From: Chloracidobacterium validum
Lineage (GTDB): Bacteria > Acidobacteriota > Blastocatellia > Chloracidobacteriales > Chloracidobacteriaceae
Length of the DNA stretch: 64,000 bases
Assembly: GCF_018304825.1 (NCBI RefSeq)
Contig: NZ_CP072648.1
Coordinates: 1,037,501 to 1,101,500 of the forward strand
Reading direction: 5' to 3'
Shown here: one piece after another, positions 1 to 64,000 of the stretch
Layout: each line of letters starts with the position of its first letter
How positions within the stretch are numbered: the first letter of the stretch is position 1
Made by a program: the position numbers and the translations under genes
Notes under the pieces: model-generated
Databases searched by the model: none
Told to the model about the DNA's origin: nothing
What the model saw: only the letters and a program-made list of their open reading frames with translations

Positions 1-34
1 AACCGACGACCGAAACGGAAAGGCAGGCGCGACG

Positions 35-1951
35 TTGAATACGGCAGTCCGACAAGTAGTTCTTTGGATCGTCATCATTGCTGGCGGCGTGTTGTTCTGG
101 AGCTTGCTCCATCGCAACGGACCACTCAAGGAAGACAACCCCGATTACGCGACCTTGGTCAAGAAGATTGACGCCAAGGAAATCCAAGAAGCCGTCATCT
201 CGGATACGGAAGTCACAGGCAAGTACGTCAATGGGAAACCCTTTCGTACGGACATCGTGGCTAACGTATCTGGCGACCTGATGAAACGCATGGCGGAAAA
301 AGACATCAAGGTCCAGGGCAAGCCGGCCACCAGTGGTATCTGGCTAACCATCTTGCTCTACTATCTGCCGGTGTTCCTGCTGATTGGATTCGTTTTCCTG
401 ATGATGCGTCAGATGCAGGGCAGCGGCAACAAGGCCCTGTCCTTCGGACGCAGTCGGGCGCGTCTGCTCTCGAACCAGGCCAAGCGCATTACCTTCAAGG
501 ACGTGGCCGGCGTCGAGGAGTCAAAGGAAGAGCTTCAGGAAATCATCGAGTTTCTCAAAGAACCCCAGAAGTTCCAGAAGCTGGGTGGGCGTATTCCGAA
601 AGGCATTTTGATGATGGGCCCGCCTGGTACGGGCAAGACCCTGTTGGCGCGCGCGGTGGCCGGTGAAGCCAATGTGCCGTTTTTTTCCATTTCGGGGTCT
701 GACTTTGTTGAGATGTTCGTTGGCGTGGGCGCGTCGCGGGTCCGCGATCTGTTTGAACAAGGCAAGAAAAACGCCCCCTGTATCATTTTTATTGACGAAA
801 TTGACGCAGTGGGTCGCCATCGTGGGGCCGGTCTGGGCGGCGGCCACGATGAGCGTGAGCAAACGCTCAACCAGTTGCTGGTTGAAATGGATGGCTTTGA
901 GTCGAACGACGGCGTCATCTTGATTGCCTCGACCAACCGGCCGGATGTGCTTGACCCGGCGCTGCTGCGTCCAGGGCGATTTGATCGGCGGGTGGTCGTC
1001 AATCGCCCGGATGTCAAGGGGCGCGAGGGAATTTTGGCCGTCCACACGCGCAAGATTCCGCTGGGCGATGACGTGGACATCTCCGTGATTGCGCGTGGTA
1101 CTCCCGGCTTCACCGGGGCTGACCTGGCCAATCTGGTCAACGAAGCTGCGCTCAATGCGGCCCGCAACAACCAGAAGTTTGTTACCATGCGTGACTTCGA
1201 GTGGGCCAAGGACAAGGTCATCATGGGCAGCGAGCGGCGCTCGATGGTGATGTCAAATGAAGAAAAGCGCAACACGGCTTATCACGAAGCCGGACACGCG
1301 CTGGTTGGCATCAAAGTGCCGAATGCCGACCCGGTTCACAAGATTACGATTATCCCCCGCGGCATGGCTCTGGGACTCACGCAGCAACTGCCAGAAGCGG
1401 ACCGCTATTCGCACACCCGTGAGTACATCGAAGGGCAAATTGCCATTTTGATGGGTGGCCGCTTGGCTGAGGAAATCTTTCTCAACCACATCACCACTGG
1501 CGCGTCGAATGACATCGAACGGGCCACGGAAATGGCGCGGCGGATGGTGTGCGAGTTTGGCATGTCGCAGTTAGGCCCGCTGACCTTTGGCAAGAAGGAG
1601 GAGCAAATCTTCCTGGGACGTGAAATCGCCCAGCATCAAGACTACAGCGAAGACACGGCCATCAAGATTGATCAAGAGGTCAAGCGAATCGTCATGGAGC
1701 AATACAATCGGGCGCGGCAAATCATTTTGGATAACAAGGACGCGCTCGTTCGGCTGGCGGAGGCGTTGCTAGAGCGCGAGTCGCTCGATGCCATCCAGGT
1801 TCGCCGGTTGGTTGCCGGTCTCCCGCTCGATGACGATGAGCCGACTGGCAGCAGCGATCGCGACGACGCCAAGCCGGATGCGCTGCGCCCGGCGGTCGTC
1901 AAACCCTTGATTCCACCGGTTGCCGCCGGTGACAACCCGGCAACGGCATAG
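35..1951 (+). CDS. ftsH: ATP-dependent zinc metalloprotease FtsH
   Basis: Membrane-anchored AAA+ protease (638 aa) that degrades damaged or unassembled membrane proteins and some regulators. Two N-terminal membrane segments (about residues 8-26 and 103-125) flank a periplasmic domain. The AAA module has Walker A GPPGTGKT (195-202), Walker B IIFIDEID and the second region of homology ending in RPGRFDRR. The zinc site HEAGH is at 417-421. Length is normal for the family; the last 40 residues are a low-complexity Asp/Pro/Ala tail. The start is TTG at 35 after a GGAAAGGCAGG stretch; no ATG in the window gives the first membrane segment. The gene stands alone on this strand and is followed by a good terminator. 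Identity is certain; the start is likely but non-ATG. Confidence 0.97.
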
Positions 1952-1976
1952 CGCCTGGCGCAGTTTGCTGGACCAC

Positions 1977-2016
1977 GCCCTGCGACGTCCGTTTTCGAGG
2001 CTCGCAGGGCTTTTTC
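1977..2016 (+). terminator. Rho-independent terminator of ftsH
   Basis: A perfect 9-bp stem (GCCCTGCGA at 1977-1985 with TCGCAGGGC at 2002-2010) is followed directly by a T-rich run (2011-2016 and beyond). It sits 26 bases after the ftsH stop, between two convergent genes. Confidence 0.85.
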
Positions 2017-2034
2017 TTCTTTACCGGCGCGCGC

Positions 2035-2694
2035 TCAATGCCGAGGCGGCCGTATGAGCGTCCAGTGCCGGTCGCTCGTCTGAGTAACGGTGATGCCGGT
2101 CAATCCAGCTTCGCGCGCGGCGGCTTGGATTTCCGCCAGCGTGAGCGCCGCACCGAGCGAGTCCCGGAAAAGTTTCTGCTGGCGCAGGGATTCACCCGCC
2201 GCATACTGCGCAACTAGAGCGTCAGCCGCTTCCGGTGTTGCCGGACGAAGCAGGTCACGAATGAAAAGCGCAGCTTCTGGCTTGGCGACGCGCGCAATTT
2301 CACGAAGTGCGTGTTCTGGCTGCGGGATGTGGTGGATGATACTGTTCGAAATCACCACGTCAAAACTGGCGTCAGGAAAGGGAAGTGCCTTGGCATCCGT
2401 CAAGCGCAGCTCGATTTGTGCCGACAAGCCGGCCAGGGCCACGTTGTGAGCGGCCAGCTTGAGCATTTCGGCTGACAAATCCACGGCGATGATGCGCACT
2501 TCCGGCAGCCGCCCGGCAATGAGGATCGGAATTCGCGCCGTGCCAGTGCCCACGTCAAGTAGCCGTCCGGCTTGAATTCCCAGCGCAACGACGCCTTCGG
2601 CAAAGGCTGTATTGACTTCGGTAAAGTCCATGGCGTCGTAATCCTGGGCTTCCTCTGGTGTGTCCATCACTTCGGGTTCAAGGATGCGTTCCAT
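2035..2694 (-). CDS. Class I SAM-dependent methyltransferase
   Basis: A 219-residue Rossmann-fold methyltransferase. The SAM-binding motif LLDVGTGTARIP lies at about residues 46-57, followed by an acidic motif II (IIAVDLS), an LTDAKALPFPDASFD segment and VVISNSIIHH, typical of the UbiE/Methyltransf_11 type. The substrate cannot be read from the sequence. ATG at 2694; the stop of the upstream DUF255 gene lies only 9 bases before it, so the two are probably cotranscribed. It converges on ftsH across a terminator. The family assignment is firm, the role unknown. Confidence 0.85.
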   Translation of the reverse strand: MERILEPEVMDTPEEAQDYDAMDFTEVNTAFAEGVVALGIQAGRLLDVGTGTARIPILIAGRLPEVRIIAVDLSAEMLKLAAHNVALAGLSAQIELRLTDAKALPFPDASFDVVISNSIIHHIPQPEHALREIARVAKPEAALFIRDLLRPATPEAADALVAQYAAGESLRQQKLFRDSLGAALTLAEIQAAAREAGLTGITVTQTSDRHWTLIRPPRH

Positions 2695-2703
2695 GGGGCG
2701 TTC

Positions 2704-4785
2704 CTACGCTTCCGTGAGTTGACTGCGGAGTGCTTCTGGTGATGTCACCGGCGACTGGCAGGTGAAGTTTTGGCAAACATAGGCCGTTGGCTGTCCGTCC
2801 TGCATGACACGCTGGGCAGCCAGCGCCACTTCGCGTCCGTGTTCGGCATCATCCGGTGCGACCAAGGCCAGGACGCGATGGGGACGAAACGTTTCTTCAA
2901 TCACCTGACGCAAAGCCAGCGTCGCCGGCGCGGCTGGCGGGCCAACGATAACGATCTCTTTGGTGCTGGCGAGATAAAAATCAAGTGCCCCAAGGAGTTG
3001 TCCAAAACCGGACGGCATCTTGGACAGTGAGCCGGAAAGTGTTCGCAAAATGTTCTCGGCGCGCTCACGATAGCGCCGTTCTCCGGTCAACACAGCCAAC
3101 CGCAGCATGACCTCTACCGCAACTGAGTTACCAGACGGCGTCGCGTTGTCAAACACATCCTTGACGCGAGTAATCAGTTGCTCATGCCGGTCGCCCGTGA
3201 AGAACAACGCCCCGCCCTGGGGATCATCAAACTGCGCCAGCAGGGCGTCGGTCAGTTCACGCGCGGCGCGGAAATACGTGACGCAACCGGTGGCCTCATA
3301 CAGCGCCAGCAGCCCTTCGGCATAACAGGCATAGTCTTCCTGGTAGCCTGGAAACTTGTTTTGCCCATCCTTGTGCGAGCGATAGAGGATGCCATCCCGG
3401 CGCATCGTTCCCAGGACAAAAGCGGCATTGCGTTCGGCCACGGCGCGGTAGTCGTCGCGTCCAAGGACGGCCGCAGCGCGGGCAAACGCATACAGCATCA
3501 GGCCGTTCCAAGCCGCCAGGCGTTTGTCATCACGCCCCGGCTTGACCCGCCGCTCACGCGCCTCAAACAAGATGGCTTTGGCGCGAGCAAGCACGGCTTC
3601 AAGGGCTTCCGGTGGGAGGTTCTTGAGACGGGCGAGCGCTTCAATGGATAACGGCGTACTGAGAACCGTCCTGCCCGTTCCCTCGAAGTTGCCTTCATCC
3701 GTGACATCAAAGTAGCGGCAGACCAGCGCCGCATCTTCTTTGCCAAGCAATGTGCTGATTTCGGCTGGTGTCCAGACAAAAAACTTGCCTTCTTCGCCTT
3801 CGCTGTCGGCATCCTGGGTAGCGTAAAAGCCACCGTCTGGAGCCGTCATTTCACGGATGACGTAATCGAGCGTTTCTTCGACCACTTGGCGGTAGCGTGG
3901 CTTGCCGGTTGCTTGCCAGGCTTCGAGATAGGTGCGCGCCAGCAAGGCGTTGTCATAGAGCATTTTTTCAAAGTGCGGCACGAGCCAGTGGTCATCGGTT
4001 GAATAGCGATGGAAGCCGCCCCCCAAGTGATCATAGATGCCGCCGCTCGCCATCTTGTCGAGCGAGAGTTCAACCATTTCAATCGCGTGAAGTTCGCCGG
4101 TGGTGCGCCAGTACCGCAGCAGGAACGACAACGCCATCGAGTTGGGGAATTTGGGCGCGCCACCAAAGCCACCGTGCACATGATCAAATCGCGTCGCCAG
4201 CCGCCGGTAAGCATCGTTGAGCAGTTGGGGTGAGAGGTCGCCCGCGCCGCCGAGCGGCTCGTGCATGCGGCGCAACTCCGCTGTAATGTCGGCAATGCTC
4301 TGCGTGACCTCCTCCCGGCGTTGGCGGTAGGCGTCGGCTACCGAGCGCAGGATACGCGGAAAGCCCGGCATCCTCCCCCGGTCTTCAGGAGGAAAATACG
4401 TGCCGCCGTAGAATGGCTCGCCACTCGGCGTCAGAAACATCGTTAGTGGCCAGCCGCCGCGTCCGGTCATGATCTGAACAGCGTTCATGTAAATGGTATC
4501 CAAGTCGGGGCGTTCTTCCCGGTCCACTTTGATGTTGATGAACAGCTCGTTCATGAGCGCGGCGATTTCTGGATTTTCAAAACACTCGTGCTCCATGACG
4601 TGGCACCAGTGGCAGGCTGAATAGCCAATACTGAGCAAGATTGGTTTGTCTTCGGCCCGGGCCCGCGACAGCGCCTCTTCACCCCACGGATACCAATCCA
4701 CCGGGTTGTGGGCATGCTGGAGCAGGTAGGGGCTCGTTTCACTGATGAGCCGGTTGACGAACTGAGGACTAGGTTGAGCCGACAT
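2704..4785 (-). CDS. Thioredoxin-fold DUF255 protein (YyaL/SSP411 family)
   Basis: A 693-residue cytosolic protein of the YyaL/spermatogenesis-associated-20 family. The N-terminal thioredoxin-like domain (about 10-160) carries SACHWCHVM, with the C-x-x-C pair near residues 55-58, followed by the family block REERPDLD. The rest is an alpha/alpha-barrel region ([27 protein letters not shown]) like N-acylglucosamine epimerases. The molecular role of the family is unclear. I chose ATG at 4785, which has AAGGA 10 bases upstream, over the longer in-frame start at 4809. Length matches the family. A small inverted repeat (4809-4827) sits just upstream. Confidence 0.9.
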
Positions 4786-4808
4786 GACGCAAGATTCCTT
4801 TATAAGCA

Positions 4809-4827
4809 TTTGGTCAATATAACCAAA
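4809..4827. promoter_or_regulatory. Inverted repeat upstream of the DUF255 gene, possible operator
   Basis: TTTGGT (4809-4814), a 7-base AT-rich spacer, then ACCAAA (4822-4827) form a perfect 6-bp dyad 24 bases before the chosen ATG at 4785. Position and symmetry fit an operator, but no regulator is identified and short dyads can arise by chance. Confidence 0.3.
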
Positions 4828-5303
4828 CTAAGCTTTACCCATGGTCAACGTCCACTGGCTGTGTCGGAACGGACGCTTGCTGCGTGCCGTCCCTCAGCTT
4901 TGGCATCTGCGCTATGTTGGTTTGAAAAATGACAGGACTGTGAGCGCCGGTCTGAACCATCAGACCGGACCAGTCATCACACGGTTAGCAGATGTCACTT
5001 GCCACCAAAGCCAGCAAGTGGTGAAGTGGTGCGCCGGTTGTCTTACCCGCGTACCCAGATGGGTGGGACAACCCAGATGCCAGTGAATCACCGTTCTGAA
5101 TCACCGTTCGGCCGCAGGAATAAGCAAGTTAGGTGGACGTACCCGAAACAACGCACGCTGCGCCAGAAAGTCAGTAGCGTGACGTCCGTCAGGTTCTACG
5201 GCCGTGATGGACACGGGGCGATCATGGGCTTGATCGATCAGGTAGGTAGTCAAGTGGGCGTGGTTACGAAGCGGTTTATCACGATAGGAAGGGCGCAGGC
5301 GCG
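4828..5303. other. Intergenic stretch without a convincing gene; contains a perfect hairpin
   Basis: About 475 bases with only short open frames (for example minus 5101-5325, 74 codons) that show no recognisable family and no clear ribosome binding site. It holds a perfect 9-bp stem with a 4-base loop (4947-4968) and a 12-13 base direct duplication (GAATCACCGTTC, about 5087-5111). I see nothing else in it. Confidence 0.5.
4947..4968. repeat. Perfect inverted repeat (hairpin)
   Basis: CCGGTCTGA (4947-4955), loop ACCA, then TCAGACCGG (4960-4968): nine perfect pairs with a tetraloop. No T-run follows on either strand, so it is not a standard terminator. It could be a protein-binding dyad, an RNA structural element or a dispersed palindromic repeat. 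Confidence 0.6.
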
Positions 5304-6287
5304 TTATTCGATGCGATCCAGCCAAGCGGCAAGGTCAGGGGCAGCCGACATGTCAAGCAAGTCTTCGGCGAGGCACTCAAGGACTTTGCGCGGCAGCGCT
5401 CGGACGCGCGCGGCAAGCGCGTCTGGCAGTGCTCCAAACTTATGGCGTAGTTGGCGGACAATCATTTCCCGCTCATGTTCAAGCCCCTGTTCAAGCCCCT
5501 GTTCAAGCCCCCGTTCAAGCCCCTGTTCAAGCCCCTGTTCAAGCCCTTGCTCAAGCCCCTGTTCAAGCCCTTGTTTCAGCCCCTCGGCTTTTCCCTCTTG
5601 CAGAATCAGTTGATAAATGCTCGACTCCCGAAGTTGTTCCAGCGGTATCATGAATGACCTCTCCAAGAGCGCGATGAGTGTTTCGACATCATAGCGCAAG
5701 CCGCCCAAAACCAAAAAATGCAGCTCGAGTTCCCGCCGGCGTGCGTCGTCGGGCACGGCAGCAATACGCTCTGCCGCAGCCGTCAGCGCATCGCGTCCGC
5801 CTGCCATAAGCGGAATGAAGGGCAACAGCGCGGGGCGGTCGGCATTCAGAACGTCCGCTGCCGTCAGCTCCCACAGCTTGACGACCTCGTAGCCGAAAGT
5901 GATGCGCAGTCGTCCCAACTCGACCGTGACTTCGGTCGGCGTGGAGGCTGGGGCGCCGCGCCTGGTGAGCAACAGCAAAAACGCGCGCACTGGAATGTCG
6001 TAGCTGATGCGGAGGCGGACGGCATAATCGAGCAGGCGAATGGGAATGTCCGGCGCATAGCGGGTCTGGGCCTCGATATGGGCGATCCAGCGTTCGCCCT
6101 GGTCGGCAATCAAGTACAGTTCGTCAGGGATGACGGCGGAGGAGATGAGTTCCTTCGGCAGCCGGGTGATGGTCGCGGTGGCGTCGTGGGGGAGCGCGCC
6201 GAGCAAGATGAGCAGGGCGTGTGGGTCGCTTTCGGCGAGATACTTGAAGGCTTGGTCGTAAAGCTTGAGGTTGCCGGGTTCGGTCAT
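5304..6287 (-). CDS. Rpn/DUF4351 family protein with GLEQ repeats (copy 1)
   Basis: A 327-residue protein with an N-terminal PD-(D/E)XK nuclease-like domain of the Rpn (recombination-promoting nuclease) type: PDELYLI followed by WIAHIEAQTRY supplies the D...ExQ signature. A middle helical region leads to a low-complexity run of about eight GLEQ tetrapeptides (about 235-275), then a DUF4351-like C-terminus (LRHKFGALPDALAARVRALP...LAAWL). Such proteins abound in cyanobacteria and other bacteria and are often tied to mobile DNA; nuclease activity is not tested here. I use ATG at 6287 rather than the TTG two codons earlier. A paralogue lies at 21361-22380. Confidence 0.8.
   Translation of the reverse strand: MTEPGNLKLYDQAFKYLAESDPHALLILLGALPHDATATITRLPKELISSAVIPDELYLIADQGERWIAHIEAQTRYAPDIPIRLLDYAVRLRISYDIPVRAFLLLLTRRGAPASTPTEVTVELGRLRITFGYEVVKLWELTAADVLNADRPALLPFIPLMAGGRDALTAAAERIAAVPDDARRRELELHFLVLGGLRYDVETLIALLERSFMIPLEQLRESSIYQLILQEGKAEGLKQGLEQGLEQGLEQGLEQGLERGLEQGLEQGLEHEREMIVRQLRHKFGALPDALAARVRALPRKVLECLAEDLLDMSAAPDLAAWLDRIE
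5478..5580 (-). repeat. 12-bp tandem repeat encoding GLEQ
   Basis: Roughly eight head-to-tail copies of a 12-base unit (plus-strand reading TTCAAGCCCCTG with a few substitutions) encode the GLEQ tetrapeptide run inside the first Rpn/DUF4351 gene. The unit is a multiple of three, so copy-number changes would keep the frame. Confidence 0.9.
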
Positions 6288-6374
6288 GGACAAGATTCTC
6301 GCGTGGTGGAGTCCCTAACGGCGGGATGCCGACCAACGGCGCTTCAGAGCGTTCGGCAAATGCGACTCACGTGG

Positions 6375-7382
6375 CTAAAGTGCGCCGTACATCTGCGCAT
6401 AATACGTCCGATACTCACCGCTGCGCGCCCGTGCCACCCACACTGGGTTGTTTTGGTACCAAGCAATCGTTTGCGCCAACCCTTCCCGAAAAGCAACCTG
6501 TGGACGCCATCCCAGTTCACGCTCGATTTTTGAACAATCCACGGCATACCGCCGGTCGTGCCCCAGACGGTCAGTCACTTCCGTCAGCAGGGAGGTCGGC
6601 TTGCCCAGAAGTTCAAGCAACATCGTCAGGACGGTTCGATTCGGCAGCGGTGACCGTCCGCCAATGTGGTAAGTCGCGCCCGGCTGACCCTTTTCCAGAA
6701 CCAGCCGCAGGGCCGCGCAGTTGTCATCAACGTGAATCCAGTCCCGCACCTGCTGACCATCGCCGTAAACCGGAATCGGGCGATCCGCGAGCGCGTTGGT
6801 CAGCGCCAGTGGAATGAGCTTTTCAGGAAACTGATAGGGGCCATAGTTGTTGCTCGTCCGGGTGATGAGGGCGTTGAGTCCGAAGGTGTGGGCAGCGGCG
6901 CGCACGAGGTGTTCGGCGGCGGCCTTGCTGGCCGCGTAGGGACTACTCGGCGCTAACGGCCCATCTTCAGCAAAGAACTGATCTTCGGGCACGCTCCCCC
7001 CAACTTCGTCGGTTGAGATGTGTAAAAAGCGCTTCACGCCTTTTTCACGGGCAACATCCAGCAGCGTCTGAGTGCCTAAGACGTTGGTCAGAATGAACTC
7101 GCGCGCGCTCAGAATGCTCCGGTCAACATGCGACTCCGCCGCAAAGTGAACGATGGCATCACAGCCGTCCGGGATCGCCGCCCGCAGTGCCGCCGCGTCG
7201 CAGATGTCGCCGCGCACAAACTGATAGGTAGCTTGGTCGGCAACCTCCGCCAAGTTGTCCAGGTTGCCAGCGTAGGTCAGCTTGTCAAAGTTGATAACGG
7301 TGTCGTTCGGGTAGCGCTTCACCCACGACCGAATAAATGCCGAACCAATAAACCCGGCCCCGCCGGTAATGAACATCGCCAT
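6375..7382 (-). CDS. rmlB: dTDP-glucose 4,6-dehydratase
   Basis: Short-chain-dehydrogenase-type enzyme (335 aa) that converts dTDP-glucose to dTDP-4-keto-6-deoxyglucose, the second step of dTDP-rhamnose and related deoxysugar synthesis. NAD-binding GGAGFIGS is at residues 6-13. The catalytic T-D-E triplet (STDEVGG) and SPYAASKAAAEH (the YxxxK pair) are present. The usual Tyr after TDEV is Gly here. ATG at 7382 has GAGGA 10 bases upstream; a longer in-frame start at 7481 would add 33 residues before the Rossmann motif and is unlikely. rmlA, rmlC and rmlD are not in the window. Confidence 0.93.
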   Translation of the reverse strand: MAMFITGGAGFIGSAFIRSWVKRYPNDTVINFDKLTYAGNLDNLAEVADQATYQFVRGDICDAAALRAAIPDGCDAIVHFAAESHVDRSILSAREFILTNVLGTQTLLDVAREKGVKRFLHISTDEVGGSVPEDQFFAEDGPLAPSSPYAASKAAAEHLVRAAAHTFGLNALITRTSNNYGPYQFPEKLIPLALTNALADRPIPVYGDGQQVRDWIHVDDNCAALRLVLEKGQPGATYHIGGRSPLPNRTVLTMLLELLGKPTSLLTEVTDRLGHDRRYAVDCSKIERELGWRPQVAFREGLAQTIAWYQNNPVWVARARSGEYRTYYAQMYGAL

Positions 7383-7655
7383 GCGCGTTATGTCCTCACT
7401 ACTCAAGTCGCATTGCTCTGGGCCTATAACACGCGCCTCGGCCAGCGCAAGGTCGCCGTCGGAAACCCCAGCCGTGGTCACCTGTCAGTCCGCGCGGATG
7501 AGGCCTCTCGGAAGCACGCCCTCATGGGTTGCCGCCGAATGGCACGCTTCAGTATAGTTTCACACGTTCTTGACCGAGCCAGGCCGCCACCCTAGGCGGT
7601 AGGCATCCCCCTAAAAAGTGGCTCGCTTCAGGTTTTCACCCATCGAGGATTCGCC

Positions 7656-9290
7656 ATGTCAACCGACGCACTCAAACTAGACACTTCCATGCCTTCCTCT
7701 GCCGCGCCCTCTTCACCGGAGGCTCAATCGGCCTGGCCGCGAAGTTTGCTTTTCATCGTTCCCATTGCGGTGGCAACCGGGTTGGTGTTGGCGCGGGCTT
7801 CGGGCGTGGCCCCAACGGTTCTCAAGGAAGGCAATCTTACCGTGTTGGCGTTGTTGTCTTATCTGGGAGCAACGGCTGCCTTTGTGATGTGGATGATGGG
7901 GCGTGAGTCGCTGCTTCAGCGCATTGGCATCGGAACGATGGCCTTCGGCTATGTGATGAACCTTGCCGCCTGGGGCATCCGGTGGATTGAGTACGTCGAG
8001 TTCGAGAAAACCAAGCCCACGATGCAAGCCATCTGGCACACGTTGCCGTTGATGGAGAAAATCTCGCACACCTATCCGCTCAACAATCTCTACGACATCG
8101 GGCTGGCCTTCACCGGTTTTGCCGTCCTCGCCAGCCTCATCATCACCACGCGCGACAAGTACCGCTTTATCGGTGCGATGACAATGCCGCTGGCGGCGTT
8201 GACGCTGACCCTGGTGGTTTTTCTGGGGAGTGAAGTCACCACGCTCCAACCCATTTTGCGGAGCTACTGGCGTCCGATTCACGTCAGCATCGCTGCCATC
8301 AGCTATGGCGTGTGCCTCGTAAGCTTCGGTATCGCGCTGCTCTACCTGCTGCGCGATGGCGTTCGGATTGAAAGCATGGCCCTGTGTGTGGCGATATTCG
8401 GTCTGGTGCTCTATGCCACGATTGGCGACTTCAAAGTACTGACGACCGGAAGCTACGGGCTGGGCGTTCGCTGGATGGGGAGCGGGCTAAACTTGGCAGG
8501 TGGTGGCTCACTGCGCGCAACGCTGCCCGGCGTTGGGGCGCTCATGGCACTCGGCTGGCTAACCTATGCCGCCGCCGCCGTTGCGCTGACCGTGTACTTT
8601 TTCCGCAACGACAGTCTAGCCCAGCAGTGGGGCAATCGTCTGATTGGGGCGGCGCTCATCGTACAGGTACTGGTCTTCGGCGCGATTTTCTATCAGATGA
8701 AGTCTCCGATGGACATCAACGGAGCGATCAACGCCAATCAGCACCAAGCGTTTGGCGCGTGGCTGGCCAAGCGTTCTGACATTGACCCGACCACGCTGGC
8801 GCCGCAGCAGTTACAGGCTGAAGGCGCGCGCTGGCTGAATCAAAATGCCAGCGGCTTGGAAATCAGCTTCAACTCGAATCCGGTTGAACTGGCCGGAATT
8901 TTGACCCTCATTGCCTGTACGGCTTTTGTGGCACTGTTTGCCTGGCGCGGCAAGCGCATGCTCGAAAAACTGCCGAACCTCGATGCCCTGGATGACTTGA
9001 CCTACAAAACGGTTTCGGTTGCGTTCCCATTGCTCCTGATGATGCTTGTGACCGGAGCCGTCTGGGCCAATGAGTCGTGGGGAACCTACTGGAGCTGGGA
9101 TCCAAAGGAAACCTGGGCGCTCGTGACTTGGTTGGCCTATGCCGGCTATCTCCACACCCGCATCGTCCATGGTTGGAAAGGGCGCACTTCGGCGTATTTT
9201 GCCGTGCTGGGCTTTATTTTCGTGCTGTTCACTTACTTGGGCGTGAGCTTCCTTCTGCCAGGGCTACATTCCTACGCCGGGGTGGATTGA
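7656..9290 (+). CDS. ccsA: System II cytochrome c biogenesis protein CcsA/CcsB (ResC type)
   Basis: Polytopic membrane protein (544 aa) that presents haem for attachment to apocytochromes c in System II maturation. The Trp-rich haem-binding motif WGTYWSWDPKETWALVTW is near residues 478-495, followed by the family's last two membrane helices. At least eight hydrophobic segments are visible, and a periplasmic-type segment around 370-400 carries conserved-looking His/Asn residues. ATG at 7656 has GAGGA six bases upstream. The partner ResB/Ccs1 is not adjacent, unlike in many genomes. The 3' end overlaps the convergent prmA by 19 bases. Naming differs between literatures (CcsA, CcsB or ResC for the WWD subunit). 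Confidence 0.9.
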   Translation: MSTDALKLDTSMPSSAAPSSPEAQSAWPRSLLFIVPIAVATGLVLARASGVAPTVLKEGNLTVLALLSYLGATAAFVMWMMGRESLLQRIGIGTMAFGYVMNLAAWGIRWIEYVEFEKTKPTMQAIWHTLPLMEKISHTYPLNNLYDIGLAFTGFAVLASLIITTRDKYRFIGAMTMPLAALTLTLVVFLGSEVTTLQPILRSYWRPIHVSIAAISYGVCLVSFGIALLYLLRDGVRIESMALCVAIFGLVLYATIGDFKVLTTGSYGLGVRWMGSGLNLAGGGSLRATLPGVGALMALGWLTYAAAAVALTVYFFRNDSLAQQWGNRLIGAALIVQVLVFGAIFYQMKSPMDINGAINANQHQAFGAWLAKRSDIDPTTLAPQQLQAEGARWLNQNASGLEISFNSNPVELAGILTLIACTAFVALFAWRGKRMLEKLPNLDALDDLTYKTVSVAFPLLLMMLVTGAVWANESWGTYWSWDPKETWALVTWLAYAGYLHTRIVHGWKGRTSAYFAVLGFIFVLFTYLGVSFLLPGLHSYAGVD

Positions 9291-10201
9291 TGGTGGTCCG
9301 TCCCTGGCGCCGGCGGTATGGGCCGCCGCTGCGCCAGGGCAGCCCACCATTCACCATCCGTTTGTGTGGTCAACACCTCCATCCCGGCGGCCCTAAGTGC
9401 CGCGCCGACGGCAAAGTGCCGGTCGGTGAGCACCCCGGCGACAATGAGCCGACCACCAGGGCACAGAACCCGTGCAAACTCCGTTGCCAAGTCCGTGACA
9501 ACTTCCGCTGTCAGGTTGGCCAGTAGGATGTCAACGTCACTGTCTGGGTAGGCCGTAACGCTCCCCACCAGAAAGTGGATGCGCCCATCCACGCCGTTGC
9601 GCCGGGCATTGTCGGTTGCAATGGCAATGGCGTCCGAGTCGGTATCACAGGCGTAGCACCGGGCTTGGGGAAACAGTTTAGCCGCCGCCATCGCCAAAAT
9701 GCCCGTTCCGGTGCCGACATCCAGGATAACCTTGGGTGAGGTGGGCAGGGACTCAAGCAGTTCGAGGCATGCGCGAGTCGTCGGGTGGGTTCCGGTTCCG
9801 AACGCCATACCCGGCTCGATCTCGATGAAGATACGCTCGGTTGAGTCCGATCGCGCTTGGGCTTCGGCCTGTCGCCAGGGCGGCACGATGAGCCAGTGTC
9901 GCCCAATCGGCTGGGCTTGCCAATCGGCTTTCCACTTGGCGAGCCAGTCTTCATGCGGATGTTGCTCGATGGTCAGGTTCAGTGATTGCGCGGTTGAATA
10001 ATCGAAGGCGGACAGGGTGCGTTCTAGCACCGCCTGGATGGTCGCCCGCGCCGGAGCGACCGGAAAGTAAGCGCGCAGGGTTGTCACGGCGTCGGTTTCG
10101 GCAAGCGTCTCGATACCTTGTGCGCCCAACTGCCAGAAGGCTTCACTCACGGCGTCGGCCGTATTGCGCGGGATGGTGACTTGCGCCGTGTGGAAATGCA
10201 T
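9272..10201 (-). CDS. prmA: Ribosomal protein L11 methyltransferase
   Basis: SAM-dependent enzyme (309 aa) that trimethylates ribosomal protein L11. The N-terminal substrate-recognition domain (FHTAQVTIPR...) is followed by the linker motif EIEPGMAFGTGTHPTTRACLE, then SAM motif I DVGTGTGILAMAAAK and the family's LLANLTAEV. ATG at 10201. It is 57 bases downstream of era in the same direction and probably closes the surE-plsC-era-prmA unit. A 12-13-residue Pro/His-rich tail runs into the convergent ccsA gene. Length is normal. Confidence 0.93.
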   Translation of the reverse strand: MHFHTAQVTIPRNTADAVSEAFWQLGAQGIETLAETDAVTTLRAYFPVAPARATIQAVLERTLSAFDYSTAQSLNLTIEQHPHEDWLAKWKADWQAQPIGRHWLIVPPWRQAEAQARSDSTERIFIEIEPGMAFGTGTHPTTRACLELLESLPTSPKVILDVGTGTGILAMAAAKLFPQARCYACDTDSDAIAIATDNARRNGVDGRIHFLVGSVTAYPDSDVDILLANLTAEVVTDLATEFARVLCPGGRLIVAGVLTDRHFAVGAALRAAGMEVLTTQTDGEWWAALAQRRPIPPAPGTDHHQSTPA

Positions 10202-10258
10202 ACTTTTGTCTGATAACGTTTTTACCAGTAAGTCGAAGCAGTCAGCCTCGTGACCAGC

Positions 10259-11203
10259 CTAGTGAATCCCCAATTCATCCAGTCGGCGCTCGTCGTTGCG
10301 CCAGTGAGGCTCGACCTTGACAAAAATTTCGAGAAACACCTTGCGCTCAAGCATGGCCTCAATCTCAGCACGGGCAGCCGTGGCCATGTCGCGCAGGCGT
10401 AAGCCGCCCCGGCCCAGCACAATGGCGCGCTGTGATTGCCGTTCGACAAGGATCACACAGGCCAAATTCAGTCCGCCATCGTCGCGCTCTTCCCATTTTT
10501 CAACGGCGACAGCAACGACAAAGGGCAGTTCGTCGGAGAGTCGCCGGAGAAGCTGCTCCCGGAGAAATTCGGCAACCAGCGTCCGCTCGGTTTGGTCGGT
10601 GAGGTCATCTTCGGCAAACGGGGGGGGCGCAAGTGGTAAGTGATTCAGCAGGCAGTGCAGCAGGGTGTCCGTTCCTTCTCCTGTGAGTGCCGAAATAGGT
10701 ACGTAGTCTAGGAAGTCCAGTTCATTGCGGTAGAAGTCAATGAGCTTGAGAAGCTGGCCCTTGTCGCCAAGGCGGTCAGTTTTGTTGAGCGCCAGAAGCG
10801 CCGGCCGTCCAGACTGCCGGACCAAATCGAGCACGAACCGGTCGCCGTTTCCGGTCGAGACCGACGCATCACGCAAAAGCACCACGACATCTACCGTCGC
10901 CAGCGCATCCAGCACAGACTGCATCATCCGCTTGTTGAGTCGGTAGCCGGGCTTGTGAACGCCTGGGGTATCCACAAAGACAACTTGGCCTTCCGGGCGC
11001 GTCACAATGCCCAGAATGCGCGTACGTGTCGTCTGTGGTTTGTTTGAGACGGCGGCAATCTTTTCACCCACCAAGTAGTTGATCAGCGTGGATTTGCCGG
11101 CGTTGGGGCGTCCGACAATGGCGACAAAGCCGCTACGGACGGCGTTGGGAGGCTGGGCTTCAGTCGAAGATGTTTCAGTGAATGATTCGGACGGATGCTC
11201 CAT
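10259..11203 (-). CDS. era: GTPase Era
   Basis: Essential ribosome-assembly GTPase (314 aa) that binds the 3' end of 16S rRNA. G1 is GRPNAGKS (about 30-37), G3 DTPGVHKPG (about 77), G4 NKTD (about 138), followed by the SALTGEG G5 region. The C-terminal KH domain (about 225-300) includes the GRGGLRLRDM element that matches the family's IGKGG loop region, and ends WRNDERRLDELG. The first 20 residues are a Ser/Thr/Glu-rich extension. It starts 12 bases after the plsC stop, so the two are probably cotranscribed. Confidence 0.97.
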   Translation of the reverse strand: MEHPSESFTETSSTEAQPPNAVRSGFVAIVGRPNAGKSTLINYLVGEKIAAVSNKPQTTRTRILGIVTRPEGQVVFVDTPGVHKPGYRLNKRMMQSVLDALATVDVVVLLRDASVSTGNGDRFVLDLVRQSGRPALLALNKTDRLGDKGQLLKLIDFYRNELDFLDYVPISALTGEGTDTLLHCLLNHLPLAPPPFAEDDLTDQTERTLVAEFLREQLLRRLSDELPFVVAVAVEKWEERDDGGLNLACVILVERQSQRAIVLGRGGLRLRDMATAARAEIEAMLERKVFLEIFVKVEPHWRNDERRLDELGIH

Positions 11204-11215
11204 CGGGATTTAGCC

Positions 11216-11977
11216 TTACTGTCCTGAATCCTGGGCAGGGCGGACAGCAACACCAGAAATGAGTGTTTCAGCGGAGGTTTTCAACTCCTCGAACATCACG
11301 CACACCCGCTGCCAGCAAGCTGTGGCGAACTGCTCTTTCGTGGGGAAGTCGGCCGGAAGTAGTGGTTGGCCGTACTTGATCCAGACGCGCGTCGTGAGCT
11401 GTTCGAGAATTTTTTCCGAGCCAAAGATGGCGATAGGCACTACCCCGATGTTTTCCTGCCAGGCTGTCCAGATCAGCCCCCAGTGCGGTTCAGGCTTGGG
11501 TTCACCCGTTTTGCTCCGGGTGCCTTCGGGGAAGAGGTAAATCGAGCTGACCTCGCGCATGCGCTGCACGGCAGCCCGCTGGACACGCTTGCGGTCTTCT
11601 GGGTCCTTGCGGTCGAAGAGGAGGTTCCCGCCGACATTGCCGGCAAAGGCGATGATTGGGACGCTCAACACTTCCTTCTTGCCAATGAACGGATAGGGAC
11701 TCAACGAGAGCAACAGCGGCGTGTCGGCCAGGCTCAAGTGATTGCTGATGAACAAATGGTTTTTCATCAGCGCCCCACGGGTGTGCTGATGCCCGTCAGC
11801 CGTGAGGCGCACCCCAAAGACCCACCCTAGCAAGTATGAGAAAAATTGAAACGGATAGGTCATGATGCGCGTCCGCAGGGGCTGACGGAATGGAAGCGCA
11901 ATCCAGGCCGGAACGAGCAGAATCAGCGCCGCCAGGAGAAGGGTTATCGCCAGCCGCAGCCCCGTGATGATTTTCAT
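11216..11977 (-). CDS. plsC: 1-acyl-sn-glycerol-3-phosphate acyltransferase
   Basis: Membrane acyltransferase (253 aa) making phosphatidic acid from lysophosphatidic acid. One N-terminal transmembrane segment (about 8-30) precedes the catalytic motif NHLSLAD (the NHx4D box, about residue 79), a cytosolic region with FDRKDPEDRKR, and the substrate-binding FPEGTRSKTGEP block. It sits between surE and era with gaps of 13 and 12 bases, a compact housekeeping cluster. Acyl-donor preference cannot be read. Confidence 0.9.
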   Translation of the reverse strand: MKIITGLRLAITLLLAALILLVPAWIALPFRQPLRTRIMTYPFQFFSYLLGWVFGVRLTADGHQHTRGALMKNHLFISNHLSLADTPLLLSLSPYPFIGKKEVLSVPIIAFAGNVGGNLLFDRKDPEDRKRVQRAAVQRMREVSSIYLFPEGTRSKTGEPKPEPHWGLIWTAWQENIGVVPIAIFGSEKILEQLTTRVWIKYGQPLLPADFPTKEQFATACWQRVCVMFEELKTSAETLISGVAVRPAQDSGQ

Positions 11978-11990
11978 GTCAAACGCTCCT

Positions 11991-12746
11991 TCAGATATCT
12001 TCAGCTTCCCAGTGTTTGAGTTGTGCCAGAGCGTTGCGGTCGGTCAGGTCGTTACGCAGGGGCGTGATGGCGACCAGTCCTTCGGCAATGGCGGTGTAAT
12101 CCACATCGGGAGCTTCGTCCCGTCCGTCGGCCTCGGTTCCAATCCAGTAGTAGGGCCGTCCGCGGGGGTCGAAGCGTTCTTCGATGTTCGTGCACAGCAG
12201 CTTCGTTCCCGTGCGTGTGAAACGGTAGCCGCGAATTGGGCCAGGTGGGATGTTGACGTTGAGCAGCGTATGCCTGGGGAGTCCTGAGGCCAGCACCTTG
12301 CGCGTCAGGCGCCCGGCAAAGGCGGCCGCGTGGGTGTAGTCAAACTCCGCGCGTGACACAAGGGAAAAGGCCAGACTCGGAATGCCGTTGACCGCGCCTT
12401 CGAGCGCACCGGCCACCGTTCCCGAATAGGTCACGCTGTCGCCGAGGTTCGCGCCGCGATTGATGCCGGAAACCACAAGGTCGGGACGGGGCTTGTCTTT
12501 CAACATCCAGTGCAGCGCCAGCACGATGCAGTCGGTTGGCGTCCCCTCGACAGCGTACCAACCATTCCGCTCGCGCTGGTGACGAATCCGCAGCGGACGG
12601 CCCAGCGTGACCGAGCGCGAACAACCGCTATGTTCGCTGGCCGGGGCGACGACCATCACGTCACCCAAGGATTGAAGCTGTTCGACCAGCGCGCGCAGTC
12701 CAGATGCATAAATACTATCGTCGTTGGTTACGAGAATAAGCGGCAT
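11991..12746 (-). CDS. surE: 5'/3'-nucleotidase SurE
   Basis: Metal-dependent nucleoside-5'-monophosphate phosphatase (251 aa) of the stationary-phase survival family. The N-terminal ILVTNDDS holds the metal-binding Asp pair. SEHSGCSRS supplies the conserved Ser region, and VSGINRGANLGDSVTYSGTVAGA is the family signature with the metal-binding Asn. I use ATG at 12746; the upstream in-frame start at 12764 would add six residues before the conserved strand. First gene of the surE-plsC-era unit, with tRNA-Pro about 130 bases upstream. Confidence 0.95.
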   Translation of the reverse strand: MPLILVTNDDSIYASGLRALVEQLQSLGDVMVVAPASEHSGCSRSVTLGRPLRIRHQRERNGWYAVEGTPTDCIVLALHWMLKDKPRPDLVVSGINRGANLGDSVTYSGTVAGALEGAVNGIPSLAFSLVSRAEFDYTHAAAFAGRLTRKVLASGLPRHTLLNVNIPPGPIRGYRFTRTGTKLLCTNIEERFDPRGRPYYWIGTEADGRDEAPDVDYTAIAEGLVAITPLRNDLTDRNALAQLKHWEAEDI

Positions 12747-12874
12747 AATGTGTGAATAGCGCAAGTTGGCGACTCACGCCAAGTGGGTTCGGTGGTTCAG
12801 GAAAGTTGCGTCAATCTTCCGGCAAAGAAAAGGCGAGGCAGCCGCAACCGCCTCGCCTACGGGTCGTCAAATCG

Positions 12875-12951
12875 TGGTCGGGATGACTGGATTTGAACCA
12901 GCGACCTCACGCACCCCAAGCGTGCGCGCTACCAGGCTGCGCCACATCCCG
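12875..12951 (-). tRNA. tRNA-Pro (anticodon GGG)
   Basis: Read on the minus strand from 12951: 7-bp acceptor CGGGATG/CATCCCG, D arm GCGC...GCGC with AGCCTGGTA loop, anticodon stem CACGC/GCGTG around loop TTGGGGT (anticodon GGG), variable loop AGGTC region, T arm CTGG-TTCAAAT-CCAG, discriminator A and an encoded CCA. All stems pair perfectly. Confidence 0.96.
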
Positions 12952-13183
12952 TTGTACCTGCCACCGTCAGTGGCGGAACGCGATTCAACCACAACCAGGG
13001 CCGGTTGTCACGTTCCATAAGCAACCCCAACGTCCAACGGGGCAACCTCGTCCCAGCGCAGGATGGTTGCGGTCGTCTCTCAGCCAAGTCGGGGCTGCCG
13101 AATTCATCCTCGGTCAACTGCCTGCCACCGGTCGAACTGACTATTCAGTTGAACGGACTTTCTAGATGCGTGGCCGCCCTTGG

Positions 13184-16100
13184 TCACGTTCTGTTATTGT
13201 CTCTACGGCTGGACTGTGTTTTCGGCGAATGGCTGTAGTCGGTCAGTGACCTTTCCAGCAAGATCGTCGCTTGTGATTCAGGGAGAATGGTTGCCTCCTC
13301 TTCTTGACCAAGGCGCTGCTCGCCACCCAGGGTTAGCCGTCCAGTCGTGGATACGACGCCGCGATAAGCCGGCAACCCGGCCGCAGCCGCTAGTCGATCA
13401 CCAAGGTCGCGTGCCGTTGGGCGCTCGTCCGGTGATTTAGCCAAGGCTTGAAACACAATCTCGGCAATCTTCGCCGGTACGTTTTTGAGTGGCGGCGGCG
13501 GTTGTTTGAGGTGACCAATAATCACACCCAGCATGCCGGTGCTTGTGGGAAGAAACGGCACTCGACCAGCGAGCATTTCATACAAAACGACACCGGCGCT
13601 GTACACATCCGAGCGCCCATCGTAGGCGCGTTCATCGAGGCGCTCAGGGGCTATGTAGATCGGTGTCCCCACCACGCCACCCGTTTCAGTCATCGCGGCC
13701 AAGGGGTCATTCGTCTCTATCTCAAGGAGTTTGGCAATGCCAAAGTCCACCACCTTGACGACTTCACCCTCCGGCGATTGGTGGAGGAAGATATTGTCCG
13801 GCTTGACATCGCGGTGAATGACACCGGCCTCATGCGCCGTCGCCAGTGCATCAAGCACCGGCAGCATGATGGATAAACTTCGCTCCACTGAAAGCGCACC
13901 ACAAAGCCTCAGTTCCGTGGCGAGCGAGACACCCTGGAGTAGCTCCATAACCAAGTAGGCAATCCCATCCGATGAAACACCGGAATCAATCACGCCAATG
14001 GCGTTTGGATGATTGATGCGGCAAGCTGAAATCCCTTCGCGCCGGAAGCGTTCGACGCTGGTGGTTGTCGCGTTTTTGCCGCTTGGGCGAAAAATTTTGA
14101 TAGCAACCGGTCGTCGCAGGGCAAGCTGTTCGGCGCGATAAACCACGCCAAATCCGCCGCCACCAATTTTCTCACCCAGTCGGTATTTGCCATCAATCAC
14201 TGTCCCCGGCAGAACATCCGTCAACGCCGTAAAGATGGCGTCGGCCCGGCGGTGAAGTTCAAGCAAGGCATCGTTTTTGCGGGCGAGTTCTTGATTTTTG
14301 ACACTGGCTTCCTGCTGTGCCACCTGGACATCCGCAAGGGCCCGTTCCAGTGCGGTGTTTTTCTCGTTGAGCTGGGCCGTGCGAACCACGACTTGCCGCT
14401 CGAGTTGGGCTGCTCGGTGCTGAAGGGTTATGGTCCGCCAGCGAAGTCCGCCCCAGAGAAGCAGTCCCAGGCTGAGGACAACCAGTCCACGCGCCCAGAT
14501 GGTCTGGTAAAAAAATGGTTTGACGGTGATGGTGATGGTCGCCGCCGTGTCGTTCCACACGCCATCGTTGTTGCAAGCCGTGACCTGAAAGCGATAGTCG
14601 CCCGGTGGAAGATTCGTGTAGTAAGCCGTCCGCCGCGTGCCTGCCTCAACCCAAGTTTTGTCAAAGCCCTCGAGCTGGAAGCGGAAGCGCACCCGCTGGG
14701 GTGCCAGAAAGCTCAAGCCGGTGTAGTGGATCTCAAACTTCTCGACGCCCGGCTCTATCACCAAGCGCGGTTGCGTCAGCGACTTGGCTGGTTCACCGAC
14801 CGCAAAGGTTTGTTGCTCGGTCACGACCTCTTCAATGACAACCGGCGGCGCATGGGGGTTGAACGGCAGCCGCTCCGGTGCGACCAATGCCACGCCGCCA
14901 ACGGTAGCAAACGCCAGCCGTCCGTCACGCTGGCGAATGGCGCAGGGCTGGGACGTTCCGTTGCATTGATTCGCTCCCATCCCATCACCAAGGTCAAAGT
15001 TGGTACAGTGAACGCGAGCTTGCGCCCCAGTCATGAAGGCCTCGCGGACGCGGCGCTCCAGGCGAAAGATGCCGCGGTTGCAACTCATCCAGAAGTCGCC
15101 GGCGGCGTCGGGCACGATGGCAAAAACGGTGTCGTCAAACAAACCATCCTTGTGGGTAAGCGTATTGAACTTACCGTCTCGGTACCAGGCCAGTCCGCTA
15201 CCGGTGCCGATCCAGAGCGTGCCATCCGTTTCCTCGTGGATGGCAAAAATCAAATTGCTTGGCAGGCCTTCCTTGACCGTGAACCGGGTCACGGTGTCCC
15301 CCTGAACCCGCATCAGTCCACGCCCGTTTGTGCCAACCCACATGGCGTCGTCGCGTGTTTGGATGATGACGCGAATGTTGCCCCCGGTGATATTTTCATT
15401 CTGGGCGTCAATCACGCGAATGACCTTTCCATCGCGCAGCACGTTGATGCCGCCGCCGACCGTCCCGACCCACAGCGAGCCGTCGCGGGCGGCGCAGAGC
15501 GCAAACACATTGTCATTGGTGAGTCCCTGAGCCGTGGTGATGCTTGTCCAGTGTCCGTTGGCGAAACTGGCTACGCCACCTTGGTTGAGTCCAAACCAGA
15601 TGCGCCCTTGCGCATCTTCGGCCGCCGCCCGGATGCCGAGCGTTTTTAGTCCATCTTCCAGCCCGTAGTGTTTCCACCGTCCCGCTGCGAGGCAGTCCAG
15701 CCCGGACTCATCCAAGCCAACCCAGAGCCGTTTTTGTGAGTCCTCAAAGACAATGCGTACGTTGGCATCCGTCAAGCCCTGATAAGTGCCCAAGTTGACA
15801 ATCTTGGACTCACGCAACCGATTGAGGCCGCCATTCGTGCCAAGCCAATAGCTCCCTTCGTGGTCGCGGCAAATCGCGCGAACGAACCGATGCGACAGTC
15901 CGTTCTGGTATGTTCGCCAGTCCCACTGGCCTTGGCTCAAGCGCCCTAAGCCACCGCTTTCTGTCCCGACCCAAAGCGTGCCGTCAGCATCTTCATAAAT
16001 GGCGTGAACGGCATCGTCCGGGAATGCCGTCTTCCGGGCATACTGGGCCAGGACTCGCCCCTGGGCGTCGAGGTGGAGCAAGCCCTGCTGGTTTGTGCCA

Positions 16101-16783
16101 GCCCAGACCGTTCCATCCCGAGCAACATGAAGCGCAAACACAATATCATTTGGCTTACCGCCATTGAGTGAGTAATTATGAAATCCGCCATCCCGGAGAA
16201 TCGAAAGGCCGCGTCCGTAGGTTGAAATCCAGAGGTCGCCACTGGGTCCTAGCGCCAGTTGCTGAAGGCTATTGAGAGGGAGTCCATCCTTGACGGTGAA
16301 GGTTTTCCACTGGCCATCGCGCCAGCAAGTCAGCCCACGACTGGTTGCAAACCAGAGCGCGCCATCTGGTGTTTGTGCGATGTCAAGGACAAAATCACTG
16401 GCCAGTCCCTGCTCGGTCGTCCAGCTTTCAAAACTACCCTGCCGGTAGCGCACCACGCCACCGCCAAAGGTGCCAATCCATAACGTGCCATCACGGTCCT
16501 CAAAGATGGCGCGGATGTTGTGATTGTGGAAGGCTGGCGTGTTTCGCCGGTCGAAGGTCACAAAGCGAACACCATCAAATCGGACCAAGCCCTCATACGT
16601 GCCAATCCACAAGTAACCGTGGTGATCCTGGGCGACGGCCAGGACGGCGGCCTGGGGTAGTTCGTCGCGCCAGGCGTCAAGCGTGTAATCGCGTAACGGC
16701 CTGACTTCCGCCGCGAGGACGAATGCCGACCACAGGCACAGCCAAACAGCAATCCGGCAAATACTGGCAAACAAGCGTGACAC
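13184..16783 (-). CDS. Reg_prop/Y_Y_Y sensor fused to a Ser/Thr protein kinase
   Basis: A 1199-residue one-protein transmembrane receptor kinase. A signal peptide or anchor (about 5-24) is followed by 13 recognisable two-component-regulator-propeller repeats (each ending LWIGT, LWVGT or similar, about 45-620), which should fold into two beta-propellers. A Y_Y_Y domain follows (about 685-765), then one membrane helix (about 768-790), a coiled coil (about 795-850) and an intact kinase domain (about 866-1130) with GGGGFGVVY, VAIKIF, HRDVKPDN near 989, DFG near 1014 and GTPIYIAPER. In the known family this extracellular architecture is normally joined to a histidine kinase or GGDEF domain. The start is GTG at 16783 with no obvious Shine-Dalgarno sequence. 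Ligand unknown. Confidence 0.9.
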   Translation of the reverse strand: MSRLFASICRIAVWLCLWSAFVLAAEVRPLRDYTLDAWRDELPQAAVLAVAQDHHGYLWIGTYEGLVRFDGVRFVTFDRRNTPAFHNHNIRAIFEDRDGTLWIGTFGGGVVRYRQGSFESWTTEQGLASDFVLDIAQTPDGALWFATSRGLTCWRDGQWKTFTVKDGLPLNSLQQLALGPSGDLWISTYGRGLSILRDGGFHNYSLNGGKPNDIVFALHVARDGTVWAGTNQQGLLHLDAQGRVLAQYARKTAFPDDAVHAIYEDADGTLWVGTESGGLGRLSQGQWDWRTYQNGLSHRFVRAICRDHEGSYWLGTNGGLNRLRESKIVNLGTYQGLTDANVRIVFEDSQKRLWVGLDESGLDCLAAGRWKHYGLEDGLKTLGIRAAAEDAQGRIWFGLNQGGVASFANGHWTSITTAQGLTNDNVFALCAARDGSLWVGTVGGGINVLRDGKVIRVIDAQNENITGGNIRVIIQTRDDAMWVGTNGRGLMRVQGDTVTRFTVKEGLPSNLIFAIHEETDGTLWIGTGSGLAWYRDGKFNTLTHKDGLFDDTVFAIVPDAAGDFWMSCNRGIFRLERRVREAFMTGAQARVHCTNFDLGDGMGANQCNGTSQPCAIRQRDGRLAFATVGGVALVAPERLPFNPHAPPVVIEEVVTEQQTFAVGEPAKSLTQPRLVIEPGVEKFEIHYTGLSFLAPQRVRFRFQLEGFDKTWVEAGTRRTAYYTNLPPGDYRFQVTACNNDGVWNDTAATITITVKPFFYQTIWARGLVVLSLGLLLWGGLRWRTITLQHRAAQLERQVVVRTAQLNEKNTALERALADVQVAQQEASVKNQELARKNDALLELHRRADAIFTALTDVLPGTVIDGKYRLGEKIGGGGFGVVYRAEQLALRRPVAIKIFRPSGKNATTTSVERFRREGISACRINHPNAIGVIDSGVSSDGIAYLVMELLQGVSLATELRLCGALSVERSLSIMLPVLDALATAHEAGVIHRDVKPDNIFLHQSPEGEVVKVVDFGIAKLLEIETNDPLAAMTETGGVVGTPIYIAPERLDERAYDGRSDVYSAGVVLYEMLAGRVPFLPTSTGMLGVIIGHLKQPPPPLKNVPAKIAEIVFQALAKSPDERPTARDLGDRLAAAAGLPAYRGVVSTTGRLTLGGEQRLGQEEEATILPESQATILLERSLTDYSHSPKTQSSRRDNNRT

Positions 16784-16916
16784 GTAAAGGAAGACCGCTT
16801 CTGTAAAGCACTTCGACGGTGAGGCGCTTCAACGTCTCAGTCAAAGATTAGGGATCGCGCGCCGGTGGGCAACGTTGGGCGTGAGCAAGCGCGTGCGGGT
16901 CGGTGACCAGTGCGAC

Positions 16917-17603
16917 CTAAATGTTTTCAGCCCACTGAGGCAAAATCTGCGGCGCATCATACCAGGTTGTCAATGGCATGGGCAGGTGGTACACGCCCGC
17001 AAGCTGGATAACCTCTGCGCCGTCGAGCGTCATGCAGGGCTCGGGAACGATGCCGTCGCCCCACACATCCCCTGGCGCGGCGAGCAGACTTTCATATAGT
17101 GCGTAGGCCGTCCGTTCGGCCAGTGTACCCTGCGAATTGCCTTTGATATAACGGCTGTTCACGCTCACGTAGCGAATCTTGGGTGCGAAGAATGTGCCGG
17201 GGTAGTGCTCATTTGCCCAGCGGGTCGAAACCGAGCTGGCCGGGGCCCAGCTATGGTGGGGAGTCCCAAGACAAACCACCGTGTTGACGAACCGGTGGCC
17301 AGCATAACGTCGGCCGCAGTAGTCATCTTCGCCCAGGAATTTCCGTGTCAACCGCCCGCCGGCGCTGTGTCCTACCACAGTGACCGACTCACCAGTTTGT
17401 TCGGCGACGCTTTCGATACACGCTGCCATCACATCAATCACCGGGCGAAAGTTAGCCCCAGATGACTGCCACCAGTGGTACGGCTCAATTGGCGCAATCC
17501 AGACTCGTCGGTTGAATGGATTGGCACGCAAGCGGTTGGCGAGTGGCAGGTATGCCCGCCATTCGAGGAAGTGACCGGCAACAATGACAATGGGGGAGGG
17601 CAT
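16917..17603 (-). CDS. Lipase-like alpha/beta hydrolase (PGAP1-like)
   Basis: A 228-residue alpha/beta-hydrolase. The nucleophile elbow is GHSAGG (about residues 77-82). An oxyanion-type start (VAGHFLEWRAY) and a C-terminal Asp/His region (GDGIVPEPC, then GVYHLPM) complete a plausible Ser-Asp-His triad, and LGTPHHSW resembles the lid strand of GPI-inositol-deacylase-like and triacylglycerol lipases. No signal peptide is visible. Similar proteins occur in cyanobacteria and plastids (from memory). Substrate unknown. Confidence 0.75.
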   Translation of the reverse strand: MPSPIVIVAGHFLEWRAYLPLANRLRANPFNRRVWIAPIEPYHWWQSSGANFRPVIDVMAACIESVAEQTGESVTVVGHSAGGRLTRKFLGEDDYCGRRYAGHRFVNTVVCLGTPHHSWAPASSVSTRWANEHYPGTFFAPKIRYVSVNSRYIKGNSQGTLAERTAYALYESLLAAPGDVWGDGIVPEPCMTLDGAEVIQLAGVYHLPMPLTTWYDAPQILPQWAENI

Positions 17604-17748
17604 ACGCGGCTGTTTAGGCGATAGTGTGAGTTGCGTTTTGACGCGCTGTTATTGAATATAGCGCATGTCCACTTCCTAACCGCCGAGTAAGTCGTCCAAC
17701 TTCGTGAGATGGTGTCCGGGTGGCTTCTCTTCCGCGGTTTTCCAGGTT

Positions 17749-17790
17749 GAACCAGGGGCTTCGAACCAGGGTTTCGAGCCAGGGGTATCC
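17749..17790. repeat. Three imperfect 13-15 base direct repeats
   Basis: GAACCAGGGGCTTC, GAACCAGGGTTTC and GAGCCAGGGGTATCC lie head to tail just upstream of the DNA methyltransferase gene. They could be regulator sites or simple slippage; no other copies were noticed. Confidence 0.5.
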
Positions 17791-17821
17791 AGCGGGACTT
17801 CCGTGGGAGGTAGCATGCACT

Positions 17822-18790
17822 GTGACTCTCGATACCATCGTGCACGGCGACTGCCTGGCTTGGCTCCGGCAGTTGCCATCCGAGATGGCCGACCTGACTT
17901 TTGCCGATCCACCTTTCAATCTCGCCAAAAAGTATCGCAGCTATGACGACCACCGAGGCGGCGAGGAGTATCTCGACTGGTGCCGCCAGTGGCTACATGA
18001 GTTGCTGCGGATTACAAAGCCAACCGGAAGCTTGTGTGTGCACAACATTCCCAAGTGGCTAACCCACTATGCGGCTTTTCTCAACACTCAGGCCGATTTC
18101 CGGCACTGGATTGCCTGGGACGCGCTCGGCATGCCCCTCGGTAAGACCCTCATGCCCAGGCATTACGGCATCTTGTTTTATGCCAAGGATAAGCGGCGTC
18201 AAAAGTTTTATGAAATTCGGCATCCGCACCGGCGTTGTCGCAAGTGTGGCGTTTTGCATAAAGACTACGGCGGAAAAAAACACGGGCTGCATCCCTTTGG
18301 GCCGCTGGTTTCCGATGTGTGGAGCGACCTCCACCGCATCAAGCATGCTTCGCGCCGCGACCCGCACCCGTGTCAGTTGCCGGAAACCGTGCTCGAACGC
18401 ATCATCCTGATGACTACCGACGCTGGGGATGTGGTAGTTGACCCGTTTGCCGGCACGGGCACGACACTGGTGGCGGCGAGAAAACTCGGTCGGCGCTACT
18501 TGGGGATCGAACTCGATGCCGCCTATGTCGCCATTGCGCGCGAGCGGCTGACACAAGCGCACCCTGTTTCCCGGCTAGGCGAGGTGTGGGTAAGTCAGGT
18601 GCGTGGGGCGCTGGTGACGATTCGGGATTGCGATTGGCCACAGCTCCAGGCTTACTATGCGATTCCGGAGCCGGCCGCCGCCATCGAGACAGCCCCGATT
18701 GTTTTTGACTGGCGGTTGGCTGCCGTGGCTTCACTTCCGACGTTGGCGGCTGCGCAGACGCCGTCGGCCCGGCGACGCAAAACAGCCTGA
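17822..18790 (+). CDS. Site-specific DNA methyltransferase (N6-adenine or N4-cytosine, beta-class order)
   Basis: A 322-residue DNA methyltransferase. Catalytic motif IV is DPPFNLAKKY (about residues 25-34) and SAM motif I is VDPFAGTGTTLVAARKLGR (about 205-223). The order IV before I is that of the beta class, as in M.RsrI-like enzymes. A CRKCGVLHKD segment (about 140) may hold a metal-binding or target-recognition element. I choose GTG at 17822, which has GGGAGG 11 bases upstream and begins directly with the conserved domain; an ATG at 17720 would add 34 non-conserved residues. No restriction endonuclease lies nearby, so it is probably an orphan modification or regulatory methylase. Confidence 0.88.
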   Translation: MTLDTIVHGDCLAWLRQLPSEMADLTFADPPFNLAKKYRSYDDHRGGEEYLDWCRQWLHELLRITKPTGSLCVHNIPKWLTHYAAFLNTQADFRHWIAWDALGMPLGKTLMPRHYGILFYAKDKRRQKFYEIRHPHRRCRKCGVLHKDYGGKKHGLHPFGPLVSDVWSDLHRIKHASRRDPHPCQLPETVLERIILMTTDAGDVVVDPFAGTGTTLVAARKLGRRYLGIELDAAYVAIARERLTQAHPVSRLGEVWVSQVRGALVTIRDCDWPQLQAYYAIPEPAAAIETAPIVFDWRLAAVASLPTLAAAQTPSARRRKTA

Positions 18791-18800
18791 CCTTTTGGGG

Positions 18801-20405
18801 GTGCTTCATGTCACGCCTTCAGCCGAGCAGCCACCGGTGACGCCCTGTCTTGCCTTTTCCGCCGACAGCTTGCGCTGGTCAAAACTAAACTGGTTTGTCT
18901 TGGCGCTAGCCAGTTTGTTTCCGGTGTGGTGTGGGGTAGGGCAGGGTTTCAACCTCAACGACGACGCCTACATCACGTTGACCTATGCCAAAAATCTAGC
19001 TGCTGGGCGCGGTTTTGTTTTCAACCACCCACCAGCGACGTTTGGAACGACAACACCGTTGCTGGCGCTGGTTGTGGCGGCGTTGGGGGCACTCCTGCGT
19101 GGCGTATCCGTCGAGGCGGTGGCCGTCTGGGTGACGGTGCTGGCCTGGATTGCCGCCGGGTGGAGCTTCTATGGATTCCGCCGGGCCTGGGGCTTGTCAG
19201 ATGAGTCGGCGTTGCTGGTGGCGCTGGCGGTGCTCTTTGGTGGGTGGTCGGGCCCCATGGGCGTGCTCGGTTCGGAAGTCTTTCTGTTTCATGCTCTGCT
19301 GGTGTTGACCTTCTCGCTGCACCTAGCGGGATATGGCGTGGCGTCGGGGGTTGCCGCCGGTTTGCTGTTTCTGACGCGCGGTGAGGGGGTCCTGGCATTG
19401 GGGGTGATTGGATTGTCGGCCGGGGCGCAGTGGCTGGTCACACCCCTGGGTGAAGCCGACGCATCTGGAGGTGCGCCCAAACCTGCCTGGCGACAGGTTG
19501 TGACAACCCTTGCGTCCAGCCTGCTGCGCCCCGTCGTTGGCTTTGGGATTGTGGTTGGTTTGTGGGCAGTCTATGCCTACGGGACGTTTGGACATGTGCT
19601 TCCTGCGACGCTATCCGCCAAGCGAATCCAGGTGGCCCTGGGCTGGCCGACCTTTACCCATGAATTGGCAACCAAGTGGTGGCGGAACTGGGGCGGCCCG
19701 GCCCTGGGGCATCCACTCCTAAGCGTTTGGTGGGCTCTGGTTGCCGTTGGCATCAGCGCCGCCATTTGGTCGCGCCGCCGATGGCTGGTGTTTTTGCTGT
19801 GGCTGATTGGCTATGTGGGAGGGTATGCCGCGCTGGGCGTGGCCGGTTACTGGTGGTACCAAACCCCGGTCTTCCTGTCACTGCACTTGTTCTTCGCTCT
19901 GGGGCTGGTTGCCGTGGTTGAAAGACTGGCCGTGTGGCGCAACGGGCAGCTCCATCTGATAGGGAGGGCCGTAACGGTCTGTGGATTAGCCTGTGCGATG
20001 TGGCCGGCGGCAAAGGCCGTGACAACCTACCACGGCGACTGGCGGGCATCATCGTACCGCGCCTTGGCCGCGTGGTTTCACGCGCACGCCCACCCAACTG
20101 ACCGCGTCGCCTTCCACGAGGTTGGTTACTTGGGGTTTTATAGTGAGCAGCGCATCGTGGATTTATGTGGTCTGACGACGCCGGAGGTTCTGCCGCACTT
20201 TGCGCGACGCGACTTGACCTGGCCCCTTCGGACACTCCTGCCAGAGTGGTACGTGGCCAGTCCGACGTGGGATATTCTGCCGGCGCTCCGCGAAGGTGGA
20301 TGGCTCGACCAACACTACCACCAAGTTGCCACCCTGCCGGCCCCGGGTGGCGGCGACCTGCGGGTTTTCCAGCGCATCCGCAGGGATGCTAACGTAACGC
20401 CATGA
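18801..20405 (+). CDS. GT-C type membrane glycosyltransferase (ArnT/AftB-like)
   Basis: A polytopic membrane protein of about 534 residues with some nine to eleven hydrophobic helices. The first extracytoplasmic loop has NDDAYITLTYAKNLAAGRGFVFN, the acidic loop signature of GT-C enzymes that use polyprenyl-phosphate sugars, like mycobacterial AftB and many bacterial PMT-like proteins. A soluble C-terminal domain (about 400-534) follows the last helix. The start is uncertain: GTG 18801 is used because it follows the methyltransferase stop by 10 bases; GTG 18837 is possible. The stop overlaps mqnD by four bases (ATGA), so both are cotranscribed. Sugar and acceptor unknown. Confidence 0.72.
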   Translation: MLHVTPSAEQPPVTPCLAFSADSLRWSKLNWFVLALASLFPVWCGVGQGFNLNDDAYITLTYAKNLAAGRGFVFNHPPATFGTTTPLLALVVAALGALLRGVSVEAVAVWVTVLAWIAAGWSFYGFRRAWGLSDESALLVALAVLFGGWSGPMGVLGSEVFLFHALLVLTFSLHLAGYGVASGVAAGLLFLTRGEGVLALGVIGLSAGAQWLVTPLGEADASGGAPKPAWRQVVTTLASSLLRPVVGFGIVVGLWAVYAYGTFGHVLPATLSAKRIQVALGWPTFTHELATKWWRNWGGPALGHPLLSVWWALVAVGISAAIWSRRRWLVFLLWLIGYVGGYAALGVAGYWWYQTPVFLSLHLFFALGLVAVVERLAVWRNGQLHLIGRAVTVCGLACAMWPAAKAVTTYHGDWRASSYRALAAWFHAHAHPTDRVAFHEVGYLGFYSEQRIVDLCGLTTPEVLPHFARRDLTWPLRTLLPEWYVASPTWDILPALREGGWLDQHYHQVATLPAPGGGDLRVFQRIRRDANVTP

Positions 20406-21220
20406 CCACCCTGACGCTTGGCTACTCACCCTGCCCAAATGACACCTATATTTTTGGCGCGTTGGCGCTTGGACTGGTGCGGCCTCCAGGCATGACATTC
20501 GACATTCGGCTGGCGGATGTGCAGACGCTCAACGAGTGGGCACAAGCTGGGACATTGGATGTCACCAAGCTTTCTTTCGCGGCGCTGCTTACCCCAGAGG
20601 TCACGGCCCACTATGATTTGCTTGAGGTCGGCGCGGCACTTGGGCGTAACTGTGGCCCGCTGGTCGTGGCCCGCGAATCGTTTTCAGCGGACACCTTACG
20701 GAACAAGCGAATCGTTACCCCAGGTCGGTTGACAACGGCCCACTTGCTGATTCGCCTTTTCACAAACGATGCCCCGGTCGCCGCGGAACTGCCGTTTGAG
20801 CGCATTATGCCGGCGGTTGTGAACGGAGATTATGACGCGGGTGTGATCATTCATGAAAGCCGCTTTGTTTATCCGACCTTTGGGTTGACGCGCATTCTGG
20901 ACTTGGGGATGTGGTGGGAACAGTCAACGGGGCTGCCACTGCCCCTGGGGGGGATTGCTGTCAGGCGGACGCTAGACGCAACCCAGCGCGAGCAGATCAG
21001 CCAGGCCCTTCGGGAGAGTCTGGCTTATGCCGACGCCCACCCAACCGCCGTCCAACCCTACATCGCGGCTCATGCCCAGGAGATGGCGGCAGATGTTCAG
21101 GCACAGCACATCGCGCTCTACGTCAATGCGTTTACACGCGACTTGGGTGATGAGGGGCGGCGGGCCATTGCCGCGCTCCGACGCCACGCGCAAGGGCTAT
21201 CCGACCCCGTGCAAAGGTAG
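20402..21220 (+). CDS. mqnD: 1,4-dihydroxy-6-naphthoate synthase
   Basis: A 272-residue periplasmic-binding-protein-like enzyme that converts cyclic dehypoxanthine futalosine to 1,4-dihydroxy-6-naphthoate in the futalosine route to menaquinone. The N-terminus LGYSPCPNDTYIFGALA is diagnostic, followed by DVTKLSFAA, GAALGRNCGPLVV and the HESRF...LDLGMWWEQ...GLPLPLGGIAV block. ATG at 20402 overlaps the previous stop (ATGA), indicating translational coupling with the GT-C gene. Other mqn genes are not in the window. Confidence 0.95.
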   Translation: MTTLTLGYSPCPNDTYIFGALALGLVRPPGMTFDIRLADVQTLNEWAQAGTLDVTKLSFAALLTPEVTAHYDLLEVGAALGRNCGPLVVARESFSADTLRNKRIVTPGRLTTAHLLIRLFTNDAPVAAELPFERIMPAVVNGDYDAGVIIHESRFVYPTFGLTRILDLGMWWEQSTGLPLPLGGIAVRRTLDATQREQISQALRESLAYADAHPTAVQPYIAAHAQEMAADVQAQHIALYVNAFTRDLGDEGRRAIAALRRHAQGLSDPVQR

Positions 21221-21360
21221 AGGTATTCGGGCATCCCAAGCGGGGGATCCGCAATGTCAGTGGTTGGTTCGGTAGCATTGGTTTGCATTGGCCTCAGAAG
21301 GCACGGCTTGGTTTAGCGGGCGATTGTCACAACCATGTGAGAGATGGAACAAAAAAGCCA

Positions 21361-22380
21361 ATGACGCAAGCCATTGATCACGACCGCCTGTTCAAGGAAC
21401 TCCTCACCGTATTATTCATGGATTTTCTTGAGCTTTTCGCCCCGGATATCGCGGCCTTCGTGGACAAGACTTCCTTGCTCTTTCTTGACAAGGAACTTTT
21501 CACTGATGTCACCCAGGGCGAACGGCGCGCAGCCGATCTGGTCGTCAAGTGCCGCCTGCATGACCAGGACGCTTACTTTCTGGTTCACGTTGAAACCCAA
21601 GCAACGCGCCGAGCCGACTTTGCCGAGCGGATGTTTCTCTATGGCGCGCGACTCTATGAGAAGCACCGGCTACCTATCTATCCGATAGCCGTGTTGTCCT
21701 ATGATACCCCACGTAACCCCGAAGGCGATACGTTTGAGTTTCGGGTTAGGGAATGGACTCCGTTGCGGTATACGTTTCAGGTCGTCCAGTTGAATCGCTT
21801 AAACTGGCGCGACTTTGTGAATCGGCCAAACCCGGTGGCCAGCGCCTTGATGGCCAAGATGGGGATGGCGGATGAGGAGCGGGTGCGAGTCAAAGTTGAA
21901 TGCCTGCGAATGTTGGCAACCTTGAAACTCGACCCGGCGCGGACGCAGTTGATTTCTGGTTTTGTGGACACGTATTTACGGTTGAACGATACCGAAGAGG
22001 TAGCGTTTACCGCGGCGTTGGCGCAGCTTGAGACGACGGCACAGGAGGTTGTGATGCAGATCGTGACGAGTTGGATGGAAGAGGGACTGCGGAAGGGGTT
22101 ACAACAAGGACTGGAACAAGGACTGGAACAAGGACTGGAACAAGGACTGGAACAGGGGCTTGCACAAGGACGCAAAGAAGGACGCGAGCTGGGAGAGCAG
22201 GTTGGCGAGGCCAAATTTGCGTTGCGCGTTTTGCGACGGCAGCTAGGGACGGCGGTTGACGCTGAGTCTGCGCGTATTCAGGCGCTCCCAACCCCTTTGC
22301 TGGAGCAGTTGGCTGACGACTTGCTTAGTTTCACCCGACTTGAAGACTTGACCGCTTGGTTAGATAACCAAGGGGTCTAG
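21361..22380 (+). CDS. Rpn/DUF4351 family protein with GLEQ repeats (copy 2)
   Basis: A 339-residue paralogue of the protein at 5304-6287. The N-terminal PD-(D/E)XK-like domain shows LFKELL at the start, then AADLVVKCR and YFLVHVETQ (D...ExQ). A helical middle region leads to GLQQGLEQGLEQ-type repeats (about 245-275) and a DUF4351 C-terminus (LRRQLGTAVDAESARIQALP...LTAWL). I use ATG at 21361, where the conserved domain begins, over an upstream TTG at 21283. It stands between mqnD and a convergent GNAT gene, apparently on its own. Function unproven; the family is linked to recombination and mobile DNA. Confidence 0.82.
   Translation: MTQAIDHDRLFKELLTVLFMDFLELFAPDIAAFVDKTSLLFLDKELFTDVTQGERRAADLVVKCRLHDQDAYFLVHVETQATRRADFAERMFLYGARLYEKHRLPIYPIAVLSYDTPRNPEGDTFEFRVREWTPLRYTFQVVQLNRLNWRDFVNRPNPVASALMAKMGMADEERVRVKVECLRMLATLKLDPARTQLISGFVDTYLRLNDTEEVAFTAALAQLETTAQEVVMQIVTSWMEEGLRKGLQQGLEQGLEQGLEQGLEQGLAQGRKEGRELGEQVGEAKFALRVLRRQLGTAVDAESARIQALPTPLLEQLADDLLSFTRLEDLTAWLDNQGV
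22105..22152 (+). repeat. Four perfect 12-bp tandem repeats encoding QGLE
   Basis: CAAGGACTGGAA is repeated four times without a mismatch (22105-22152), flanked by degenerate units. It encodes the GLEQ run of the second Rpn/DUF4351 gene. Perfect identity implies recent expansion or ongoing slippage. Confidence 0.93.
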
Positions 22381-22420
22381 GGCATCGTCAGGCGAGACTG
22401 GCCATCCCCCTGTCCGTCTA

Positions 22421-23008
22421 TCAAGAGTGTTCGTCCACGGCGTGGTGAGCGCCGTCTTGGCGGATATTGTGCGGCCAGAGAAGTATCATCGCCGTGACCA
22501 AGCCGGTCGGTGGTTCATGACAGAAGTCAAATTCGCTGACGCGCACGAAACCAAGGTTTTCAAGGCTGCGATAGCGCGCCATACCGGTTATGCGCGACCA
22601 ATAAGCCAGCACTGTCCGCGCCCCAGTGGCGCGCGCGGCGGCAAGGCGCAGTTCGTCGAGCTTCTGGCTTAGTCCTTGACGGCGCGCAGAAGGGTGAACA
22701 ACCAGGCGGTTGAGCGAAGCAATTGGCGGAATGATTTCACAAGGCAGTTGGGCGAAGAGATGCCCGCCAGGGGCCTCCGCCAGTGCGTGGTGAAGCGAGA
22801 GCCGCCCGGCAGCAACCAAATCCTCCCCCCGAAACACCGCCCAATGCCGAAATGGTGGGCGCTCCTCCCCAGGGTCGCACCACTTGCCACTTGGGAACAG
22901 CGTAGCCGGCAGGCCCGTGGTCGCCCAGCTTTCCGCGCGAAGTCGCTGGATGTTGGCAATCGTCACCGGATCGGAGACTTCCAGAATGCGGAATTCCTGA
23001 ACCGCCAT
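22421..23008 (-). CDS. GNAT-family N-acetyltransferase
   Basis: A 195-residue acetyltransferase-fold protein. The central strand-turn LNRLVVHPSARRQGLSQKL carries the acetyl-CoA pyrophosphate loop (RRQGLS in place of the common RxxGxG/A). RFRHW-type strands (FRHWAVFRGEDLVAAGRLSLH) precede it. ATG at 23008 is preferred because GGAG lies seven bases upstream. It is one of the last genes of a long minus-strand run and converges on the Rpn copy. Acceptor substrate unknown. Confidence 0.75.
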   Translation of the reverse strand: MAVQEFRILEVSDPVTIANIQRLRAESWATTGLPATLFPSGKWCDPGEERPPFRHWAVFRGEDLVAAGRLSLHHALAEAPGGHLFAQLPCEIIPPIASLNRLVVHPSARRQGLSQKLDELRLAAARATGARTVLAYWSRITGMARYRSLENLGFVRVSEFDFCHEPPTGLVTAMILLWPHNIRQDGAHHAVDEHS

Positions 23009-23108
23009 TGCTCGCTCCAAAGGGTATTCGCCTTGTGGTCGCAGTATTGCCATTATTGTTAGAAAGCGCAAATAGGTGGTGAGAAAAACCAGCCAATCGT
23101 TGCTCGGC

Positions 23109-24467
23109 CTAGGCGCGTGGTGTGACCGTGAAGGTTGGAATACTACCGCCGCCAGCGCTCACATTGATGACGGCGCTTTGCGAGGTGCGCACAACGGCGC
23201 CGGCAATCTGGCCCCCGAGGTAAAACGGGTTGACGTTGTATTTCATGGGGTGAAAGTCAAATCCCCCATCTGCCTGGCGTACTGGAAACAGCTCGACCGG
23301 GGTGGGAACGCGCTGTTGCACGACCCACAAAGCATCATCCGTGACCGCCTGCCGGAGGGCCTGTGCCCAAACCGTGTCATCCGTTTCGCTGCCGACATAG
23401 ACATTCGTGCCGCCGTAGGCATCGGCTGGCTTGAGCACGAACTCCGTCCGGTGGCGCACAACATAGTCACAGAGGTCCACCCGCTCCCCGGTGGGTAAAA
23501 GTGTATGCTGTTCGGTAACGATGCGTGTCCAAGGAAGGTGGTTGAGGAGACATTGCTGCGCTTCCTCTGGGAGAAAGGCGATGTGTGCCGGATCCGTCAG
23601 AAATGCAAAAAACGCTTTGTTTTCACTGACCCGGCAACGAAATGAGTTGATGAAGCAGGCAGCTCTGGTTTCGTAGGCGGTGGTGAACGCTCGCGTTTCG
23701 TCTAGCTTGGTCAAGAGTTCACTGGTCACGACGCGCCGGTACACAATATCCAACCGCGTATCTCCAGCGTAGAGTTGCCCCTGCCGCAACTCAACCTCCC
23801 GTGGGTCGGCAATGACGGACGGGTAGCCCTGAGCGATGAAGTAGTCCCGCAGGATAATCTGGTCGGCAGAGGTGCGAACATCCGTCCAGTCCACAATACC
23901 AATCGTGGGATGAGTCTTTCCGCCAAAGTCCCGGTAGGCTCTAAGCAAAGCCGCCAGCAAGGCTGGGCGCGGTTCATCTGGTTCAAGCTGATAGCGTTCG
24001 GCAAAGCGCCGTAGGATAGATAAGCCAAGGTAGATTTCCGTCATGGCGGCCGCATAGCCGATGCCAGCCGGCGCGTCGTGGTTGAATTCCAGGAAAAGCA
24101 CGCCATCTGGCGTGGGGAAGGCATCCAGGCGTGTCCACACCACGGCATCCTCGTAGCCAGGATTCACCCGGAGAAGCTTTCGCTCCCGGTCCTGAATGTG
24201 GAGAGCCTCGTAAAGTTGTTCGTGGTTGCCCCCAAATAAACCTTTCTCGGCCAGGAGCGCTGCCCGAAGAACACTTGCCGCAGCCGACTCAAGCTGTCGT
24301 CGTTGAGATTGGGAGACGAGGTATGGCCGCAGGTGAACCGGCATCGCTTTGCCGGCAAACAAAATCCCACGGGCAACAAGCGCCGCGTCGAGTTGGTTGG
24401 CGTCAGCGCTCGCGCCACGTGGGTCATCCGTGATGAGTTGGTGAAAATCGTCAACCGCAGTCTGCAT
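23109..24467 (-). CDS. Circularly permuted ATP-grasp family protein
   Basis: A 452-residue protein resembling circularly permuted ATP-grasp enzymes and the glutathionylspermidine-synthase family. LFLEFNHDAPAGIGYA (about 125-140) corresponds to the metal/substrate segment, FVLKPADAYGGTNVYVG (about 340-356) to the ATP-grasp Lys and Gly-rich loop, and RTSQSAVINVSAGGGSIPTF closes the domain. Such enzymes form amide or peptide bonds with ATP. No second domain is present. ATG 24467 is chosen over a TTG at 24479. It begins 18 bases after the DUF4870 gene, so it may be cotranscribed with it. Confidence 0.72.
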   Translation of the reverse strand: MQTAVDDFHQLITDDPRGASADANQLDAALVARGILFAGKAMPVHLRPYLVSQSQRRQLESAAASVLRAALLAEKGLFGGNHEQLYEALHIQDRERKLLRVNPGYEDAVVWTRLDAFPTPDGVLFLEFNHDAPAGIGYAAAMTEIYLGLSILRRFAERYQLEPDEPRPALLAALLRAYRDFGGKTHPTIGIVDWTDVRTSADQIILRDYFIAQGYPSVIADPREVELRQGQLYAGDTRLDIVYRRVVTSELLTKLDETRAFTTAYETRAACFINSFRCRVSENKAFFAFLTDPAHIAFLPEEAQQCLLNHLPWTRIVTEQHTLLPTGERVDLCDYVVRHRTEFVLKPADAYGGTNVYVGSETDDTVWAQALRQAVTDDALWVVQQRVPTPVELFPVRQADGGFDFHPMKYNVNPFYLGGQIAGAVVRTSQSAVINVSAGGGSIPTFTVTPRA

Positions 24468-24485
24468 CCACCCGCCCAAGGTCGC

Positions 24486-24929
24486 TTATGATTGCTTTTC
24501 GGCCGCGTCACCGATCAATGGGAGCTTGAGGGTTTCGTTCCCGTAGGCTTTGAGCATCAAAAAAATGGATAGCCCAAGCCCGGCAAGAGCAATCACGAGA
24601 CCCAGTAGATATGAAGCGAGCGAAAGTAACCCGCTAATCTGGCCCAGGAGCGTTCCGAAAAGCGAGTTCAAAATTCCAATAGCAAGCAGAGACAGATGAA
24701 AAAACAGACCTTGCCAGGAATGAAACTTGACGAAGCGATTGGTTTTTTCCGTGATGACGAAGACAATGGACATGATAAGGCCGACACAACAAGGCGCGTA
24801 GGCCAGCATGCTGGCGACATTGGGCTGTAATCCGAGCGGACCAGGTTGGTTCCCGCCGCCGGGTGGCACGGATTGGTAAGGGTTGGACGGCGGGTAGGGT
24901 GGTTGTTGGTAGGGATTTTGCGGGGTCAT
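24486..24929 (-). CDS. DUF4870 membrane protein
   Basis: A 147-residue integral membrane protein. The first 35 residues are a Pro/Gln/Tyr-rich cytosolic tail (NPYQQPPYPP), followed by three hydrophobic helices with the DUF4870 hallmark FVKFHSWQGLFFH between the first two. It is a small Tic20-like fold family of unknown function. It follows htrA by about 50 bases on the same strand. Confidence 0.85.
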   Translation of the reverse strand: MTPQNPYQQPPYPPSNPYQSVPPGGGNQPGPLGLQPNVASMLAYAPCCVGLIMSIVFVITEKTNRFVKFHSWQGLFFHLSLLAIGILNSLFGTLLGQISGLLSLASYLLGLVIALAGLGLSIFLMLKAYGNETLKLPLIGDAAEKQS

Positions 24930-24981
24930 CGAGGTAACACTCCTCGCGGATCAGGATTGGACTTACATTGGTCGGCAGTGA

Positions 24982-26031
24982 CTATTTCTTTTCAATTGGT
25001 GTGGCGGTGACGGTGTATTCCTTGTCCTCACGACGAATTCGAATCTGGAGCGATGTGCCCAGACGGCTGCGAGCCACAATCCGGTTGAAGTGACCACTTG
25101 ACGTAACCGGCGTGTTGTCAACGGCCAAGATGACATCGTCCCGCCGAATGCCGGCCTGGTCGCCGGGCAACCCCCGTTCGACCTTGACGACCCGAACGCC
25201 GCGGGCTGAACCGGTAATGCCTAATCCACGCCGGTCAAAGGCTGAAATATCCACGGCCTCAACCCCAATTGAACTCCGCCGGACCCGTCCGAGCGTCCGC
25301 AGGTCAGGGAGGACATCCTTGAGAATGTTGACTGGGATCGCGAAGCCTAGACCTTGTCCACGCGCGAGAACCAAGGTGTTGATGCCGATCACTTCACCGG
25401 TGAGCGCCACCAACGGTCCGCCTGAGTTGCCGAAGTTGATGGCGGCATCCGTTTGCAGAAAATCATCATAAGCGCCATCTAGCCCACTGCGTCCCTTGCC
25501 ACTGATAATGCCAACCGTCACCGTATGGTCGAGTTCAAATGGGCTTCCAATGGCAATGACCCAGTCCCCAACCCGTACGGCATCACTGTTTCCCAGTGGA
25601 AGCGTCGGAAGCGGTTTCTGCCCTAAATCAACTTCGAGCAGCGCCAGATCAGTTGCCTCGTCATATCCCCGGACGCTGGCCGGTAGGGTTCGTCCATCCT
25701 GCGTGACGGTCAAAATTGGGCCTCCAATTTTGAGGGCGTCCCGGATGACGTGAAAGTTGGTGACAATCTCACCCTTAGCGTCGAGGCAAAACCCACTGCC
25801 AATCGAAGTCCCGCCATCTTCCGCGACGGACTGTATGTTGACCACGCCACCATTGGCGCGCGCCACGACATCCGCGATGTTTGGAAACGGCGTGATGGCT
25901 GGTGCGCTGCGCGAGGCAGTCCGGGCGGCTGGCCGTTGCGCGGATGCGGTCAGCGAGACGCTTCCTACCCAGGCGAGCAGGCCAAGCCATAACCACGGAG
26001 AAACAAAAAACTGACTTCGGAGCAAGTTCAT
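24982..26031 (-). CDS. htrA: HtrA/DegP-type serine protease with PDZ domain
   Basis: A 349-residue envelope protease. An N-terminal membrane anchor or signal peptide (about 5-28) leads to a trypsin-like domain whose triad is intact: His94 in TNFHVI, Asp128 in ATDLALLE and Ser203 in FGNSGGPL. One PDZ domain follows (about 250-345; VVKVERGLPGDQAGIRRDDVILAVD). Family members degrade or refold damaged periplasmic proteins. The ATG at 26031 overlaps the stop of the 62-codon gene upstream as TGATG, which fixes this start and shows translational coupling; a longer frame to 26118 is not needed. It is downstream of a Ser/Thr kinase and the V4R/phycobiliprotein-like cluster. Confidence 0.92.
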   Translation of the reverse strand: MNLLRSQFFVSPWLWLGLLAWVGSVSLTASAQRPAARTASRSAPAITPFPNIADVVARANGGVVNIQSVAEDGGTSIGSGFCLDAKGEIVTNFHVIRDALKIGGPILTVTQDGRTLPASVRGYDEATDLALLEVDLGQKPLPTLPLGNSDAVRVGDWVIAIGSPFELDHTVTVGIISGKGRSGLDGAYDDFLQTDAAINFGNSGGPLVALTGEVIGINTLVLARGQGLGFAIPVNILKDVLPDLRTLGRVRRSSIGVEAVDISAFDRRGLGITGSARGVRVVKVERGLPGDQAGIRRDDVILAVDNTPVTSSGHFNRIVARSRLGTSLQIRIRREDKEYTVTATPIEKK

Positions 26032-26219
26032 CAGCTCGACTGGGATGACTGAACCCAAACGGGCACGGAATCGGAAGATGGCTCGTCGGACGGTGGCACC
26101 TCTGACGAGCCTTGACACCGTAGCATGGTTGCCAATCGCTCTGCATCATAGCCACAGACTTCGGCCAATTCTTCTCGGACGGCGTGAAGTTTTTCTAGGA
26201 AGCGTGGTTTGCGATACAT
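26031..26219 (-). CDS. Small hypothetical protein coupled to htrA
   Basis: A 62-residue protein I do not recognise. Residues 1-36 are predicted helical and charged (FLEKLHAVREELAEVCGYDAERLATML) with two Cys; the rest is a Ser/Pro/Glu-rich tail. It lies 11 bases after the kinase stop and its own stop overlaps the htrA start (TGATG). That spacing is the main reason to believe it is expressed. It might regulate the protease or the kinase, but nothing in the sequence shows this. Confidence 0.6.
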   Translation of the reverse strand: MYRKPRFLEKLHAVREELAEVCGYDAERLATMLRCQGSSEVPPSDEPSSDSVPVWVQSSQSS

Positions 26220-26230
26220 AGGAGCAGAGT

Positions 26231-27973
26231 CTAAGGCGACGGCGAAGGGATTTCAGTGAGGTGGAAAACCTGGATAAGCGTGCGTGGTGGTTGTCGTTCG
26301 ATGGTCAGGTAGGCGCGTGCCACCGGTACCCAGGCATCGTCAAGTATCATACCGGCTGGTTGATATTCAGCAATTGGTAATCCGTCCGAAACAAGCGAAA
26401 TCTTTCCAGATGAGTGAAAGAAGGTCACAAACTGTCCGTGGTTGTTCACCGCGTAGATTGGCTCGCCCAAGTCCATTTCCGCCAATGCTTGGTTTTTGGC
26501 AAAGGTAACGAGCCGCATGGCTTGCTGATTGCCGTCTCCGAAAAGGATTGTGTGAAAATCACCGCCGACCTGTGAGCGCATAACCGTCAGTGCTGGCGAT
26601 GGCAGGCTTGCCTGATATTTGACGCTGCCCTGAGCATCCAGACAAGTGATCGTCGGACGGATTGGACCGGAATTGACCAAGATGTCATCGTCACTCAGGG
26701 CCACGATGTGGGGGGGCTGCAAGTAGTTGCACAGCGCAATTTCCCAAAGTTGCCGCCCTTCCAGCGAGTAGCCGGCCGCCTGGGTATGGCTGGCTAGGAT
26801 GAGCAGCGTTTCAGAGGGCGTAACCGCCAGACTCTTGACTGGAAAGCGAACCTGGAACAGTCGCTGTGGCGTGACCGCGCCAGCGCGCATGGCATAGAGA
26901 CTCTGGTTCGTTGCAAAGTAGCTGGTTGTGGCGGCAAGGCTTGGCGTGGCGGCAGCCGTGATCCGCTCCGGCAGGAAATAGGGAACGAAGCGCCGCCGCT
27001 CAAGCTCAAGAAATCCGGTTGTGCGGTCATCAGCAATATAGACTGTTGGCCGCTGCGCCGGGTTCAGAACAAAGAGCCGCTGGCTCCCCGCCAGCTCAAC
27101 CGTGAACCAGGGTTCGAGGCGTTGCGCCTGTTCAAGGTTTGGCGTGTCCACCTGGGGGCTTACTAGTGACGTGGCTGGTAAGCTCGTGGGGGTTGATGGT
27201 GTGAGCTGCGCGTCCAGCGCCTGCCAGAGGTCTTGAGCTGATTTGACCCGCTCTCTCGGCGACTTGCAGAGCAGGGCGGACACGAGCGGCCGGACCTGCT
27301 CTGGGATTGGACGTAAATCCGGGGGCTGCTTGGCGTGCTTGGCAAACAACTCCTCTGGCAAGCCATGAAACGGCCGGTCGCCCGTGAGGATTTCATAGAA
27401 AATAATGCCGAGCGAATAGAGGTCGCTGGCATAGGTTGAAAAGTCATAAAACTGCTCAGGGGCCATGTAGGCCGGTGAGCCGTTGGGTTTTTGCTGATCA
27501 AAAACATTTGCCAGGTGGTTGGCAATGCCAAGGTCAGCCACTTTATATGTCACGGTGCCAGTTGACGCATCGGGAAAGACAAGGATGTTTTCGGGCTTGA
27601 GATCGCGGTGGAGGATTTGTTGGCGGTGCGCGTAATCCAACCCGAGCGTTACGTCGCGTAGGACGTGTAGGGCTTCTGGGACGGGCAGCTTCCCCCGCTC
27701 ATTCAGGACATCCCGTAAACTCCCGCCAGCGGCATACTCAAGCACAAGTTTATTGCGCTGGTTGCCTTGGCCATAAATCACGTCAAAGCAACGAACGATA
27801 TTTGGATGCTGAAGCGCAATGAGTGACGAGAGTTCACGGAAAAAGAGATGGGCGGCCTTGCCGCCGCCCAGGAATTCCTTGACCGCATAGAGATCGCCAG
27901 TCGTCGAATCCCGCGCTAGGTGAACGATGGCGTGCGCTCCACTACCAATGACCTTGAGAACTTCATATACCAT
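26231..27973 (-). CDS. Ser/Thr protein kinase with C-terminal propeller-like domain
   Basis: A 580-residue kinase. The N-terminal catalytic domain (about 1-265) shows GSGAHAIVH (P-loop), YAVKEFL (Lys), HRDLKPENIL (catalytic loop), ADLGIAN (DLG replaces DFG) and GSPAYMAPEQF. A linker (about 265-310) precedes a beta-rich region (about 315-575) that looks like a WD/PQQ-type propeller. There is no transmembrane segment, so it is probably cytosolic. ATG 27973 is used; a TTG two codons earlier is possible. It lies 93 bases after the V4R gene and is followed by the 62-aa gene and htrA. A kinase in this position parallels the kinase at the end of the cyanobacterial slr0144-slr0152 operon (from memory). 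Confidence 0.9.
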   Translation of the reverse strand: MVYEVLKVIGSGAHAIVHLARDSTTGDLYAVKEFLGGGKAAHLFFRELSSLIALQHPNIVRCFDVIYGQGNQRNKLVLEYAAGGSLRDVLNERGKLPVPEALHVLRDVTLGLDYAHRQQILHRDLKPENILVFPDASTGTVTYKVADLGIANHLANVFDQQKPNGSPAYMAPEQFYDFSTYASDLYSLGIIFYEILTGDRPFHGLPEELFAKHAKQPPDLRPIPEQVRPLVSALLCKSPRERVKSAQDLWQALDAQLTPSTPTSLPATSLVSPQVDTPNLEQAQRLEPWFTVELAGSQRLFVLNPAQRPTVYIADDRTTGFLELERRRFVPYFLPERITAAATPSLAATTSYFATNQSLYAMRAGAVTPQRLFQVRFPVKSLAVTPSETLLILASHTQAAGYSLEGRQLWEIALCNYLQPPHIVALSDDDILVNSGPIRPTITCLDAQGSVKYQASLPSPALTVMRSQVGGDFHTILFGDGNQQAMRLVTFAKNQALAEMDLGEPIYAVNNHGQFVTFFHSSGKISLVSDGLPIAEYQPAGMILDDAWVPVARAYLTIERQPPRTLIQVFHLTEIPSPSP

Positions 27974-28072
27974 AGGCAATGCCTGCTGAAACCGTAGGCC
28001 AATCGGTAAGGTTCATGCGGAAAAGGCCACAGGATTGAGATGCGGCTGACAACCGCATGGAGCAAGCGCCGG

Positions 28073-28717
28073 CTAGACGCTTGCTACAACTTGCTCGTGG
28101 GTCAGCCCGCCTTTGATTTTCTCATCAATGCCCCGGAGGCGCGCCGCGCCAGTGACCACAAACTGACTGGCTTCAGCGCCCCGTGAGATGCAGGCCGTCT
28201 GAACACAATCAAGGTCCTGACCGCTCATATGACTCATCATGCCAGCCAGGATGCCAGCAATCATCGGGTCTGAAAAATCTTCTTCATCCCGGATGACTTC
28301 GGCAAAGATTGAATCTTCCAGCGTGACGGTGACGATCCCTGTTTCACGGGCTTGGGCAACGTCAATGGTCATCAATCCCCAGCCATGATAAACAAAGTAC
28401 TCCCTGAAAAACCGCAAAAACATGGAGACAGGCATTTCCCTGAGCTGTAGGTTGCCCACGGTCTGTGCCTCACGCTCCAAGCGGCGCATGATGCGCTCAC
28501 CCCAGATGCGGCCACAGGTCTTGAAGATAACGGGCCACGCCGGACCTGCTTCATCCTTGACGGCGGTGTAAACGCCCGTCAAGAAGTCGGTTGAAAGAAG
28601 GCACAACCGCGTTTTGGCGGGATTCCACAACACGCCTTCGCGGAGGTCGAAGCCCAGCCGGGCTTCATCAAAAAAGCTTTCCAGTCCTTCCAGTAAATCC
28701 GTGGTAGCCTGCATCAT
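28073..28717 (-). CDS. V4R-domain protein (copy 1)
   Basis: A 214-residue protein built on a 4-vinyl-reductase-like (V4R) domain, the fold shared with BchJ and with small-molecule-binding domains of some regulators. Markers are the helical N-terminus, the GRIWGERIMRRL helix, a FVYHGWG strand and the Cys pair near the end (DCVQTACISRGAEASQFVV). The last Cys of the usual C..C...G...C-x-F pattern is Ala. The start overlaps the stop of the upstream phycobiliprotein-like gene (ATGA), a strong hint that the two proteins act together. Ligand unknown; tetrapyrrole-type ligands are suspected for the family. Confidence 0.8.
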   Translation of the reverse strand: MMQATTDLLEGLESFFDEARLGFDLREGVLWNPAKTRLCLLSTDFLTGVYTAVKDEAGPAWPVIFKTCGRIWGERIMRRLEREAQTVGNLQLREMPVSMFLRFFREYFVYHGWGLMTIDVAQARETGIVTVTLEDSIFAEVIRDEEDFSDPMIAGILAGMMSHMSGQDLDCVQTACISRGAEASQFVVTGAARLRGIDEKIKGGLTHEQVVASV

Positions 28718-29313
28718 GCGCCATACTCCTCTGAAAGTACATTCATGGCGAGGTCAAGGTAGGGCGCCATCAGCCGAAAACTGGCGGCGTCAAGTTCCTG
28801 CTGACACTCGCGCTTGACAACATAGTACATGTGATAGATGGATTTGACCTTACCCTTGAATGGCTTGAGTTTCGCGGCCAGCGTGGGGTCAATCTTGGCA
28901 AATGCCTCACGCATGGCTTCGGTCTGACCATGTTCTGGAAAATCAAAAGCCTGAAGGATGGTTTTCATCCAAATCAGTAGCTTATCCTCGAACCAGCGCG
29001 TGTCGTCAATCAACATGGCGAGTGTCGCATAGGCGAGCACATAGCGCGCGTCACGAACACACTTGGCCGTGGCATGGTCGTGGTGCTGCTCGTAGGGATA
29101 CATCGTGTAGATTTCCTTGACGCTGCGTCCGACGATGCCGGTTTCCTTTGCGCGCACGTCCTTGGCAGCCGCAATCTGCGGCGACAGATTTGGATAGATG
29201 CTTTCTAACTTGGCAAACTCAGCGTCAGTAAAGTACTTGCCCTCAGCTTGACGGAAGATGCTGGCCAAGTCAGGGTGACGGTGAGGTGAAAGTACGGTGG
29301 CCGGTGATGTCAT
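28714..29313 (-). CDS. Phycobiliprotein-like (allophycocyanin/globin-fold) protein
   Basis: A 199-residue all-helical protein resembling phycobilisome subunits. The key segment ATAKCVRDARYVLAYATLAM (residues 81-100) aligns with the chromophore segment of allophycocyanin (CLRDxxYYLRxVTY). Cys85, Arg87 and Asp88 match the bilin-attachment Cys84 and the Arg86/Asp87 pair that hold the bilin in known phycobiliproteins. The following DDTRWFEDKLLIWMKTILQAF matches the next two helices. The N-terminal FTDAEFAKLESIYPNLSPQI fits helix A/B. It is longer than a classical subunit (about 160 aa), mainly at both ends. It is translationally coupled (ATGA) to a V4R gene. Homology is inferred by eye; bilin binding is unproven. 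Confidence 0.72.
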   Translation of the reverse strand: MTSPATVLSPHRHPDLASIFRQAEGKYFTDAEFAKLESIYPNLSPQIAAAKDVRAKETGIVGRSVKEIYTMYPYEQHHDHATAKCVRDARYVLAYATLAMLIDDTRWFEDKLLIWMKTILQAFDFPEHGQTEAMREAFAKIDPTLAAKLKPFKGKVKSIYHMYYVVKRECQQELDAASFRLMAPYLDLAMNVLSEEYGA

Positions 29314-29428
29314 GAGAGCTAAGCTACCTCCAGTCGGCGGAACTTCCGCCGCGCGCCCGGCACCCTCAGAGGCGTGGGAGCGGCGTGGCGGAAAAACCAG
29401 GGAAATTAGGAATCATCAACTGACAAGA

Positions 29429-29938
29429 CTAGTTTTTGGGGTTTGATGCCCGGATGGCGCTTTCAGTCGCTGCGCGTAAAAAATCACTTGTCCCAGAGCT
29501 TGACCAAGGGGAGCGCTTGACGGCGCTCCCACCCGGATTCCAGGGAATGGCTGTGAAGAACTCCGCGGCGCTAACTTCCTCGGCCACAGCGACCGCCGTG
29601 GCCGTCGCGACGGCGGCCACAGCGGCCGGTTGGGGAGTCGGCTGCGTGACCGGCGGCGTGGCCATTGGCAACGGCGGAAGTCCACCCGTCGTTCGGCTGG
29701 CGGCCGTGAGCCGGGTTGTGGATGGGCGAACAATCGCTGAACGAAGTGGAGCGCCACCCCGTTGCCCCCAGGGAACTTGTTCCGTGAAGAAGGCTTCGGC
29801 CGTGTCCTCCAAGCTCAGGGCGACCCGCGCGCGTTGCATCGCCAAGTTGAGTTTTTCACGGCAGCGCGCAATGCGCGCCAGCAGGGCTTCCTGCTCATCG
29901 AGCAAAGCTTGCGGGAGCGAGAGACTAAAGGTTGCCAT
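29429..29938 (-). CDS. Hypothetical protein with a duplicated FFT..PW motif
   Basis: A 169-residue protein without a known domain. Residues 1-45 form a helical, probably coiled-coil segment (ALLDEQEALLARIARCREKLNLAMQRA). A short motif then appears twice: AEAFFTEQVPWGQRGG (about 48-63) and AAEFFTAIPWNPGG (about 124-137), separated by a Pro/Ala/Val-rich linker. The duplicated motif and the operon direction argue for this strand rather than the overlapping 188-codon frame on the plus strand. It lies between the phycobiliprotein-like gene and the second V4R gene. The paired motifs look like docking peptides. Confidence 0.65.
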   Translation of the reverse strand: MATFSLSLPQALLDEQEALLARIARCREKLNLAMQRARVALSLEDTAEAFFTEQVPWGQRGGAPLRSAIVRPSTTRLTAASRTTGGLPPLPMATPPVTQPTPQPAAVAAVATATAVAVAEEVSAAEFFTAIPWNPGGSAVKRSPWSSSGTSDFLRAATESAIRASNPKN

Positions 29939-30003
29939 AGCTGTCAGGTCCGTACGTGTAATCTGTCGTGGGGTAGGTTGTAGTCGGGTTATACCGGGGT
30001 AGG

Positions 30004-30666
30004 TCAGTCAACCAACTTGGTCATGATTTCCTGGGCGGTCGCGCCTTCCCGCCGCCAGAACTCAGCCGCGTTGACTTTCTTCTGGGAGCCGACGATGAAC
30101 TTGCAGCAGTCGTTGCCCATCGAATAGCACTGAACCTCGATGCCGCCACGTTCTTCACGGTCAAACACGCTGAAAACACCCGCAAACATCCCGGCGTACA
30201 TATAGCAAACGGGCTTGCCAACCTGCTCCATGGCTTTGGCCACGGCGGAGTTCTTGATAGTGACGAACACCATGCCTTGTTTTTCAAAACTAAAGTCAAT
30301 CGCCCAGGCTCCCCAGCCTTCGATGGTCAGCGGCCACCACCAGGATTCGAGCACAAACTTGCGATTCATTTGCCAGATGTCGAGCTTCCCGCCGCCGAAC
30401 TCGTGACGCATTTTCTCGGCAAAGCGCTTCATGTCGCTCACACCCCATTCGTAACCGCATTTGTACATAACGAGGTTTGAGGCATCGCCAACTTCGTCAT
30501 TCAGCCCGGTGTGCAGGCTGGCAATGAAGTCTTCCGAGGCGTAAACCCCGCGCTGCCCATCGCGGAGCCGAATCGTGCGCGTTCGCGCGTCACGCGCGAG
30601 AAATTCTTCAGGGACGAAATAGTTGTGGTAGTTCTTGATGCCACCATCGGCTACGTTGATTGCCAT
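30004..30666 (-). CDS. V4R-domain protein (copy 2)
   Basis: A 220-residue V4R protein. It has the helical start with LHTGLNDEVGDASNLVMYKCGYEWG, a FVLESWWWPLTIEGWGAW segment, and the complete C-terminal Cys pattern CYSMGNDCCKFIVG typical of V4R domains. ATG at 30666 has GGAGTAAC-like sequence just upstream (reverse strand of TTACTCC). It is 65 bases ahead of the FFT..PW protein. Compared with copy 1 the Cys motif is intact, so the two probably have different ligands or partners. Confidence 0.82.
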   Translation of the reverse strand: MAINVADGGIKNYHNYFVPEEFLARDARTRTIRLRDGQRGVYASEDFIASLHTGLNDEVGDASNLVMYKCGYEWGVSDMKRFAEKMRHEFGGGKLDIWQMNRKFVLESWWWPLTIEGWGAWAIDFSFEKQGMVFVTIKNSAVAKAMEQVGKPVCYMYAGMFAGVFSVFDREERGGIEVQCYSMGNDCCKFIVGSQKKVNAAEFWRREGATAQEIMTKLVD

Positions 30667-30814
30667 GGATTGTTACTCCTCAAGTGAGGCTAGAGTTGCT
30701 CAAGGGTTTCGCAAAACCCAATACGGCTGGGGGTTGGTTTCAAGTGTTCACTGCTAGACAGACGAGCCAAGGCGTACCTAGCTGCGCTCCAAACGGCTAG
30801 GCAAAGGTACGGTT

Positions 30815-31288
30815 TCAGGAGGCCGACGCTGCTAGCTTGGTCATATCAAAATCTTCGCCTTCAAGCTCCAGAATTCTTGACTTCGTAATGATTTTTCCTC
30901 GCTCGATAAGGACACGCCCGTCGCGCGGATGCATGATCGGAATCTCAGCGCGTTTCCCGACCAGAACGCGCAAGTCCTCGATATCTTGAAGGTACATCCC
31001 CTCGGGTAGTTCAACAACAACGCCGTCACCGATCACACGGGCTTGGCAAGAGAGGCGGGAACGGGCCGTCGCCCCAGTGATCGTGCCGAGCGTACGGATT
31101 TCGCGCTCCGTGCGTGGTGTGAGCGCTTCTTCACCCCGGATAACAAAAACGTGGCAGGTCGCACATAGCCCCATGCCTCCGCAGGCCATGGCGACTTCGC
31201 ACTGTGAGGCGAGCAGGGTGTCCAGTACCTTGGTGTCGGTCTTGACTGAAATCGTCTTGTTGATTGGCTGTAAGGTCAGGGACTTCAT
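30815..31288 (-). CDS. [2Fe-2S] ferredoxin with C-terminal extension
   Basis: A 157-residue ferredoxin. ACGGMGLCATCHVFV gives Cys-x5-Cys-x2-Cys and a fourth Cys lies in LSCQARV, the spacing of adrenodoxin-like [2Fe-2S] proteins rather than plant-type ones. Residues 105-157 form an extra domain (RAEIPIMHPRDGRVLIERGKIITKS) absent from minimal ferredoxins. ATG 31288 has GGAG eight bases upstream and lies just inside the end of the FNR-like gene (stop at 31293), so the reductase and ferredoxin are made together. It probably passes electrons from that flavoprotein to a cluster protein. Confidence 0.88.
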   Translation of the reverse strand: MKSLTLQPINKTISVKTDTKVLDTLLASQCEVAMACGGMGLCATCHVFVIRGEEALTPRTEREIRTLGTITGATARSRLSCQARVIGDGVVVELPEGMYLQDIEDLRVLVGKRAEIPIMHPRDGRVLIERGKIITKSRILELEGEDFDMTKLAASAS

Positions 31289-31292
31289 CGTG

Positions 31293-31988
31293 CTAGCTCC
31301 AGCGCTCAACGAACGTGCTTTGCTTTGGAATTTCAGCCGCTTGAAGAAGTTGTTGGTAGAACTTTACTTCAGCGAACTCGCCGGCTGCGTAAAATTTTGT
31401 CTTTGGGTTCTCAAGGTAAAGACTCCGTAGCATGACCGGCGTGATGCGCCCCAGTCCGCCAGCCCAACCGGCCGGTCGGTTGGGCTGATTGAGCAGCACC
31501 ACACGGGTCAGTGGGCTGTTTTGTTCGAAGTGCTTGAACTCATTGTCGTAGAGGACTTGGTCTAAGCTCGTTACCTCGTGAAAGAGTGTCATCTTCCGCT
31601 GCGGCTGACGGATGAGGATATAGTAAAAAAAGCTACGCGCGGCGGGAATACAGTAGTCTGAACCCAGAAAACAGACCGGATCCAGGGTGTCGGTCTGGAG
31701 TTTGAGTTGTCCCATTGGCTCACCAATAGAAACTGTGTCACCAATTTGTGCCTGGTCGTAAAACTGCGTGCCAAAGTTGCCCGTCCGCTTGACTGTGAAT
31801 TGGAAGTATTTCTGGTCGTGGGGCGAGGAGCTGATGGTGAGCGGCGCTTGGCATTCGGCGTTGAGGTGGACAACCGTAAACTGCCCTGGTGTGAAGCTGA
31901 AGGGATGGTCACCAAACTCAAGGATAAACGAACGCACGTCTGGCGTTTCCTGAAGAATGCGGCGAATCGTGTAGGGCTTGGTTTCCAT
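31293..31988 (-). CDS. FNR-like flavin/NAD(P) oxidoreductase
   Basis: A 231-residue protein with the ferredoxin-NADP-reductase two-domain layout. The FAD domain (1-100) has FTPGQFTVVHL and PLTISSSP, where most relatives have R-x-Y-S/T; the Arg and Tyr that contact FAD are missing. The NAD(P) domain begins CFLGSDYCIPAARSFFYYIL and ends KFYAAGEFAEVKFYQQLL, lacking the standard CGP motif. So it is a divergent member that may use a different cofactor or bind it weakly. Its stop nearly touches the ferredoxin start. ATG 31988. Confidence 0.8.
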   Translation of the reverse strand: METKPYTIRRILQETPDVRSFILEFGDHPFSFTPGQFTVVHLNAECQAPLTISSSPHDQKYFQFTVKRTGNFGTQFYDQAQIGDTVSIGEPMGQLKLQTDTLDPVCFLGSDYCIPAARSFFYYILIRQPQRKMTLFHEVTSLDQVLYDNEFKHFEQNSPLTRVVLLNQPNRPAGWAGGLGRITPVMLRSLYLENPKTKFYAAGEFAEVKFYQQLLQAAEIPKQSTFVERWS

Positions 31989-32103
31989 AATGTGTTGATG
32001 GCAAAAGACCGCGTTGCAAAATGAACCGAAGTAATGAGGTGATACCTAGGCGGCGCTGGTGAAACGTGCCGTGGGGGCGTGAGCGATGACTGCCATAAAG
32101 GAT

Positions 32104-32859
32104 TTAGCTCCCGCGTAAGGCCGCTAATTCCGCTTCGAGCGACCGAATATGCGCCGTTGTCACCTCATTGGCCTGCGCCACTTCAGCTACGATGGTGTTG
32201 AGTTCTTGTGACAGGCGTTCATTTTCCGTTCCCACTTCGCCATACACCCGCGAAAATGCCTTGTTCTGGCGCAGGACTTGCTCAGACAGGGCGTCAAGTT
32301 CTGATTCCACTTCACGTGAGGCGTCAATCATACTCAGTAACGCCAGGTCCGTCACTTCAACCCGCCGATTGAGCTGGCGATGGTGACTACGCACGGCATT
32401 TTCCAGGCTATCCAGGTCGGACTGGACGTCCTGCATATCCCAGGCCGCTTCGCGGAGGCTTTGCTGGAGGCGAAGGATATGGGTTTCGAGCTGGTGAATA
32501 TGCTCGGCAACATGTGAGTGATGCGCCGCCATCGCCTGCCGGATGTCTTCAATTTCACGTGTTGTTTCACCGATTGCCGAGAACAGGTTGCGCGCGGCTG
32601 TGTCATAGTGCGCCAACTCCTGGTTGCGCTCACGCAAGTAGCCCAGGGCTTCATCGCGCTCACGGCGGAGCCGGCGAATGGTTGTCTCAGCCTCTTCTAG
32701 CCGCTCGATGCCGTGCTGGAGCAGGGGGAAGCGCGCAAGCGTGCGGTTGATAATGCGCACGCCCCACCTGTAGAGAAGGCGGGTCAACGCTGGCAAGCTC
32801 TCTGTAGAGAGGCGTTCATCGGTTGAGGGCGGCGGCGTAGAAATATCGCTGAGTGACAT
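32104..32859 (-). CDS. Coiled-coil protein
   Basis: A 251-residue, almost entirely helical protein with long heptad stretches (IERLEEAETTIRRLRRERDEAL; EHIHQLETHILRLQQSLREAA; EVTTAHIRSLEAELAALR). No signal peptide, transmembrane helix or enzyme motif. The start ATG at 32859 follows the stop of the REC-PATAN gene by one base (TAACATG), so the two are translated together. It probably acts as a scaffold or partner of that regulator. Confidence 0.72.
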   Translation of the reverse strand: MSLSDISTPPPSTDERLSTESLPALTRLLYRWGVRIINRTLARFPLLQHGIERLEEAETTIRRLRRERDEALGYLRERNQELAHYDTAARNLFSAIGETTREIEDIRQAMAAHHSHVAEHIHQLETHILRLQQSLREAAWDMQDVQSDLDSLENAVRSHHRQLNRRVEVTDLALLSMIDASREVESELDALSEQVLRQNKAFSRVYGEVGTENERLSQELNTIVAEVAQANEVTTAHIRSLEAELAALRGS

Positions 32860-32860
32860 G

Positions 32861-34672
32861 TTACACCTGTAGGCTGTGTTGAATGACTAGCCGTAATAGG
32901 CTGGTCACTGCTTCTGGCGACTGAATATCCCAAGTTCCAACCTGTTCTGCCGGGAGCGAAAGCTGTTCGGCCAGCGCTCCCAGCCCCGGCGAGGTGAACG
33001 GGCTGTTGAGAACACATAGGATAACTGATTTTCCAAGCAAGTCACGGTACTTTTTCAGACTTGCTTGGCTGCGCGCGGCGGCTTGCCGGTCATGGTTGCT
33101 GGTAAAGAGGATACTACCAATCCAGGTCGGTGGTTTCGGGCCGGTTGACTGGTGAGCGCTTTCGGTCTCAGGCGGCGGAGCCAGCAGGACAAGCCGTAGG
33201 TCAGGACGAAGCGGCACCCATTCAAGTTCAGCCCATCCAAGTGCATTGGTTTCGGAGGCAGGTACGTCAAGCACCTCGCTGGAGAGATGTTGTTGTTGGA
33301 CCTCGCGGATGCGCCTCAGAGTAGCTGCCAGGACCGGGGCATAGGCGGCAGGCAAGCCGGCCGTACAGACATAGGCCACCGGAGGAACTGGATAGCCCGA
33401 CCGTAGGGCCAGCGCCTGGGTCAGCAACAGGGCGTCACTGGGTGATAGATAGGGGGCTGTGGGTGGTATCCAGTCTGGAGATGGGGAGAGCGGTGGAAGG
33501 TCCTCTGTTGCCAGGGCGGTTGCGGTTGGTTGGCTCGGCGCGCCAGGCTCAACTTCACGTAGCAGCCCGGTAACTTTCAGTCCGTTGACGAGGAAGGTGA
33601 TCGCGGTGGACTGCTCCGGCGCTATGGAAAGAATTTCTCCCAACGTGAGTCGCCCGTCAAACAGACGGAGGAGTTTGGCCGTTTGCTGGGGGAGTTCATT
33701 GTTTTCGATCCGCCGCCGGAGTTCGGGGTTGACCGCGTAAATCTTTGATTCTTCATCCGTGGACGGCACAAGCCGGTCAGCCATCTGAAGCACCGACTCG
33801 GCCGTCTTGATGGCTTCTTCCGTGAGCTGGTCGGATGCTGTGGGCCGTGCAGGGTGCTGCTCAACTGGCGCAAAGGTTGTACTGTGGGGTGGCCAGTCGG
33901 CATCAACGGCTGCCAGATGAAGTGCGGCGTCTGCCCTCCTCGCTTCAGTTGGTCTGGGTTGGTCGGATGGTGGGTGGTGGGTGGCGCGGCGGCGTGTTTC
34001 TTCGGCTTCATCGCGCCGGCGGAAGGCCTCCATGAGAAGCCCCATGAGCCGATCATGAAGGGTTCGCGGCGGCGGAACGGCCGGCAGCGCGGTCATCTGA
34101 AGCTGAACCCCTTCCCAGAGCAGAATGTCAAAGGCCGCTGCCTCCCCGCCCACCTCACCGGTCTCCGCGTGAATCAGTGCGCCATCTTCAAAGTAAAGAT
34201 AGCCGACGCGCCCAGACTTGGTGACGCGCAAGACGCAGCTTTTGCGCTCAACTTCGAGAAGCTGGAGAAACGACGCCAGCGTAAGCCCCTGGATGACGCC
34301 CTGCCGGCGGGCATCAAGCTCATTGCAGATCGTGTTGTAGAGCGTGGTAATGCTGAGCGGCTTGCGGAGCACCGGAAAGGCACCGATGTTGCTCAGCCGG
34401 GTTTCGGCATCGCTGACAGCCATCGCCGTCATGACAATGATTGGCAACTGGATTTGCTCGCTGAGCAAGTGCGCAATTAGCTCGAAGCCATCCATAACTG
34501 GCATTTGGAGGTCAGTCACCACGATGTCCACGGGGTGTTGCGCGAGAATCTCCAGCGCGGCGCGTCCGTGCTCGGCCGTAACGACGTTGAGTTCTTCGCG
34601 ATGGCGGCTAAGCCACTTAGACACAATCTGAACAATGGCGCTGTCGTCTTCGACTAAGAGGACTTGTTTCAT
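32861..34672 (-). CDS. Response regulator with PATAN (DUF4388) domain
   Basis: A 603-residue regulator. The receiver domain (1-125) has the acidic pair (VEDD), phospho-acceptor Asp in VVTDLQMPVMDG, Thr in VMTA and Lys in LRKPL. A PATAN/DUF4388 domain follows (about 125-220; GLTLASFLQLLEVERKSCVLRV ... GYLYFEDGALIHAETG), then a linker, a helical domain (YAVNPELRRRIENN...FDGRLTLGEI) and a C-terminal alpha/beta part (about 470-603; WIGSILFTSNHD, VILCVLNSP) that faintly recalls an MglA-type small GTPase without its P-loop. PATAN regulators act in cyanobacterial and myxobacterial taxis. ATG 34672 begins the receiver; a start at 34705 would add 11 residues. First gene of the cluster. Confidence 0.85.
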   Translation of the reverse strand: MKQVLLVEDDSAIVQIVSKWLSRHREELNVVTAEHGRAALEILAQHPVDIVVTDLQMPVMDGFELIAHLLSEQIQLPIIVMTAMAVSDAETRLSNIGAFPVLRKPLSITTLYNTICNELDARRQGVIQGLTLASFLQLLEVERKSCVLRVTKSGRVGYLYFEDGALIHAETGEVGGEAAAFDILLWEGVQLQMTALPAVPPPRTLHDRLMGLLMEAFRRRDEAEETRRRATHHPPSDQPRPTEARRADAALHLAAVDADWPPHSTTFAPVEQHPARPTASDQLTEEAIKTAESVLQMADRLVPSTDEESKIYAVNPELRRRIENNELPQQTAKLLRLFDGRLTLGEILSIAPEQSTAITFLVNGLKVTGLLREVEPGAPSQPTATALATEDLPPLSPSPDWIPPTAPYLSPSDALLLTQALALRSGYPVPPVAYVCTAGLPAAYAPVLAATLRRIREVQQQHLSSEVLDVPASETNALGWAELEWVPLRPDLRLVLLAPPPETESAHQSTGPKPPTWIGSILFTSNHDRQAAARSQASLKKYRDLLGKSVILCVLNSPFTSPGLGALAEQLSLPAEQVGTWDIQSPEAVTSLLRLVIQHSLQV

Positions 34673-34737
34673 GTGTATCTTGCCTACCCAGGCCTCACTT
34701 GGCACGCTGCCGCTGTAACGCTTGCTCCTGTCGGGCT

Positions 34738-35202
34738 TTAGATACCAGTCGTAACGAGAAATTCAGGCGTCACGATAATCGGACAGGGGAAACCGCTGGT
34801 TAGATTGAAGCGCCGAACCCGCGCTTGCCGGTGAATGCTGGCAATGTGCCCAAAGTTCCAAGTCACAAAGAAGTCTATATTATGGACTGAGGCGAGAGCG
34901 ACATGAAAGGCATCCGCGAGAAAGCGTCGCTGGAAGATGCCACAGCCGACATAGCCGGTGGCGAGCATAGTGGCTTCGTCCCGAATGGGAACTTGGGGCA
35001 GGGGCTGAATCAGATTCAGGTAGGCCGAGCGGTGCGGCTCCGCCATCCGCGCTAGTTCGTGCTCGACAAGGGGCGAGACAAAGGCCTGGTATTCCCATCG
35101 GTCATATTCCCACCACCGAAGGGTGAGGTCACGACGAAATGGGTCGTCATTATCGAGGTACGCCCCGATGACTGAAGTTTCAAGGTAAAGTGTCAGTTTC
35201 AA
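34738..35202 (-). CDS. PIN-domain protein (VapC-like)
   Basis: A 154-residue PIN-fold protein. The N-terminal YLETSVIGAYLDND supplies the first acidic residues, EHELARM the second and LADAFHVALASVHNIDFFVTWNFGHIA the last Asp pair and the conserved TWN/D element, so the metal site looks complete. PIN proteins are usually RNases of toxin-antitoxin pairs, but I see no antitoxin gene directly upstream (35203-35356) or downstream, so it may be solitary. It is divergent from prkA. Confidence 0.82.
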   Translation of the reverse strand: MKLTLYLETSVIGAYLDNDDPFRRDLTLRWWEYDRWEYQAFVSPLVEHELARMAEPHRSAYLNLIQPLPQVPIRDEATMLATGYVGCGIFQRRFLADAFHVALASVHNIDFFVTWNFGHIASIHRQARVRRFNLTSGFPCPIIVTPEFLVTTGI

Positions 35203-35250
35203 CGTAAGCCCTCAACGACTAAATACATCCCTGACAAGTACGCGACGCAA

Positions 35251-35279
35251 TTGACGCTGACGCCGAATACGCCCATACT
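35251..35279 (+). promoter_or_regulatory. Putative sigma70-type promoter of prkA
   Basis: TTGACG (35251-35256), a 17-base spacer and CATACT (35274-35279) sit in the divergent spacer, about 95 bases before the prkA ATG. The -35 matches 5 of 6 and the -10 4 of 6 consensus positions with ideal spacing. Confidence 0.5.
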
Positions 35280-35374
35280 TTTTATCTATGCTACTTGCGT
35301 CCCCGACGCAGGTGCGCGCGCACCTTGCTTGCGCCTGAGTTTGCATCTCATCGTCTATGACGGGAGCCGCTACC

Positions 35375-37306
35375 ATGTCTGACACCGAAACTTCAAAGCC
35401 CGATATTAGTCAACTGCTTGAAGCACATCGCCGCGACCGCGCCTCGCTGCACTGGGAAGGCACCTTCCGCGAATACTTCGAGATGGCGGTCAAGCGTCCT
35501 AAGCTAACGCAGTTGGCGCATGCTCGTATCTGCGACATGATTCTTGCGGCTGGCACAACCGTTATCAACGAAGGTACGCGGGACGAACTAACACGCTATA
35601 ACTTTTTCAGCGAGGAACTCTTTGGCATTGACGAAGCCATCGAGCAACTCGTCGAGTATTTTAAGTCGGCTGCCCAGCGTCTGGAAGTACGCAAGCGAAT
35701 TCTGCTGCTGATGGGTCCGGTCGGCGGCGGCAAGTCAACCATTGTCACGCTCCTCAAGCGCGGGCTTGAAAAATGGACGCGCACCGAGGCCGGCGCGGTC
35801 TATGCCATCAAGGGCGATCCGATGCATGGCGATCCGATGCACCTGATTCCACAGGACCTTCGGCCGGAAATCCAACGGCACTACGGCATTTATATCGAAG
35901 GAGAGCTTAGCCCTCAGGCCCGCTATGACCTCGAACACACCTACAAAGGGCGACACGAGGATGTCATCGTCGAGCGCATTGTCTTTTCGGAAAAAGACCG
36001 CGTGGGGATTGGCACGTTCGCGCCAAGCGATCCAAAGTCGCAGGATGTATCGGAGCTGACCGGTTCGATTGACTTGTCAACCATTGGTGAAGTCGGCGTG
36101 GAAAGCGATCCGCGGGCCTATCGCTTCGACGGTGAGTTGAATGTTGCCAACCGCGGCATGATGGAGTTTATTGAAATCCTCAAATGCGATGAGAAGTTTC
36201 TGTATTCACTACTCACGCTGTCCCAGGAACAAGCCATCAAGACTGGGCGCTATGCCATGATCTATGCCGATGAGGTGATCATTTCGCACACCAACGAAAA
36301 TGAATACCAGTCTTTTGTCGGCAACAAGAAAAATGAGGCACTGCAGGACCGGATCATCATGATCAAGGTTCCCTACAACCTCAAAGTCTCAGAAGAAGAG
36401 CGAATTTACAAGAAACTACTTTCACAGAGCAGCTTGCAGGGCGTGCACATTGCGCCCTACACCCTGCGCGTGGCCGCCATGTTCGCCGTGTTGACGCGCC
36501 TTGAAGCCCCCAAACGGGCCAACGTGGACCTAGTCAAAAAAATGAAGCTCTACGACGGCGAAGACGTCGATGGCTTCAAGAGCAAGGATGTCAAGGAGCT
36601 CAAAGCTGAGACCGTGCGCGAGGGAATGTTTGGGATTTCGCCTCGTTACATCATCAACCGCTTGTCCAACGCCCTGGTGCAAGAGTCAAAGAAATACATC
36701 ACGCCGATTGACGCACTGCGCACCATCCGCGATGGCTTCGAGCAACACACCGGCATCACTTCTGAAGAACGCGAGCGGTACTTGAATCTCATCACCTTGG
36801 TTCGCAAGGAGTACGACGAAATCGCCAAAACGGAAGTGCAGCGGGCTTTTGTCTACTCATTTGAAGAAATGGCGAAAAGCATTTGTGATAATTACCTGGA
36901 CAACGTCGAAGCCTACTGCAACAAAGAAAAGCTCAAAGACGCCATTACCGAAGAAGAAATGGAACCAGATGAGCGGCTGATGCGCTCGATTGAGGAGCAA
37001 ATCGGGATTTCAGAAAATGCGAAAAACATGTTCCGGCAGGAAATCCTGATTCGCATTTCAACCTATGCTCGGAAGGGCAAGCGGTTTGAGTACACTTCCC
37101 ACGAGCGTTTGAAAGAGGCAATCGAGAAAAAAATCTTTGCCGATCTGAAAGATATCGTCAAAATCACGACCTCAACGAAGTCGCCAGATGCTGACCAGTT
37201 GCGGCGGATCAACGAAGTCATTGATCGGCTGGTGAAAAAGCACGGTTACACGTCTGAAAGCGCCAACGAGTTGCTTAACTACGTGGGAAGCCTGCTATCA
37301 CGGTGA
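35375..37306 (+). CDS. prkA: PrkA-family serine protein kinase
   Basis: A 643-residue AAA+/kinase protein (YeaG/PrkA family). The AAA segment has GPVGGGKST (about 114-122); the conserved N-terminal block HWEGTFREYFEM and the C-terminal PrkA kinase-like region (ISPRYIINRLSNALV; LIRISTYARKGK...YTSHERL) are intact. Known members respond to starvation and nitrogen limitation; the homologue in Bacillus acts in sporulation. ATG 35375 has GGGAG eight bases upstream and starts 18 bases inside a longer frame. The usual companions (yeaH/ycgB type) are missing here. The stop overlaps aroA's longest frame. Confidence 0.93.
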   Translation: MSDTETSKPDISQLLEAHRRDRASLHWEGTFREYFEMAVKRPKLTQLAHARICDMILAAGTTVINEGTRDELTRYNFFSEELFGIDEAIEQLVEYFKSAAQRLEVRKRILLLMGPVGGGKSTIVTLLKRGLEKWTRTEAGAVYAIKGDPMHGDPMHLIPQDLRPEIQRHYGIYIEGELSPQARYDLEHTYKGRHEDVIVERIVFSEKDRVGIGTFAPSDPKSQDVSELTGSIDLSTIGEVGVESDPRAYRFDGELNVANRGMMEFIEILKCDEKFLYSLLTLSQEQAIKTGRYAMIYADEVIISHTNENEYQSFVGNKKNEALQDRIIMIKVPYNLKVSEEERIYKKLLSQSSLQGVHIAPYTLRVAAMFAVLTRLEAPKRANVDLVKKMKLYDGEDVDGFKSKDVKELKAETVREGMFGISPRYIINRLSNALVQESKKYITPIDALRTIRDGFEQHTGITSEERERYLNLITLVRKEYDEIAKTEVQRAFVYSFEEMAKSICDNYLDNVEAYCNKEKLKDAITEEEMEPDERLMRSIEEQIGISENAKNMFRQEILIRISTYARKGKRFEYTSHERLKEAIEKKIFADLKDIVKITTSTKSPDADQLRRINEVIDRLVKKHGYTSESANELLNYVGSLLSR

Positions 37307-37326
37307 GCATGATACCGGAGGCTGGC

Positions 37327-38616
37327 ATGGCCTGGCGTCTCGACCCGGTTCGTCGCTTGCGCGGACAGGTCCGTGTCCCTGGAGATAAGTCCATTTCCCA
37401 CCGAATGGCGATGCTGTCCGCCATCGCGGAGGGAGAAACGGTCATCGAGGGCTATTCGGAAAGTGCTGATTGTGTGGCTACCCTGAGCTGTCTCAGACAG
37501 TTGGGCGTGCGCATCCAGGCAATCCCCGGTGGAGTCAGGGTTGGTGGCGCTGGAAAACAGGGATTGCGCCATAGCCCAACCACGCTCGATGCCGCCAATT
37601 CAGGAACAACCATCCGGTTACTGGCGGGTATTTTGGCCGGTCAGCCATTTGAAACGCAGATAACGGGTGACGCCTCCCTGCGCCGCCGTCCCATGCGTCG
37701 CATCATCGAGCCGCTCCGGCGCATGGGGGCAACGATTTCGGCGGTGGATGACAACCTTGCGCCGCTCGTCATTCGCGGCGGACCGTTACGCGGCATCACG
37801 CAGGCGGCCTCGGTCGCCAGCGCGCAAGTGAAGTCCTGTTTGCTGCTCGCCGGGTTGTTTGCCGAAGGTGAAACAACCGTCATCGAGGCGATCCCTACCC
37901 GCGATCATACTGAGCGGTTGCTGGGTGCGTTTGGTGTTCCGGTGGTGGTTACCGAGACAACACGCACAGTGTCAGGTGGCTACCGATTACAGAGTCCAGG
38001 TCGTTTACGCGCCCCAGGTGACTTTTCATCTGCAGCGTTCTTGCTTGCTGCCGGGCTGATGGTAGAACCGTCCGCCCTGACGATAGAAGGCGTTGGGCTG
38101 AACCCGACGCGCACAGGGATGCTGACGGCACTTCAGCAGTCTGGTACTGAGATTGTGGTTGCCAATGCACGCCTGGAAGGCGGCGAGCCGGTTGGTGACC
38201 TCTGGGTGGATGCAACGATGGCCCGTCCGACGCGGCCGCTTCGGCTCGAAGGCGCTTTGACGGCAAATGCAATTGACGAAATCCCCATCCTAGCGGTGCT
38301 CGGCGCACGCTTTGCCGGGCTATCTGTTGCCGATGCCGGCGAGCTACGTGTCAAGGAAAGCGACCGGCTTGCGCTCATGGTTCATAACCTACGTGCTATG
38401 GGCGTTGAAGTGGAAGAGCATCCAGATGGGTTGACCATTCCGGGTGGACAACGCTTTCGTGGCGCGGCCATCGAAACCGCTGGCGACCATCGCATCGCTA
38501 TGGCGTTTGCCGTTGCGGCGCTGACAGCCGAGGGCCCTACGACGATTGATGACGCCGCTTGCGTGCGGGTGTCGTTTCCAGATTTTTTTACTGTTTTGGA
38601 ACGACTCCAGCGTTAG
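37327..38616 (+). CDS. aroA: 3-phosphoshikimate 1-carboxyvinyltransferase (EPSP synthase)
   Basis: Shikimate-pathway enzyme (429 aa from this start) that transfers enolpyruvyl from PEP to shikimate-3-phosphate. VPGDKSISHR is near residue 18, ANSGTTIRLLAGIL near 90, SAQVKSCLLLAGLFAEG near 160, LRVKESDRLA near 340 and GDHRIAMAFAVAAL near 385. ATG 37327 has GGAGG five bases upstream; GTG 37303, overlapping the prkA stop by four bases, is an alternative. A Gly follows the ANSGT motif as ANSGTTIRL, not the ANAGTA-type, which suggests the less glyphosate-sensitive class (inference). Confidence 0.95.
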   Translation: MAWRLDPVRRLRGQVRVPGDKSISHRMAMLSAIAEGETVIEGYSESADCVATLSCLRQLGVRIQAIPGGVRVGGAGKQGLRHSPTTLDAANSGTTIRLLAGILAGQPFETQITGDASLRRRPMRRIIEPLRRMGATISAVDDNLAPLVIRGGPLRGITQAASVASAQVKSCLLLAGLFAEGETTVIEAIPTRDHTERLLGAFGVPVVVTETTRTVSGGYRLQSPGRLRAPGDFSSAAFLLAAGLMVEPSALTIEGVGLNPTRTGMLTALQQSGTEIVVANARLEGGEPVGDLWVDATMARPTRPLRLEGALTANAIDEIPILAVLGARFAGLSVADAGELRVKESDRLALMVHNLRAMGVEVEEHPDGLTIPGGQRFRGAAIETAGDHRIAMAFAVAALTAEGPTTIDDAACVRVSFPDFFTVLERLQR

Positions 38617-38648
38617 GCTTGCCTTAGCGTAGATATGCAGAGTTAGAC

Positions 38649-40055
38649 ATGCCAAGGAAAGGTTCACTGCTCGTCGTTGATGACGAAGAAATCATGCGTG
38701 ATGTGCTGGAGACACTCCTCTCTGGCGCAGGTTATAGCGTCAAGCTGGCCCAAACGGGGGAGGAAGGGCTAGAACTCTATCGGGAGCAAGTGTTCGACGT
38801 CGTCCTACTGGATGTCTCCATGCCGGGCATGGGAGGCATTGCCACGCTCGACGCTTTGCTTGAACAGGATCCCGACGCGATTGTGGTGATGATCACCGCT
38901 TACGCTACCTTTGAAACAGCGGTGAGCGCCTGGCAGCGCGGGGCATTCAACTGCATCCGTAAGCCTTTTGAAAATGAAGACATCTTGCGCGTCGTAGAGG
39001 CTGGCATTCGGCGGCGGCGCAAAGACGAAGAACATGCTCAACTCAAACGAGTTTTGCAACAAAGCGCCGACAAGCATGGAATCGTTGCCCGAAGTGCCGT
39101 CATGCAGGATATTCTGGCATTGGTCGAGCAGGTTGCACCTGCGCGAACGACTGTCCTCATCCAGGGTGAATCTGGAACTGGGAAGGAACTCATTGCTCGT
39201 GCTGTTCACTTTGCAAGTCCACGGGCAAAACATGGCCAGTTTGTCGCGGTCAACTGTGGAAATATTCCAACCGAACTCCTCGAAAGTGAACTGTTTGGTC
39301 ACGTGCGAGGTGCTTTTACAGGAGCCTTTGCGGCTAAAAAAGGTTTATTTGAAATTGCCGATGGCGGGACGCTCTTTCTGGATGAAATCGGCAATATCTC
39401 ATTTGAAACACAAAGTAAATTGCTGCGTGTCATCCAAGAACGAGAGTTTATTCCCCTTGGTGATACCTCCCCGCGTCGGGTGGATGCGCGAATCGTAGCG
39501 GCTACGAATCTTGATCTAAAGCAAGCTGTTTTAGATGGCAAGTTTCGAGAAGACCTTTTTTATCGCCTCAATGTTATTACCATCAAGTTACCTCCCCTGC
39601 GTGAGCGTCCACAGGACATTCTTCCGCTAACCAGACATTTTATTCGCAAGTACAATGCTGAAAATCAACGCCAGATGTCAGAGGATATTGATCCAGAGGT
39701 GCTGGCGCTGCTTGAAGCTTATCCATTTCCAGGCAATGTGCGTGAGCTTGAGAATATTATTGAACGGGCAGTTGTCATTTCACGCACCGACCGTCTAACC
39801 ATGGAATGTTTGCGCGATGAAATATTAAATCCAACGGCAAAAAGTACGCCATCTGCATTTTCAGGAAACTTGCTCTCCTCACAACTTGATATTTCTCAGG
39901 GAATACGTTTCTATGACGTCGTTGCACAGTTTGAGATAGAGCTTATCCAGCGAGCGCTTGATTTTACGCATAATCATCAGAGCCGAGCTGCCAAGCTGCT
40001 CAATCTGAACCCTACGACATTAAATAGCAAAATCAAGAACTATAACATAAAATAA
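38649..40055 (+). CDS. Sigma54-dependent response regulator (NtrC/PilR family)
   Basis: A 468-residue transcription activator. The receiver domain (about 5-120; VVDDEEIM, VLLDVSMPGMGG, KPF) is followed by the sigma54-activator AAA+ domain (about 140-380) with GESGTGKE, the sigma54-contact loop GAFTGA, DGGTLFLDEI and RVDARIVAATN. A Fis-type helix-turn-helix ends the protein (SRAAKLLNLNPTTLNSKIKNYNIK). The likely partner is the PilS/NtrB-type histidine kinase at 41737-43521, on the other side of the glycosyltransferase gene. The 3' half is markedly AT-richer than the 5' half. Target promoters are not evident in the window. Confidence 0.93.
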   Translation: MPRKGSLLVVDDEEIMRDVLETLLSGAGYSVKLAQTGEEGLELYREQVFDVVLLDVSMPGMGGIATLDALLEQDPDAIVVMITAYATFETAVSAWQRGAFNCIRKPFENEDILRVVEAGIRRRRKDEEHAQLKRVLQQSADKHGIVARSAVMQDILALVEQVAPARTTVLIQGESGTGKELIARAVHFASPRAKHGQFVAVNCGNIPTELLESELFGHVRGAFTGAFAAKKGLFEIADGGTLFLDEIGNISFETQSKLLRVIQEREFIPLGDTSPRRVDARIVAATNLDLKQAVLDGKFREDLFYRLNVITIKLPPLRERPQDILPLTRHFIRKYNAENQRQMSEDIDPEVLALLEAYPFPGNVRELENIIERAVVISRTDRLTMECLRDEILNPTAKSTPSAFSGNLLSSQLDISQGIRFYDVVAQFEIELIQRALDFTHNHQSRAAKLLNLNPTTLNSKIKNYNIK

Positions 40056-40122
40056 AACCTATATCATGACAGACCGGTAAAATCTTATATTGTCTCCAAG
40101 TATCTACACGGATGAAGCTAAC

Positions 40123-41700
40123 ATGATACCAGGACTTGAGAAATTTACTAACACAAATAACATTAGTTATATTTATACGCTTGACACATTTGACTGGATA
40201 GTGTTTTTACTCTATTTTGGCTTACTTTTTATTCTTGCAGTCTACGGAGCTTATCGCCTAAGAATCACATACTTGTTCTTGAAGTATCACCAATTTAGGC
40301 CTGAGCCTAAAGCCTACTTCAGTGAAGATGATCTGCCACCTGTAACGGTTCAACTGCCACTTTTCAATGAAATGTACGTGGTTGAGCGCCTGCTGGCATC
40401 TTGTGTCGCGCTTGATTATCCAAAAGCTAAACTTGAGATTCAGGTACTAGACGATTCCACGGATGAAACCCAGTCCATCGCCAGGGCTGCCGTGGAGCGT
40501 TATGCTGCCCAGGGTTTTGACATCGTTTATTTACATCGAACGGATCGCGCTGGTTTCAAGGCAGGCGCGTTGCAAGCGGGACTCAACGTTGCTAAAGGAC
40601 AATTCATCCTAATTTTTGATGCTGACTTTCAGCCGAAGCCAGATTGCATTCGCAAGATGATTCACTACTTCACTGAGCCACGGGTAGGCGTCGTCCAGTT
40701 TAGGTGGAGTCATCTCAATGCGGATTATAACCTCCTGACGCGCGTTCAGAGTGTCATGCTCGATGGTCATTTTGTCATTGAACACACGGCGCGTCATCGA
40801 AGTGGCGGGTTTTTCAACTTCAATGGCACGGCTGGGATGTGGCGACGCGAAGCCATCACCTGGTCGGGTGGGTGGCAGGCTGATACGCTAGCCGAAGACA
40901 CAGATTTGAGCTATCGCGCCCAGCTTTTGGGTTGGAAGTTTGTTTATGTTTTGGACGAAGACGTACCGGCAGAACTCCCAGTTGATATCAACGCTTTCAA
41001 AGTGCAGCAACGGCGCTGGGCAAAGGGTTACACGCAAGTCGCGCTGAAAATTCTGCCGCGCTTGAGAAACCTTGACTTACCACTTCATGCCAAAATCGAA
41101 ACCTTTTTTCACTTATCTGGTAATCTCATTTATCCATTGATGATTTTATTCCATTTGCTCCATCTGCCAATTCTAATAATTCGATATAACCAAGGGCTTT
41201 TTCATCTCATGCTGCTTGATGTGCCCTTTTTGCTTCTTTCAACCTTTTCGGTTACATCATATTATTTTATATCCCTCAAGGAATTATACGGAAGAAAATG
41301 GAAAAACCTGCTGATGATCTATCTAGCAATGTCAATAGGTGTTGGTATTTCAATCAGCAATGCCAAAGCCGTTTTGGAAGCATTATTTGGCATTAAAAGT
41401 GATTTTATCAGAACTCCAAAATATGCTATTGAAGACAATAAGAAAGAAGAAAAATGGCAAAAGAAAAAATACCGCCGTGCTATGGGTTGGCTTCCATTGC
41501 TTGAAATTGGGATGGCCGTCTATTTTCTGTTTGCAATTATCTACGCCGTCAATAGCGAGATGTGGGGTGTGCTGCCATTCCTCTCCATTTTTATCATTGG
41601 CTATGGTTATGTCGGCATTGCCTCACTCCTGAACGGGCTAGGCCTGCTGCACATGGCTAAATCTTCAACCGATAATCAACTTTCTCCCGCAACGGAGTAA
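40123..41700 (+). CDS. Cellulose-synthase-like family 2 glycosyltransferase
   Basis: A 525-residue membrane glycosyltransferase. A first helix (about 17-40) precedes the GT2 catalytic domain with VLDDSTDE, FDADFQP, AEDTDLSYRA and QQRRWAKG, the D, D, D, Q(Q/R)xRW pattern of processive beta-glycan synthases. Four more helices end the protein. The closest known types are glucomannan synthase/CslA-like enzymes and bacterial polysaccharide synthases. ATG 40123 is chosen; a TTG at 40090 is in frame. It sits between the sigma54 regulator and the sensor kinase, so the system may control an exopolysaccharide. Low GC compared with the window. Confidence 0.88.
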   Translation: MIPGLEKFTNTNNISYIYTLDTFDWIVFLLYFGLLFILAVYGAYRLRITYLFLKYHQFRPEPKAYFSEDDLPPVTVQLPLFNEMYVVERLLASCVALDYPKAKLEIQVLDDSTDETQSIARAAVERYAAQGFDIVYLHRTDRAGFKAGALQAGLNVAKGQFILIFDADFQPKPDCIRKMIHYFTEPRVGVVQFRWSHLNADYNLLTRVQSVMLDGHFVIEHTARHRSGGFFNFNGTAGMWRREAITWSGGWQADTLAEDTDLSYRAQLLGWKFVYVLDEDVPAELPVDINAFKVQQRRWAKGYTQVALKILPRLRNLDLPLHAKIETFFHLSGNLIYPLMILFHLLHLPILIIRYNQGLFHLMLLDVPFLLLSTFSVTSYYFISLKELYGRKWKNLLMIYLAMSIGVGISISNAKAVLEALFGIKSDFIRTPKYAIEDNKKEEKWQKKKYRRAMGWLPLLEIGMAVYFLFAIIYAVNSEMWGVLPFLSIFIIGYGYVGIASLLNGLGLLHMAKSSTDNQLSPATE

Positions 41701-41736
41701 ACTGTGACCCAGCAGCTCCGTTGAAATGGTCATTGC

Positions 41737-43521
41737 CTAGGATTGTTCACTAGATTTTGTGTCACTGGCCGGTTTTGACGCCATGGCTGATGAAGAAAAC
41801 GAGAGTGCCGGAACGCCAGACGGCGTTCGTTTTAGCTGCCGCCGCGAATCGGCTAGGATATCGTTTTGTAGTAGTGGGGAACCAGTTGTCTGTGGAAGCG
41901 TCACGATAACTTCCGCTCCGGTAGTCCCATCCGTGCGGTTATGAATGCTAATGCGTCCGCCATGGTCTGAGACAATTTGGTAAACAATCGCCATGCCTAG
42001 CCCGGTGCCGCCCTCGCGATTGGAGTTGAACGGCTCGAATGGGCGCTCCAGGTTATCTTTTGGAAAGCCGGTTCCCGTATCCGTCAGGCGGATTTCAATC
42101 TGGTCGGCAAGTGGTCGGAGTGTGACACTGAGCTTCCCGCCGTGGGGCATGGCTTGAATGGCGTTGCGCGCCAGATTCCAGATCACCTGCTTGAGCTGAT
42201 CGCTGTCTGCCACAATCGCCGGCAAGTCTGGCGGAGACTGAAGTGTGATTTCGTGATCGGTTCGTGTCTCAGAGCTATGCTGGAGCAGGGAAAGTGTATC
42301 ACCGATGAGCCGTTCAAGGTTGACGGCGACCGGTTGCAACGATCGGGGGCGGGCGTACTTGAGAAAGTCTTCAATGGTGCGGTTGAGGCGGTCGGATTCA
42401 CGGAGAATGATGCGCATGAGCCTGGCCTGCTCGTCATCGAGACGTAGCTCAGACTGGAGCATCTGAATCGAGCCACGCATGGCGGCAAGTGGGTTACGGA
42501 TTTCATGCGCGATGCCGGCCGCCATTTTTCCAAGCGCGGCCAGGCGATCTTGGCGACGGATTTCTTCCTCAAGCTTGATAATTTCAGTCAGGTCTTGGAA
42601 AGAAAGAACATAACCAGTGATGTCATCTGACTCGCTGGTGAGCGGCGACATCGCAAACCCCAATCGCAGGGTTCGCCCATCAGCCGCCTGGCAGTCAGCT
42701 TCAAATCTGCGAAACTCGTCTTTTTGAGGCGTAACTGGTAATCGCTCAGGCTCAAAGTTACAGTCAAGTTCACCAAAGATGTCTCGCAGGTGCTTGTTTC
42801 GCACGACCTTCATGCGGTAGCCGGTAATTTCCTCAGCCGCGCGGTTGAAGGTAACGATTCTGCCGCTCAGGTCAATCGTAACCAGTCCGCTTTTGACACT
42901 TTCGACAATGCGCTCGTTGAATGCCCGCAGTTGGGCCAGGTCCCGGGCGGCGGCTTCAAGTTCCGCGTCGCTTCGCCGCAGCCGTTCGGCGAGTTGTCCG
43001 CCAAGAACGGTCAGCGCCAGAATGGCAACCACATAAAGCAGAGGGTTGTTTTGCAAGTAGCGTTCGTTTTGCTCGACAATGGCGTATCCCCCAACCAGCA
43101 ACCCAACCTTGAAGGCCATGATGAGTCCGACGTAGGCCAGGGCGCACGTAATCCCAATCGCAATCGTGCCGATGCGCGGCAAAATCATGGCCGCAACGAA
43201 GACGATCACGAGATAGAGCGGCGCCAGCGGGAAGGCTGAATCGCGCATCTGGTAGGTGAGCCACGTCACGGCAATGACATCCCCGAGCAGTTGGACATAA
43301 CCCTGCACGAGATAGAGCGTGGACATCCGCAGCCAAGTGAAATAGAACACCGAAAGCAATCCAACCACAACCGCCAACCAGACCAGCGGTTGCGGGTTGA
43401 TGTCGGCGTTGGCCCAGGAGTTTTCCGAGCGCGCCATGGCGACGGCGAGTGAGAGCAGGATGGAGATGACAACCAGCCGCGAAACGATGAGGTTGATGAG
43501 GCGCGTGTAGAGCGGGTTCAT
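41737..43521 (-). CDS. PilS/NtrB-like membrane histidine kinase
   Basis: A 594-residue sensor kinase. Six N-terminal membrane helices (about 10-185) form the PilS-like sensor region; a coiled linker leads to a PAS domain (about 205-320; SGLVTIDLSGRIVTFNRAAEEITGY). The HisKA box is AHEIRNPLAAMRG (about 375), and the ATPase has NLARNAIQAM, DTGTGFP and GGTGLGMAI. A 40-residue Ser/Pro-rich tail follows. It faces the NtrC/PilR-type gene across the glycosyltransferase and is likely its partner. ATG 43521; the stop is 36 bases from the convergent glycosyltransferase stop. Confidence 0.92.
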   Translation of the reverse strand: MNPLYTRLINLIVSRLVVISILLSLAVAMARSENSWANADINPQPLVWLAVVVGLLSVFYFTWLRMSTLYLVQGYVQLLGDVIAVTWLTYQMRDSAFPLAPLYLVIVFVAAMILPRIGTIAIGITCALAYVGLIMAFKVGLLVGGYAIVEQNERYLQNNPLLYVVAILALTVLGGQLAERLRRSDAELEAAARDLAQLRAFNERIVESVKSGLVTIDLSGRIVTFNRAAEEITGYRMKVVRNKHLRDIFGELDCNFEPERLPVTPQKDEFRRFEADCQAADGRTLRLGFAMSPLTSESDDITGYVLSFQDLTEIIKLEEEIRRQDRLAALGKMAAGIAHEIRNPLAAMRGSIQMLQSELRLDDEQARLMRIILRESDRLNRTIEDFLKYARPRSLQPVAVNLERLIGDTLSLLQHSSETRTDHEITLQSPPDLPAIVADSDQLKQVIWNLARNAIQAMPHGGKLSVTLRPLADQIEIRLTDTGTGFPKDNLERPFEPFNSNREGGTGLGMAIVYQIVSDHGGRISIHNRTDGTTGAEVIVTLPQTTGSPLLQNDILADSRRQLKRTPSGVPALSFSSSAMASKPASDTKSSEQS

Positions 43522-43571
43522 GTGGTGCTCGCTTCTCGGTCGGCTTCCGACCGCTCCGGCTGGCGGACAGG

Positions 43572-44357
43572 TCAGGACTGACCGAACGCCAACACAGCGA
43601 TTGGTTCATCTGGTTGCCACTCGACGACCAGTGTCGCGCATGCTGGCCCCCGTGAAACATCCTGCATGAGCCAAGTGCGTCCCTGGGTGTCGTGTATCGT
43701 GAACCGGGGGGCCGTGGCGGCGCAAGGTATTTCCAAAGGCATATCCATCTGAAGCAGTCGGCGCAGCGCCGCCTCGCCGCTTGCCTTGAGCCAGGCTTCC
43801 TGGCGCGTCCAGCAGCGGCGCATGGCCAGCGGACGTTCCAGTTCCGGCAGCCTCCAGAGGCGGCGGTATTCGGCTTTAGGCAGACACCGGCGGGCAACCG
43901 CCAGCCACCGTTCAGCACAGCCGGGAAGTTCGACGTCAACCCCAACGCGGCGACCGTGAGCGATGGCAAGGAGTCCCACGTCATCCGCGTGCGCCAAGCT
44001 GAAAAAAAGTTGGGGGGCATCTGGCAAATAGGGTTTGCCGTTGGTTGTATAAGCAAATCGAATGGCGTCAGGTGCTTGCTCAAGGTAGTGCGCGAGGATG
44101 TGGCGCAAATGGGCGCGTCCGAGACTGAAACGGCGCGCCCGTCGTGGACAGCGCAAGCGTTCTGCCCGCCGGCGCTCATCCAGACTCAGAACCGAGCTGC
44201 CGTGCAATGCACCCGACACCGACGTGCTTTCACCCAGCGGCTGCAACGTCAGCCACCATAGGTGAACAGCCTCAGGTGAAAGCCGCGGCTGCGCTGAAGA
44301 TGGATCAATAACAGATGGAGTTGCTGATTTGGCACTGGTCTGGTTTAAGTAGAGCAT
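43572..44357 (-). CDS. 4'-phosphopantetheinyl transferase (Sfp type)
   Basis: A 261-residue enzyme that activates carrier proteins by attaching phosphopantetheine from CoA. GVDVELPG carries the Mg-binding Asp-x-Glu; WTRQEAWLKASGE is the second signature (W-x-x-K/Q-E-A-x-x-K). The N-terminal half has RRAERLRCPRRARRFSLGRAHLRHIL, typical for the Sfp/EntD group. Its start is 18 bases from the divergent PHA-synthase-like gene, so the two promoters overlap coding sequence or are shared. No NRPS or PKS is in the window, so the target is unknown. Confidence 0.88.
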   Translation of the reverse strand: MLYLNQTSAKSATPSVIDPSSAQPRLSPEAVHLWWLTLQPLGESTSVSGALHGSSVLSLDERRRAERLRCPRRARRFSLGRAHLRHILAHYLEQAPDAIRFAYTTNGKPYLPDAPQLFFSLAHADDVGLLAIAHGRRVGVDVELPGCAERWLAVARRCLPKAEYRRLWRLPELERPLAMRRCWTRQEAWLKASGEAALRRLLQMDMPLEIPCAATAPRFTIHDTQGRTWLMQDVSRGPACATLVVEWQPDEPIAVLAFGQS

Positions 44358-44374
44358 GACTGCAAGGGTGAATT

Positions 44375-45580
44375 TTGAAGGTTGCTTTTGATTATCCTAT
44401 GTCGCTGCTCATTGCCGAACGCTTGTTCAGGACCTTGTTTGGTGAACCAACTGGGCCGCTTGACGAAGACGGCTACGTTGCCGAAAACGAGGCAGGCAGG
44501 CGACGCCGGTCAGGTGCGGCGCGGCCGCTCCACTACGAGCTTTTGCTTGATGCGCCAACGCTCAAGCTTCGACGCTACGCGCCCCGCCGCCGCTTACGCC
44601 GGCGGTTGCCGGTGTTGCTAGTGCCACCGCTGATGGTCACGGCGGATGTTTTCGATTTACACCCAAGGCGCAGCCTAGTGCGCCACTTGGTCGAGCAGGG
44701 CTACGATGTTTTCCTGCTCGATTACGGTAAACCACAAGCCCGTGACCGCCGTCTGTCGCTGGGGCGTTACATCGAGCACCGCGTCCACACCGGGGTGCGA
44801 ATGGTCAAGCGCGTCACCGGGACGGACGAGTTGTCGCTGGTCGGGTACTGCTTAGGGGGCATTTTTGCCAACTGCTACGCCGCACTCCACCCCCAGTCCG
44901 GCATCCGCAACATTGTCACGATTGGCACGCCAACCGACTTTTCGGCCATGCTCTTGCACCGCGTTTTGGCCGGAGTTTCACGCCAGCCGCTTGAAGCGCT
45001 CGCCGCGCATTATGGCTACATCCCGGCTGCCGTTTGCAACGCCTCGTTTCATCTTTTACACCCAGACGTTGTTTTGCGTAGCCCGAAGACATTTTGGCGT
45101 GGGCTAAGTGATCCGGATTTCATTGCTTCTCCACGCCCGGATGGCGGGCGGCATCTGGAGTATGTCAACTTGACCGAAGCGGCCTTCAAGCAGCTATGGC
45201 ACAACGTTGTCCTGGGCAACGAATTGGCGGCGGGACGGTTCACCATCGGACGACGCCGGGTTGACTACGGGAGAATTCGGGCCGCATCGCTGATCATTGC
45301 CAGTCGGGAAGATCGGCTGGTGCCGCCAGAAGCCGTGACGGCCATCACCAAGACGTTGACGACAAAAGACGTCGCGGTGCGCTTTGTCAAAGGCGGCCAT
45401 TTAGGGATGCTGATTGGGTCACGCGCTGGTCGCACCTGGCGTTTGGTCGCGGAGTGGCTGGAAGTCCGTTCCCGCCGTCAACCCGTCGCGCCCGCGAAGC
45501 CCAGCGCATCGGTGACACCCTGGCGTGTCGTTCCACTGCCAGCCGCGGCCCTGCCATCCGCGTTACGGAAAGTTTCGTAG
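44375..45580 (+). CDS. PHA-synthase-like alpha/beta hydrolase
   Basis: A 401-residue protein with a class III/PhaC-type fold. The nucleophile is Cys in GYCLGG (about residue 158), as in polyhydroxyalkanoate synthases; Asp in SREDRLVPPEAV and His in GGHLGM give a Cys-Asp-His triad. VPPLMVTADVFDLHPRRSLVRHLVEQGYDVFLLDYG matches the PhaC block. It is about 50 residues longer than class III PhaC at the ends. The PhaE partner is not present. TTG 44375 is used; an ATG at 44399 begins MSLLIAERL. The next gene is a crotonase, which could supply hydroxyacyl-CoA. Confidence 0.8.
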   Translation: MKVAFDYPMSLLIAERLFRTLFGEPTGPLDEDGYVAENEAGRRRRSGAARPLHYELLLDAPTLKLRRYAPRRRLRRRLPVLLVPPLMVTADVFDLHPRRSLVRHLVEQGYDVFLLDYGKPQARDRRLSLGRYIEHRVHTGVRMVKRVTGTDELSLVGYCLGGIFANCYAALHPQSGIRNIVTIGTPTDFSAMLLHRVLAGVSRQPLEALAAHYGYIPAAVCNASFHLLHPDVVLRSPKTFWRGLSDPDFIASPRPDGGRHLEYVNLTEAAFKQLWHNVVLGNELAAGRFTIGRRRVDYGRIRAASLIIASREDRLVPPEAVTAITKTLTTKDVAVRFVKGGHLGMLIGSRAGRTWRLVAEWLEVRSRRQPVAPAKPSASVTPWRVVPLPAAALPSALRKVS

Positions 45581-45592
45581 GCCCTGTCAGCC

Positions 45593-46363
45593 ATGGACAT
45601 CGTGACCTATGAAGTTCAGGGGACGACGGCAATTGTGACGCTTCAGCGCCCAGAGGTTCGCAATGCCGTTGACGACCCCACGGCGGCGGCGCTGGATGCC
45701 GCCTTTACCCGCTATGAGCAGGACGATGCCTGTTCGGTGGCCGTCCTTACCGGAGCCGGTGGTCACTTTTGCGCCGGGGCTGACCTCAAGGCCGTGGCAG
45801 CCGGGGCGCGGGTGAAGGTCCAGGCAACCGGTGTGGCCCCCATGGGACCGACGCGGCGGCGACTGACCAAGCCGGTGATTGCCGCGATTGAGGGTTATGC
45901 CGTCGCCGGTGGGCTGGAGCTTGCTTTGTGGTGCGACCTGCGCATTGCTTCGACCACGGCCGTTTTGGGCGTTTTCTGTCGGCGTTTTGGCGTCCCGTTG
46001 ATTGATGGTGGCACAGTGCGCCTCCCGCGGGTCATTGGCTTTGGGCGCGCCCTTGATCTCATTTTGACCGGCCGCCCGGTTGGCGCGGAAGAAGCCTTGT
46101 CCATCGGACTCATCAACCGCCTCTGCCCAGCGGGTCAGGCGCTTGAGACGGCCCTTGCGCTGGCCGATGCCCTAGCAGCCTTTCCCCAGGCGTGCTTGCG
46201 GAGTGACCGGCTATCGGTTTACGAACAGTGCGAGCTTGATTGGGACCAAGCCCTGCGCAATGAGTTCCAACGGGGGATGACGGTTCTGGCGTCTGGAGAA
46301 ACCCAGGCCGGTGCGCGTCGCTTTGCCGATGGCAGCGGTCGTCATGGAGCTTTCGACCGATGA
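45593..46363 (+). CDS. Crotonase (enoyl-CoA hydratase/isomerase) family protein
   Basis: A 256-residue crotonase. The CoA-binding AGADLKAVAAG lies near residue 60, and GYAVAGGLELALWCDLRIAS holds the first oxyanion Gly and one of the two catalytic Glu of hydratases. In the second position (LGVFCRRFGVPLIDGGT) the usual Glu is absent, so this may not be a true hydratase; isomerase, hydrolase or non-catalytic roles are possible. ATG 45593 is 12 bases after the PHA-synthase-like stop. The stop overlaps the next start (ATGA). Confidence 0.85.
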   Translation: MDIVTYEVQGTTAIVTLQRPEVRNAVDDPTAAALDAAFTRYEQDDACSVAVLTGAGGHFCAGADLKAVAAGARVKVQATGVAPMGPTRRRLTKPVIAAIEGYAVAGGLELALWCDLRIASTTAVLGVFCRRFGVPLIDGGTVRLPRVIGFGRALDLILTGRPVGAEEALSIGLINRLCPAGQALETALALADALAAFPQACLRSDRLSVYEQCELDWDQALRNEFQRGMTVLASGETQAGARRFADGSGRHGAFDR

Positions 46364-47481
46364 TGCATTCTCACCGGGCTTGGCGTTGGCTGTGCTGTGC
46401 GGCACTTCTACTGGTTGTGGGGAGCGCCTTGGTCCACGCCCAACAGCGCCCACGGCTGACAACCATTTTGAATGGAAGGGCAACCGTCCCACTTCAGCCA
46501 CTGTCCACGGTGTGGCTCTACCTGGAGGCAGATGGGGCACGCCAGGAACCCCTTGTGACGGAACGGGCGGTTTACGTTCCACTGCGTAGTGGAAAGGTCA
46601 TCGCGCTGGCGCGCCAAGACGGCGCGCGGCTCTGGGAGACATCGCCGGGCGTGGCGCTGACCGCCAACCTCTACCGGCTTGGCAACCGCCTGGTGGCTTG
46701 CGCCTCGCGTCCGGCGGCGGATGGCGTGGGCGCGATGGGCATCGTCCGCTGGCTCGATCTGGAAACGGGCGTGGTACAACGTGAAATCACCCTCTCGTCC
46801 CCGATTACATCAAATCTGGTTAGCGATGGAGCGCGGCTCTACGCGCGGCTTGGTGAAAAGGCCATCGTGGCGCTTGACCCGGATACCTTTTCGATAACGT
46901 GGCAGGTTGACGGGGATTTCACCGAGGCGCTGGCCTGCGACCGTGACTTGGTAGTGGTGAGTACGCCGTCTGGTGAACTGTGGTCGCTGCGGGCGGTGGA
47001 TGGCAGCCGGCAGTGGCGCTGCTTCCTGGGCGCGCGTCCGGGGCCGGCGACCGGCGACGATAAGTGGGTTTACTGTGGCACGGAGCGAGGCGAGGTCGTT
47101 GCCATCCAGCGAACCACCGGTCGAATTCAGTGGCGCCGCCGAACCGGCGGGGCGATTACGGCGCCACCGCTTGTCTATTCAAACTGGGTATTGGTGGCCT
47201 CGTATGATAACTTCCTCTATGCCCTCGATGGGCAGACCGGCGAGCTACGCTGGCGACAACAGATGGCTGGCCGCCTGACGCGCCAACCAACTTGGCTGAC
47301 GGATGCCACGTTTGCCGTGGCCGCGCTTGACGACCGCGAGATCACAATCGTCAATAGCTCAGATGGGCGGGTCGTGGCTCGGTGGCGGCTTGACACGGAG
47401 CGCGTCTTTTCGGCGCTCCATATCTCTAATGGCTTGGTCGTCATGGGAACTGAACGTGGGATTGCCGCTGTCAAACTCTAG
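46360..47481 (+). CDS. PQQ-like beta-propeller (BamB-like) protein
   Basis: A 373-residue secreted protein. A signal peptide (1-28, cleavage after VHA) leads to seven or eight PQQ-like repeats: GKVIALARQDGARLWE, LWSLRAVDGSRQWRC, VVAIQRTTGRIQWRR and FLYALDGQTGELRWRQ are clear. It resembles BamB-type scaffold proteins but has no lipobox Cys, so it is probably periplasmic. ATG 46360 overlaps the crotonase stop by four bases. A selenocysteine tRNA follows 33 bases after its stop. Confidence 0.83.
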   Translation: MMHSHRAWRWLCCAALLLVVGSALVHAQQRPRLTTILNGRATVPLQPLSTVWLYLEADGARQEPLVTERAVYVPLRSGKVIALARQDGARLWETSPGVALTANLYRLGNRLVACASRPAADGVGAMGIVRWLDLETGVVQREITLSSPITSNLVSDGARLYARLGEKAIVALDPDTFSITWQVDGDFTEALACDRDLVVVSTPSGELWSLRAVDGSRQWRCFLGARPGPATGDDKWVYCGTERGEVVAIQRTTGRIQWRRRTGGAITAPPLVYSNWVLVASYDNFLYALDGQTGELRWRQQMAGRLTRQPTWLTDATFAVAALDDREITIVNSSDGRVVARWRLDTERVFSALHISNGLVVMGTERGIAAVKL

Positions 47482-47513
47482 ACATTATCTAAAAAAACTG
47501 TCTTTGTGCTGCG

Positions 47514-47608
47514 GGAGGCGCATGCGGTCGGGTGGCCGTCACGGACTTCAAATCCGGTGCGTCCGCATGGAAATGCGGATGGGTGGGTTCGACTCCCACA
47601 CGCCTTCG
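47514..47608 (+). tRNA. selC: Selenocysteine tRNA (anticodon UCA)
   Basis: A 95-base tRNA with the hallmarks of tRNA-Sec. It has an 8-base acceptor stem (GGAGGCGC with ACGCCTTC, seven of eight paired counting one G-U), a 6-bp D stem (GCGGTC/GGCCGT), and anticodon loop CTTCAAA (anticodon TCA). The long variable arm is a perfect 7-bp stem (TCCGCAT/ATGCGGA) with a GGAA loop. The T arm is GTGGG-TTCGACT-CCCAC and the discriminator is G. The CCA end is not encoded. No selA, selB, selD or selenoprotein is visible in the window. Confidence 0.93.
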
Positions 47609-47736
47609 CCTGTGGTGGTCACGCATAGTTGATTTTTTTAGAAGGGCGCGCCCAGTCCAGATTGCGCAACCGGGCAGGCTAACGAATAATCCAACCGATG
47701 CGCGTAACCTTTGACTTCACGAGCTAATCCCGCCTT

Positions 47737-50448
47737 ATGTCAAACGTTTTGAAGTTGTCTCAGCCCAATGACCCGCCGGTTGATGTCGTGATACCAGCGC
47801 CATTTCGATGGGGGCGATGGTTGACGCTTCCATTGGCGTTGCTGGTTTCGGCTGCCGCCGGTTCGCTGGCCATGTTCTTGTTCTTGGAGTGGTTTGCCTC
47901 GACCGACGATCAACGGCAAGTCGGGGCGCTCGCCGACTTTCAACCCAGTGTGGTGACGCGCGTTTATGCTGACGATGGGCGCACCGTGATTGGCGAATTC
48001 GCGCTCGAACGGCGTGTGCCGCTTTCCTATGAGGAAATCCCGCTGCGGATGCGGCAGGCCATCATGGCGATTGAGGACGTGCGGTTTGAGCACCACTGGG
48101 GGGTGGACCCACTGGGCCTGGCGCGGGCGACCTGGAAAAACTTCCTTGCCGGACGCACGGTTGAAGGCGGCTCAACGCTAACCCAGCAGTTGACCAAAAT
48201 TCTGTTTTTGTCGCCCGAGAAGACATTCGAGCGCAAGATTCGGGAAGCCATCCTAGCGCTTCAGATCGAGCGACAATACAGCAAAGAACAAATCATGGAG
48301 TTGTACTGCAACCAGATCAACTTGGGCGGCGGCGCGTATGGGGTCGAAGCCGGCGCGCAGTATTACTTTGGGAAGTCAGTCAAGGATTGCTCATTAGAAG
48401 AATTTGCACTACTGGCGGCGATTCCTAAGGCCCCGTCTGGTTACTCGCCCATCTTGAGGCCACAAGAAGCCAAGCGCCGGCGGAATCTGGTGATTCTGAA
48501 CATGCTCGAAGCTGGCTACATTACGGAAGCCGAGGCGGAGGCGGCCAAAGCCACCGAAATCAAGCTCAATGTGGCATCGGCGCGTGAACTCAACACGAGT
48601 GGCCCCTTTGCCTACGTCGTCGAGGAAGTCCGGCGTGAACTGGAGAGTCGGTTCGGCACCCGTGGCACCCACACCGGCGGTCTTCAGGTCATAACGACCA
48701 TTGATGCGCCGGCCCAGATTCAAGCCGTCAACGCTGTCCGGTGGGGACTGCATCGCTACGAAGAGCGCCACGGGGGGGCGCGGCGCGACGCCCCTGTGCC
48801 AAACGTTTTGGAAGAACTCAAGGGCAAAGACCTCACTGCCTATCGCCACCCGGAGTGGGCCTATGAGCCATTCAATGGGATGTATGTGCACGGGCTGGTG
48901 ACGCGCGTCACCGGACGGACGGCTGAGGTTTCATTTGGGAAGTACCGCGCAACCGTGGCGTTTCCCCCTGATCGCCCACTGCGTGAGGGTGACCTGCCAA
49001 TGTTTCTCATCAAAAGCGGCGCGCCGCGCCAACATGCCTTTGCCCCGGCAACGCCAGTCCCTGACGCGCCGCCGGCTACGGCTCGCAAAGGCAAGCGCGA
49101 GTCAGGCAAAGCATCGGCTGAACCGGCTGCCAGCGACGGCACGCTTCAAGTCGAACTGCGCTCACTCCCGGCGGTGGCTGGAGCCATGCTTTGTCTCAAC
49201 GCCCAAACTGGCGAGATCAAGGCGATGGTGGGTGGCTACGATTTTTCGCAATCAAAGTTCAATAACGCCACGCAGGCCAATCGGCAAACTGGGTCCTGCT
49301 TCAAGCCATTCATTTACACTGCTGCCATCGAAAACGGATGGACGCCTGACGATCTGATATCGGATACACCTTTTCAGTCTGGGAACTGGTCGCCGCGCAA
49401 CTACGATGGCGGGTTTACCGGCTCGATTCCACTACGGACGGCGCTTGCCAAATCTCGGAATATCCCGGCCGTCCGATTGCTGGCGAGTGTGGGAATTCGC
49501 CGCGGCGCGGAAGTCGTCCGGCGGTTTGGCATCACCAACCCCATGGCCCCCTATTTGCCGTCGGCGCTTGGGGCGACTGAAGTGCCGTTGATTGAGATGG
49601 TTTCGGCCTATTCGGTTTTTCCCAATCAAGGGAAACGCGCCAAGCCACATCTCATCCGGCGGATTCTTGACTACGACGGAAGAACCATTTTCGACTTTGA
49701 CCGAGATGAAACGGAACGCGAGTCGCGGGTTATTTCATCCTATGTTGCGGCTCAGATGGTGGACATGATGCGTGGCGTGATTGACGGCGGCACGGCTTCA
49801 AAAGTGCGAGGAGTTTCCCAAGGCGATCTCAACAAGCGCCAACTTGCCGGCAAAACCGGCACGGTCAATGATTGGACGGATGCCTGGTTCATTGGGTACA
49901 CGCCATCGCTCACCTGCGGGGCCTGGATTGGCTATCCTGGCGAAAAGCGCACGTTAGGGCGCGGAGAAACCGGCGGGGAAGCAGCGCTGCCCATGTGGAT
50001 CGAGTTTATGAAGCTGTATCTCCAAGGAAAGCCGCTCGAGACGTTTGACAAAGCTCCGACGCCAGACGCTGACCTTGAAAAGCTCCAGGCCGAACGTGAC
50101 CGACAAGAACGCAAAGAACTTGAAAGTGGTGTGGCGACGTTGATGGAAGACACGGGAACCTCATCGGCCAAACAGGCCGCATCTGGTCGAGAAGCCTCCC
50201 CGCCGCGGGATGAAGAACCCGGAAAGCCGCGCCGTGAGCGCACCATGATTGAAGAAACGAGCGGCCAGACGGCAGTTGATGAAGCGCAGTCCGCAAAGCG
50301 TGCCCAGCGGCGCGATCCACCGGAAAGTAGCGAGCCGTCCCGTCCAACGCCAAAGCCGACCGTCAAGAAGCCATCCTTCGTGACGGATGAGCCACCCAAG
50401 CCACCCCAGCGAAATGCGCCGAAGCGCGAAACGCCAGGAGTGGACTAG
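47737..50448 (+). CDS. Penicillin-binding protein 1A (bifunctional)
   Basis: A 903-residue class A PBP that polymerises and cross-links peptidoglycan. One membrane anchor (about 30-52) precedes the GT51 transglycosylase domain (about 85-260; AIEDVRFEHHWG, GGSTLTQQLTK, EIMELYCNQINLGG). The transpeptidase has GSCFKPFIY (SxxK, about 516-519), SRN (SxN) and GKTGTVNDWTDAW (KTG). A Lys/Arg/Ala linker near 440-470 interrupts an inserted domain. The last 140 residues are a charged Pro/Glu/Arg-rich tail. ATG 47737. It precedes ftsY by 70 bases on the same strand. Confidence 0.95.
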   Translation: MSNVLKLSQPNDPPVDVVIPAPFRWGRWLTLPLALLVSAAAGSLAMFLFLEWFASTDDQRQVGALADFQPSVVTRVYADDGRTVIGEFALERRVPLSYEEIPLRMRQAIMAIEDVRFEHHWGVDPLGLARATWKNFLAGRTVEGGSTLTQQLTKILFLSPEKTFERKIREAILALQIERQYSKEQIMELYCNQINLGGGAYGVEAGAQYYFGKSVKDCSLEEFALLAAIPKAPSGYSPILRPQEAKRRRNLVILNMLEAGYITEAEAEAAKATEIKLNVASARELNTSGPFAYVVEEVRRELESRFGTRGTHTGGLQVITTIDAPAQIQAVNAVRWGLHRYEERHGGARRDAPVPNVLEELKGKDLTAYRHPEWAYEPFNGMYVHGLVTRVTGRTAEVSFGKYRATVAFPPDRPLREGDLPMFLIKSGAPRQHAFAPATPVPDAPPATARKGKRESGKASAEPAASDGTLQVELRSLPAVAGAMLCLNAQTGEIKAMVGGYDFSQSKFNNATQANRQTGSCFKPFIYTAAIENGWTPDDLISDTPFQSGNWSPRNYDGGFTGSIPLRTALAKSRNIPAVRLLASVGIRRGAEVVRRFGITNPMAPYLPSALGATEVPLIEMVSAYSVFPNQGKRAKPHLIRRILDYDGRTIFDFDRDETERESRVISSYVAAQMVDMMRGVIDGGTASKVRGVSQGDLNKRQLAGKTGTVNDWTDAWFIGYTPSLTCGAWIGYPGEKRTLGRGETGGEAALPMWIEFMKLYLQGKPLETFDKAPTPDADLEKLQAERDRQERKELESGVATLMEDTGTSSAKQAASGREASPPRDEEPGKPRRERTMIEETSGQTAVDEAQSAKRAQRRDPPESSEPSRPTPKPTVKKPSFVTDEPPKPPQRNAPKRETPGVD

Positions 50449-50518
50449 TGACACGCACCGGCAAAGTCGCCAGGCCGCAAACGTCGCCTCCAAGGTTGTG
50501 GAGCGCTAAAGGATCGCT

Positions 50519-51880
50519 ATGTTGTTTTGGAGACGCAAGAAAGACGAGACCCCTGCCGAGCGGGCTGGGCTGACTACGCTGTTCGGCAGCGAGCCAGTTC
50601 CATCGGTGCAGTTGCCGGGTGCGCCGCCACCAGCCGACGAACGGCCGGCCGTTGCGTCGCCGGCCGTTGCTCAGGTGGCTGAACCGGCCGACGTGAGTTG
50701 GAATCCACCGCCGGTTGCCTCTCCGCCGGCAACGGACGCTGTGGCGTCACCAAGCAGCCTGCCTGCGGCCGTTGCGCCGCCACTTGGTGATGCGCCACCG
50801 GAGCAAGCGCGCCGTGGTTTGCTGTCACGGTGGTTTGGACGGGCGGGCAGCGATAGTCCGCCAGCGGCCGATGTGGCTTCCACGCCGGTTGGCGCGCCGG
50901 TGGTTGCGCCCCCAGCGGCACCAGCCGATGCGCCCCGTGAAACATTTCTACTGCGAATGAAAAACGCGGTTCGCCGGACTCGCCAAAACTTGGTGGGGCG
51001 GCTCGATACCCTGGTGCGCGGCAAGAAGGTCATCAGCCCAGAGGTTTTGGATGAACTCGAAGAGATTTTGATTGGGGCGGATATTGGCGTCCGAACGACG
51101 CTCGACCTAGTGGAAAAAATTCGCGCGCAAGTGGATCGCAAGCTTCTCAATGACACTGACGAACTCAAGCGCGTTTTGCGGCAAGAGCTCTTGGCGCTAC
51201 TACGGTCTCCGGTCAAATCAGTATCGGGCCGCGCCGTTCGTTCAGAGCAAGACCTGTCGTCAGACATTCGTCCGTACGTCATGATGGTCGTCGGCGTCAA
51301 TGGCGTTGGAAAAACGACAACCATTGCCAAGCTGGCCAACCTCATCAAGCGCGAGGGAAACGAGGTCATCGTTTGCGCGGCGGATACCTTTCGCGCAGCA
51401 GCGGCTGACCAATTGACGGTTTGGGCAAACCGTGTCGGCATTCCGGTCATTCAGCAAAAACCGGGAACCGATCCGGCGGCCGTCGTGTATGACGCCATGC
51501 AAGCGGCCAAATCGCGGGACGCCGATGTGGTGATCGTGGATACGGCCGGGCGGCTCCACAACAAGGTCAACCTGATGAACGAGCTGGAGAAGATGTCACG
51601 CATTGCCCGGCGCGAAGTTCCACAAGCGCCGCACGAGGTGTTGCTTGTCCTGGACGCGGCTACTGGGCAAAACGGACTTGAACAGGCTCGGCAGTTTGCC
51701 AAGTCAGTGCCGGTAACAGGCTTGGTTTTGACCAAACTGGATGGCACGGCCAAGGGCGGGATTGTCGTTGCCATTGCCCGCGAGCTAGGTCTTCCGATTC
51801 GCTATATCGGCACAGGTGAACAATTGGATGACCTGACCGTGTTTTCACCTGAAACCTTTGTGGATAGCCTGTTCGAGTAG
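50519..51880 (+). CDS. ftsY: Signal recognition particle receptor FtsY
   Basis: SRP-receptor GTPase (453 aa) that docks ribosomes translating membrane proteins. A variable Pro/Ala/Val-rich A domain (about 1-140) precedes the N domain and the G domain. G1 is [15 protein letters not shown] (about 260-274), then [37 protein letters not shown] and [16 protein letters not shown] 50519 has AAGGA five bases upstream. It converges on a response-regulator gene about 190 bases downstream. Confidence 0.97.
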
Positions 51881-52068
51881 GTCCGACACGCGCAAGTTGG
51901 ACAGACGATGCCAAGACGGACGCGCGCGGTATTCAGTCCGGCTTGGGTTGCTCCCTTCAAAGCCAAGACTGGTTTGGACTGGGCTGCCCGTCCCGACCAA
52001 CTGGAAGCAGGTGTAGTAGGTTGCTTGGCCGGCACGGGGCCTGGCGGTGGGTGCTTTGAACGTGGCGC

Positions 52069-53442
52069 TCACAACATTTCGCCACAGTGCGGGCAAAGAA
52101 TGTCGCTTTCAAGTACGTTGCCACCGCAGTGTGGGCAGTTAAGCGTGGGTACTGTCAGGACGGGCGGCTCGGTTGTGGGAGCGACGGCAACGATGACGGC
52201 TGACGTCAGAATGTCCGTGCCAGTCTTTTGAAGAAGCTCGACTTCCTCGGTGGCAAGTCCGTCGCTTGAGACATCCGCCTCGTCAAGCGTTTCTGAAACT
52301 GGAGTCGGTGCATCCGAAGGGAGAAGGATTTCCTGCGTGTTGCTCTCAGGTAGCTCGACCTCGGTCACTTCATAGAGTCCGCCAATGTGAACGGCTGCGT
52401 TGCCGGTGTCGAACCGGATACTGAGTCCGGCCGCCGGGTCAGGTGGGGGAAGTTCGGCGGTGATGTGCTCTGGGACGCTGAAGTTGACGTCCGCAGTCGT
52501 TTGTGTTGGGATCGGCGCGAAAAAGTTGGTCGAAGGGTACGGGTCTGTAAAGGGAAGCGCTTGGTCTATGACTGTTTCCGGCGAAACGATTGCTCCCAGA
52601 GAGGCCGCCGAGCGCTCCTCTGAACTATCGTTTGAAACTGACCTATCGTTTGAAACAGCACGCTCCACTGGGGAAGGCGGACTCGATGACTCGCTGGTAA
52701 AGTAGTCGGCATAGTCGCCACTGGCGACAACCGAGTATGGATCAGGCAGCTCGGCAGTTGTCGGACCCTCAGCCGCAACCGGTTGGCTGGACGCATCTGG
52801 CAGAGCCAAGTCAGGTACTTCCGGTACTAAAGGAGTGGCAACCGATGACGTCGGCCCAGTGTGGGCGGTGTCTGGTGGCGCAAGGCTGCTCACCACTACT
52901 TCTTGCTGTTCATCCTCTGGTTCTTGCTGCTCATCCTCTGGCGGTCGTGGTTCGAGTGAATCGCTGCTTGTTGTGGGGAACCCCATCGCCTGCCCGTTGC
53001 CAAAGGCGGCTTCGAGGTCTTCTTCCTGAACTTCTTGTGAAAAATCGCCAGACTCAAACCCAATCGGGGTTTGCCCGTATTTGCGCCAGAGCGCATTGAC
53101 GGTTTCAAGCAGCGCGAAGGGGTCAATCGGCTTGATCAACGTTTCATCCGCGCCAACCCGCGTGGCCTCCGTCCGGTCAAACGGTTCCCCCTCGTGATGA
53201 ATCATCAGGATTGGCAGTTCTAGTTTGAGCACCTGCTTGATGTGTCGGCAGGCTTCATAGCCAGTTTTGCCCGGCATGAGCACGTCGAGAACAACCAAGT
53301 CTGGACGCATCTCTCCAGCCCGGCGTGCCGCAAGGTCCCCGTTGCCAACCGCCACGACCTCAAACCCTTGCTGTTGGAAAAACGCTTGTAAGTCGCGCCG
53401 GGTTGGAATGTGGTCATCGGCAATGAGAATTCGACGGCTCAT
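52069..53442 (-). CDS. Response regulator with C-terminal zinc ribbon
   Basis: A 457-residue protein. The N-terminal receiver domain (1-120) has IADDH, VVLDVLMPGKTG (phospho-acceptor Asp) and LIKPIDP. A long acidic, Pro/Ser/Thr-rich unstructured region (about 125-425) follows, and the last 28 residues form a double CxxC ribbon (CPHCGG ... CPHCGEM) that should bind one zinc. No DNA-binding or enzymatic output domain is seen. It is transcribed from the same strand 33 bases after the TPR-receiver-PATAN gene and is likely cotranscribed with it. Confidence 0.85.
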   Translation of the reverse strand: MSRRILIADDHIPTRRDLQAFFQQQGFEVVAVGNGDLAARRAGEMRPDLVVLDVLMPGKTGYEACRHIKQVLKLELPILMIHHEGEPFDRTEATRVGADETLIKPIDPFALLETVNALWRKYGQTPIGFESGDFSQEVQEEDLEAAFGNGQAMGFPTTSSDSLEPRPPEDEQQEPEDEQQEVVVSSLAPPDTAHTGPTSSVATPLVPEVPDLALPDASSQPVAAEGPTTAELPDPYSVVASGDYADYFTSESSSPPSPVERAVSNDRSVSNDSSEERSAASLGAIVSPETVIDQALPFTDPYPSTNFFAPIPTQTTADVNFSVPEHITAELPPPDPAAGLSIRFDTGNAAVHIGGLYEVTEVELPESNTQEILLPSDAPTPVSETLDEADVSSDGLATEEVELLQKTGTDILTSAVIVAVAPTTEPPVLTVPTLNCPHCGGNVLESDILCPHCGEML

Positions 53443-53475
53443 CGTACAAAAAAAGCTTACAGGCAGAACACTGTG

Positions 53476-55698
53476 TCAAAGTCCCTTGGCAACAAATTTG
53501 ACCCGCCCGTTTTCAACAGAGACTGAAAATGAGATATGCGTACATTTCAACTGGCTTTTGATCTTGGCCGACTGGTCACACAGGATTTGATGAAAGCGGG
53601 CAAAGGTAAAATCCTGAAGTGATTCACCACACTGTCGCTTGGCGGCTACGACTGCTTCATAGAGCTGCTTGGCAAGAGCTTGCTCGGCGGCTGGATCGGC
53701 AAAGGTGACGCGGTACTCTCCTCCCTGAACCGGTGGCGCCCCGGCGAGCGGCTGCGCTGTCAGCATTCCACTTGAGCCTACTGGGGCCGGTGGCGCGTAG
53801 GGGGGGGCGTAATTTTGCGGCGCATAGGTGGATGGTGGTGGCGCGTATCCGGCCTGTCCATGCCCGGCGGGCGGATAAGTCGGCGGCGCATATCCCCCCT
53901 GTCCGGCTGGCGGGTAAGCTGGTGGCGCATTCTGGGCCGGATAGGCTGCCGGATAAGGAGGCGCGGGTGGGTAATAAGGTGGCTGGACCGCTGGCGCGTA
54001 AGGAGCTTGTGGCGCGAGCGGTTGATTGGGCGGCAGTTGATGACTCCCTCCACCGTAGTATGGCTGACTGGGTGGATAGGTTGGCGCTCCCACGGGTGGT
54101 GCCGCAACGGATGGCATGGGGTAGGACGGAAGCGATGGTGAGGTGGGGAGTCCACTTGGCGGCGGAGTCGTCATTGGCGGCTCCACCGTCGGCGCAAGTG
54201 GTGGAGGCGCGGCTGGCGGCGATGACTCACGGGCGCTCGGCGACCAGATAACCGAGAGCATTCGTATCAAGTCAATATCGTGGTGCGTCTGTTCGATACA
54301 CTGCCCAACTGTATGCCTCCCATCCAGAAGCGTCATCAACCGCCGTACTTTCTCCATTGGGAAACCGGCAAACCAAGACACGTCAAAACTTGCCGGTAGC
54401 ACGGCCAAACTCTCTCGCGGCGGTAGGGTAGCCAGCAGACTTTGTTCTTCATCGTAGCGGTGCAAGGCTTCCAAAATCAGTTCGGAGGCCCGCATGTTGA
54501 TGACGTTTGAGCGTGTGACCGGTTGCTGCGTGAAGGCGTAGCTGCCATCCGACCACTGTACCATGTGAATGATGGCAGCCAGTCCGGTGAAAGAGCCGCT
54601 TTCGGCATCCACGGCTGCCCCATCCTTGAAGTAAATCGTGCCAACTTCTTGGTTTGGCGTGACGATTTTGACGACACCTTCCTTGCGCTCACGCTCCATT
54701 TGGTTGAGGAGGTCCGTAACGCTGGTGTGCGACAGTTGTCCGCCAACACGCGCCAGGGTGGGCTGCCGTTTGAGAATGCGTTTGACCTTGAGCGGGATTT
54801 CCTTGACGCTGAATGGCTTGGCCCAGTAGTCCTCGACCCCCAGTTCGAGGGCGGACACCTTTTCGTCTTCCTGCGCCCGCGACGAGAGGCAAACAAATGG
54901 AATCTTGGCCAAGCTTGGTTCATCCTGAAGCGCGGCAAAGAGCTGGCTGCCGTCCATCTTGGGCATCATCAGGTCAGAGATGATGAGTGCCGGGGTGTGT
55001 TGGCGGATGATAGCCAGCGCCTCCAACCCGTTGTTGGCGGTCATGATTTGGCAGCCAAGCGGCTTGATGATTTTCTCCAGGATCATCAAAACGTGTGGCT
55101 CATCGTCCACGAGCACCACCAGCCGGTCAGAGAAGTCTTCCTGGTCCTTTTGCGTGCGCCCGCTGTTTTCTTCCGTGACCCAGGTCGCCTTTGCCCCCTG
55201 CATCCACTTTTCGCTGCGCTCTTGGATCATTTCACGCAGCTCTTTGCGATAATCAGCGTCCTTTTCCCCAAAGCCAGGCAGCATTTTGAGGAAGCCCATC
55301 GCGGCTTCAGACTGCTGTTCGCCAAGGTAGAGTCCGATGACTTGGCGACAATACTCATAAGCCCGGTCAAACTGCCGGGTCTCAAAGTAAATGTTGACGA
55401 TGTGCTTGAGGATGGTCGCACGCTGGGACGATTCAACCATGCGTTCTACCTTGCGGTAAAACACCAGGGCCAATTCGTATTGCTTGCTGCTGCGATATAC
55501 GTCGGCAAGGCGCATGAAATGGCTAATGGCAGCTTCCAAGTTTCCACTCTCTTGGTAAGCTTCAGCCAGCCGCTTGAGGGCATCAACATTGCTTGGGTTG
55601 TCACGAATGAGATTTGAAAGCTGCTCGATCTCACGAGCCAACTTCATCTGATCAAGCTGACTGGCAACTTGGCGGCGGACATTCTTAAAAAGTTCCAT
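53476..55698 (-). CDS. TPR-receiver-PATAN regulator with Pro-rich region
   Basis: A 740-residue protein. TPR repeats fill about 30-140 (RLAEAYQESGNLEAAISHFMRLADVYR; ALVFYRKVERMVE). A receiver domain follows (about 190-310; VVLVDDEPH, ALIISDLMMPKMDG, KPFSVKEI), then a PATAN/DUF4388 domain (about 315-420; LSHTSVTDLLNQMERERKEGVVKIV ... TIYFKDGAAVDAESG). A helical segment leads to a Pro/Tyr/Ala-rich low-complexity run (about 515-650) and a small C-terminal alpha/beta domain (about 650-740). Together with the next gene it looks like a signalling pair, and it shares the PATAN module with the protein at 32861-34672. Confidence 0.85.
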   Translation of the reverse strand: MELFKNVRRQVASQLDQMKLAREIEQLSNLIRDNPSNVDALKRLAEAYQESGNLEAAISHFMRLADVYRSSKQYELALVFYRKVERMVESSQRATILKHIVNIYFETRQFDRAYEYCRQVIGLYLGEQQSEAAMGFLKMLPGFGEKDADYRKELREMIQERSEKWMQGAKATWVTEENSGRTQKDQEDFSDRLVVLVDDEPHVLMILEKIIKPLGCQIMTANNGLEALAIIRQHTPALIISDLMMPKMDGSQLFAALQDEPSLAKIPFVCLSSRAQEDEKVSALELGVEDYWAKPFSVKEIPLKVKRILKRQPTLARVGGQLSHTSVTDLLNQMERERKEGVVKIVTPNQEVGTIYFKDGAAVDAESGSFTGLAAIIHMVQWSDGSYAFTQQPVTRSNVINMRASELILEALHRYDEEQSLLATLPPRESLAVLPASFDVSWFAGFPMEKVRRLMTLLDGRHTVGQCIEQTHHDIDLIRMLSVIWSPSARESSPPAAPPPLAPTVEPPMTTPPPSGLPTSPSLPSYPMPSVAAPPVGAPTYPPSQPYYGGGSHQLPPNQPLAPQAPYAPAVQPPYYPPAPPYPAAYPAQNAPPAYPPAGQGGYAPPTYPPAGHGQAGYAPPPSTYAPQNYAPPYAPPAPVGSSGMLTAQPLAGAPPVQGGEYRVTFADPAAEQALAKQLYEAVVAAKRQCGESLQDFTFARFHQILCDQSAKIKSQLKCTHISFSVSVENGRVKFVAKGL

Positions 55699-55938
55699 AG
55701 TTACTCACGGTCCAAGAGCCGTTTCCCCACCTGTCGGCGCTGCTTTACAAGCCTTACGGAACCTTACGGTTACAGGCAGTCTAGTGGTTGTGTCGCCAAG
55801 GCGCGGAGCGCGTTTGCATCCGCTGTCTTTGATGCTGACTTGCCCCGGCTGAGTCTAGGACAGCTTGACCGATGAAGCAACGGACTACTGAAGACTTTCT
55901 ACTCAGCCAAGTGTTCTGTCAGCCTGAATGTTGTGGCC

Positions 55939-55957
55939 ACCCGGCGGCGCGCCGGGT
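55939..55957. repeat. GC-rich inverted repeat after the SpoIIE-type gene
   Basis: ACCCGGC (55939-55945), loop GGCGC, GCCGGGT (55951-55957) lies 15 bases beyond the stop of the minus-strand phosphatase gene. There is no T-run, so it would be an atypical terminator or RNA 3'-end structure. The rest of 55699-55972 holds nothing I can recognise. Confidence 0.4.
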
Positions 55958-55972
55958 CAGCCAAGTGGCAAC

Positions 55973-58588
55973 CTATCCAAAGTGAATGATGACCAAGGTC
56001 ACATCATCTTCGGCGGCGGCTTCCCCTAAAAAAGCCCGTAACGCCGCGAGGAGCGTTGCCCGCAACTCGGCCGCCGGCAGTGCTCCGTGCTGGGCGATCA
56101 GTGCCTCAAGCCGCTCAAACCCAAACGCTTCGTTCTGATGATTGCGCGCTTCGACCAGTCCATCCGTATAAAATACGACTGTGTCGCCGGCTTGATACGT
56201 CAGTTGCTGAGTGGGGTAATGTCCATTCGTCCGCACCCCAAGCGGGTAGGCGCTGTATTCGATAGCAACCACCCTGCCCGTCGCGGACTGATAGTGGTAG
56301 GCAAAGGGATGTCCGGCATTGGCCAACTCGATCGACTGGGCATCCGCGTCAATGACGGCGTAGGTCAATGTCATCAGATCGCGTTTGCTGCCTGACGCCG
56401 CGATCAGTTGGTTCATCGCCGTCATCACGGACGATGGATGCGCGTCATTGCGAACTTGATTTTGCAGTCCCCCTTTGGCCAGGGCCATGAGTAACCCAGA
56501 TGAAACCCCGTGACCAGTGACGTCGCCAATAGCCACTGCCAAGCGGCGTGGACCAAGGACGAAGAAATCGAAGTAGTCCCCACCCACGTCGCTGGCCGGA
56601 AGTGAAACACCAATCACGTCAAGCCCTGACATGGCTGGTGGCGCGGCGGGCAACAACTGCTGCTGCATGTCACGGGCAATTTCCATCTCGCGGCGGAGGG
56701 TGGCTTCGGCGGTGAGACGCCGCACAAGTTGGGCGTTGTCAAGGCGCAGCGCGACAGACTCGGCCACCGCCATCAGAAGTGACTTGTCTTCGCCCGTGTA
56801 GGGTTCGCCGGAGAGTTTTGGCCCCAGGCTGAAAACACCAAGCAGGTTGTCGCCGGATACCAATGGCACGAGAAGGTTGGAGTCAAGCCGCCGAATGGTT
56901 GGGTGCTTCCCGTATGGAATCCCGTCAGTTGATTCCGGGTCGAGGTCAAATGGCTCTGGCTCGCGGCGTAGCTTGGCCAGGAGCGGCGATGTCGTTGGGA
57001 ACGAGAGTTCAGACTCGATGACCCCGGATGTGTTTGGCCCAAAGCGACAGGCAAAGCCCCTGAGCATCGGCGCCGCCCCGTTGATGACGGTCTCCGCCGA
57101 TGGGGCACTGAGCAAGGTGGGGTGCAGCAAAAAGCCAATGGTTTTGACATGAAGCGCGGAATCCACCGTGGTCGCCACACGCCGCAGCATCTCGTCAATG
57201 TTGGTCGCCTGCCGGACGGAGGTGGCCAGATCGCTGAGAACCTGCTGCGCCTTGTAGGCCTCACGGAAAAACCGCCGGTCAATTGCCTCCTGAAGTCGTG
57301 GATTGATGTAGGCTGCTACGCCAAACAGCAACCCGCCGGTTCCCAGCATCCAAGCGCCAAGCGCCAAGAACGTAGGTTTGACGCCCGCCACGCCATAGCT
57401 CCCCAAAACGAGGGGAAAAATCACGTACCGTGCCACGAAGTAAAATACGATGCACTCGAGCACGATGACCCCGCGCGAAATGAACAGGTAGCGCAAGCCG
57501 CTCCGCAGAATTTGCTGGATGCCGAGCACCCGATGCTTGACGACGACATAGGCAAACGAGAGGGGAAAAAGCGGAAAGAGCGCGATTGGCAAGACATAGA
57601 GCCACGGATATTCCTCTGAGTCCAGCTTGAAGAAACTGACTGCTAGCAGCAGCAGCAGAACCGGGATAACCCCAAAGGCTGAACCGAGCGTGAAGACTTT
57701 CAAACGCCGTGCCTGCTCCGGTGTTTGGGTGCGGCTCCGGTCAAGGTAGCCAAAGAAGGGCGCGGCCAGTCCGAACCACAGCAAAACGAGGCGCGCCGAA
57801 AGCAGCGGATTGACGAGCGGAAGCTCCCGAAACCACTGGACCGCTTCAAACGACACCAGGCGTGCCGCAAAGCCGGCCAAGCTCAACAAGCCGAGTAGGA
57901 GGGCCGCCAACCCATAGACCTGCTTTAGAACGCGCACCTGCTTCGTGAAGCGGGTTGGGTTAGGGAATTCCAGAAAAAAACAAAGGCAAAAGTAGCCGAC
58001 GGCGCTGCTCCCAAGTGTTTGGAGGAATCCCGCCGGGGTGGTCAGCCACGGGCTGAGCAGGAGCGATTGGGTGCTGCCAAACAGCGTAATCAGGCTGATG
58101 AAAAAGAGTCCACCGAGCCGGGCGGTCGTGTCTTCCCAGCGAAGCCAGCAGACCGCCAGCCCGACGCCGGCGCACAGCAAAACAATCAGCGCCGTCTCGA
58201 CGACAAAGAATACCTCCAGAGACAGCCAACTGGTTGACGGCGGCAGGAGCTTGACCTCGATGCGATAGAAATTGCCATCCGGCTTTTTGACCACCAGCGG
58301 AAGGACGTGTGTCTGTTCAGCCGCGCGCCGCAGGCGCGCATAGTCGCCAAACGACGCGAGAGGTCGGCCGTCAGGTTGAAAAAGCTCGTCTCCTGGTTCA
58401 ATCCCGGCCAGTTGGGCCGCGCTGTTGGGTTCGACCGATCGGACAATCGGCTGGGTATCTTCGAGCGCCATACCCGTTGACCAACTGCGTAACTCGTTCA
58501 CGCCCGACATCAAGCGCACCATCACGTAGAAACCAACCAGAAAGGTCAACAGCCAGAGTGAGAGTAATGAATGGGTGCGCTGCGTCAT
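55973..58588 (-). CDS. Membrane PDZ-GAF-SpoIIE phosphatase
   Basis: An 871-residue PP2C-type signalling phosphatase. A first membrane helix (about 10-30) is followed by an extracytoplasmic PDZ-like domain (about 45-110; SVEPNSAAQLAGIEPGDELFQPDG), seven or eight membrane helices (about 135-430), a GAF domain (about 460-615) and a SpoIIE/PP2C domain (about 650-871; DVGGDYFDFF, AIGDVTGHGVSSGLLMA, LANAGHPFAYHY, FYTDGLVEARN). SpoIIE-type phosphatases usually act on anti-sigma-factor antagonists; none is nearby. ATG 58588 is chosen because the first helix starts there; an upstream frame reaches 58699. Confidence 0.9.
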   Translation of the reverse strand: MTQRTHSLLSLWLLTFLVGFYVMVRLMSGVNELRSWSTGMALEDTQPIVRSVEPNSAAQLAGIEPGDELFQPDGRPLASFGDYARLRRAAEQTHVLPLVVKKPDGNFYRIEVKLLPPSTSWLSLEVFFVVETALIVLLCAGVGLAVCWLRWEDTTARLGGLFFISLITLFGSTQSLLLSPWLTTPAGFLQTLGSSAVGYFCLCFFLEFPNPTRFTKQVRVLKQVYGLAALLLGLLSLAGFAARLVSFEAVQWFRELPLVNPLLSARLVLLWFGLAAPFFGYLDRSRTQTPEQARRLKVFTLGSAFGVIPVLLLLLAVSFFKLDSEEYPWLYVLPIALFPLFPLSFAYVVVKHRVLGIQQILRSGLRYLFISRGVIVLECIVFYFVARYVIFPLVLGSYGVAGVKPTFLALGAWMLGTGGLLFGVAAYINPRLQEAIDRRFFREAYKAQQVLSDLATSVRQATNIDEMLRRVATTVDSALHVKTIGFLLHPTLLSAPSAETVINGAAPMLRGFACRFGPNTSGVIESELSFPTTSPLLAKLRREPEPFDLDPESTDGIPYGKHPTIRRLDSNLLVPLVSGDNLLGVFSLGPKLSGEPYTGEDKSLLMAVAESVALRLDNAQLVRRLTAEATLRREMEIARDMQQQLLPAAPPAMSGLDVIGVSLPASDVGGDYFDFFVLGPRRLAVAIGDVTGHGVSSGLLMALAKGGLQNQVRNDAHPSSVMTAMNQLIAASGSKRDLMTLTYAVIDADAQSIELANAGHPFAYHYQSATGRVVAIEYSAYPLGVRTNGHYPTQQLTYQAGDTVVFYTDGLVEARNHQNEAFGFERLEALIAQHGALPAAELRATLLAALRAFLGEAAAEDDVTLVIIHFG

Positions 58589-58755
58589 AGGTGGTGGCTT
58601 CCAAGCGTGTGAGGCTTGTGTTACTCGAAGTCTAACCCTGGCGGACACCTTGCCCAAGCCTGAAATGGCTTTCAAGCGCGAATTGGGCAGGGCTGGCACT
58701 GAGCTGGGCGACTTGAGCTACCCCTGGATGGTTTTTCCCTCACAGTTTGTCTTTC

Positions 58756-58784
58756 TTGCGCGTCGCTGCGTACAACCTTACAAT
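58756..58784 (+). promoter_or_regulatory. Possible sigma70-type promoter upstream of the VWA gene
   Basis: TTGCGC (58756-58761), a 17-base spacer and TACAAT (58779-58784), about 97 bases before the VWA ATG. The -10 matches 5 of 6 positions, the -35 only 3 of 6. Confidence 0.35.
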
Positions 58785-58881
58785 GAATCACCTTACTGAG
58801 CGCGGTGGCGATTCGCCCCGGCCGGTAAGTGCATAGTTGCGCGCTGTGTTCGCCCCCCGATGCTTACGAGGTCTGGCGCTT

Positions 58882-59865
58882 ATGCAAAACCGATTATTGA
58901 CTGTTATTCGGACTGTTACGGTTCTTCTCGGGCTGGCGGCCAGCTCACCGGTCTGCCTGGCGCAGCAACCAACTACCCCACCGCGCTCGGATGAAACCCC
59001 AGTCGTCAAGACCACGACCAACCTAGTCACCCTGAACGTAAGCGTCACTGATGCTCAGGGGCGCTTCGTGACCGGACTCGATGCCGAACACTTTGAAATC
59101 TACGAAGATAACGTCAAGCAAACCATCGAGTTTTTCAGCGATGAGGATGCGCCGGTCTCGATAGGCATCGTGTTTGACATGTCGGGCAGTATGCGTGGGC
59201 GGCTCAACCGCTCCAATGTTGCCCTTCGCAAGTTTCTCGACGCCTGCCATGATGAGGATGAGTTTTTCCTGGTTGGCTTCAACAATCAGGCCAAGCTCAT
59301 GATGGATTACACACCCAATCCAGAGCGAATCACCGGGGCGGTGATGTTGGCTGAGGCCCGTGGGCAAACTGCGCTTTACGATGCGGTTTACATTGGCGTT
59401 GAAAAGCTCAAGGAAGGCCGTCATGGGCGGCGGGCCCTCGTGATCATCAGCGACGGCCAGGACAACAGCAGCCGCTATACGTTTCGTGAAGTGCGGCAGT
59501 TGGTGCGGGAAGCCGATGTGCAAATCTACGCTATCGGCATTGCCACGGCCTTCAACGATACGTCACTCGATCTACAAGGACGCGCCATTTTGGATGAACT
59601 GGCGCGACTCACCGGCGGGCGGGCTTTTTTCCCGAATAGCCAAGTTGAGTTACAAGAAATCATCACCCGGATTGCCGTCGAGCTACGCCACCAGTATGGT
59701 ATTGGTTACACACCGACCAGTCTGGCCACCATTCCCGTGAGCCTGAAATCAAATGACAAACAACGCTGGCGGAAGCTCAAGGTCAAGCTCAATGCGCCGA
59801 AAGGCCTTCCAGGTTTGACAGTGACGGCCCGCGAAGGTTATTACGCAACGTTTTCAAGTGAGTGA
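58882..59865 (+). CDS. Secreted VWA-domain protein of the acidobacterial type
   Basis: A 327-residue exported protein. A signal peptide (1-29, ending VCLA) precedes a short Ig-like strand region (TNLVTLNVSVTDAQGRFVTGLDAEHFEIYEDN) and a von Willebrand A domain (about 90-310) with the MIDAS residues in FDMSGSM, RGQTALYDAV and ISDGQDNSS. The combination of that N-terminal strand block with VWA is typical of the VWFA-related family expanded in Acidobacteria (known family). ATG 58882 has GAGG 10 bases upstream and gives the signal peptide. It is followed by the S41-like gene on the same strand. Confidence 0.88.
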   Translation: MQNRLLTVIRTVTVLLGLAASSPVCLAQQPTTPPRSDETPVVKTTTNLVTLNVSVTDAQGRFVTGLDAEHFEIYEDNVKQTIEFFSDEDAPVSIGIVFDMSGSMRGRLNRSNVALRKFLDACHDEDEFFLVGFNNQAKLMMDYTPNPERITGAVMLAEARGQTALYDAVYIGVEKLKEGRHGRRALVIISDGQDNSSRYTFREVRQLVREADVQIYAIGIATAFNDTSLDLQGRAILDELARLTGGRAFFPNSQVELQEIITRIAVELRHQYGIGYTPTSLATIPVSLKSNDKQRWRKLKVKLNAPKGLPGLTVTAREGYYATFSSE

Positions 59866-59938
59866 CCAACCGGGCCGGATGATGGCTCGCCGTCACTAAA
59901 CAGTGGATTCTCAACTCTCGCCTTCGAGCCTTAAGCCC

Positions 59939-61216
59939 ATGTCGTTCAAAGCCAAACTCGCTCTGCTTGCCCTCTCGACGATGCTTGCCCTGTATGCCGT
60001 GGTTGGCGGTTTGCTGGCCCGTCGCACCAGTGCCGTGGCGAAGGGAAATCCGTACGTCCAGCTCAAGATTTTCAATGAAGTCGTCAAGCGCATTGCCAAC
60101 GACTACGTGGACGAGCCTGACCTTGGGAAGGTGCGGATTGGCGCGCTCCGCGGTCTGGCCGACGGACTTGACCCCTACTGTGCCTATCTCTCGCCGGAGC
60201 AGGCCACGCGCTTCAAACCGGAAACCATGGCGGCCGTCCCCTTTGGGATGGTTGTTTCAAAGTATGCGGGCTTTGCCTATGTCGTCGCCGTGGTGCCTGG
60301 CTCGCCGGCGGCCCAGGCGGGTGTCAAAACCGGTGACTTCATCGAGTATGTCAATACGGTGGCGACGCGGGATGTAAGCTTGTACGAGATCATGGATTTG
60401 CTTGTGAATGTGCCTGACGGTCGCCCCGTCGAGGTGACGGTGTTGCGTCCGGGGCTTTCAAAAGGAGAAAAGCACACGCTCAAAGCTGGGCCGTTCCAGT
60501 CTGTCGTTGAGTCGCGGATGGAATCACCGGATACCGGATATATCAAGGTTGGCTTGCTGACCAAGGGGAAAGCCGAGCAGGTCGCGGCCGCGATACGGCA
60601 GCTCCAGCAGCGCGGCGCTCAGAAATTGTTACTTGACCTACGCGAATCGGCGCACGGCGAGTTGGCGGAAGGCGTGGCGCTGGCCAGTATGTTTGTGTCG
60701 TCTGGCGTCGTGGCGCGGACGCTGGGCGCAGGCAATGCGGTGACGACCGTGATGGTGCAGCCAGGGGCGACGATGTTCAACGGCAAGGTGATCGTTTTGA
60801 CTGACCGTTCGACGGCTGGGCCGGCGGAAGTCATCGCGGCCGCGATTCGGGATAACCAGCGTGGCGAAATCGTCGGTGAGAAAACATTTGGCGCCGGCTC
60901 GCAGCAGGCATTGTTTCCGCTACGTGACGGTTCAGCGCTGTTGTTGACGACACTTCGCTACGCCCCGGCAACCGGCAAGTCATTCATGGAAGAGCCGGTC
61001 AAGCCCTCGGTGGAAGTCAAAGTTGCATCTGTTGAACCGTCGCTACCTGACATAGACGCCGACGCGCCGTCACCGGCCGAGACACCTGAGGAACCCAAGA
61101 AGGTAACACCCCCAAGTGAAGATACCATCCTCAAGCGCGCGCTGGAGCTGCTCAAAGGCGAGGCCAAGCAGGCGCACCGCGCGATACCCAAGACGCAGCT
61201 TCCAAAAGCGGCGTGA
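59939..61216 (+). CDS. S41/CtpA-like protein without catalytic residues
   Basis: A 425-residue protein with the layout of C-terminal processing proteases: N-terminal membrane anchor (about 6-27), helical region, PDZ domain (about 95-180; VVPGSPAAQAGVKTGDFIEYV) and S41 core (about 195-360). In true members a Ser in the S-A-S-A-S-E-I region and a Lys 25 residues later form the dyad. Here the equivalents are Gly294 (STAGPAEV) and Ala319 (KTFGAG), exactly 25 apart. It is therefore probably not an active protease of that type and may bind or chaperone C-termini. A Pro/Glu-rich tail follows. GTG 59903 is an alternative start. Confidence 0.85.
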   Translation: MSFKAKLALLALSTMLALYAVVGGLLARRTSAVAKGNPYVQLKIFNEVVKRIANDYVDEPDLGKVRIGALRGLADGLDPYCAYLSPEQATRFKPETMAAVPFGMVVSKYAGFAYVVAVVPGSPAAQAGVKTGDFIEYVNTVATRDVSLYEIMDLLVNVPDGRPVEVTVLRPGLSKGEKHTLKAGPFQSVVESRMESPDTGYIKVGLLTKGKAEQVAAAIRQLQQRGAQKLLLDLRESAHGELAEGVALASMFVSSGVVARTLGAGNAVTTVMVQPGATMFNGKVIVLTDRSTAGPAEVIAAAIRDNQRGEIVGEKTFGAGSQQALFPLRDGSALLLTTLRYAPATGKSFMEEPVKPSVEVKVASVEPSLPDIDADAPSPAETPEEPKKVTPPSEDTILKRALELLKGEAKQAHRAIPKTQLPKAA

Positions 61217-61267
61217 GTCATCCGAGCGGAGCTTTCGTCGGAAATCTGGGGTTCCGTGGAGTGAACC

Positions 61268-62050
61268 ATGAAGCTTGACGTGACGCGCCGCTCGCGGGAG
61301 GCCATGCGCGCCTACCTGGCCGAGGCGCTGGACGGGTGTTACGAAGGTGAGCCAACCATCTCGCCGATTGAGGGTGGGCGCGCGGCCGCTGAACGTCAAC
61401 TCAGTAACTTTGATGTGCGCCGCTACGCTTCGCGCAATCACGTGACTCGCGGCCATGTTTCGCGGATGTCCCCGTACATTCGCCATGGCGTGATGACGTT
61501 GCGCGAAGTTCGTGATGCGGTTTTTGCGCGCTTTGGCCGAGTCGGAGAAAGCATCTACAAATTTGTCTTTGAACTTGCCTGGCATCAGTTTTGGCAAGAG
61601 GTCTATGCCGGGCTAGGCGATGAGATTTACGCCGATATTGAAGACTACAAATTTCCACCGCCGGTCTGGCAGGAAACGCTCCCGGATGACGTTGCGCGCG
61701 CCGAGACGGGGTTGGTGTGCATGGACGAAGCCCTGCGTGAGCTATACGCGACCGGCTACCTGCACAACCATGCGCGAATGTGGTTCGCTGCCTATTTGAT
61801 TCACCATCGCCGCGTTCACTGGTCGGTTGGAGAGCGACTGTTTTTTGCGCACCTGCTGGATGGCAACCCCCCGCCAAACGCGCTTTCGTGGCAGTGGGTG
61901 GCGTCAACCTTTTCCAGTAAGCCCTACTATTTCAATCGCCAAAATATCGAGAAATATACGGATGGCACGTGGTGTCGGCAGTGCACGGCCGCCTGTCCGT
62001 TTGACCAAACCTATGATGCGTTGGCGGGTCAGCTATTCGGGAACGCCTGA
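61268..62050 (+). CDS. Photolyase FAD-domain protein lacking the antenna domain
   Basis: A 260-residue protein corresponding only to the C-terminal FAD-binding half of photolyase/cryptochrome proteins. RYASRNHVTRGHVSRMSPYIRHG, the FAD-contact helix FVFELAWHQFWQEV, GYLHNHARMWFAAYLIHHRRVHW and GNPPPNALSWQWVASTF match the FAD fold, including the Trp/Asn-rich core. The N-terminal alpha/beta antenna domain is missing; ATG 61268 has GGAG eight bases upstream and no conserved sequence lies before it. The C-terminus has a Cys-rich stretch (WCRQCTAACPF). Possibly a flavin-based repair enzyme or light sensor. Confidence 0.85.
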   Translation: MKLDVTRRSREAMRAYLAEALDGCYEGEPTISPIEGGRAAAERQLSNFDVRRYASRNHVTRGHVSRMSPYIRHGVMTLREVRDAVFARFGRVGESIYKFVFELAWHQFWQEVYAGLGDEIYADIEDYKFPPPVWQETLPDDVARAETGLVCMDEALRELYATGYLHNHARMWFAAYLIHHRRVHWSVGERLFFAHLLDGNPPPNALSWQWVASTFSSKPYYFNRQNIEKYTDGTWCRQCTAACPFDQTYDALAGQLFGNA

Positions 62051-62104
62051 TGGCGATCAGCACGAACTACGTTTAGCGACAAAGGATGCGTGACTGAGGG
62101 AATG

Positions 62105-63121
62105 ATGTGGCGCACGAGGCTGGGTGTTGTTCTGTCCATCGTTTTGGCCTGGTTCGTCTCCATCGGCTGTGGCAGCCGGGTTCCACGCGATGAGTCTGGA
62201 AAGCTGCGGGTCGGATTGGTTTTTGATATTGGCGGAAAGGATGACAAGTCGTTCAATGCCGCCGCTTGGGAAGGCGCTAAACGCGCGAAACAGACCTTGC
62301 CTATCGTGCTGCGCCATGCCGAACCTGGCGAGCCAAACAACCTCGAACCGTGCATGCGGGCCTTTGCCGAGCGCGGCTACGACCTCATCATTGGGATTGG
62401 TTTTGCGCAGGGGCCGGTACTGGCGGCCGTTGCCAAGGAATATCCAAACATCCACTTCGCCATCGTGGACTCGGTCGTGGATTTGCCCAACGTCGCGTCG
62501 CTGGTATTCAAGGAACACGAAGGCAGCTTCCTGGTGGGCATGATGGCGGCCCGGGCCAGCCAAACCGGCAAAATCGGCTTTGTTGGTGGCATGGACATTC
62601 CTCTCATTCGTAAGTTTGCGACCGGTTACGAGGAAGGCGCACGTTACGTCAATCCGAATATCACAATCCTGAAGAACTTTGTCGGGATCACCGATGCCGC
62701 ATGGAACAATCCGGGGAAGGGCAAGGAGCTGGCCACGGCCCAGTACGAAGCCGGCGCCGATGTCGTTTTTCAAGCGGCTGGCAACTCCGGCATTGGCGTG
62801 TTTGACGCAGCCGAGGAAAACCGGAAGCTGGCAATTGGCGTTGACGCCAATCAGAACTGGGTCAAGCCCGGTTTTGTGCTGACCAGCATGGTCAAGCGGG
62901 TGGATGTGGCCGTGTACACCATCATCCAGGAAGCGCTGGAGAAACGGTTTCGCGGTGGTCTGCACGCCTACGGGTTGGAAAACGACGGCATCGCGTACGC
63001 GCTCGACGACTACAACCGCCCACTCGTGTCGGACGAGGTCCTGCGCGAAGTTGAAGCCGCGCGGCAAAAAATCATGACCGGTGAAATCAAGGTCACTGAC
63101 TACATGGCGAACCTGAAATGA
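62105..63121 (+). CDS. BMP-family (PnrA-like) substrate-binding lipoprotein
   Basis: A 338-residue ABC-importer binding protein of the basic-membrane-protein family, which bind nucleosides in known members. A signal sequence ends in a lipobox-like FVSIGC. The mature domain starts VGLVFDIGGKDDKSFNAAAWEGA and contains GIGFAQG, EHEGSFLVGMMAA, GFVGGMDIPLIRKFATGYEEGARYV and GVDANQNWV, all family hallmarks. ATG 62105 is preferred; GTG 62090 and ATG 62102 are in frame. No ABC permease or ATPase lies in the window. The stop overlaps thiO (ATGA), so they are coupled. Confidence 0.88.
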   Translation: MWRTRLGVVLSIVLAWFVSIGCGSRVPRDESGKLRVGLVFDIGGKDDKSFNAAAWEGAKRAKQTLPIVLRHAEPGEPNNLEPCMRAFAERGYDLIIGIGFAQGPVLAAVAKEYPNIHFAIVDSVVDLPNVASLVFKEHEGSFLVGMMAARASQTGKIGFVGGMDIPLIRKFATGYEEGARYVNPNITILKNFVGITDAAWNNPGKGKELATAQYEAGADVVFQAAGNSGIGVFDAAEENRKLAIGVDANQNWVKPGFVLTSMVKRVDVAVYTIIQEALEKRFRGGLHAYGLENDGIAYALDDYNRPLVSDEVLREVEAARQKIMTGEIKVTDYMANLK

Positions 63122-64000
63122 CCGCAACCAGTGATGCCGTTGTGATTGGCGGCGGGGTGATCGGGCTGGCCATTGCGCGGGCGCTGGCGCGGGATGGCTT
63201 GCGCGTGACTGTTTTTGAACGAAATGCGCAACCTGGTGGGGAGGCGTCCTGGGCCGCAGCCGGGATGCTGGCCCCACAATCTGAGGCCGACGCGCCCGGA
63301 CCACTGTTTGACCTCTGCCTCGCCAGCCGGTCGCTCTATGCCGACTTTGTGGCCGCGCTCTGGGAGGAAACCAGGATAGACGCCGAGCTGTGCCCGGCTG
63401 GAACGCTCCTTCTGGCTGAACAAGAAACGGACGTGGCGGCCTTGCAGTCCAAGTTGGCTTGGCAAACGGCGGCCGGTTGTCATGCCGAGTGGCTGTCTCC
63501 GTCCGACATCCGAACGGTTGAGCCGCTGCTGGCCGGTTGTGCCGGGGGACTCTACCTACCGGATGACTGGCAAGTTGAGAACCGCCGTCTGACGCAGGCG
63601 TTGGTTGCGGCCGTGACGGCGGCCGGAGTGAACATCGTGTGCCATTGCGAAAACCTCGAACTGGTGGTTGCGGATGGACGGGTTGTTGGGGTTGAAGCCC
63701 ACGGTGAGCGTTGGTCGTCTCCGGTGGTGATCAACGCTGCCGGGAGTTGGGCGGCGCGGATGTCCCCCACGCTGTTACGGCTGCCAGCGGGTGCTGTCCG
63801 TCCGATTCGCGGCCAAATGGTAGCGCTCCAGATGCCAATCCAGGCCAAGGTGCGGCATGTCATTCGGACGCCGCGGGTGTATCTGGTACCGCGCCGGGAT
63901 GGCCGGCTTGTCATCGGCGCAACTGTCGAGGATGTCGGTTATGAAAAGCAGGTTACGGCCGGTGGTATAGCGGCTCTGCTCTCCGGTGCGCTTGCTATTG
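63118..64000 (+). CDS. thiO: Glycine oxidase ThiO (partial, runs off the window)
   Basis: The first 294 codons of an FAD-dependent amino-acid oxidase. The N-terminus AVVIGGGVIGLAIARALARDG is the dinucleotide-binding motif, followed by FERNAQPGGEASWAAAGMLAPQ, the signature of ThiO/DadA-type glycine oxidases, and VINAAGSWAARM, PIRGQMVAL, YLVPRRDGRLVIGATVEDVG. ThiO makes the dehydroglycine for thiamine thiazole synthesis. ATG 63118 overlaps the stop of the BMP lipoprotein gene by four bases. The stop codon is beyond the window. Confidence 0.9.
   Translation, partial: MTATSDAVVIGGGVIGLAIARALARDGLRVTVFERNAQPGGEASWAAAGMLAPQSEADAPGPLFDLCLASRSLYADFVAALWEETRIDAELCPAGTLLLAEQETDVAALQSKLAWQTAAGCHAEWLSPSDIRTVEPLLAGCAGGLYLPDDWQVENRRLTQALVAAVTAAGVNIVCHCENLELVVADGRVVGVEAHGERWSSPVVINAAGSWAARMSPTLLRLPAGAVRPIRGQMVALQMPIQAKVRHVIRTPRVYLVPRRDGRLVIGATVEDVGYEKQVTAGGIAALLSGALAI

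Follow-up and report, generated by a model that had tools for sequence, protein, structure and literature searches.

The 64,000-nt stretch of the Chloracidobacterium validum genome analysed here (the window) contains, within a genome of two contigs and 3.66 Mb, a single intact open reading frame for a receptor Ser/Thr kinase (Table 1). Pfam recognized three domains in the protein, all scoring well over their gathering cut-offs—Reg_prop (200 bits), Y_Y_Y (73.9 bits, aa 693–755), and Pkinase (163.3 bits, aa 867–1127)—and the domain order runs from a signal helix through 14 Reg_prop blades, Y_Y_Y, one transmembrane helix, and a coiled coil to a Hanks-type kinase. The description given by an earlier, sequence-only reading, that of a Reg_prop/Y_Y_Y receptor fused to a complete Ser/Thr kinase, is borne out by the intact 1199-aa frame, the Pfam matches, and the motifs; its thirteen propeller repeats are replaced by 14 blade cores (12 by pattern plus two by eye at about residues 351 and 478, the last blade being degenerate), a number that fits two seven-bladed propellers. 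The kinase has the full set of Hanks motifs (GGGGFGVV at residue 874, VAIK at 893, HRDVKPDN at 990, DFG at 1013, and APE at 1045), and hydropathy predicts, apart from the N-terminal signal helix, one membrane-spanning stretch (aa 761–780) between the outer sensor and the inner kinase, the arrangement of a Hanks-type receptor kinase.

Table 1. Parts of the receptor kinase gene and other features of the window (window coordinates)
Feature	Position	Strand	Basis
Complete receptor Ser/Thr kinase gene, 1199 aa	13184..16783	-	ORF, GTG start, Pfam, orthologues
C-terminal tail, aa 1128–1199	13187..13402	-	47–57% identity among orthologues; pLDDT mostly <50
Hanks-type Ser/Thr kinase domain, aa 867–1127, motifs all intact	13403..14185	-	Pfam, motifs, nearest structures PknA/PknB
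Coiled-coil signalling linker, aa 783–866, conserved LPGTVIDGKYRL motif at end	14186..14437	-	Alignment A1; model helices, low pLDDT
Single transmembrane helix, aa 758–782	14438..14512	-	Hydropathy; model helix from 762
Y_Y_Y domain, aa 689–757	14513..14719	-	Pfam 693–755, 73.9 bits
Periplasmic Reg_prop region, 14 blades, two seven-bladed propellers, aa 31–688	14720..16693	-	Pfam, Foldseek, phmmer
N-terminal signal/anchor helix, aa 1–24	16712..16783	-	Hydropathy maximum 2.04 at aa 4; model helix 2–23
Second Ser/Thr kinase, 582 aa; N-terminal kinase, long C-terminal part	26231..27979	-	
Family 2 glycosyltransferase gene, possibly of foreign origin	40090..41700		
PDZ + SpoIIE phosphatase, 908 aa	55973..58699	-	

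In an AlphaFold2 model of the receptor (40-row alignment, mean pLDDT 83.4, pTM 0.62), the propellers, Y_Y_Y, long helix, and kinase are all visible, with the long helix spanning residues 762–819, a further helix at 822–856, and low pLDDT in the linker. Foldseek matched the periplasmic part to BT4663 (4a2m/4a2l; TM-score by target 0.80–0.83), phmmer aligned 4a2l to residues 32–762, and BT4663 is the closest solved sensor at 23–24% identity; for the kinase domain, the nearest solved structures by Foldseek were PknA/PknB. The poorly conserved tail is probably disordered.

Full-length orthologues with 77–78% identity were found in four of the six other Chloracidobacterium genomes searched (G001, G002, G005, and G006) and were absent from the remaining two (G003 and G004). 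Eight flanking genes are syntenic around the orthologue in all four, with the order prmA, era, a plsC-like gene, surE, a lipase-like gene, a DNA methylase gene, a glycosyltransferase-like gene, and a menaquinone gene; across the five genomes, the neighbours are mostly housekeeping genes, and no phosphatase gene adjoins the receptor gene in the window. The four syntenic orthologues rule out an assembly or gene-prediction artefact. Compared with the orthologues, dN/dS was 0.05–0.07 for the kinase (dS >1.3) and 0.08–0.10 for the sensor, values that are rough because dS is near saturation in both; on these estimates, purifying selection acts on the kinase and on the sensor. A dead kinase is likewise unsupported, given that all motifs are present and the domain appears constrained. 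Elsewhere in the window, positions 40001–42000, where the glycosyltransferase gene lies, have a G+C of 0.448 versus approximately 0.58.

Reg_prop receptors in the genome and the phylum

The window's genome (G000) encodes 17 Reg_prop receptors, namely 16 large Reg_prop frames and L098, which was located via its Y_Y_Y domain and then confirmed by Pfam; one further weak Y_Y_Y match lies at C2:344205. By Pfam, six receptors end in a Ser/Thr kinase (the window receptor, L012, two in L013, L016, and L018), eight in a SpoIIE/PP2C phosphatase (L009, two in L010, L011, L015, L017, L019, and L098), and two in a histidine kinase with HisKA/HATPase domains (L014 and L021). The last, L020 (L020:599–4732), has CarboxypepD_reg domains before its propellers and no Pfam output; by reading, its output looks like an AAA-type ATPase. 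Genome-wide, 42 of 45 Pkinase matches and all 23 SpoIIE matches pass the cut-offs. The catalytic motif sites SGDFY, DCTGHG, and DG..D are kept in all eight phosphatase receptors, among which the pattern for the fourth SpoIIE motif was not matched in L019. A separate open frame of 1790 aa (G000:C2:477813–483059) contains both Pkinase and SpoIIE matches and is probably a single protein with kinase and SpoIIE.

The sensors of the window receptor and of the SpoIIE receptor L009 are reciprocal best matches within the genome (41% over 725 aa), a similarity that does not show that the two receptors share a ligand. Of the five genomes that carry the window gene, four (G000, G001, G002, and G005) also have an L009-type phosphatase receptor (the relation to L009 itself was measured for L190 only, at 76% identity), and G003 and G004 have neither gene. 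In G006, the window orthologue is present and no L009-type match reaches E 1e-60, so a genome need not have both, and because these genomes are closely related, the co-occurrence of the two receptors is weak evidence.

Among related sensors at large, the sequence-only reading's expectation of histidine kinase or GGDEF outputs proved right—a contig scan of 79 loci gave 42 HK-like and 10 GGDEF outputs, along with two SpoIIE, six Ser/Thr kinase, 14 other, and five cut (in these counts, L102, L103, and L104 repeat L096, L186, and L087). The classes were assigned with home-made profiles and motifs, two proteins alone having gone into the HK profile, and the 14 others may therefore hide known outputs.

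The idea that the window receptor is a unique protein was rejected, as a search for its architecture, which the same reading had proposed, found it recurring in the order and elsewhere in Acidobacteriota as well as in the six receptors of its own genome. Junction-spanning matches to A1, running from Y_Y_Y through the kinase and starting at or before position 4, were found in at least six of 396 phylum genomes (at least 20 rows), all from the same order; the search scored the best four candidates per genome, making this a lower bound, and the order holds more. The same fusion is also found with a second, distantly related lineage of kinases (L117 and L150), and A3 matches starting at or before position 15 occurred in three of 297 genomes (G011, G032, and G180; five rows). 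Our own Y_Y_Y pattern, which is too strict, matched none of the nine loci L245–L253, and the A3 profile itself covers Y_Y_Y. A kinase clade uniting L117, L150, and L161 of Aminicenantes with the receptors of the order was rejected (p 0.0008); elsewhere in Acidobacteriota, one or more further kinase lineages made the Reg_prop/Y_Y_Y fusion independently.

Kinases related to those of the receptors also stand on other inputs. Near relatives in G215 and G263 are Response_reg + Pkinase proteins (L100 and L101), and in G000, G004, and G006, a kinase near the receptor-kinase group adjoins a SiaC gene. At L244:291–1980 (G000:C1:588–590 kb), SiaC lies beside a 403-aa protein in which a Ser/Thr kinase takes the place of GGDEF on a SiaD-like stalk. 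Over 96 aa, this stalk shares 37.5% identity (E 1e-19) with that of the GGDEF protein at the genome's other SiaC locus, L243:1444–3342 (G000:C2:256.9 kb), which encodes SiaC, a SiaD-like GGDEF protein, and a SiaB-like DUF6272 protein in a row. SiaC of Pseudomonas aeruginosa is described as activating SiaD by stabilising a stalk-mediated dimer (PMC8457831). The presence of a kinase instead of GGDEF on a stalk of this kind suggests that coiled-coil dimerisation may be the shared principle of control. In G235, a 1409-aa protein (L093:825–5054) ends in a related-group kinase, and the blade pattern matched nowhere in it.

Histories of sensor and kinase

Sensors with a Y_Y_Y domain, a length of 600–950 aa, and a non-identical sequence numbered 147, and the sensor tree comprised 78 of these—those of the order and those of 11 loci farther away—with L020 left out and L098 absent too. 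The kinase tree took in 20 of the 36 non-receptor genome kinases passing the Pfam cut-off, together with the second kinase of the window, which has a very long branch; both trees were computed in 'quick' mode, and many kinase branches are weak. The five orthologues of the window clade belong to a nine-row set with support 93, in which the other four rows are two SpoIIE sensors, L009 and L190 (G001), paired with each other, and a histidine kinase pair, L181 and L182. Another SpoIIE receptor, L017, pairs by its sensor with the Ser/Thr kinase receptor L217 (99, a starred branch). Across the 78 rows, the Ser/Thr kinase label requires 14 changes, compared to a mean of 25.2 in shuffles, and the starred branches force at least seven changes.

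A single clade for the order's 30 Ser/Thr kinase sensors was rejected (AU p 2.9e-9), and with it a single fusion inherited together with its sensor. For the kinases belonging to these receptors (29 distinct rows), a single clade was compatible with the data (p 0.989), and the tree so constrained was 69 log units better than the free tree, a result that shows compatibility with one kinase clade and not proof of it. Since the sensors do not form one clade and the kinases may, one cassette of transmembrane helix, coiled coil, and kinase would have been attached repeatedly to different sensors or, alternatively, lost and then regained through swapping.

Tandem receptors carry a direct trace of this exchange and show the extent of the cassette. 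In the pair at L013:3660–10986 (G000:C1:954159–961485), strongly diverged sensors stand above a near-identical output cassette, with 99.5% DNA identity over 1151 bp from the transmembrane helix to the kinase end; the tandem pair of G001 likewise shares 1161 bp at 98.3% (the comparison also took in loci L241 and L242). Between genomes, identity of the tandem cassette is only about 86%, from which it follows that each genome homogenised its own pair, and the tandem copies put the exchange unit at approximately 1.15 kb, from the transmembrane helix through the kinase. In G006, a single gene matches the first G001 gene at its front (96.4% over 3560 bp) and the second at its end, including the tail (89.7% over 1390 bp), which looks like the pattern expected of recombination through the cassette.

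Known relatives, proposed receptor control, and significance

Both halves of the receptor are of known kinds. The sensor resembles that of the Bacteroides hybrid two-component systems (BT4663, BT3049), with two Reg_prop propellers, Y_Y_Y, and a matching periplasmic fold, but the output is a Ser/Thr kinase with no HisKA, HATPase, receiver, or AraC/HTH domain in the Pfam scan, and the genome, unlike those systems, has no SusD. PASTA kinases such as PknB/Stk1 share the kinase domain, whose nearest solved structures are PknA/PknB, whereas the window receptor lacks PASTA domains by Pfam, and its NCBIfam PknB_PASTA_kin match (258.6 bits, below the cut-off of 450) covers the kinase part only. In the SiaABCD system of P. 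aeruginosa, where SiaA is a SpoIIE-type phosphatase, Ser/Thr phosphorylation is similarly opposed by such a phosphatase, and a SiaD-like stalk carries a related-group kinase in L244, but no Sia component lies beside the window receptor. PknD of Mycobacterium tuberculosis is already a propeller receptor kinase, described as having an extracellular beta-propeller (PMC1262709, PMC2877116), with a Hanks kinase inside, the propeller outside, and one membrane span; its kinase comes first and its six-bladed NHL propeller last, as described, while the window receptor has the reverse order, with 14 Reg_prop blades and Y_Y_Y. In the open-licence literature as available to us, we found no report of Reg_prop/Y_Y_Y joined to a Ser/Thr kinase, an architecture that Pfam/InterPro lists may well show, nor one of this architecture in Chloracidobacterium; the available part of the Solibacter genome paper mentions many Ser/Thr kinases and no propeller (PMC3174227).

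The reading that we favour, with a probability of roughly 0.7, is that of a class of receptor kinases built from one transmembrane–coiled-coil–kinase cassette on sensors of the hybrid two-component type, controlled by ligand as dimers and opposed by SpoIIE/PP2C receptors. Beyond the observed architecture, intact motifs, conservation, discordant histories, and sister-type PP2C sensor, and the predicted fold, we infer a mechanism as follows. Within a receptor dimer, ligand in the propeller pair would shift the two Y_Y_Y domains, and the transmembrane helix and coiled coil would pass this change on and bring two kinase domains together; after phosphorylating each other in trans, these would act on Ser/Thr targets in the cytosol. 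Removal of such phosphates would fall to SpoIIE/PP2C receptors whose sensors are related, such that kinase and phosphatase receptors may set the phosphorylation state by related external cues. The scheme is drawn by analogy with the dimer rearrangement of hybrid two-component sensors and the activation in trans of PknB/PknD-type kinases. We advance more tentatively, and with less than even odds, a push–pull arrangement in which the same sensor type on kinase or PP2C outputs would act on shared phosphoproteins, the recombining cassette would have relatives on receiver and SiaD-type inputs, and the window gene and L009 would form one opposing pair.

The favoured reading has a narrower form, not exclusive of it, in which the receptor signals into a two-component or partner-switching pathway by phosphorylating a receiver, STAS, or SiaC-type substrate rather than many targets. 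The four STAS and two SiaC proteins of the genome and the SiaC-adjoining kinases in G000, G004, and G006 are consistent with this, but no STAS or SiaC gene lies near the window gene, and the kinase linked to SiaC is not the window receptor; we regard this form as possible, if doubtful. The proposal of a eukaryote-like receptor kinase for polysaccharide or surface signals stood in its receptor-kinase part, on the evidence of domains, fold, synteny, and selection, but found no support in its polysaccharide part. If the propellers bound polysaccharide fragments and the kinase turned on uptake or degradation genes, the resemblance to a heparin/heparan sulphate sensor, BT4663 (23–24% identity, TM-score about 0.8), would be accounted for. 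Against this, SusD was absent from the window's genome (the one genome searched), the neighbours in five genomes are mostly housekeeping genes, and the fold family is common to sensors with many outputs. Linked SusC/SusD would be expected beside the regulator of a polysaccharide utilisation locus, and the SusD search and the neighbouring genes give no sign of such a locus; a glycan receptor of this kind is unlikely; a surface or small-molecule ligand is possible. It is also quite improbable that the kinase is active and not controlled by ligand, with the outer part serving only to anchor or position the kinase, say on a structure of the cell surface: the low-confidence prediction of the linker region would suit such a role, but the sensor dN/dS of 0.08–0.10 argues against it, as does the retention of related sensors on histidine kinase, GGDEF, SpoIIE, and Ser/Thr kinase outputs, which normally need input control.

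In this lineage, then, sensors of a single kind appear to be rewired to outputs of differing kinds, and it is the exchange between kinase and phosphatase outputs on the same sensor type that is of specialist interest. These receptors would provide a natural set in which one sensor type is found on kinase, phosphatase, histidine kinase, and GGDEF outputs, with the cassette borders visible in the DNA. They would make it testable how a periplasmic signal crosses a single helix to control a bacterial Hanks kinase, and whether receptor kinases with matching receptor phosphatases also occur in organisms other than eukaryotes.

Follow-up and report, generated by a model that had tools for sequence, protein, structure and literature searches.

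The window analysed here, a 64,000-nucleotide stretch of the Chloracidobacterium validum genome, encodes on its minus strand, at 28714..29313, a phycobiliprotein-like globin of 199 amino acids which is a confirmed member of the already known BBAG-1 family. Comparison with solved and curated relatives confirms the ORF as a genuine, well-conserved cousin of the cyanobacterial phycobiliproteins in a photosynthetic acidobacterium without phycobilisomes, and a working covalent bilin site, as predicted from its conserved motif, is well supported. The best overall explanation, to which we assign a probability of roughly 0.7, is a BBAG-1 protein that would carry a bilin on Cys85 attached without a lyase, the bilin being finished by a native reductase, and that would act in a non-antenna role.

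The globin and its putative bilin site

The ORF starts at an ATG, and the plus strand over the same interval is interrupted by stops. Pfam PF00502 (Phycobilisome, cut-off 22.2) matches residues 23-188 with 72 bits and E 6.9e-20. The best solved relatives are the allophycocyanin beta chains 8imi_H (E 5.4e-8) and 1b33_B (E 1.4e-7), whose CVRD or CIRD aligns with the CVRD of the globin. A profile of four Chloracidobacterium copies was compared by hhalign with a profile of seven antenna chains, giving a probability of 97.8% and E 1.2e-12, with Cys placed on Cys. The alignments to the solved chains and to the antenna profile agree that Cys85, Arg87 and Asp88 occupy the positions of the bilin-site CxRD, in the helix RDARYVLAYATLAM, as a sequence-only reading of this DNA had stated, and the profile evidence likewise agrees with the globin/phycobiliprotein fold that it had assumed. 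Position 86 is Val, and the codons of C85-V86-R87-D88, computed from the minus-strand ORF coordinates, lie at 29050..29061. Only two cysteines are present, at 85 and 170. When the globin sequence was shuffled, CxRD appeared in 115 of 20000 shuffles (0.6%), counted anywhere in the sequence with no column required. An AlphaFold2 model built from 4 sequences had a pLDDT of 45.9 and was used for no claim.

Conservation of Cys85 among close homologues was checked in seven Chloracidobacterium genomes, counting the window's own (G000, 3.66 Mb in two contigs), and CVRD is invariant in all of them. Three named relatives at 85-86% identity are Chloracidobacterium or Blastocatellia MAGs. Comparison of the globin gene of G000 with those of G002, G004 and G005 gave dN values of 0.084-0.093 and dS values of 1.4-1.7, figures that apply to pairs among these four genomes only. 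Since dN is about 0.09 at a dS above 1.4, the globin is under strong purifying selection. An invariant CVRD at such high synonymous divergence speaks against loss of the chromophore, by which the globin would now be a structural or interaction partner of V4R proteins only, as does the retention of a bilin reductase in all seven genomes. The missing haem oxygenase (see below) would fit such a loss, and cyanobacterial clusters hold a second related globin lacking CxRD, so chromophore-free versions probably exist; on balance we consider loss of the chromophore unlikely.

Among 396 sampled Acidobacteriota genomes, BLAST detected the globin in Chloracidobacterium only. A profile search added two distant Acidobacteriota matches, of which one is longer and resembles photoglobin. 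In G213 the matching globin has a longer C-terminal region which, judged by eye, is probably B12-binding. Photoglobin (globin plus a B12 domain) and BBAG-2 belong to the same bilin-binding globin superfamily, and BBAG-2 lacks CXRD (PMC10151467). The sole plasmid match to the globin was a cyanobacterial cluster in Acaryochloris, and no BBAG relatives were found in viral contigs.

Distinction from antenna phycobiliproteins

Allophycocyanin and phycocyanin antenna subunits share with the globin both the PF00502 family and the Cys-Arg-Asp site. Unlike them, the globin has no alpha/beta pair, each genome containing a single PF00502 protein, and no CpeS lyase; it is only 17-25% identical to antenna chains and scores below the curated cut-offs. 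The NCBIfam antenna models gave 14.6-30.6 bits against cut-offs of 228-279, the best being apcB with 30.6 bits against 228.15. In a tree of 19 sequences, a split supported at 98.8/100 set all nine antenna-type chains apart from the globins of Chloracidobacterium and of the Acaryochloris clusters. Identity as an antenna subunit (ApcA/B, CpcA/B or CpeA/B) was rejected on the scores, the single PF00502 protein and the tree. The same results, together with the lack of CpeS and the one conserved location of the gene across the genus, weigh heavily against a true antenna phycobiliprotein acquired by recent gene transfer from a cyanobacterium, which we regard as very improbable even though the motif and helix resemble those of ApcB well. 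Nor does the globin appear to be the keeper of a phycobilisome trait, as the sequence-only reading had suggested: published trees place the BBAG-1 lineage as sister to the antenna proteins (PMC10151467), and our own small tree also separates them.

The gene neighbourhood

The gene order is flavoprotein reductase, ferredoxin, V4R, low-complexity protein, BBAG, V4R and kinase, and is the same in the genus wherever the contig covers it; the block running from the reductase through ferredoxin, V4R and BBAG to the second V4R gene is syntenic in six genomes and is cut by a contig end in the seventh. In the window all of these genes lie on the minus strand. The first encodes an FAD/NAD(P) ferredoxin-reductase-like protein of 231 amino acids (31293..31988; PF00970 and PF00175; syntenic in the genus) and overlaps by 17 nt the gene for a 2Fe-2S ferredoxin of 164 amino acids (30815..31309; PF00111, 36.6 bits), which shares 51% identity with its counterpart in the Acaryochloris cluster. 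The V4R-domain protein that follows (220 amino acids, 30004..30666; PF02830, 58.8 bits) matches the first V4R protein there at 42% identity. Between it and the BBAG lies a low-complexity protein of 169 amino acids (29429..29938), conserved in the genus and of no known family (no Pfam or NCBIfam match). It contains two conserved FF-x-PW-like motifs, FFTEQVPW and FFTAIPW, which look like binding peptides. The other V4R-domain protein (214 amino acids, 28073..28717) scores 30.6 bits with PF02830, 0.4 bits below the cut-off of 31, yet is clearly homologous, with 31% identity over 199 amino acids to the second of the two Acaryochloris V4R proteins. In the window, the start of its gene overlaps the stop of the BBAG gene by 4 nt (ATGA). 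Downstream is a Ser/Thr protein kinase (26231..27979; PF00069, 159 bits), also syntenic in the genus; we infer only from its place that it may belong to the BBAG system. Near the cluster, at 23109-24479 of the window, is a circularly permuted ATP-grasp protein with a 33% identical paralogue near the bilin reductase (L021:967-2382), so that V4R genes and an ATP-grasp gene occur at both loci.

The Acaryochloris plasmid cluster consists of V4R, a hypothetical protein, V4R, 2Fe-2S and 'allophycocyanin'. A further plasmid carries a second copy, and the 'allophycocyanin' globins of both copies carry CRRD. The 'hypothetical protein' (L040:4237-4725 and L046:6995-7480) is a second globin-like family protein without CxRD. 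These clusters and their relative slr0144-slr0149 of Synechocystis share with Chloracidobacterium a homologous V4R pair, a ferredoxin and a CxRD globin, the identity between the Chloracidobacterium and Acaryochloris sets being 30-51%. They differ in gene order, in the additional globin without CxRD of the Acaryochloris copies, and in that cyanobacteria have photosystem II, to the assembly of which the slr0144-slr0149-type cluster has been tied.

Membership of the BBAG-1 family

Bilin biosynthesis-associated globins (BBAGs) were defined by Rockwell, Martin and Lagarias (PNAS 2023, PMC10151467). In the clusters that they described, which are related to slr0144-slr0149, the globin is accompanied by two V4R proteins, by an iron-sulphur protein and by a bilin reductase of the pre-PcyA type. 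The globin is assigned to BBAG-1 because its neighbours are a ferredoxin and two V4R proteins. PF00502 and hhalign homology, the CXRD motif and a position in the tree outside the antenna chains agree with this, as does the presence of a putative pre-PcyA type reductase in the genome, which here is the PF05996 protein found at a distant locus in seven of seven genomes. A haem oxygenase in the cluster, a typical but not universal BBAG-1 trait, was not found, the search for PF01126 having given no match in 10 genomes. This is no bar to membership, since the same exception is stated for the genus by PMC10151467, where Chloracidobacterium is named as a carrier of a pre-1 cluster without the usual haem oxygenase and some pre-1 genes are noted to be distant.

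Like other BBAG-1 pre-1 clusters, that of Chloracidobacterium combines a CXRD globin, a 2Fe-2S protein and two V4R genes with a bilin reductase in the genome. It differs in the location of that reductase, next to a third V4R-like gene at a distance of 660 kb, in the overlap of a flavoprotein reductase gene with the ferredoxin gene, and in the low-complexity protein between V4R and BBAG. The sequence-only reading had held that a bound bilin in an organism without phycobilisomes would be new. That claim of novelty fails, since both the family and its occurrence in Chloracidobacterium had been reported in 2023 (PMC10151467); the part of the proposal that stands is the putative covalent site itself, which the family, the conserved motif and the genomic bilin reductase argue for.

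The bilin reductase and the source of the pigment

A search for a bilin reductase, which the sequence-only reading had proposed, found PF05996 in all seven Chloracidobacterium genomes, with 65-70% identity within the genus. In the genome of the window the gene sits at C1:403 kb, separated from the BBAG gene by about 660 kb. The reductase keeps the Asp of the LDxQ motif of PebA/PebB, and the second Asp of those enzymes is replaced by Ser212. In 7/7 genomes it adjoins the third V4R-like gene, whose product scores 28 bits against the cut-off of 31 and is homologous to the window V4R protein. The distant reductase beside this gene is what the present analysis adds to the published picture. The full order at the locus (G000:C1:403240-404700, L021:8241-9699), again in 7/7 genomes, is bilin reductase, third V4R-like gene, a small proline-rich ORF and a ParA-like ATPase. 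A tblastn search found no bilin reductase in phages. A genome of a sister genus (G057, 8.4 Mb) has a 49% identical bilin reductase beside an apparent gatA (L041:9004-9729), and no PF00502 protein was detected in it. Reductase and BBAG are thus not strictly linked, and the reductase may serve some purpose independent of BBAG.

The two other kinds of gene that had been proposed for the search, for a haem oxygenase and a bilin lyase, were not detected in the families searched. Profile searches found no PF01126 haem oxygenase in 10 genomes of the family, so that no known biliverdin-making enzyme is recognised there, and PF10615 was not found in the Chloracidobacterium genomes. Haem-oxygenase-like PF14518 matches in G001 and G006 were discounted as below the cut-off, the one in G006 being, to judge from its coordinates, part of a TPR-type protein. 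The oxygenase search covered these three families. The genus also lacked detectable CpeS-type bilin lyases (PF09367, the one lyase type covered by the search) and phytochrome PHY domains. With a single PF00502 protein per genome and no PHY domain found, no bilin acceptor other than BBAG is recognised. The first look of the genome search can miss genes (the reductases of G001 and G006 were lost once and found in another search), and absences are not proof. Missing data are an unlikely cause of the absent oxygenase, given that three of the Chloracidobacterium genomes consist of just two contigs.

A possible reading, at less than even odds, is a phototroph with a bilin reductase and a bilin-binding globin whose tetrapyrrole arises without a classical haem oxygenase. 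An oxygenase that escaped recognition would be one route, uptake from mat neighbours a second and a ring-opened chlorophyll a third. In the second case, biliverdin or phycocyanobilin would be scavenged from cyanobacterial mat neighbours, the reductase and BBAG having been kept and the oxygenase not. This is a variant of the best explanation which differs in the source of the pigment. The failure to find a PF01126, PF10615 or credible PF14518 oxygenase, and the conservation of reductase and BBAG throughout the genus, are consistent with it; an unrecognised oxygenase is equally possible, since haem oxygenases can show no detectable mutual similarity (PMC10151467). Scavenging is possible, at rather less than even odds.

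The bilin reductases have red chlorophyll catabolite reductase among their relatives, and the V4R proteins have BchJ among theirs. The reductase and globin might instead handle another linear tetrapyrrole, such as a breakdown product of (bacterio)chlorophyll, in keeping with the chlorophototrophy of the genus, the missing haem oxygenase and the departure of the reductase from PebA/PebB at the second Asp. One V4R protein gave a weak match to BchJ (15.8 bits, E 0.009), but this is far below the cut-off of 74.3, and the bilins that a BBAG-1 carrying this motif binds derive from haem (PMC10151467), which makes a chlorophyll product distinctly improbable.

Proposed function

In the explanation that we prefer, a bilin (linear tetrapyrrole) would attach to Cys85 of BBAG with no lyase involved, Arg87 and Asp88 holding it in place. 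It would probably be finished by the native ferredoxin-dependent bilin reductase, with the ferredoxin and the flavoprotein reductase, whose genes lie upstream of BBAG, supplying the electrons. We infer this loading, the electron route and the partnership with the V4R proteins from the genes and from the behaviour of relatives: the BBAG-1 POZ53552, which has the CXRD motif, took up bilin in E. coli without a lyase (PMC10151467). Against the explanation stand the poor loading of POZ53552 and poor activity of the tested pre-1 reductase (PMC10151467), as well as the lack of PF01126, the Ser212 of the reductase and the reductase of G057, a genome in which no PF00502 protein was detected.

BBAG and its two V4R partners would most likely work together as a small module that carries a bilin and serves, in regulation or assembly, either the photosynthetic apparatus or the supply of tetrapyrroles. 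Low fluorescence was recorded for the BBAGs measured, and the functions of the family are as yet unknown (PMC10151467). A physiological role in photosystem or tetrapyrrole upkeep is speculative, being suggested because the cyanobacterial cluster has a reported link to photosystem assembly, and that link is itself treated with caution (PMC10151467).

After 2023 the existence of the BBAG protein will not in itself surprise specialists. What the genus offers is conserved bilin machinery throughout a chlorophototroph without phycobilisomes, which bears on the origins of phycobiliproteins, and the missing haem oxygenase leads to a clear and testable question, namely which pigment sits on Cys85 and where it comes from.
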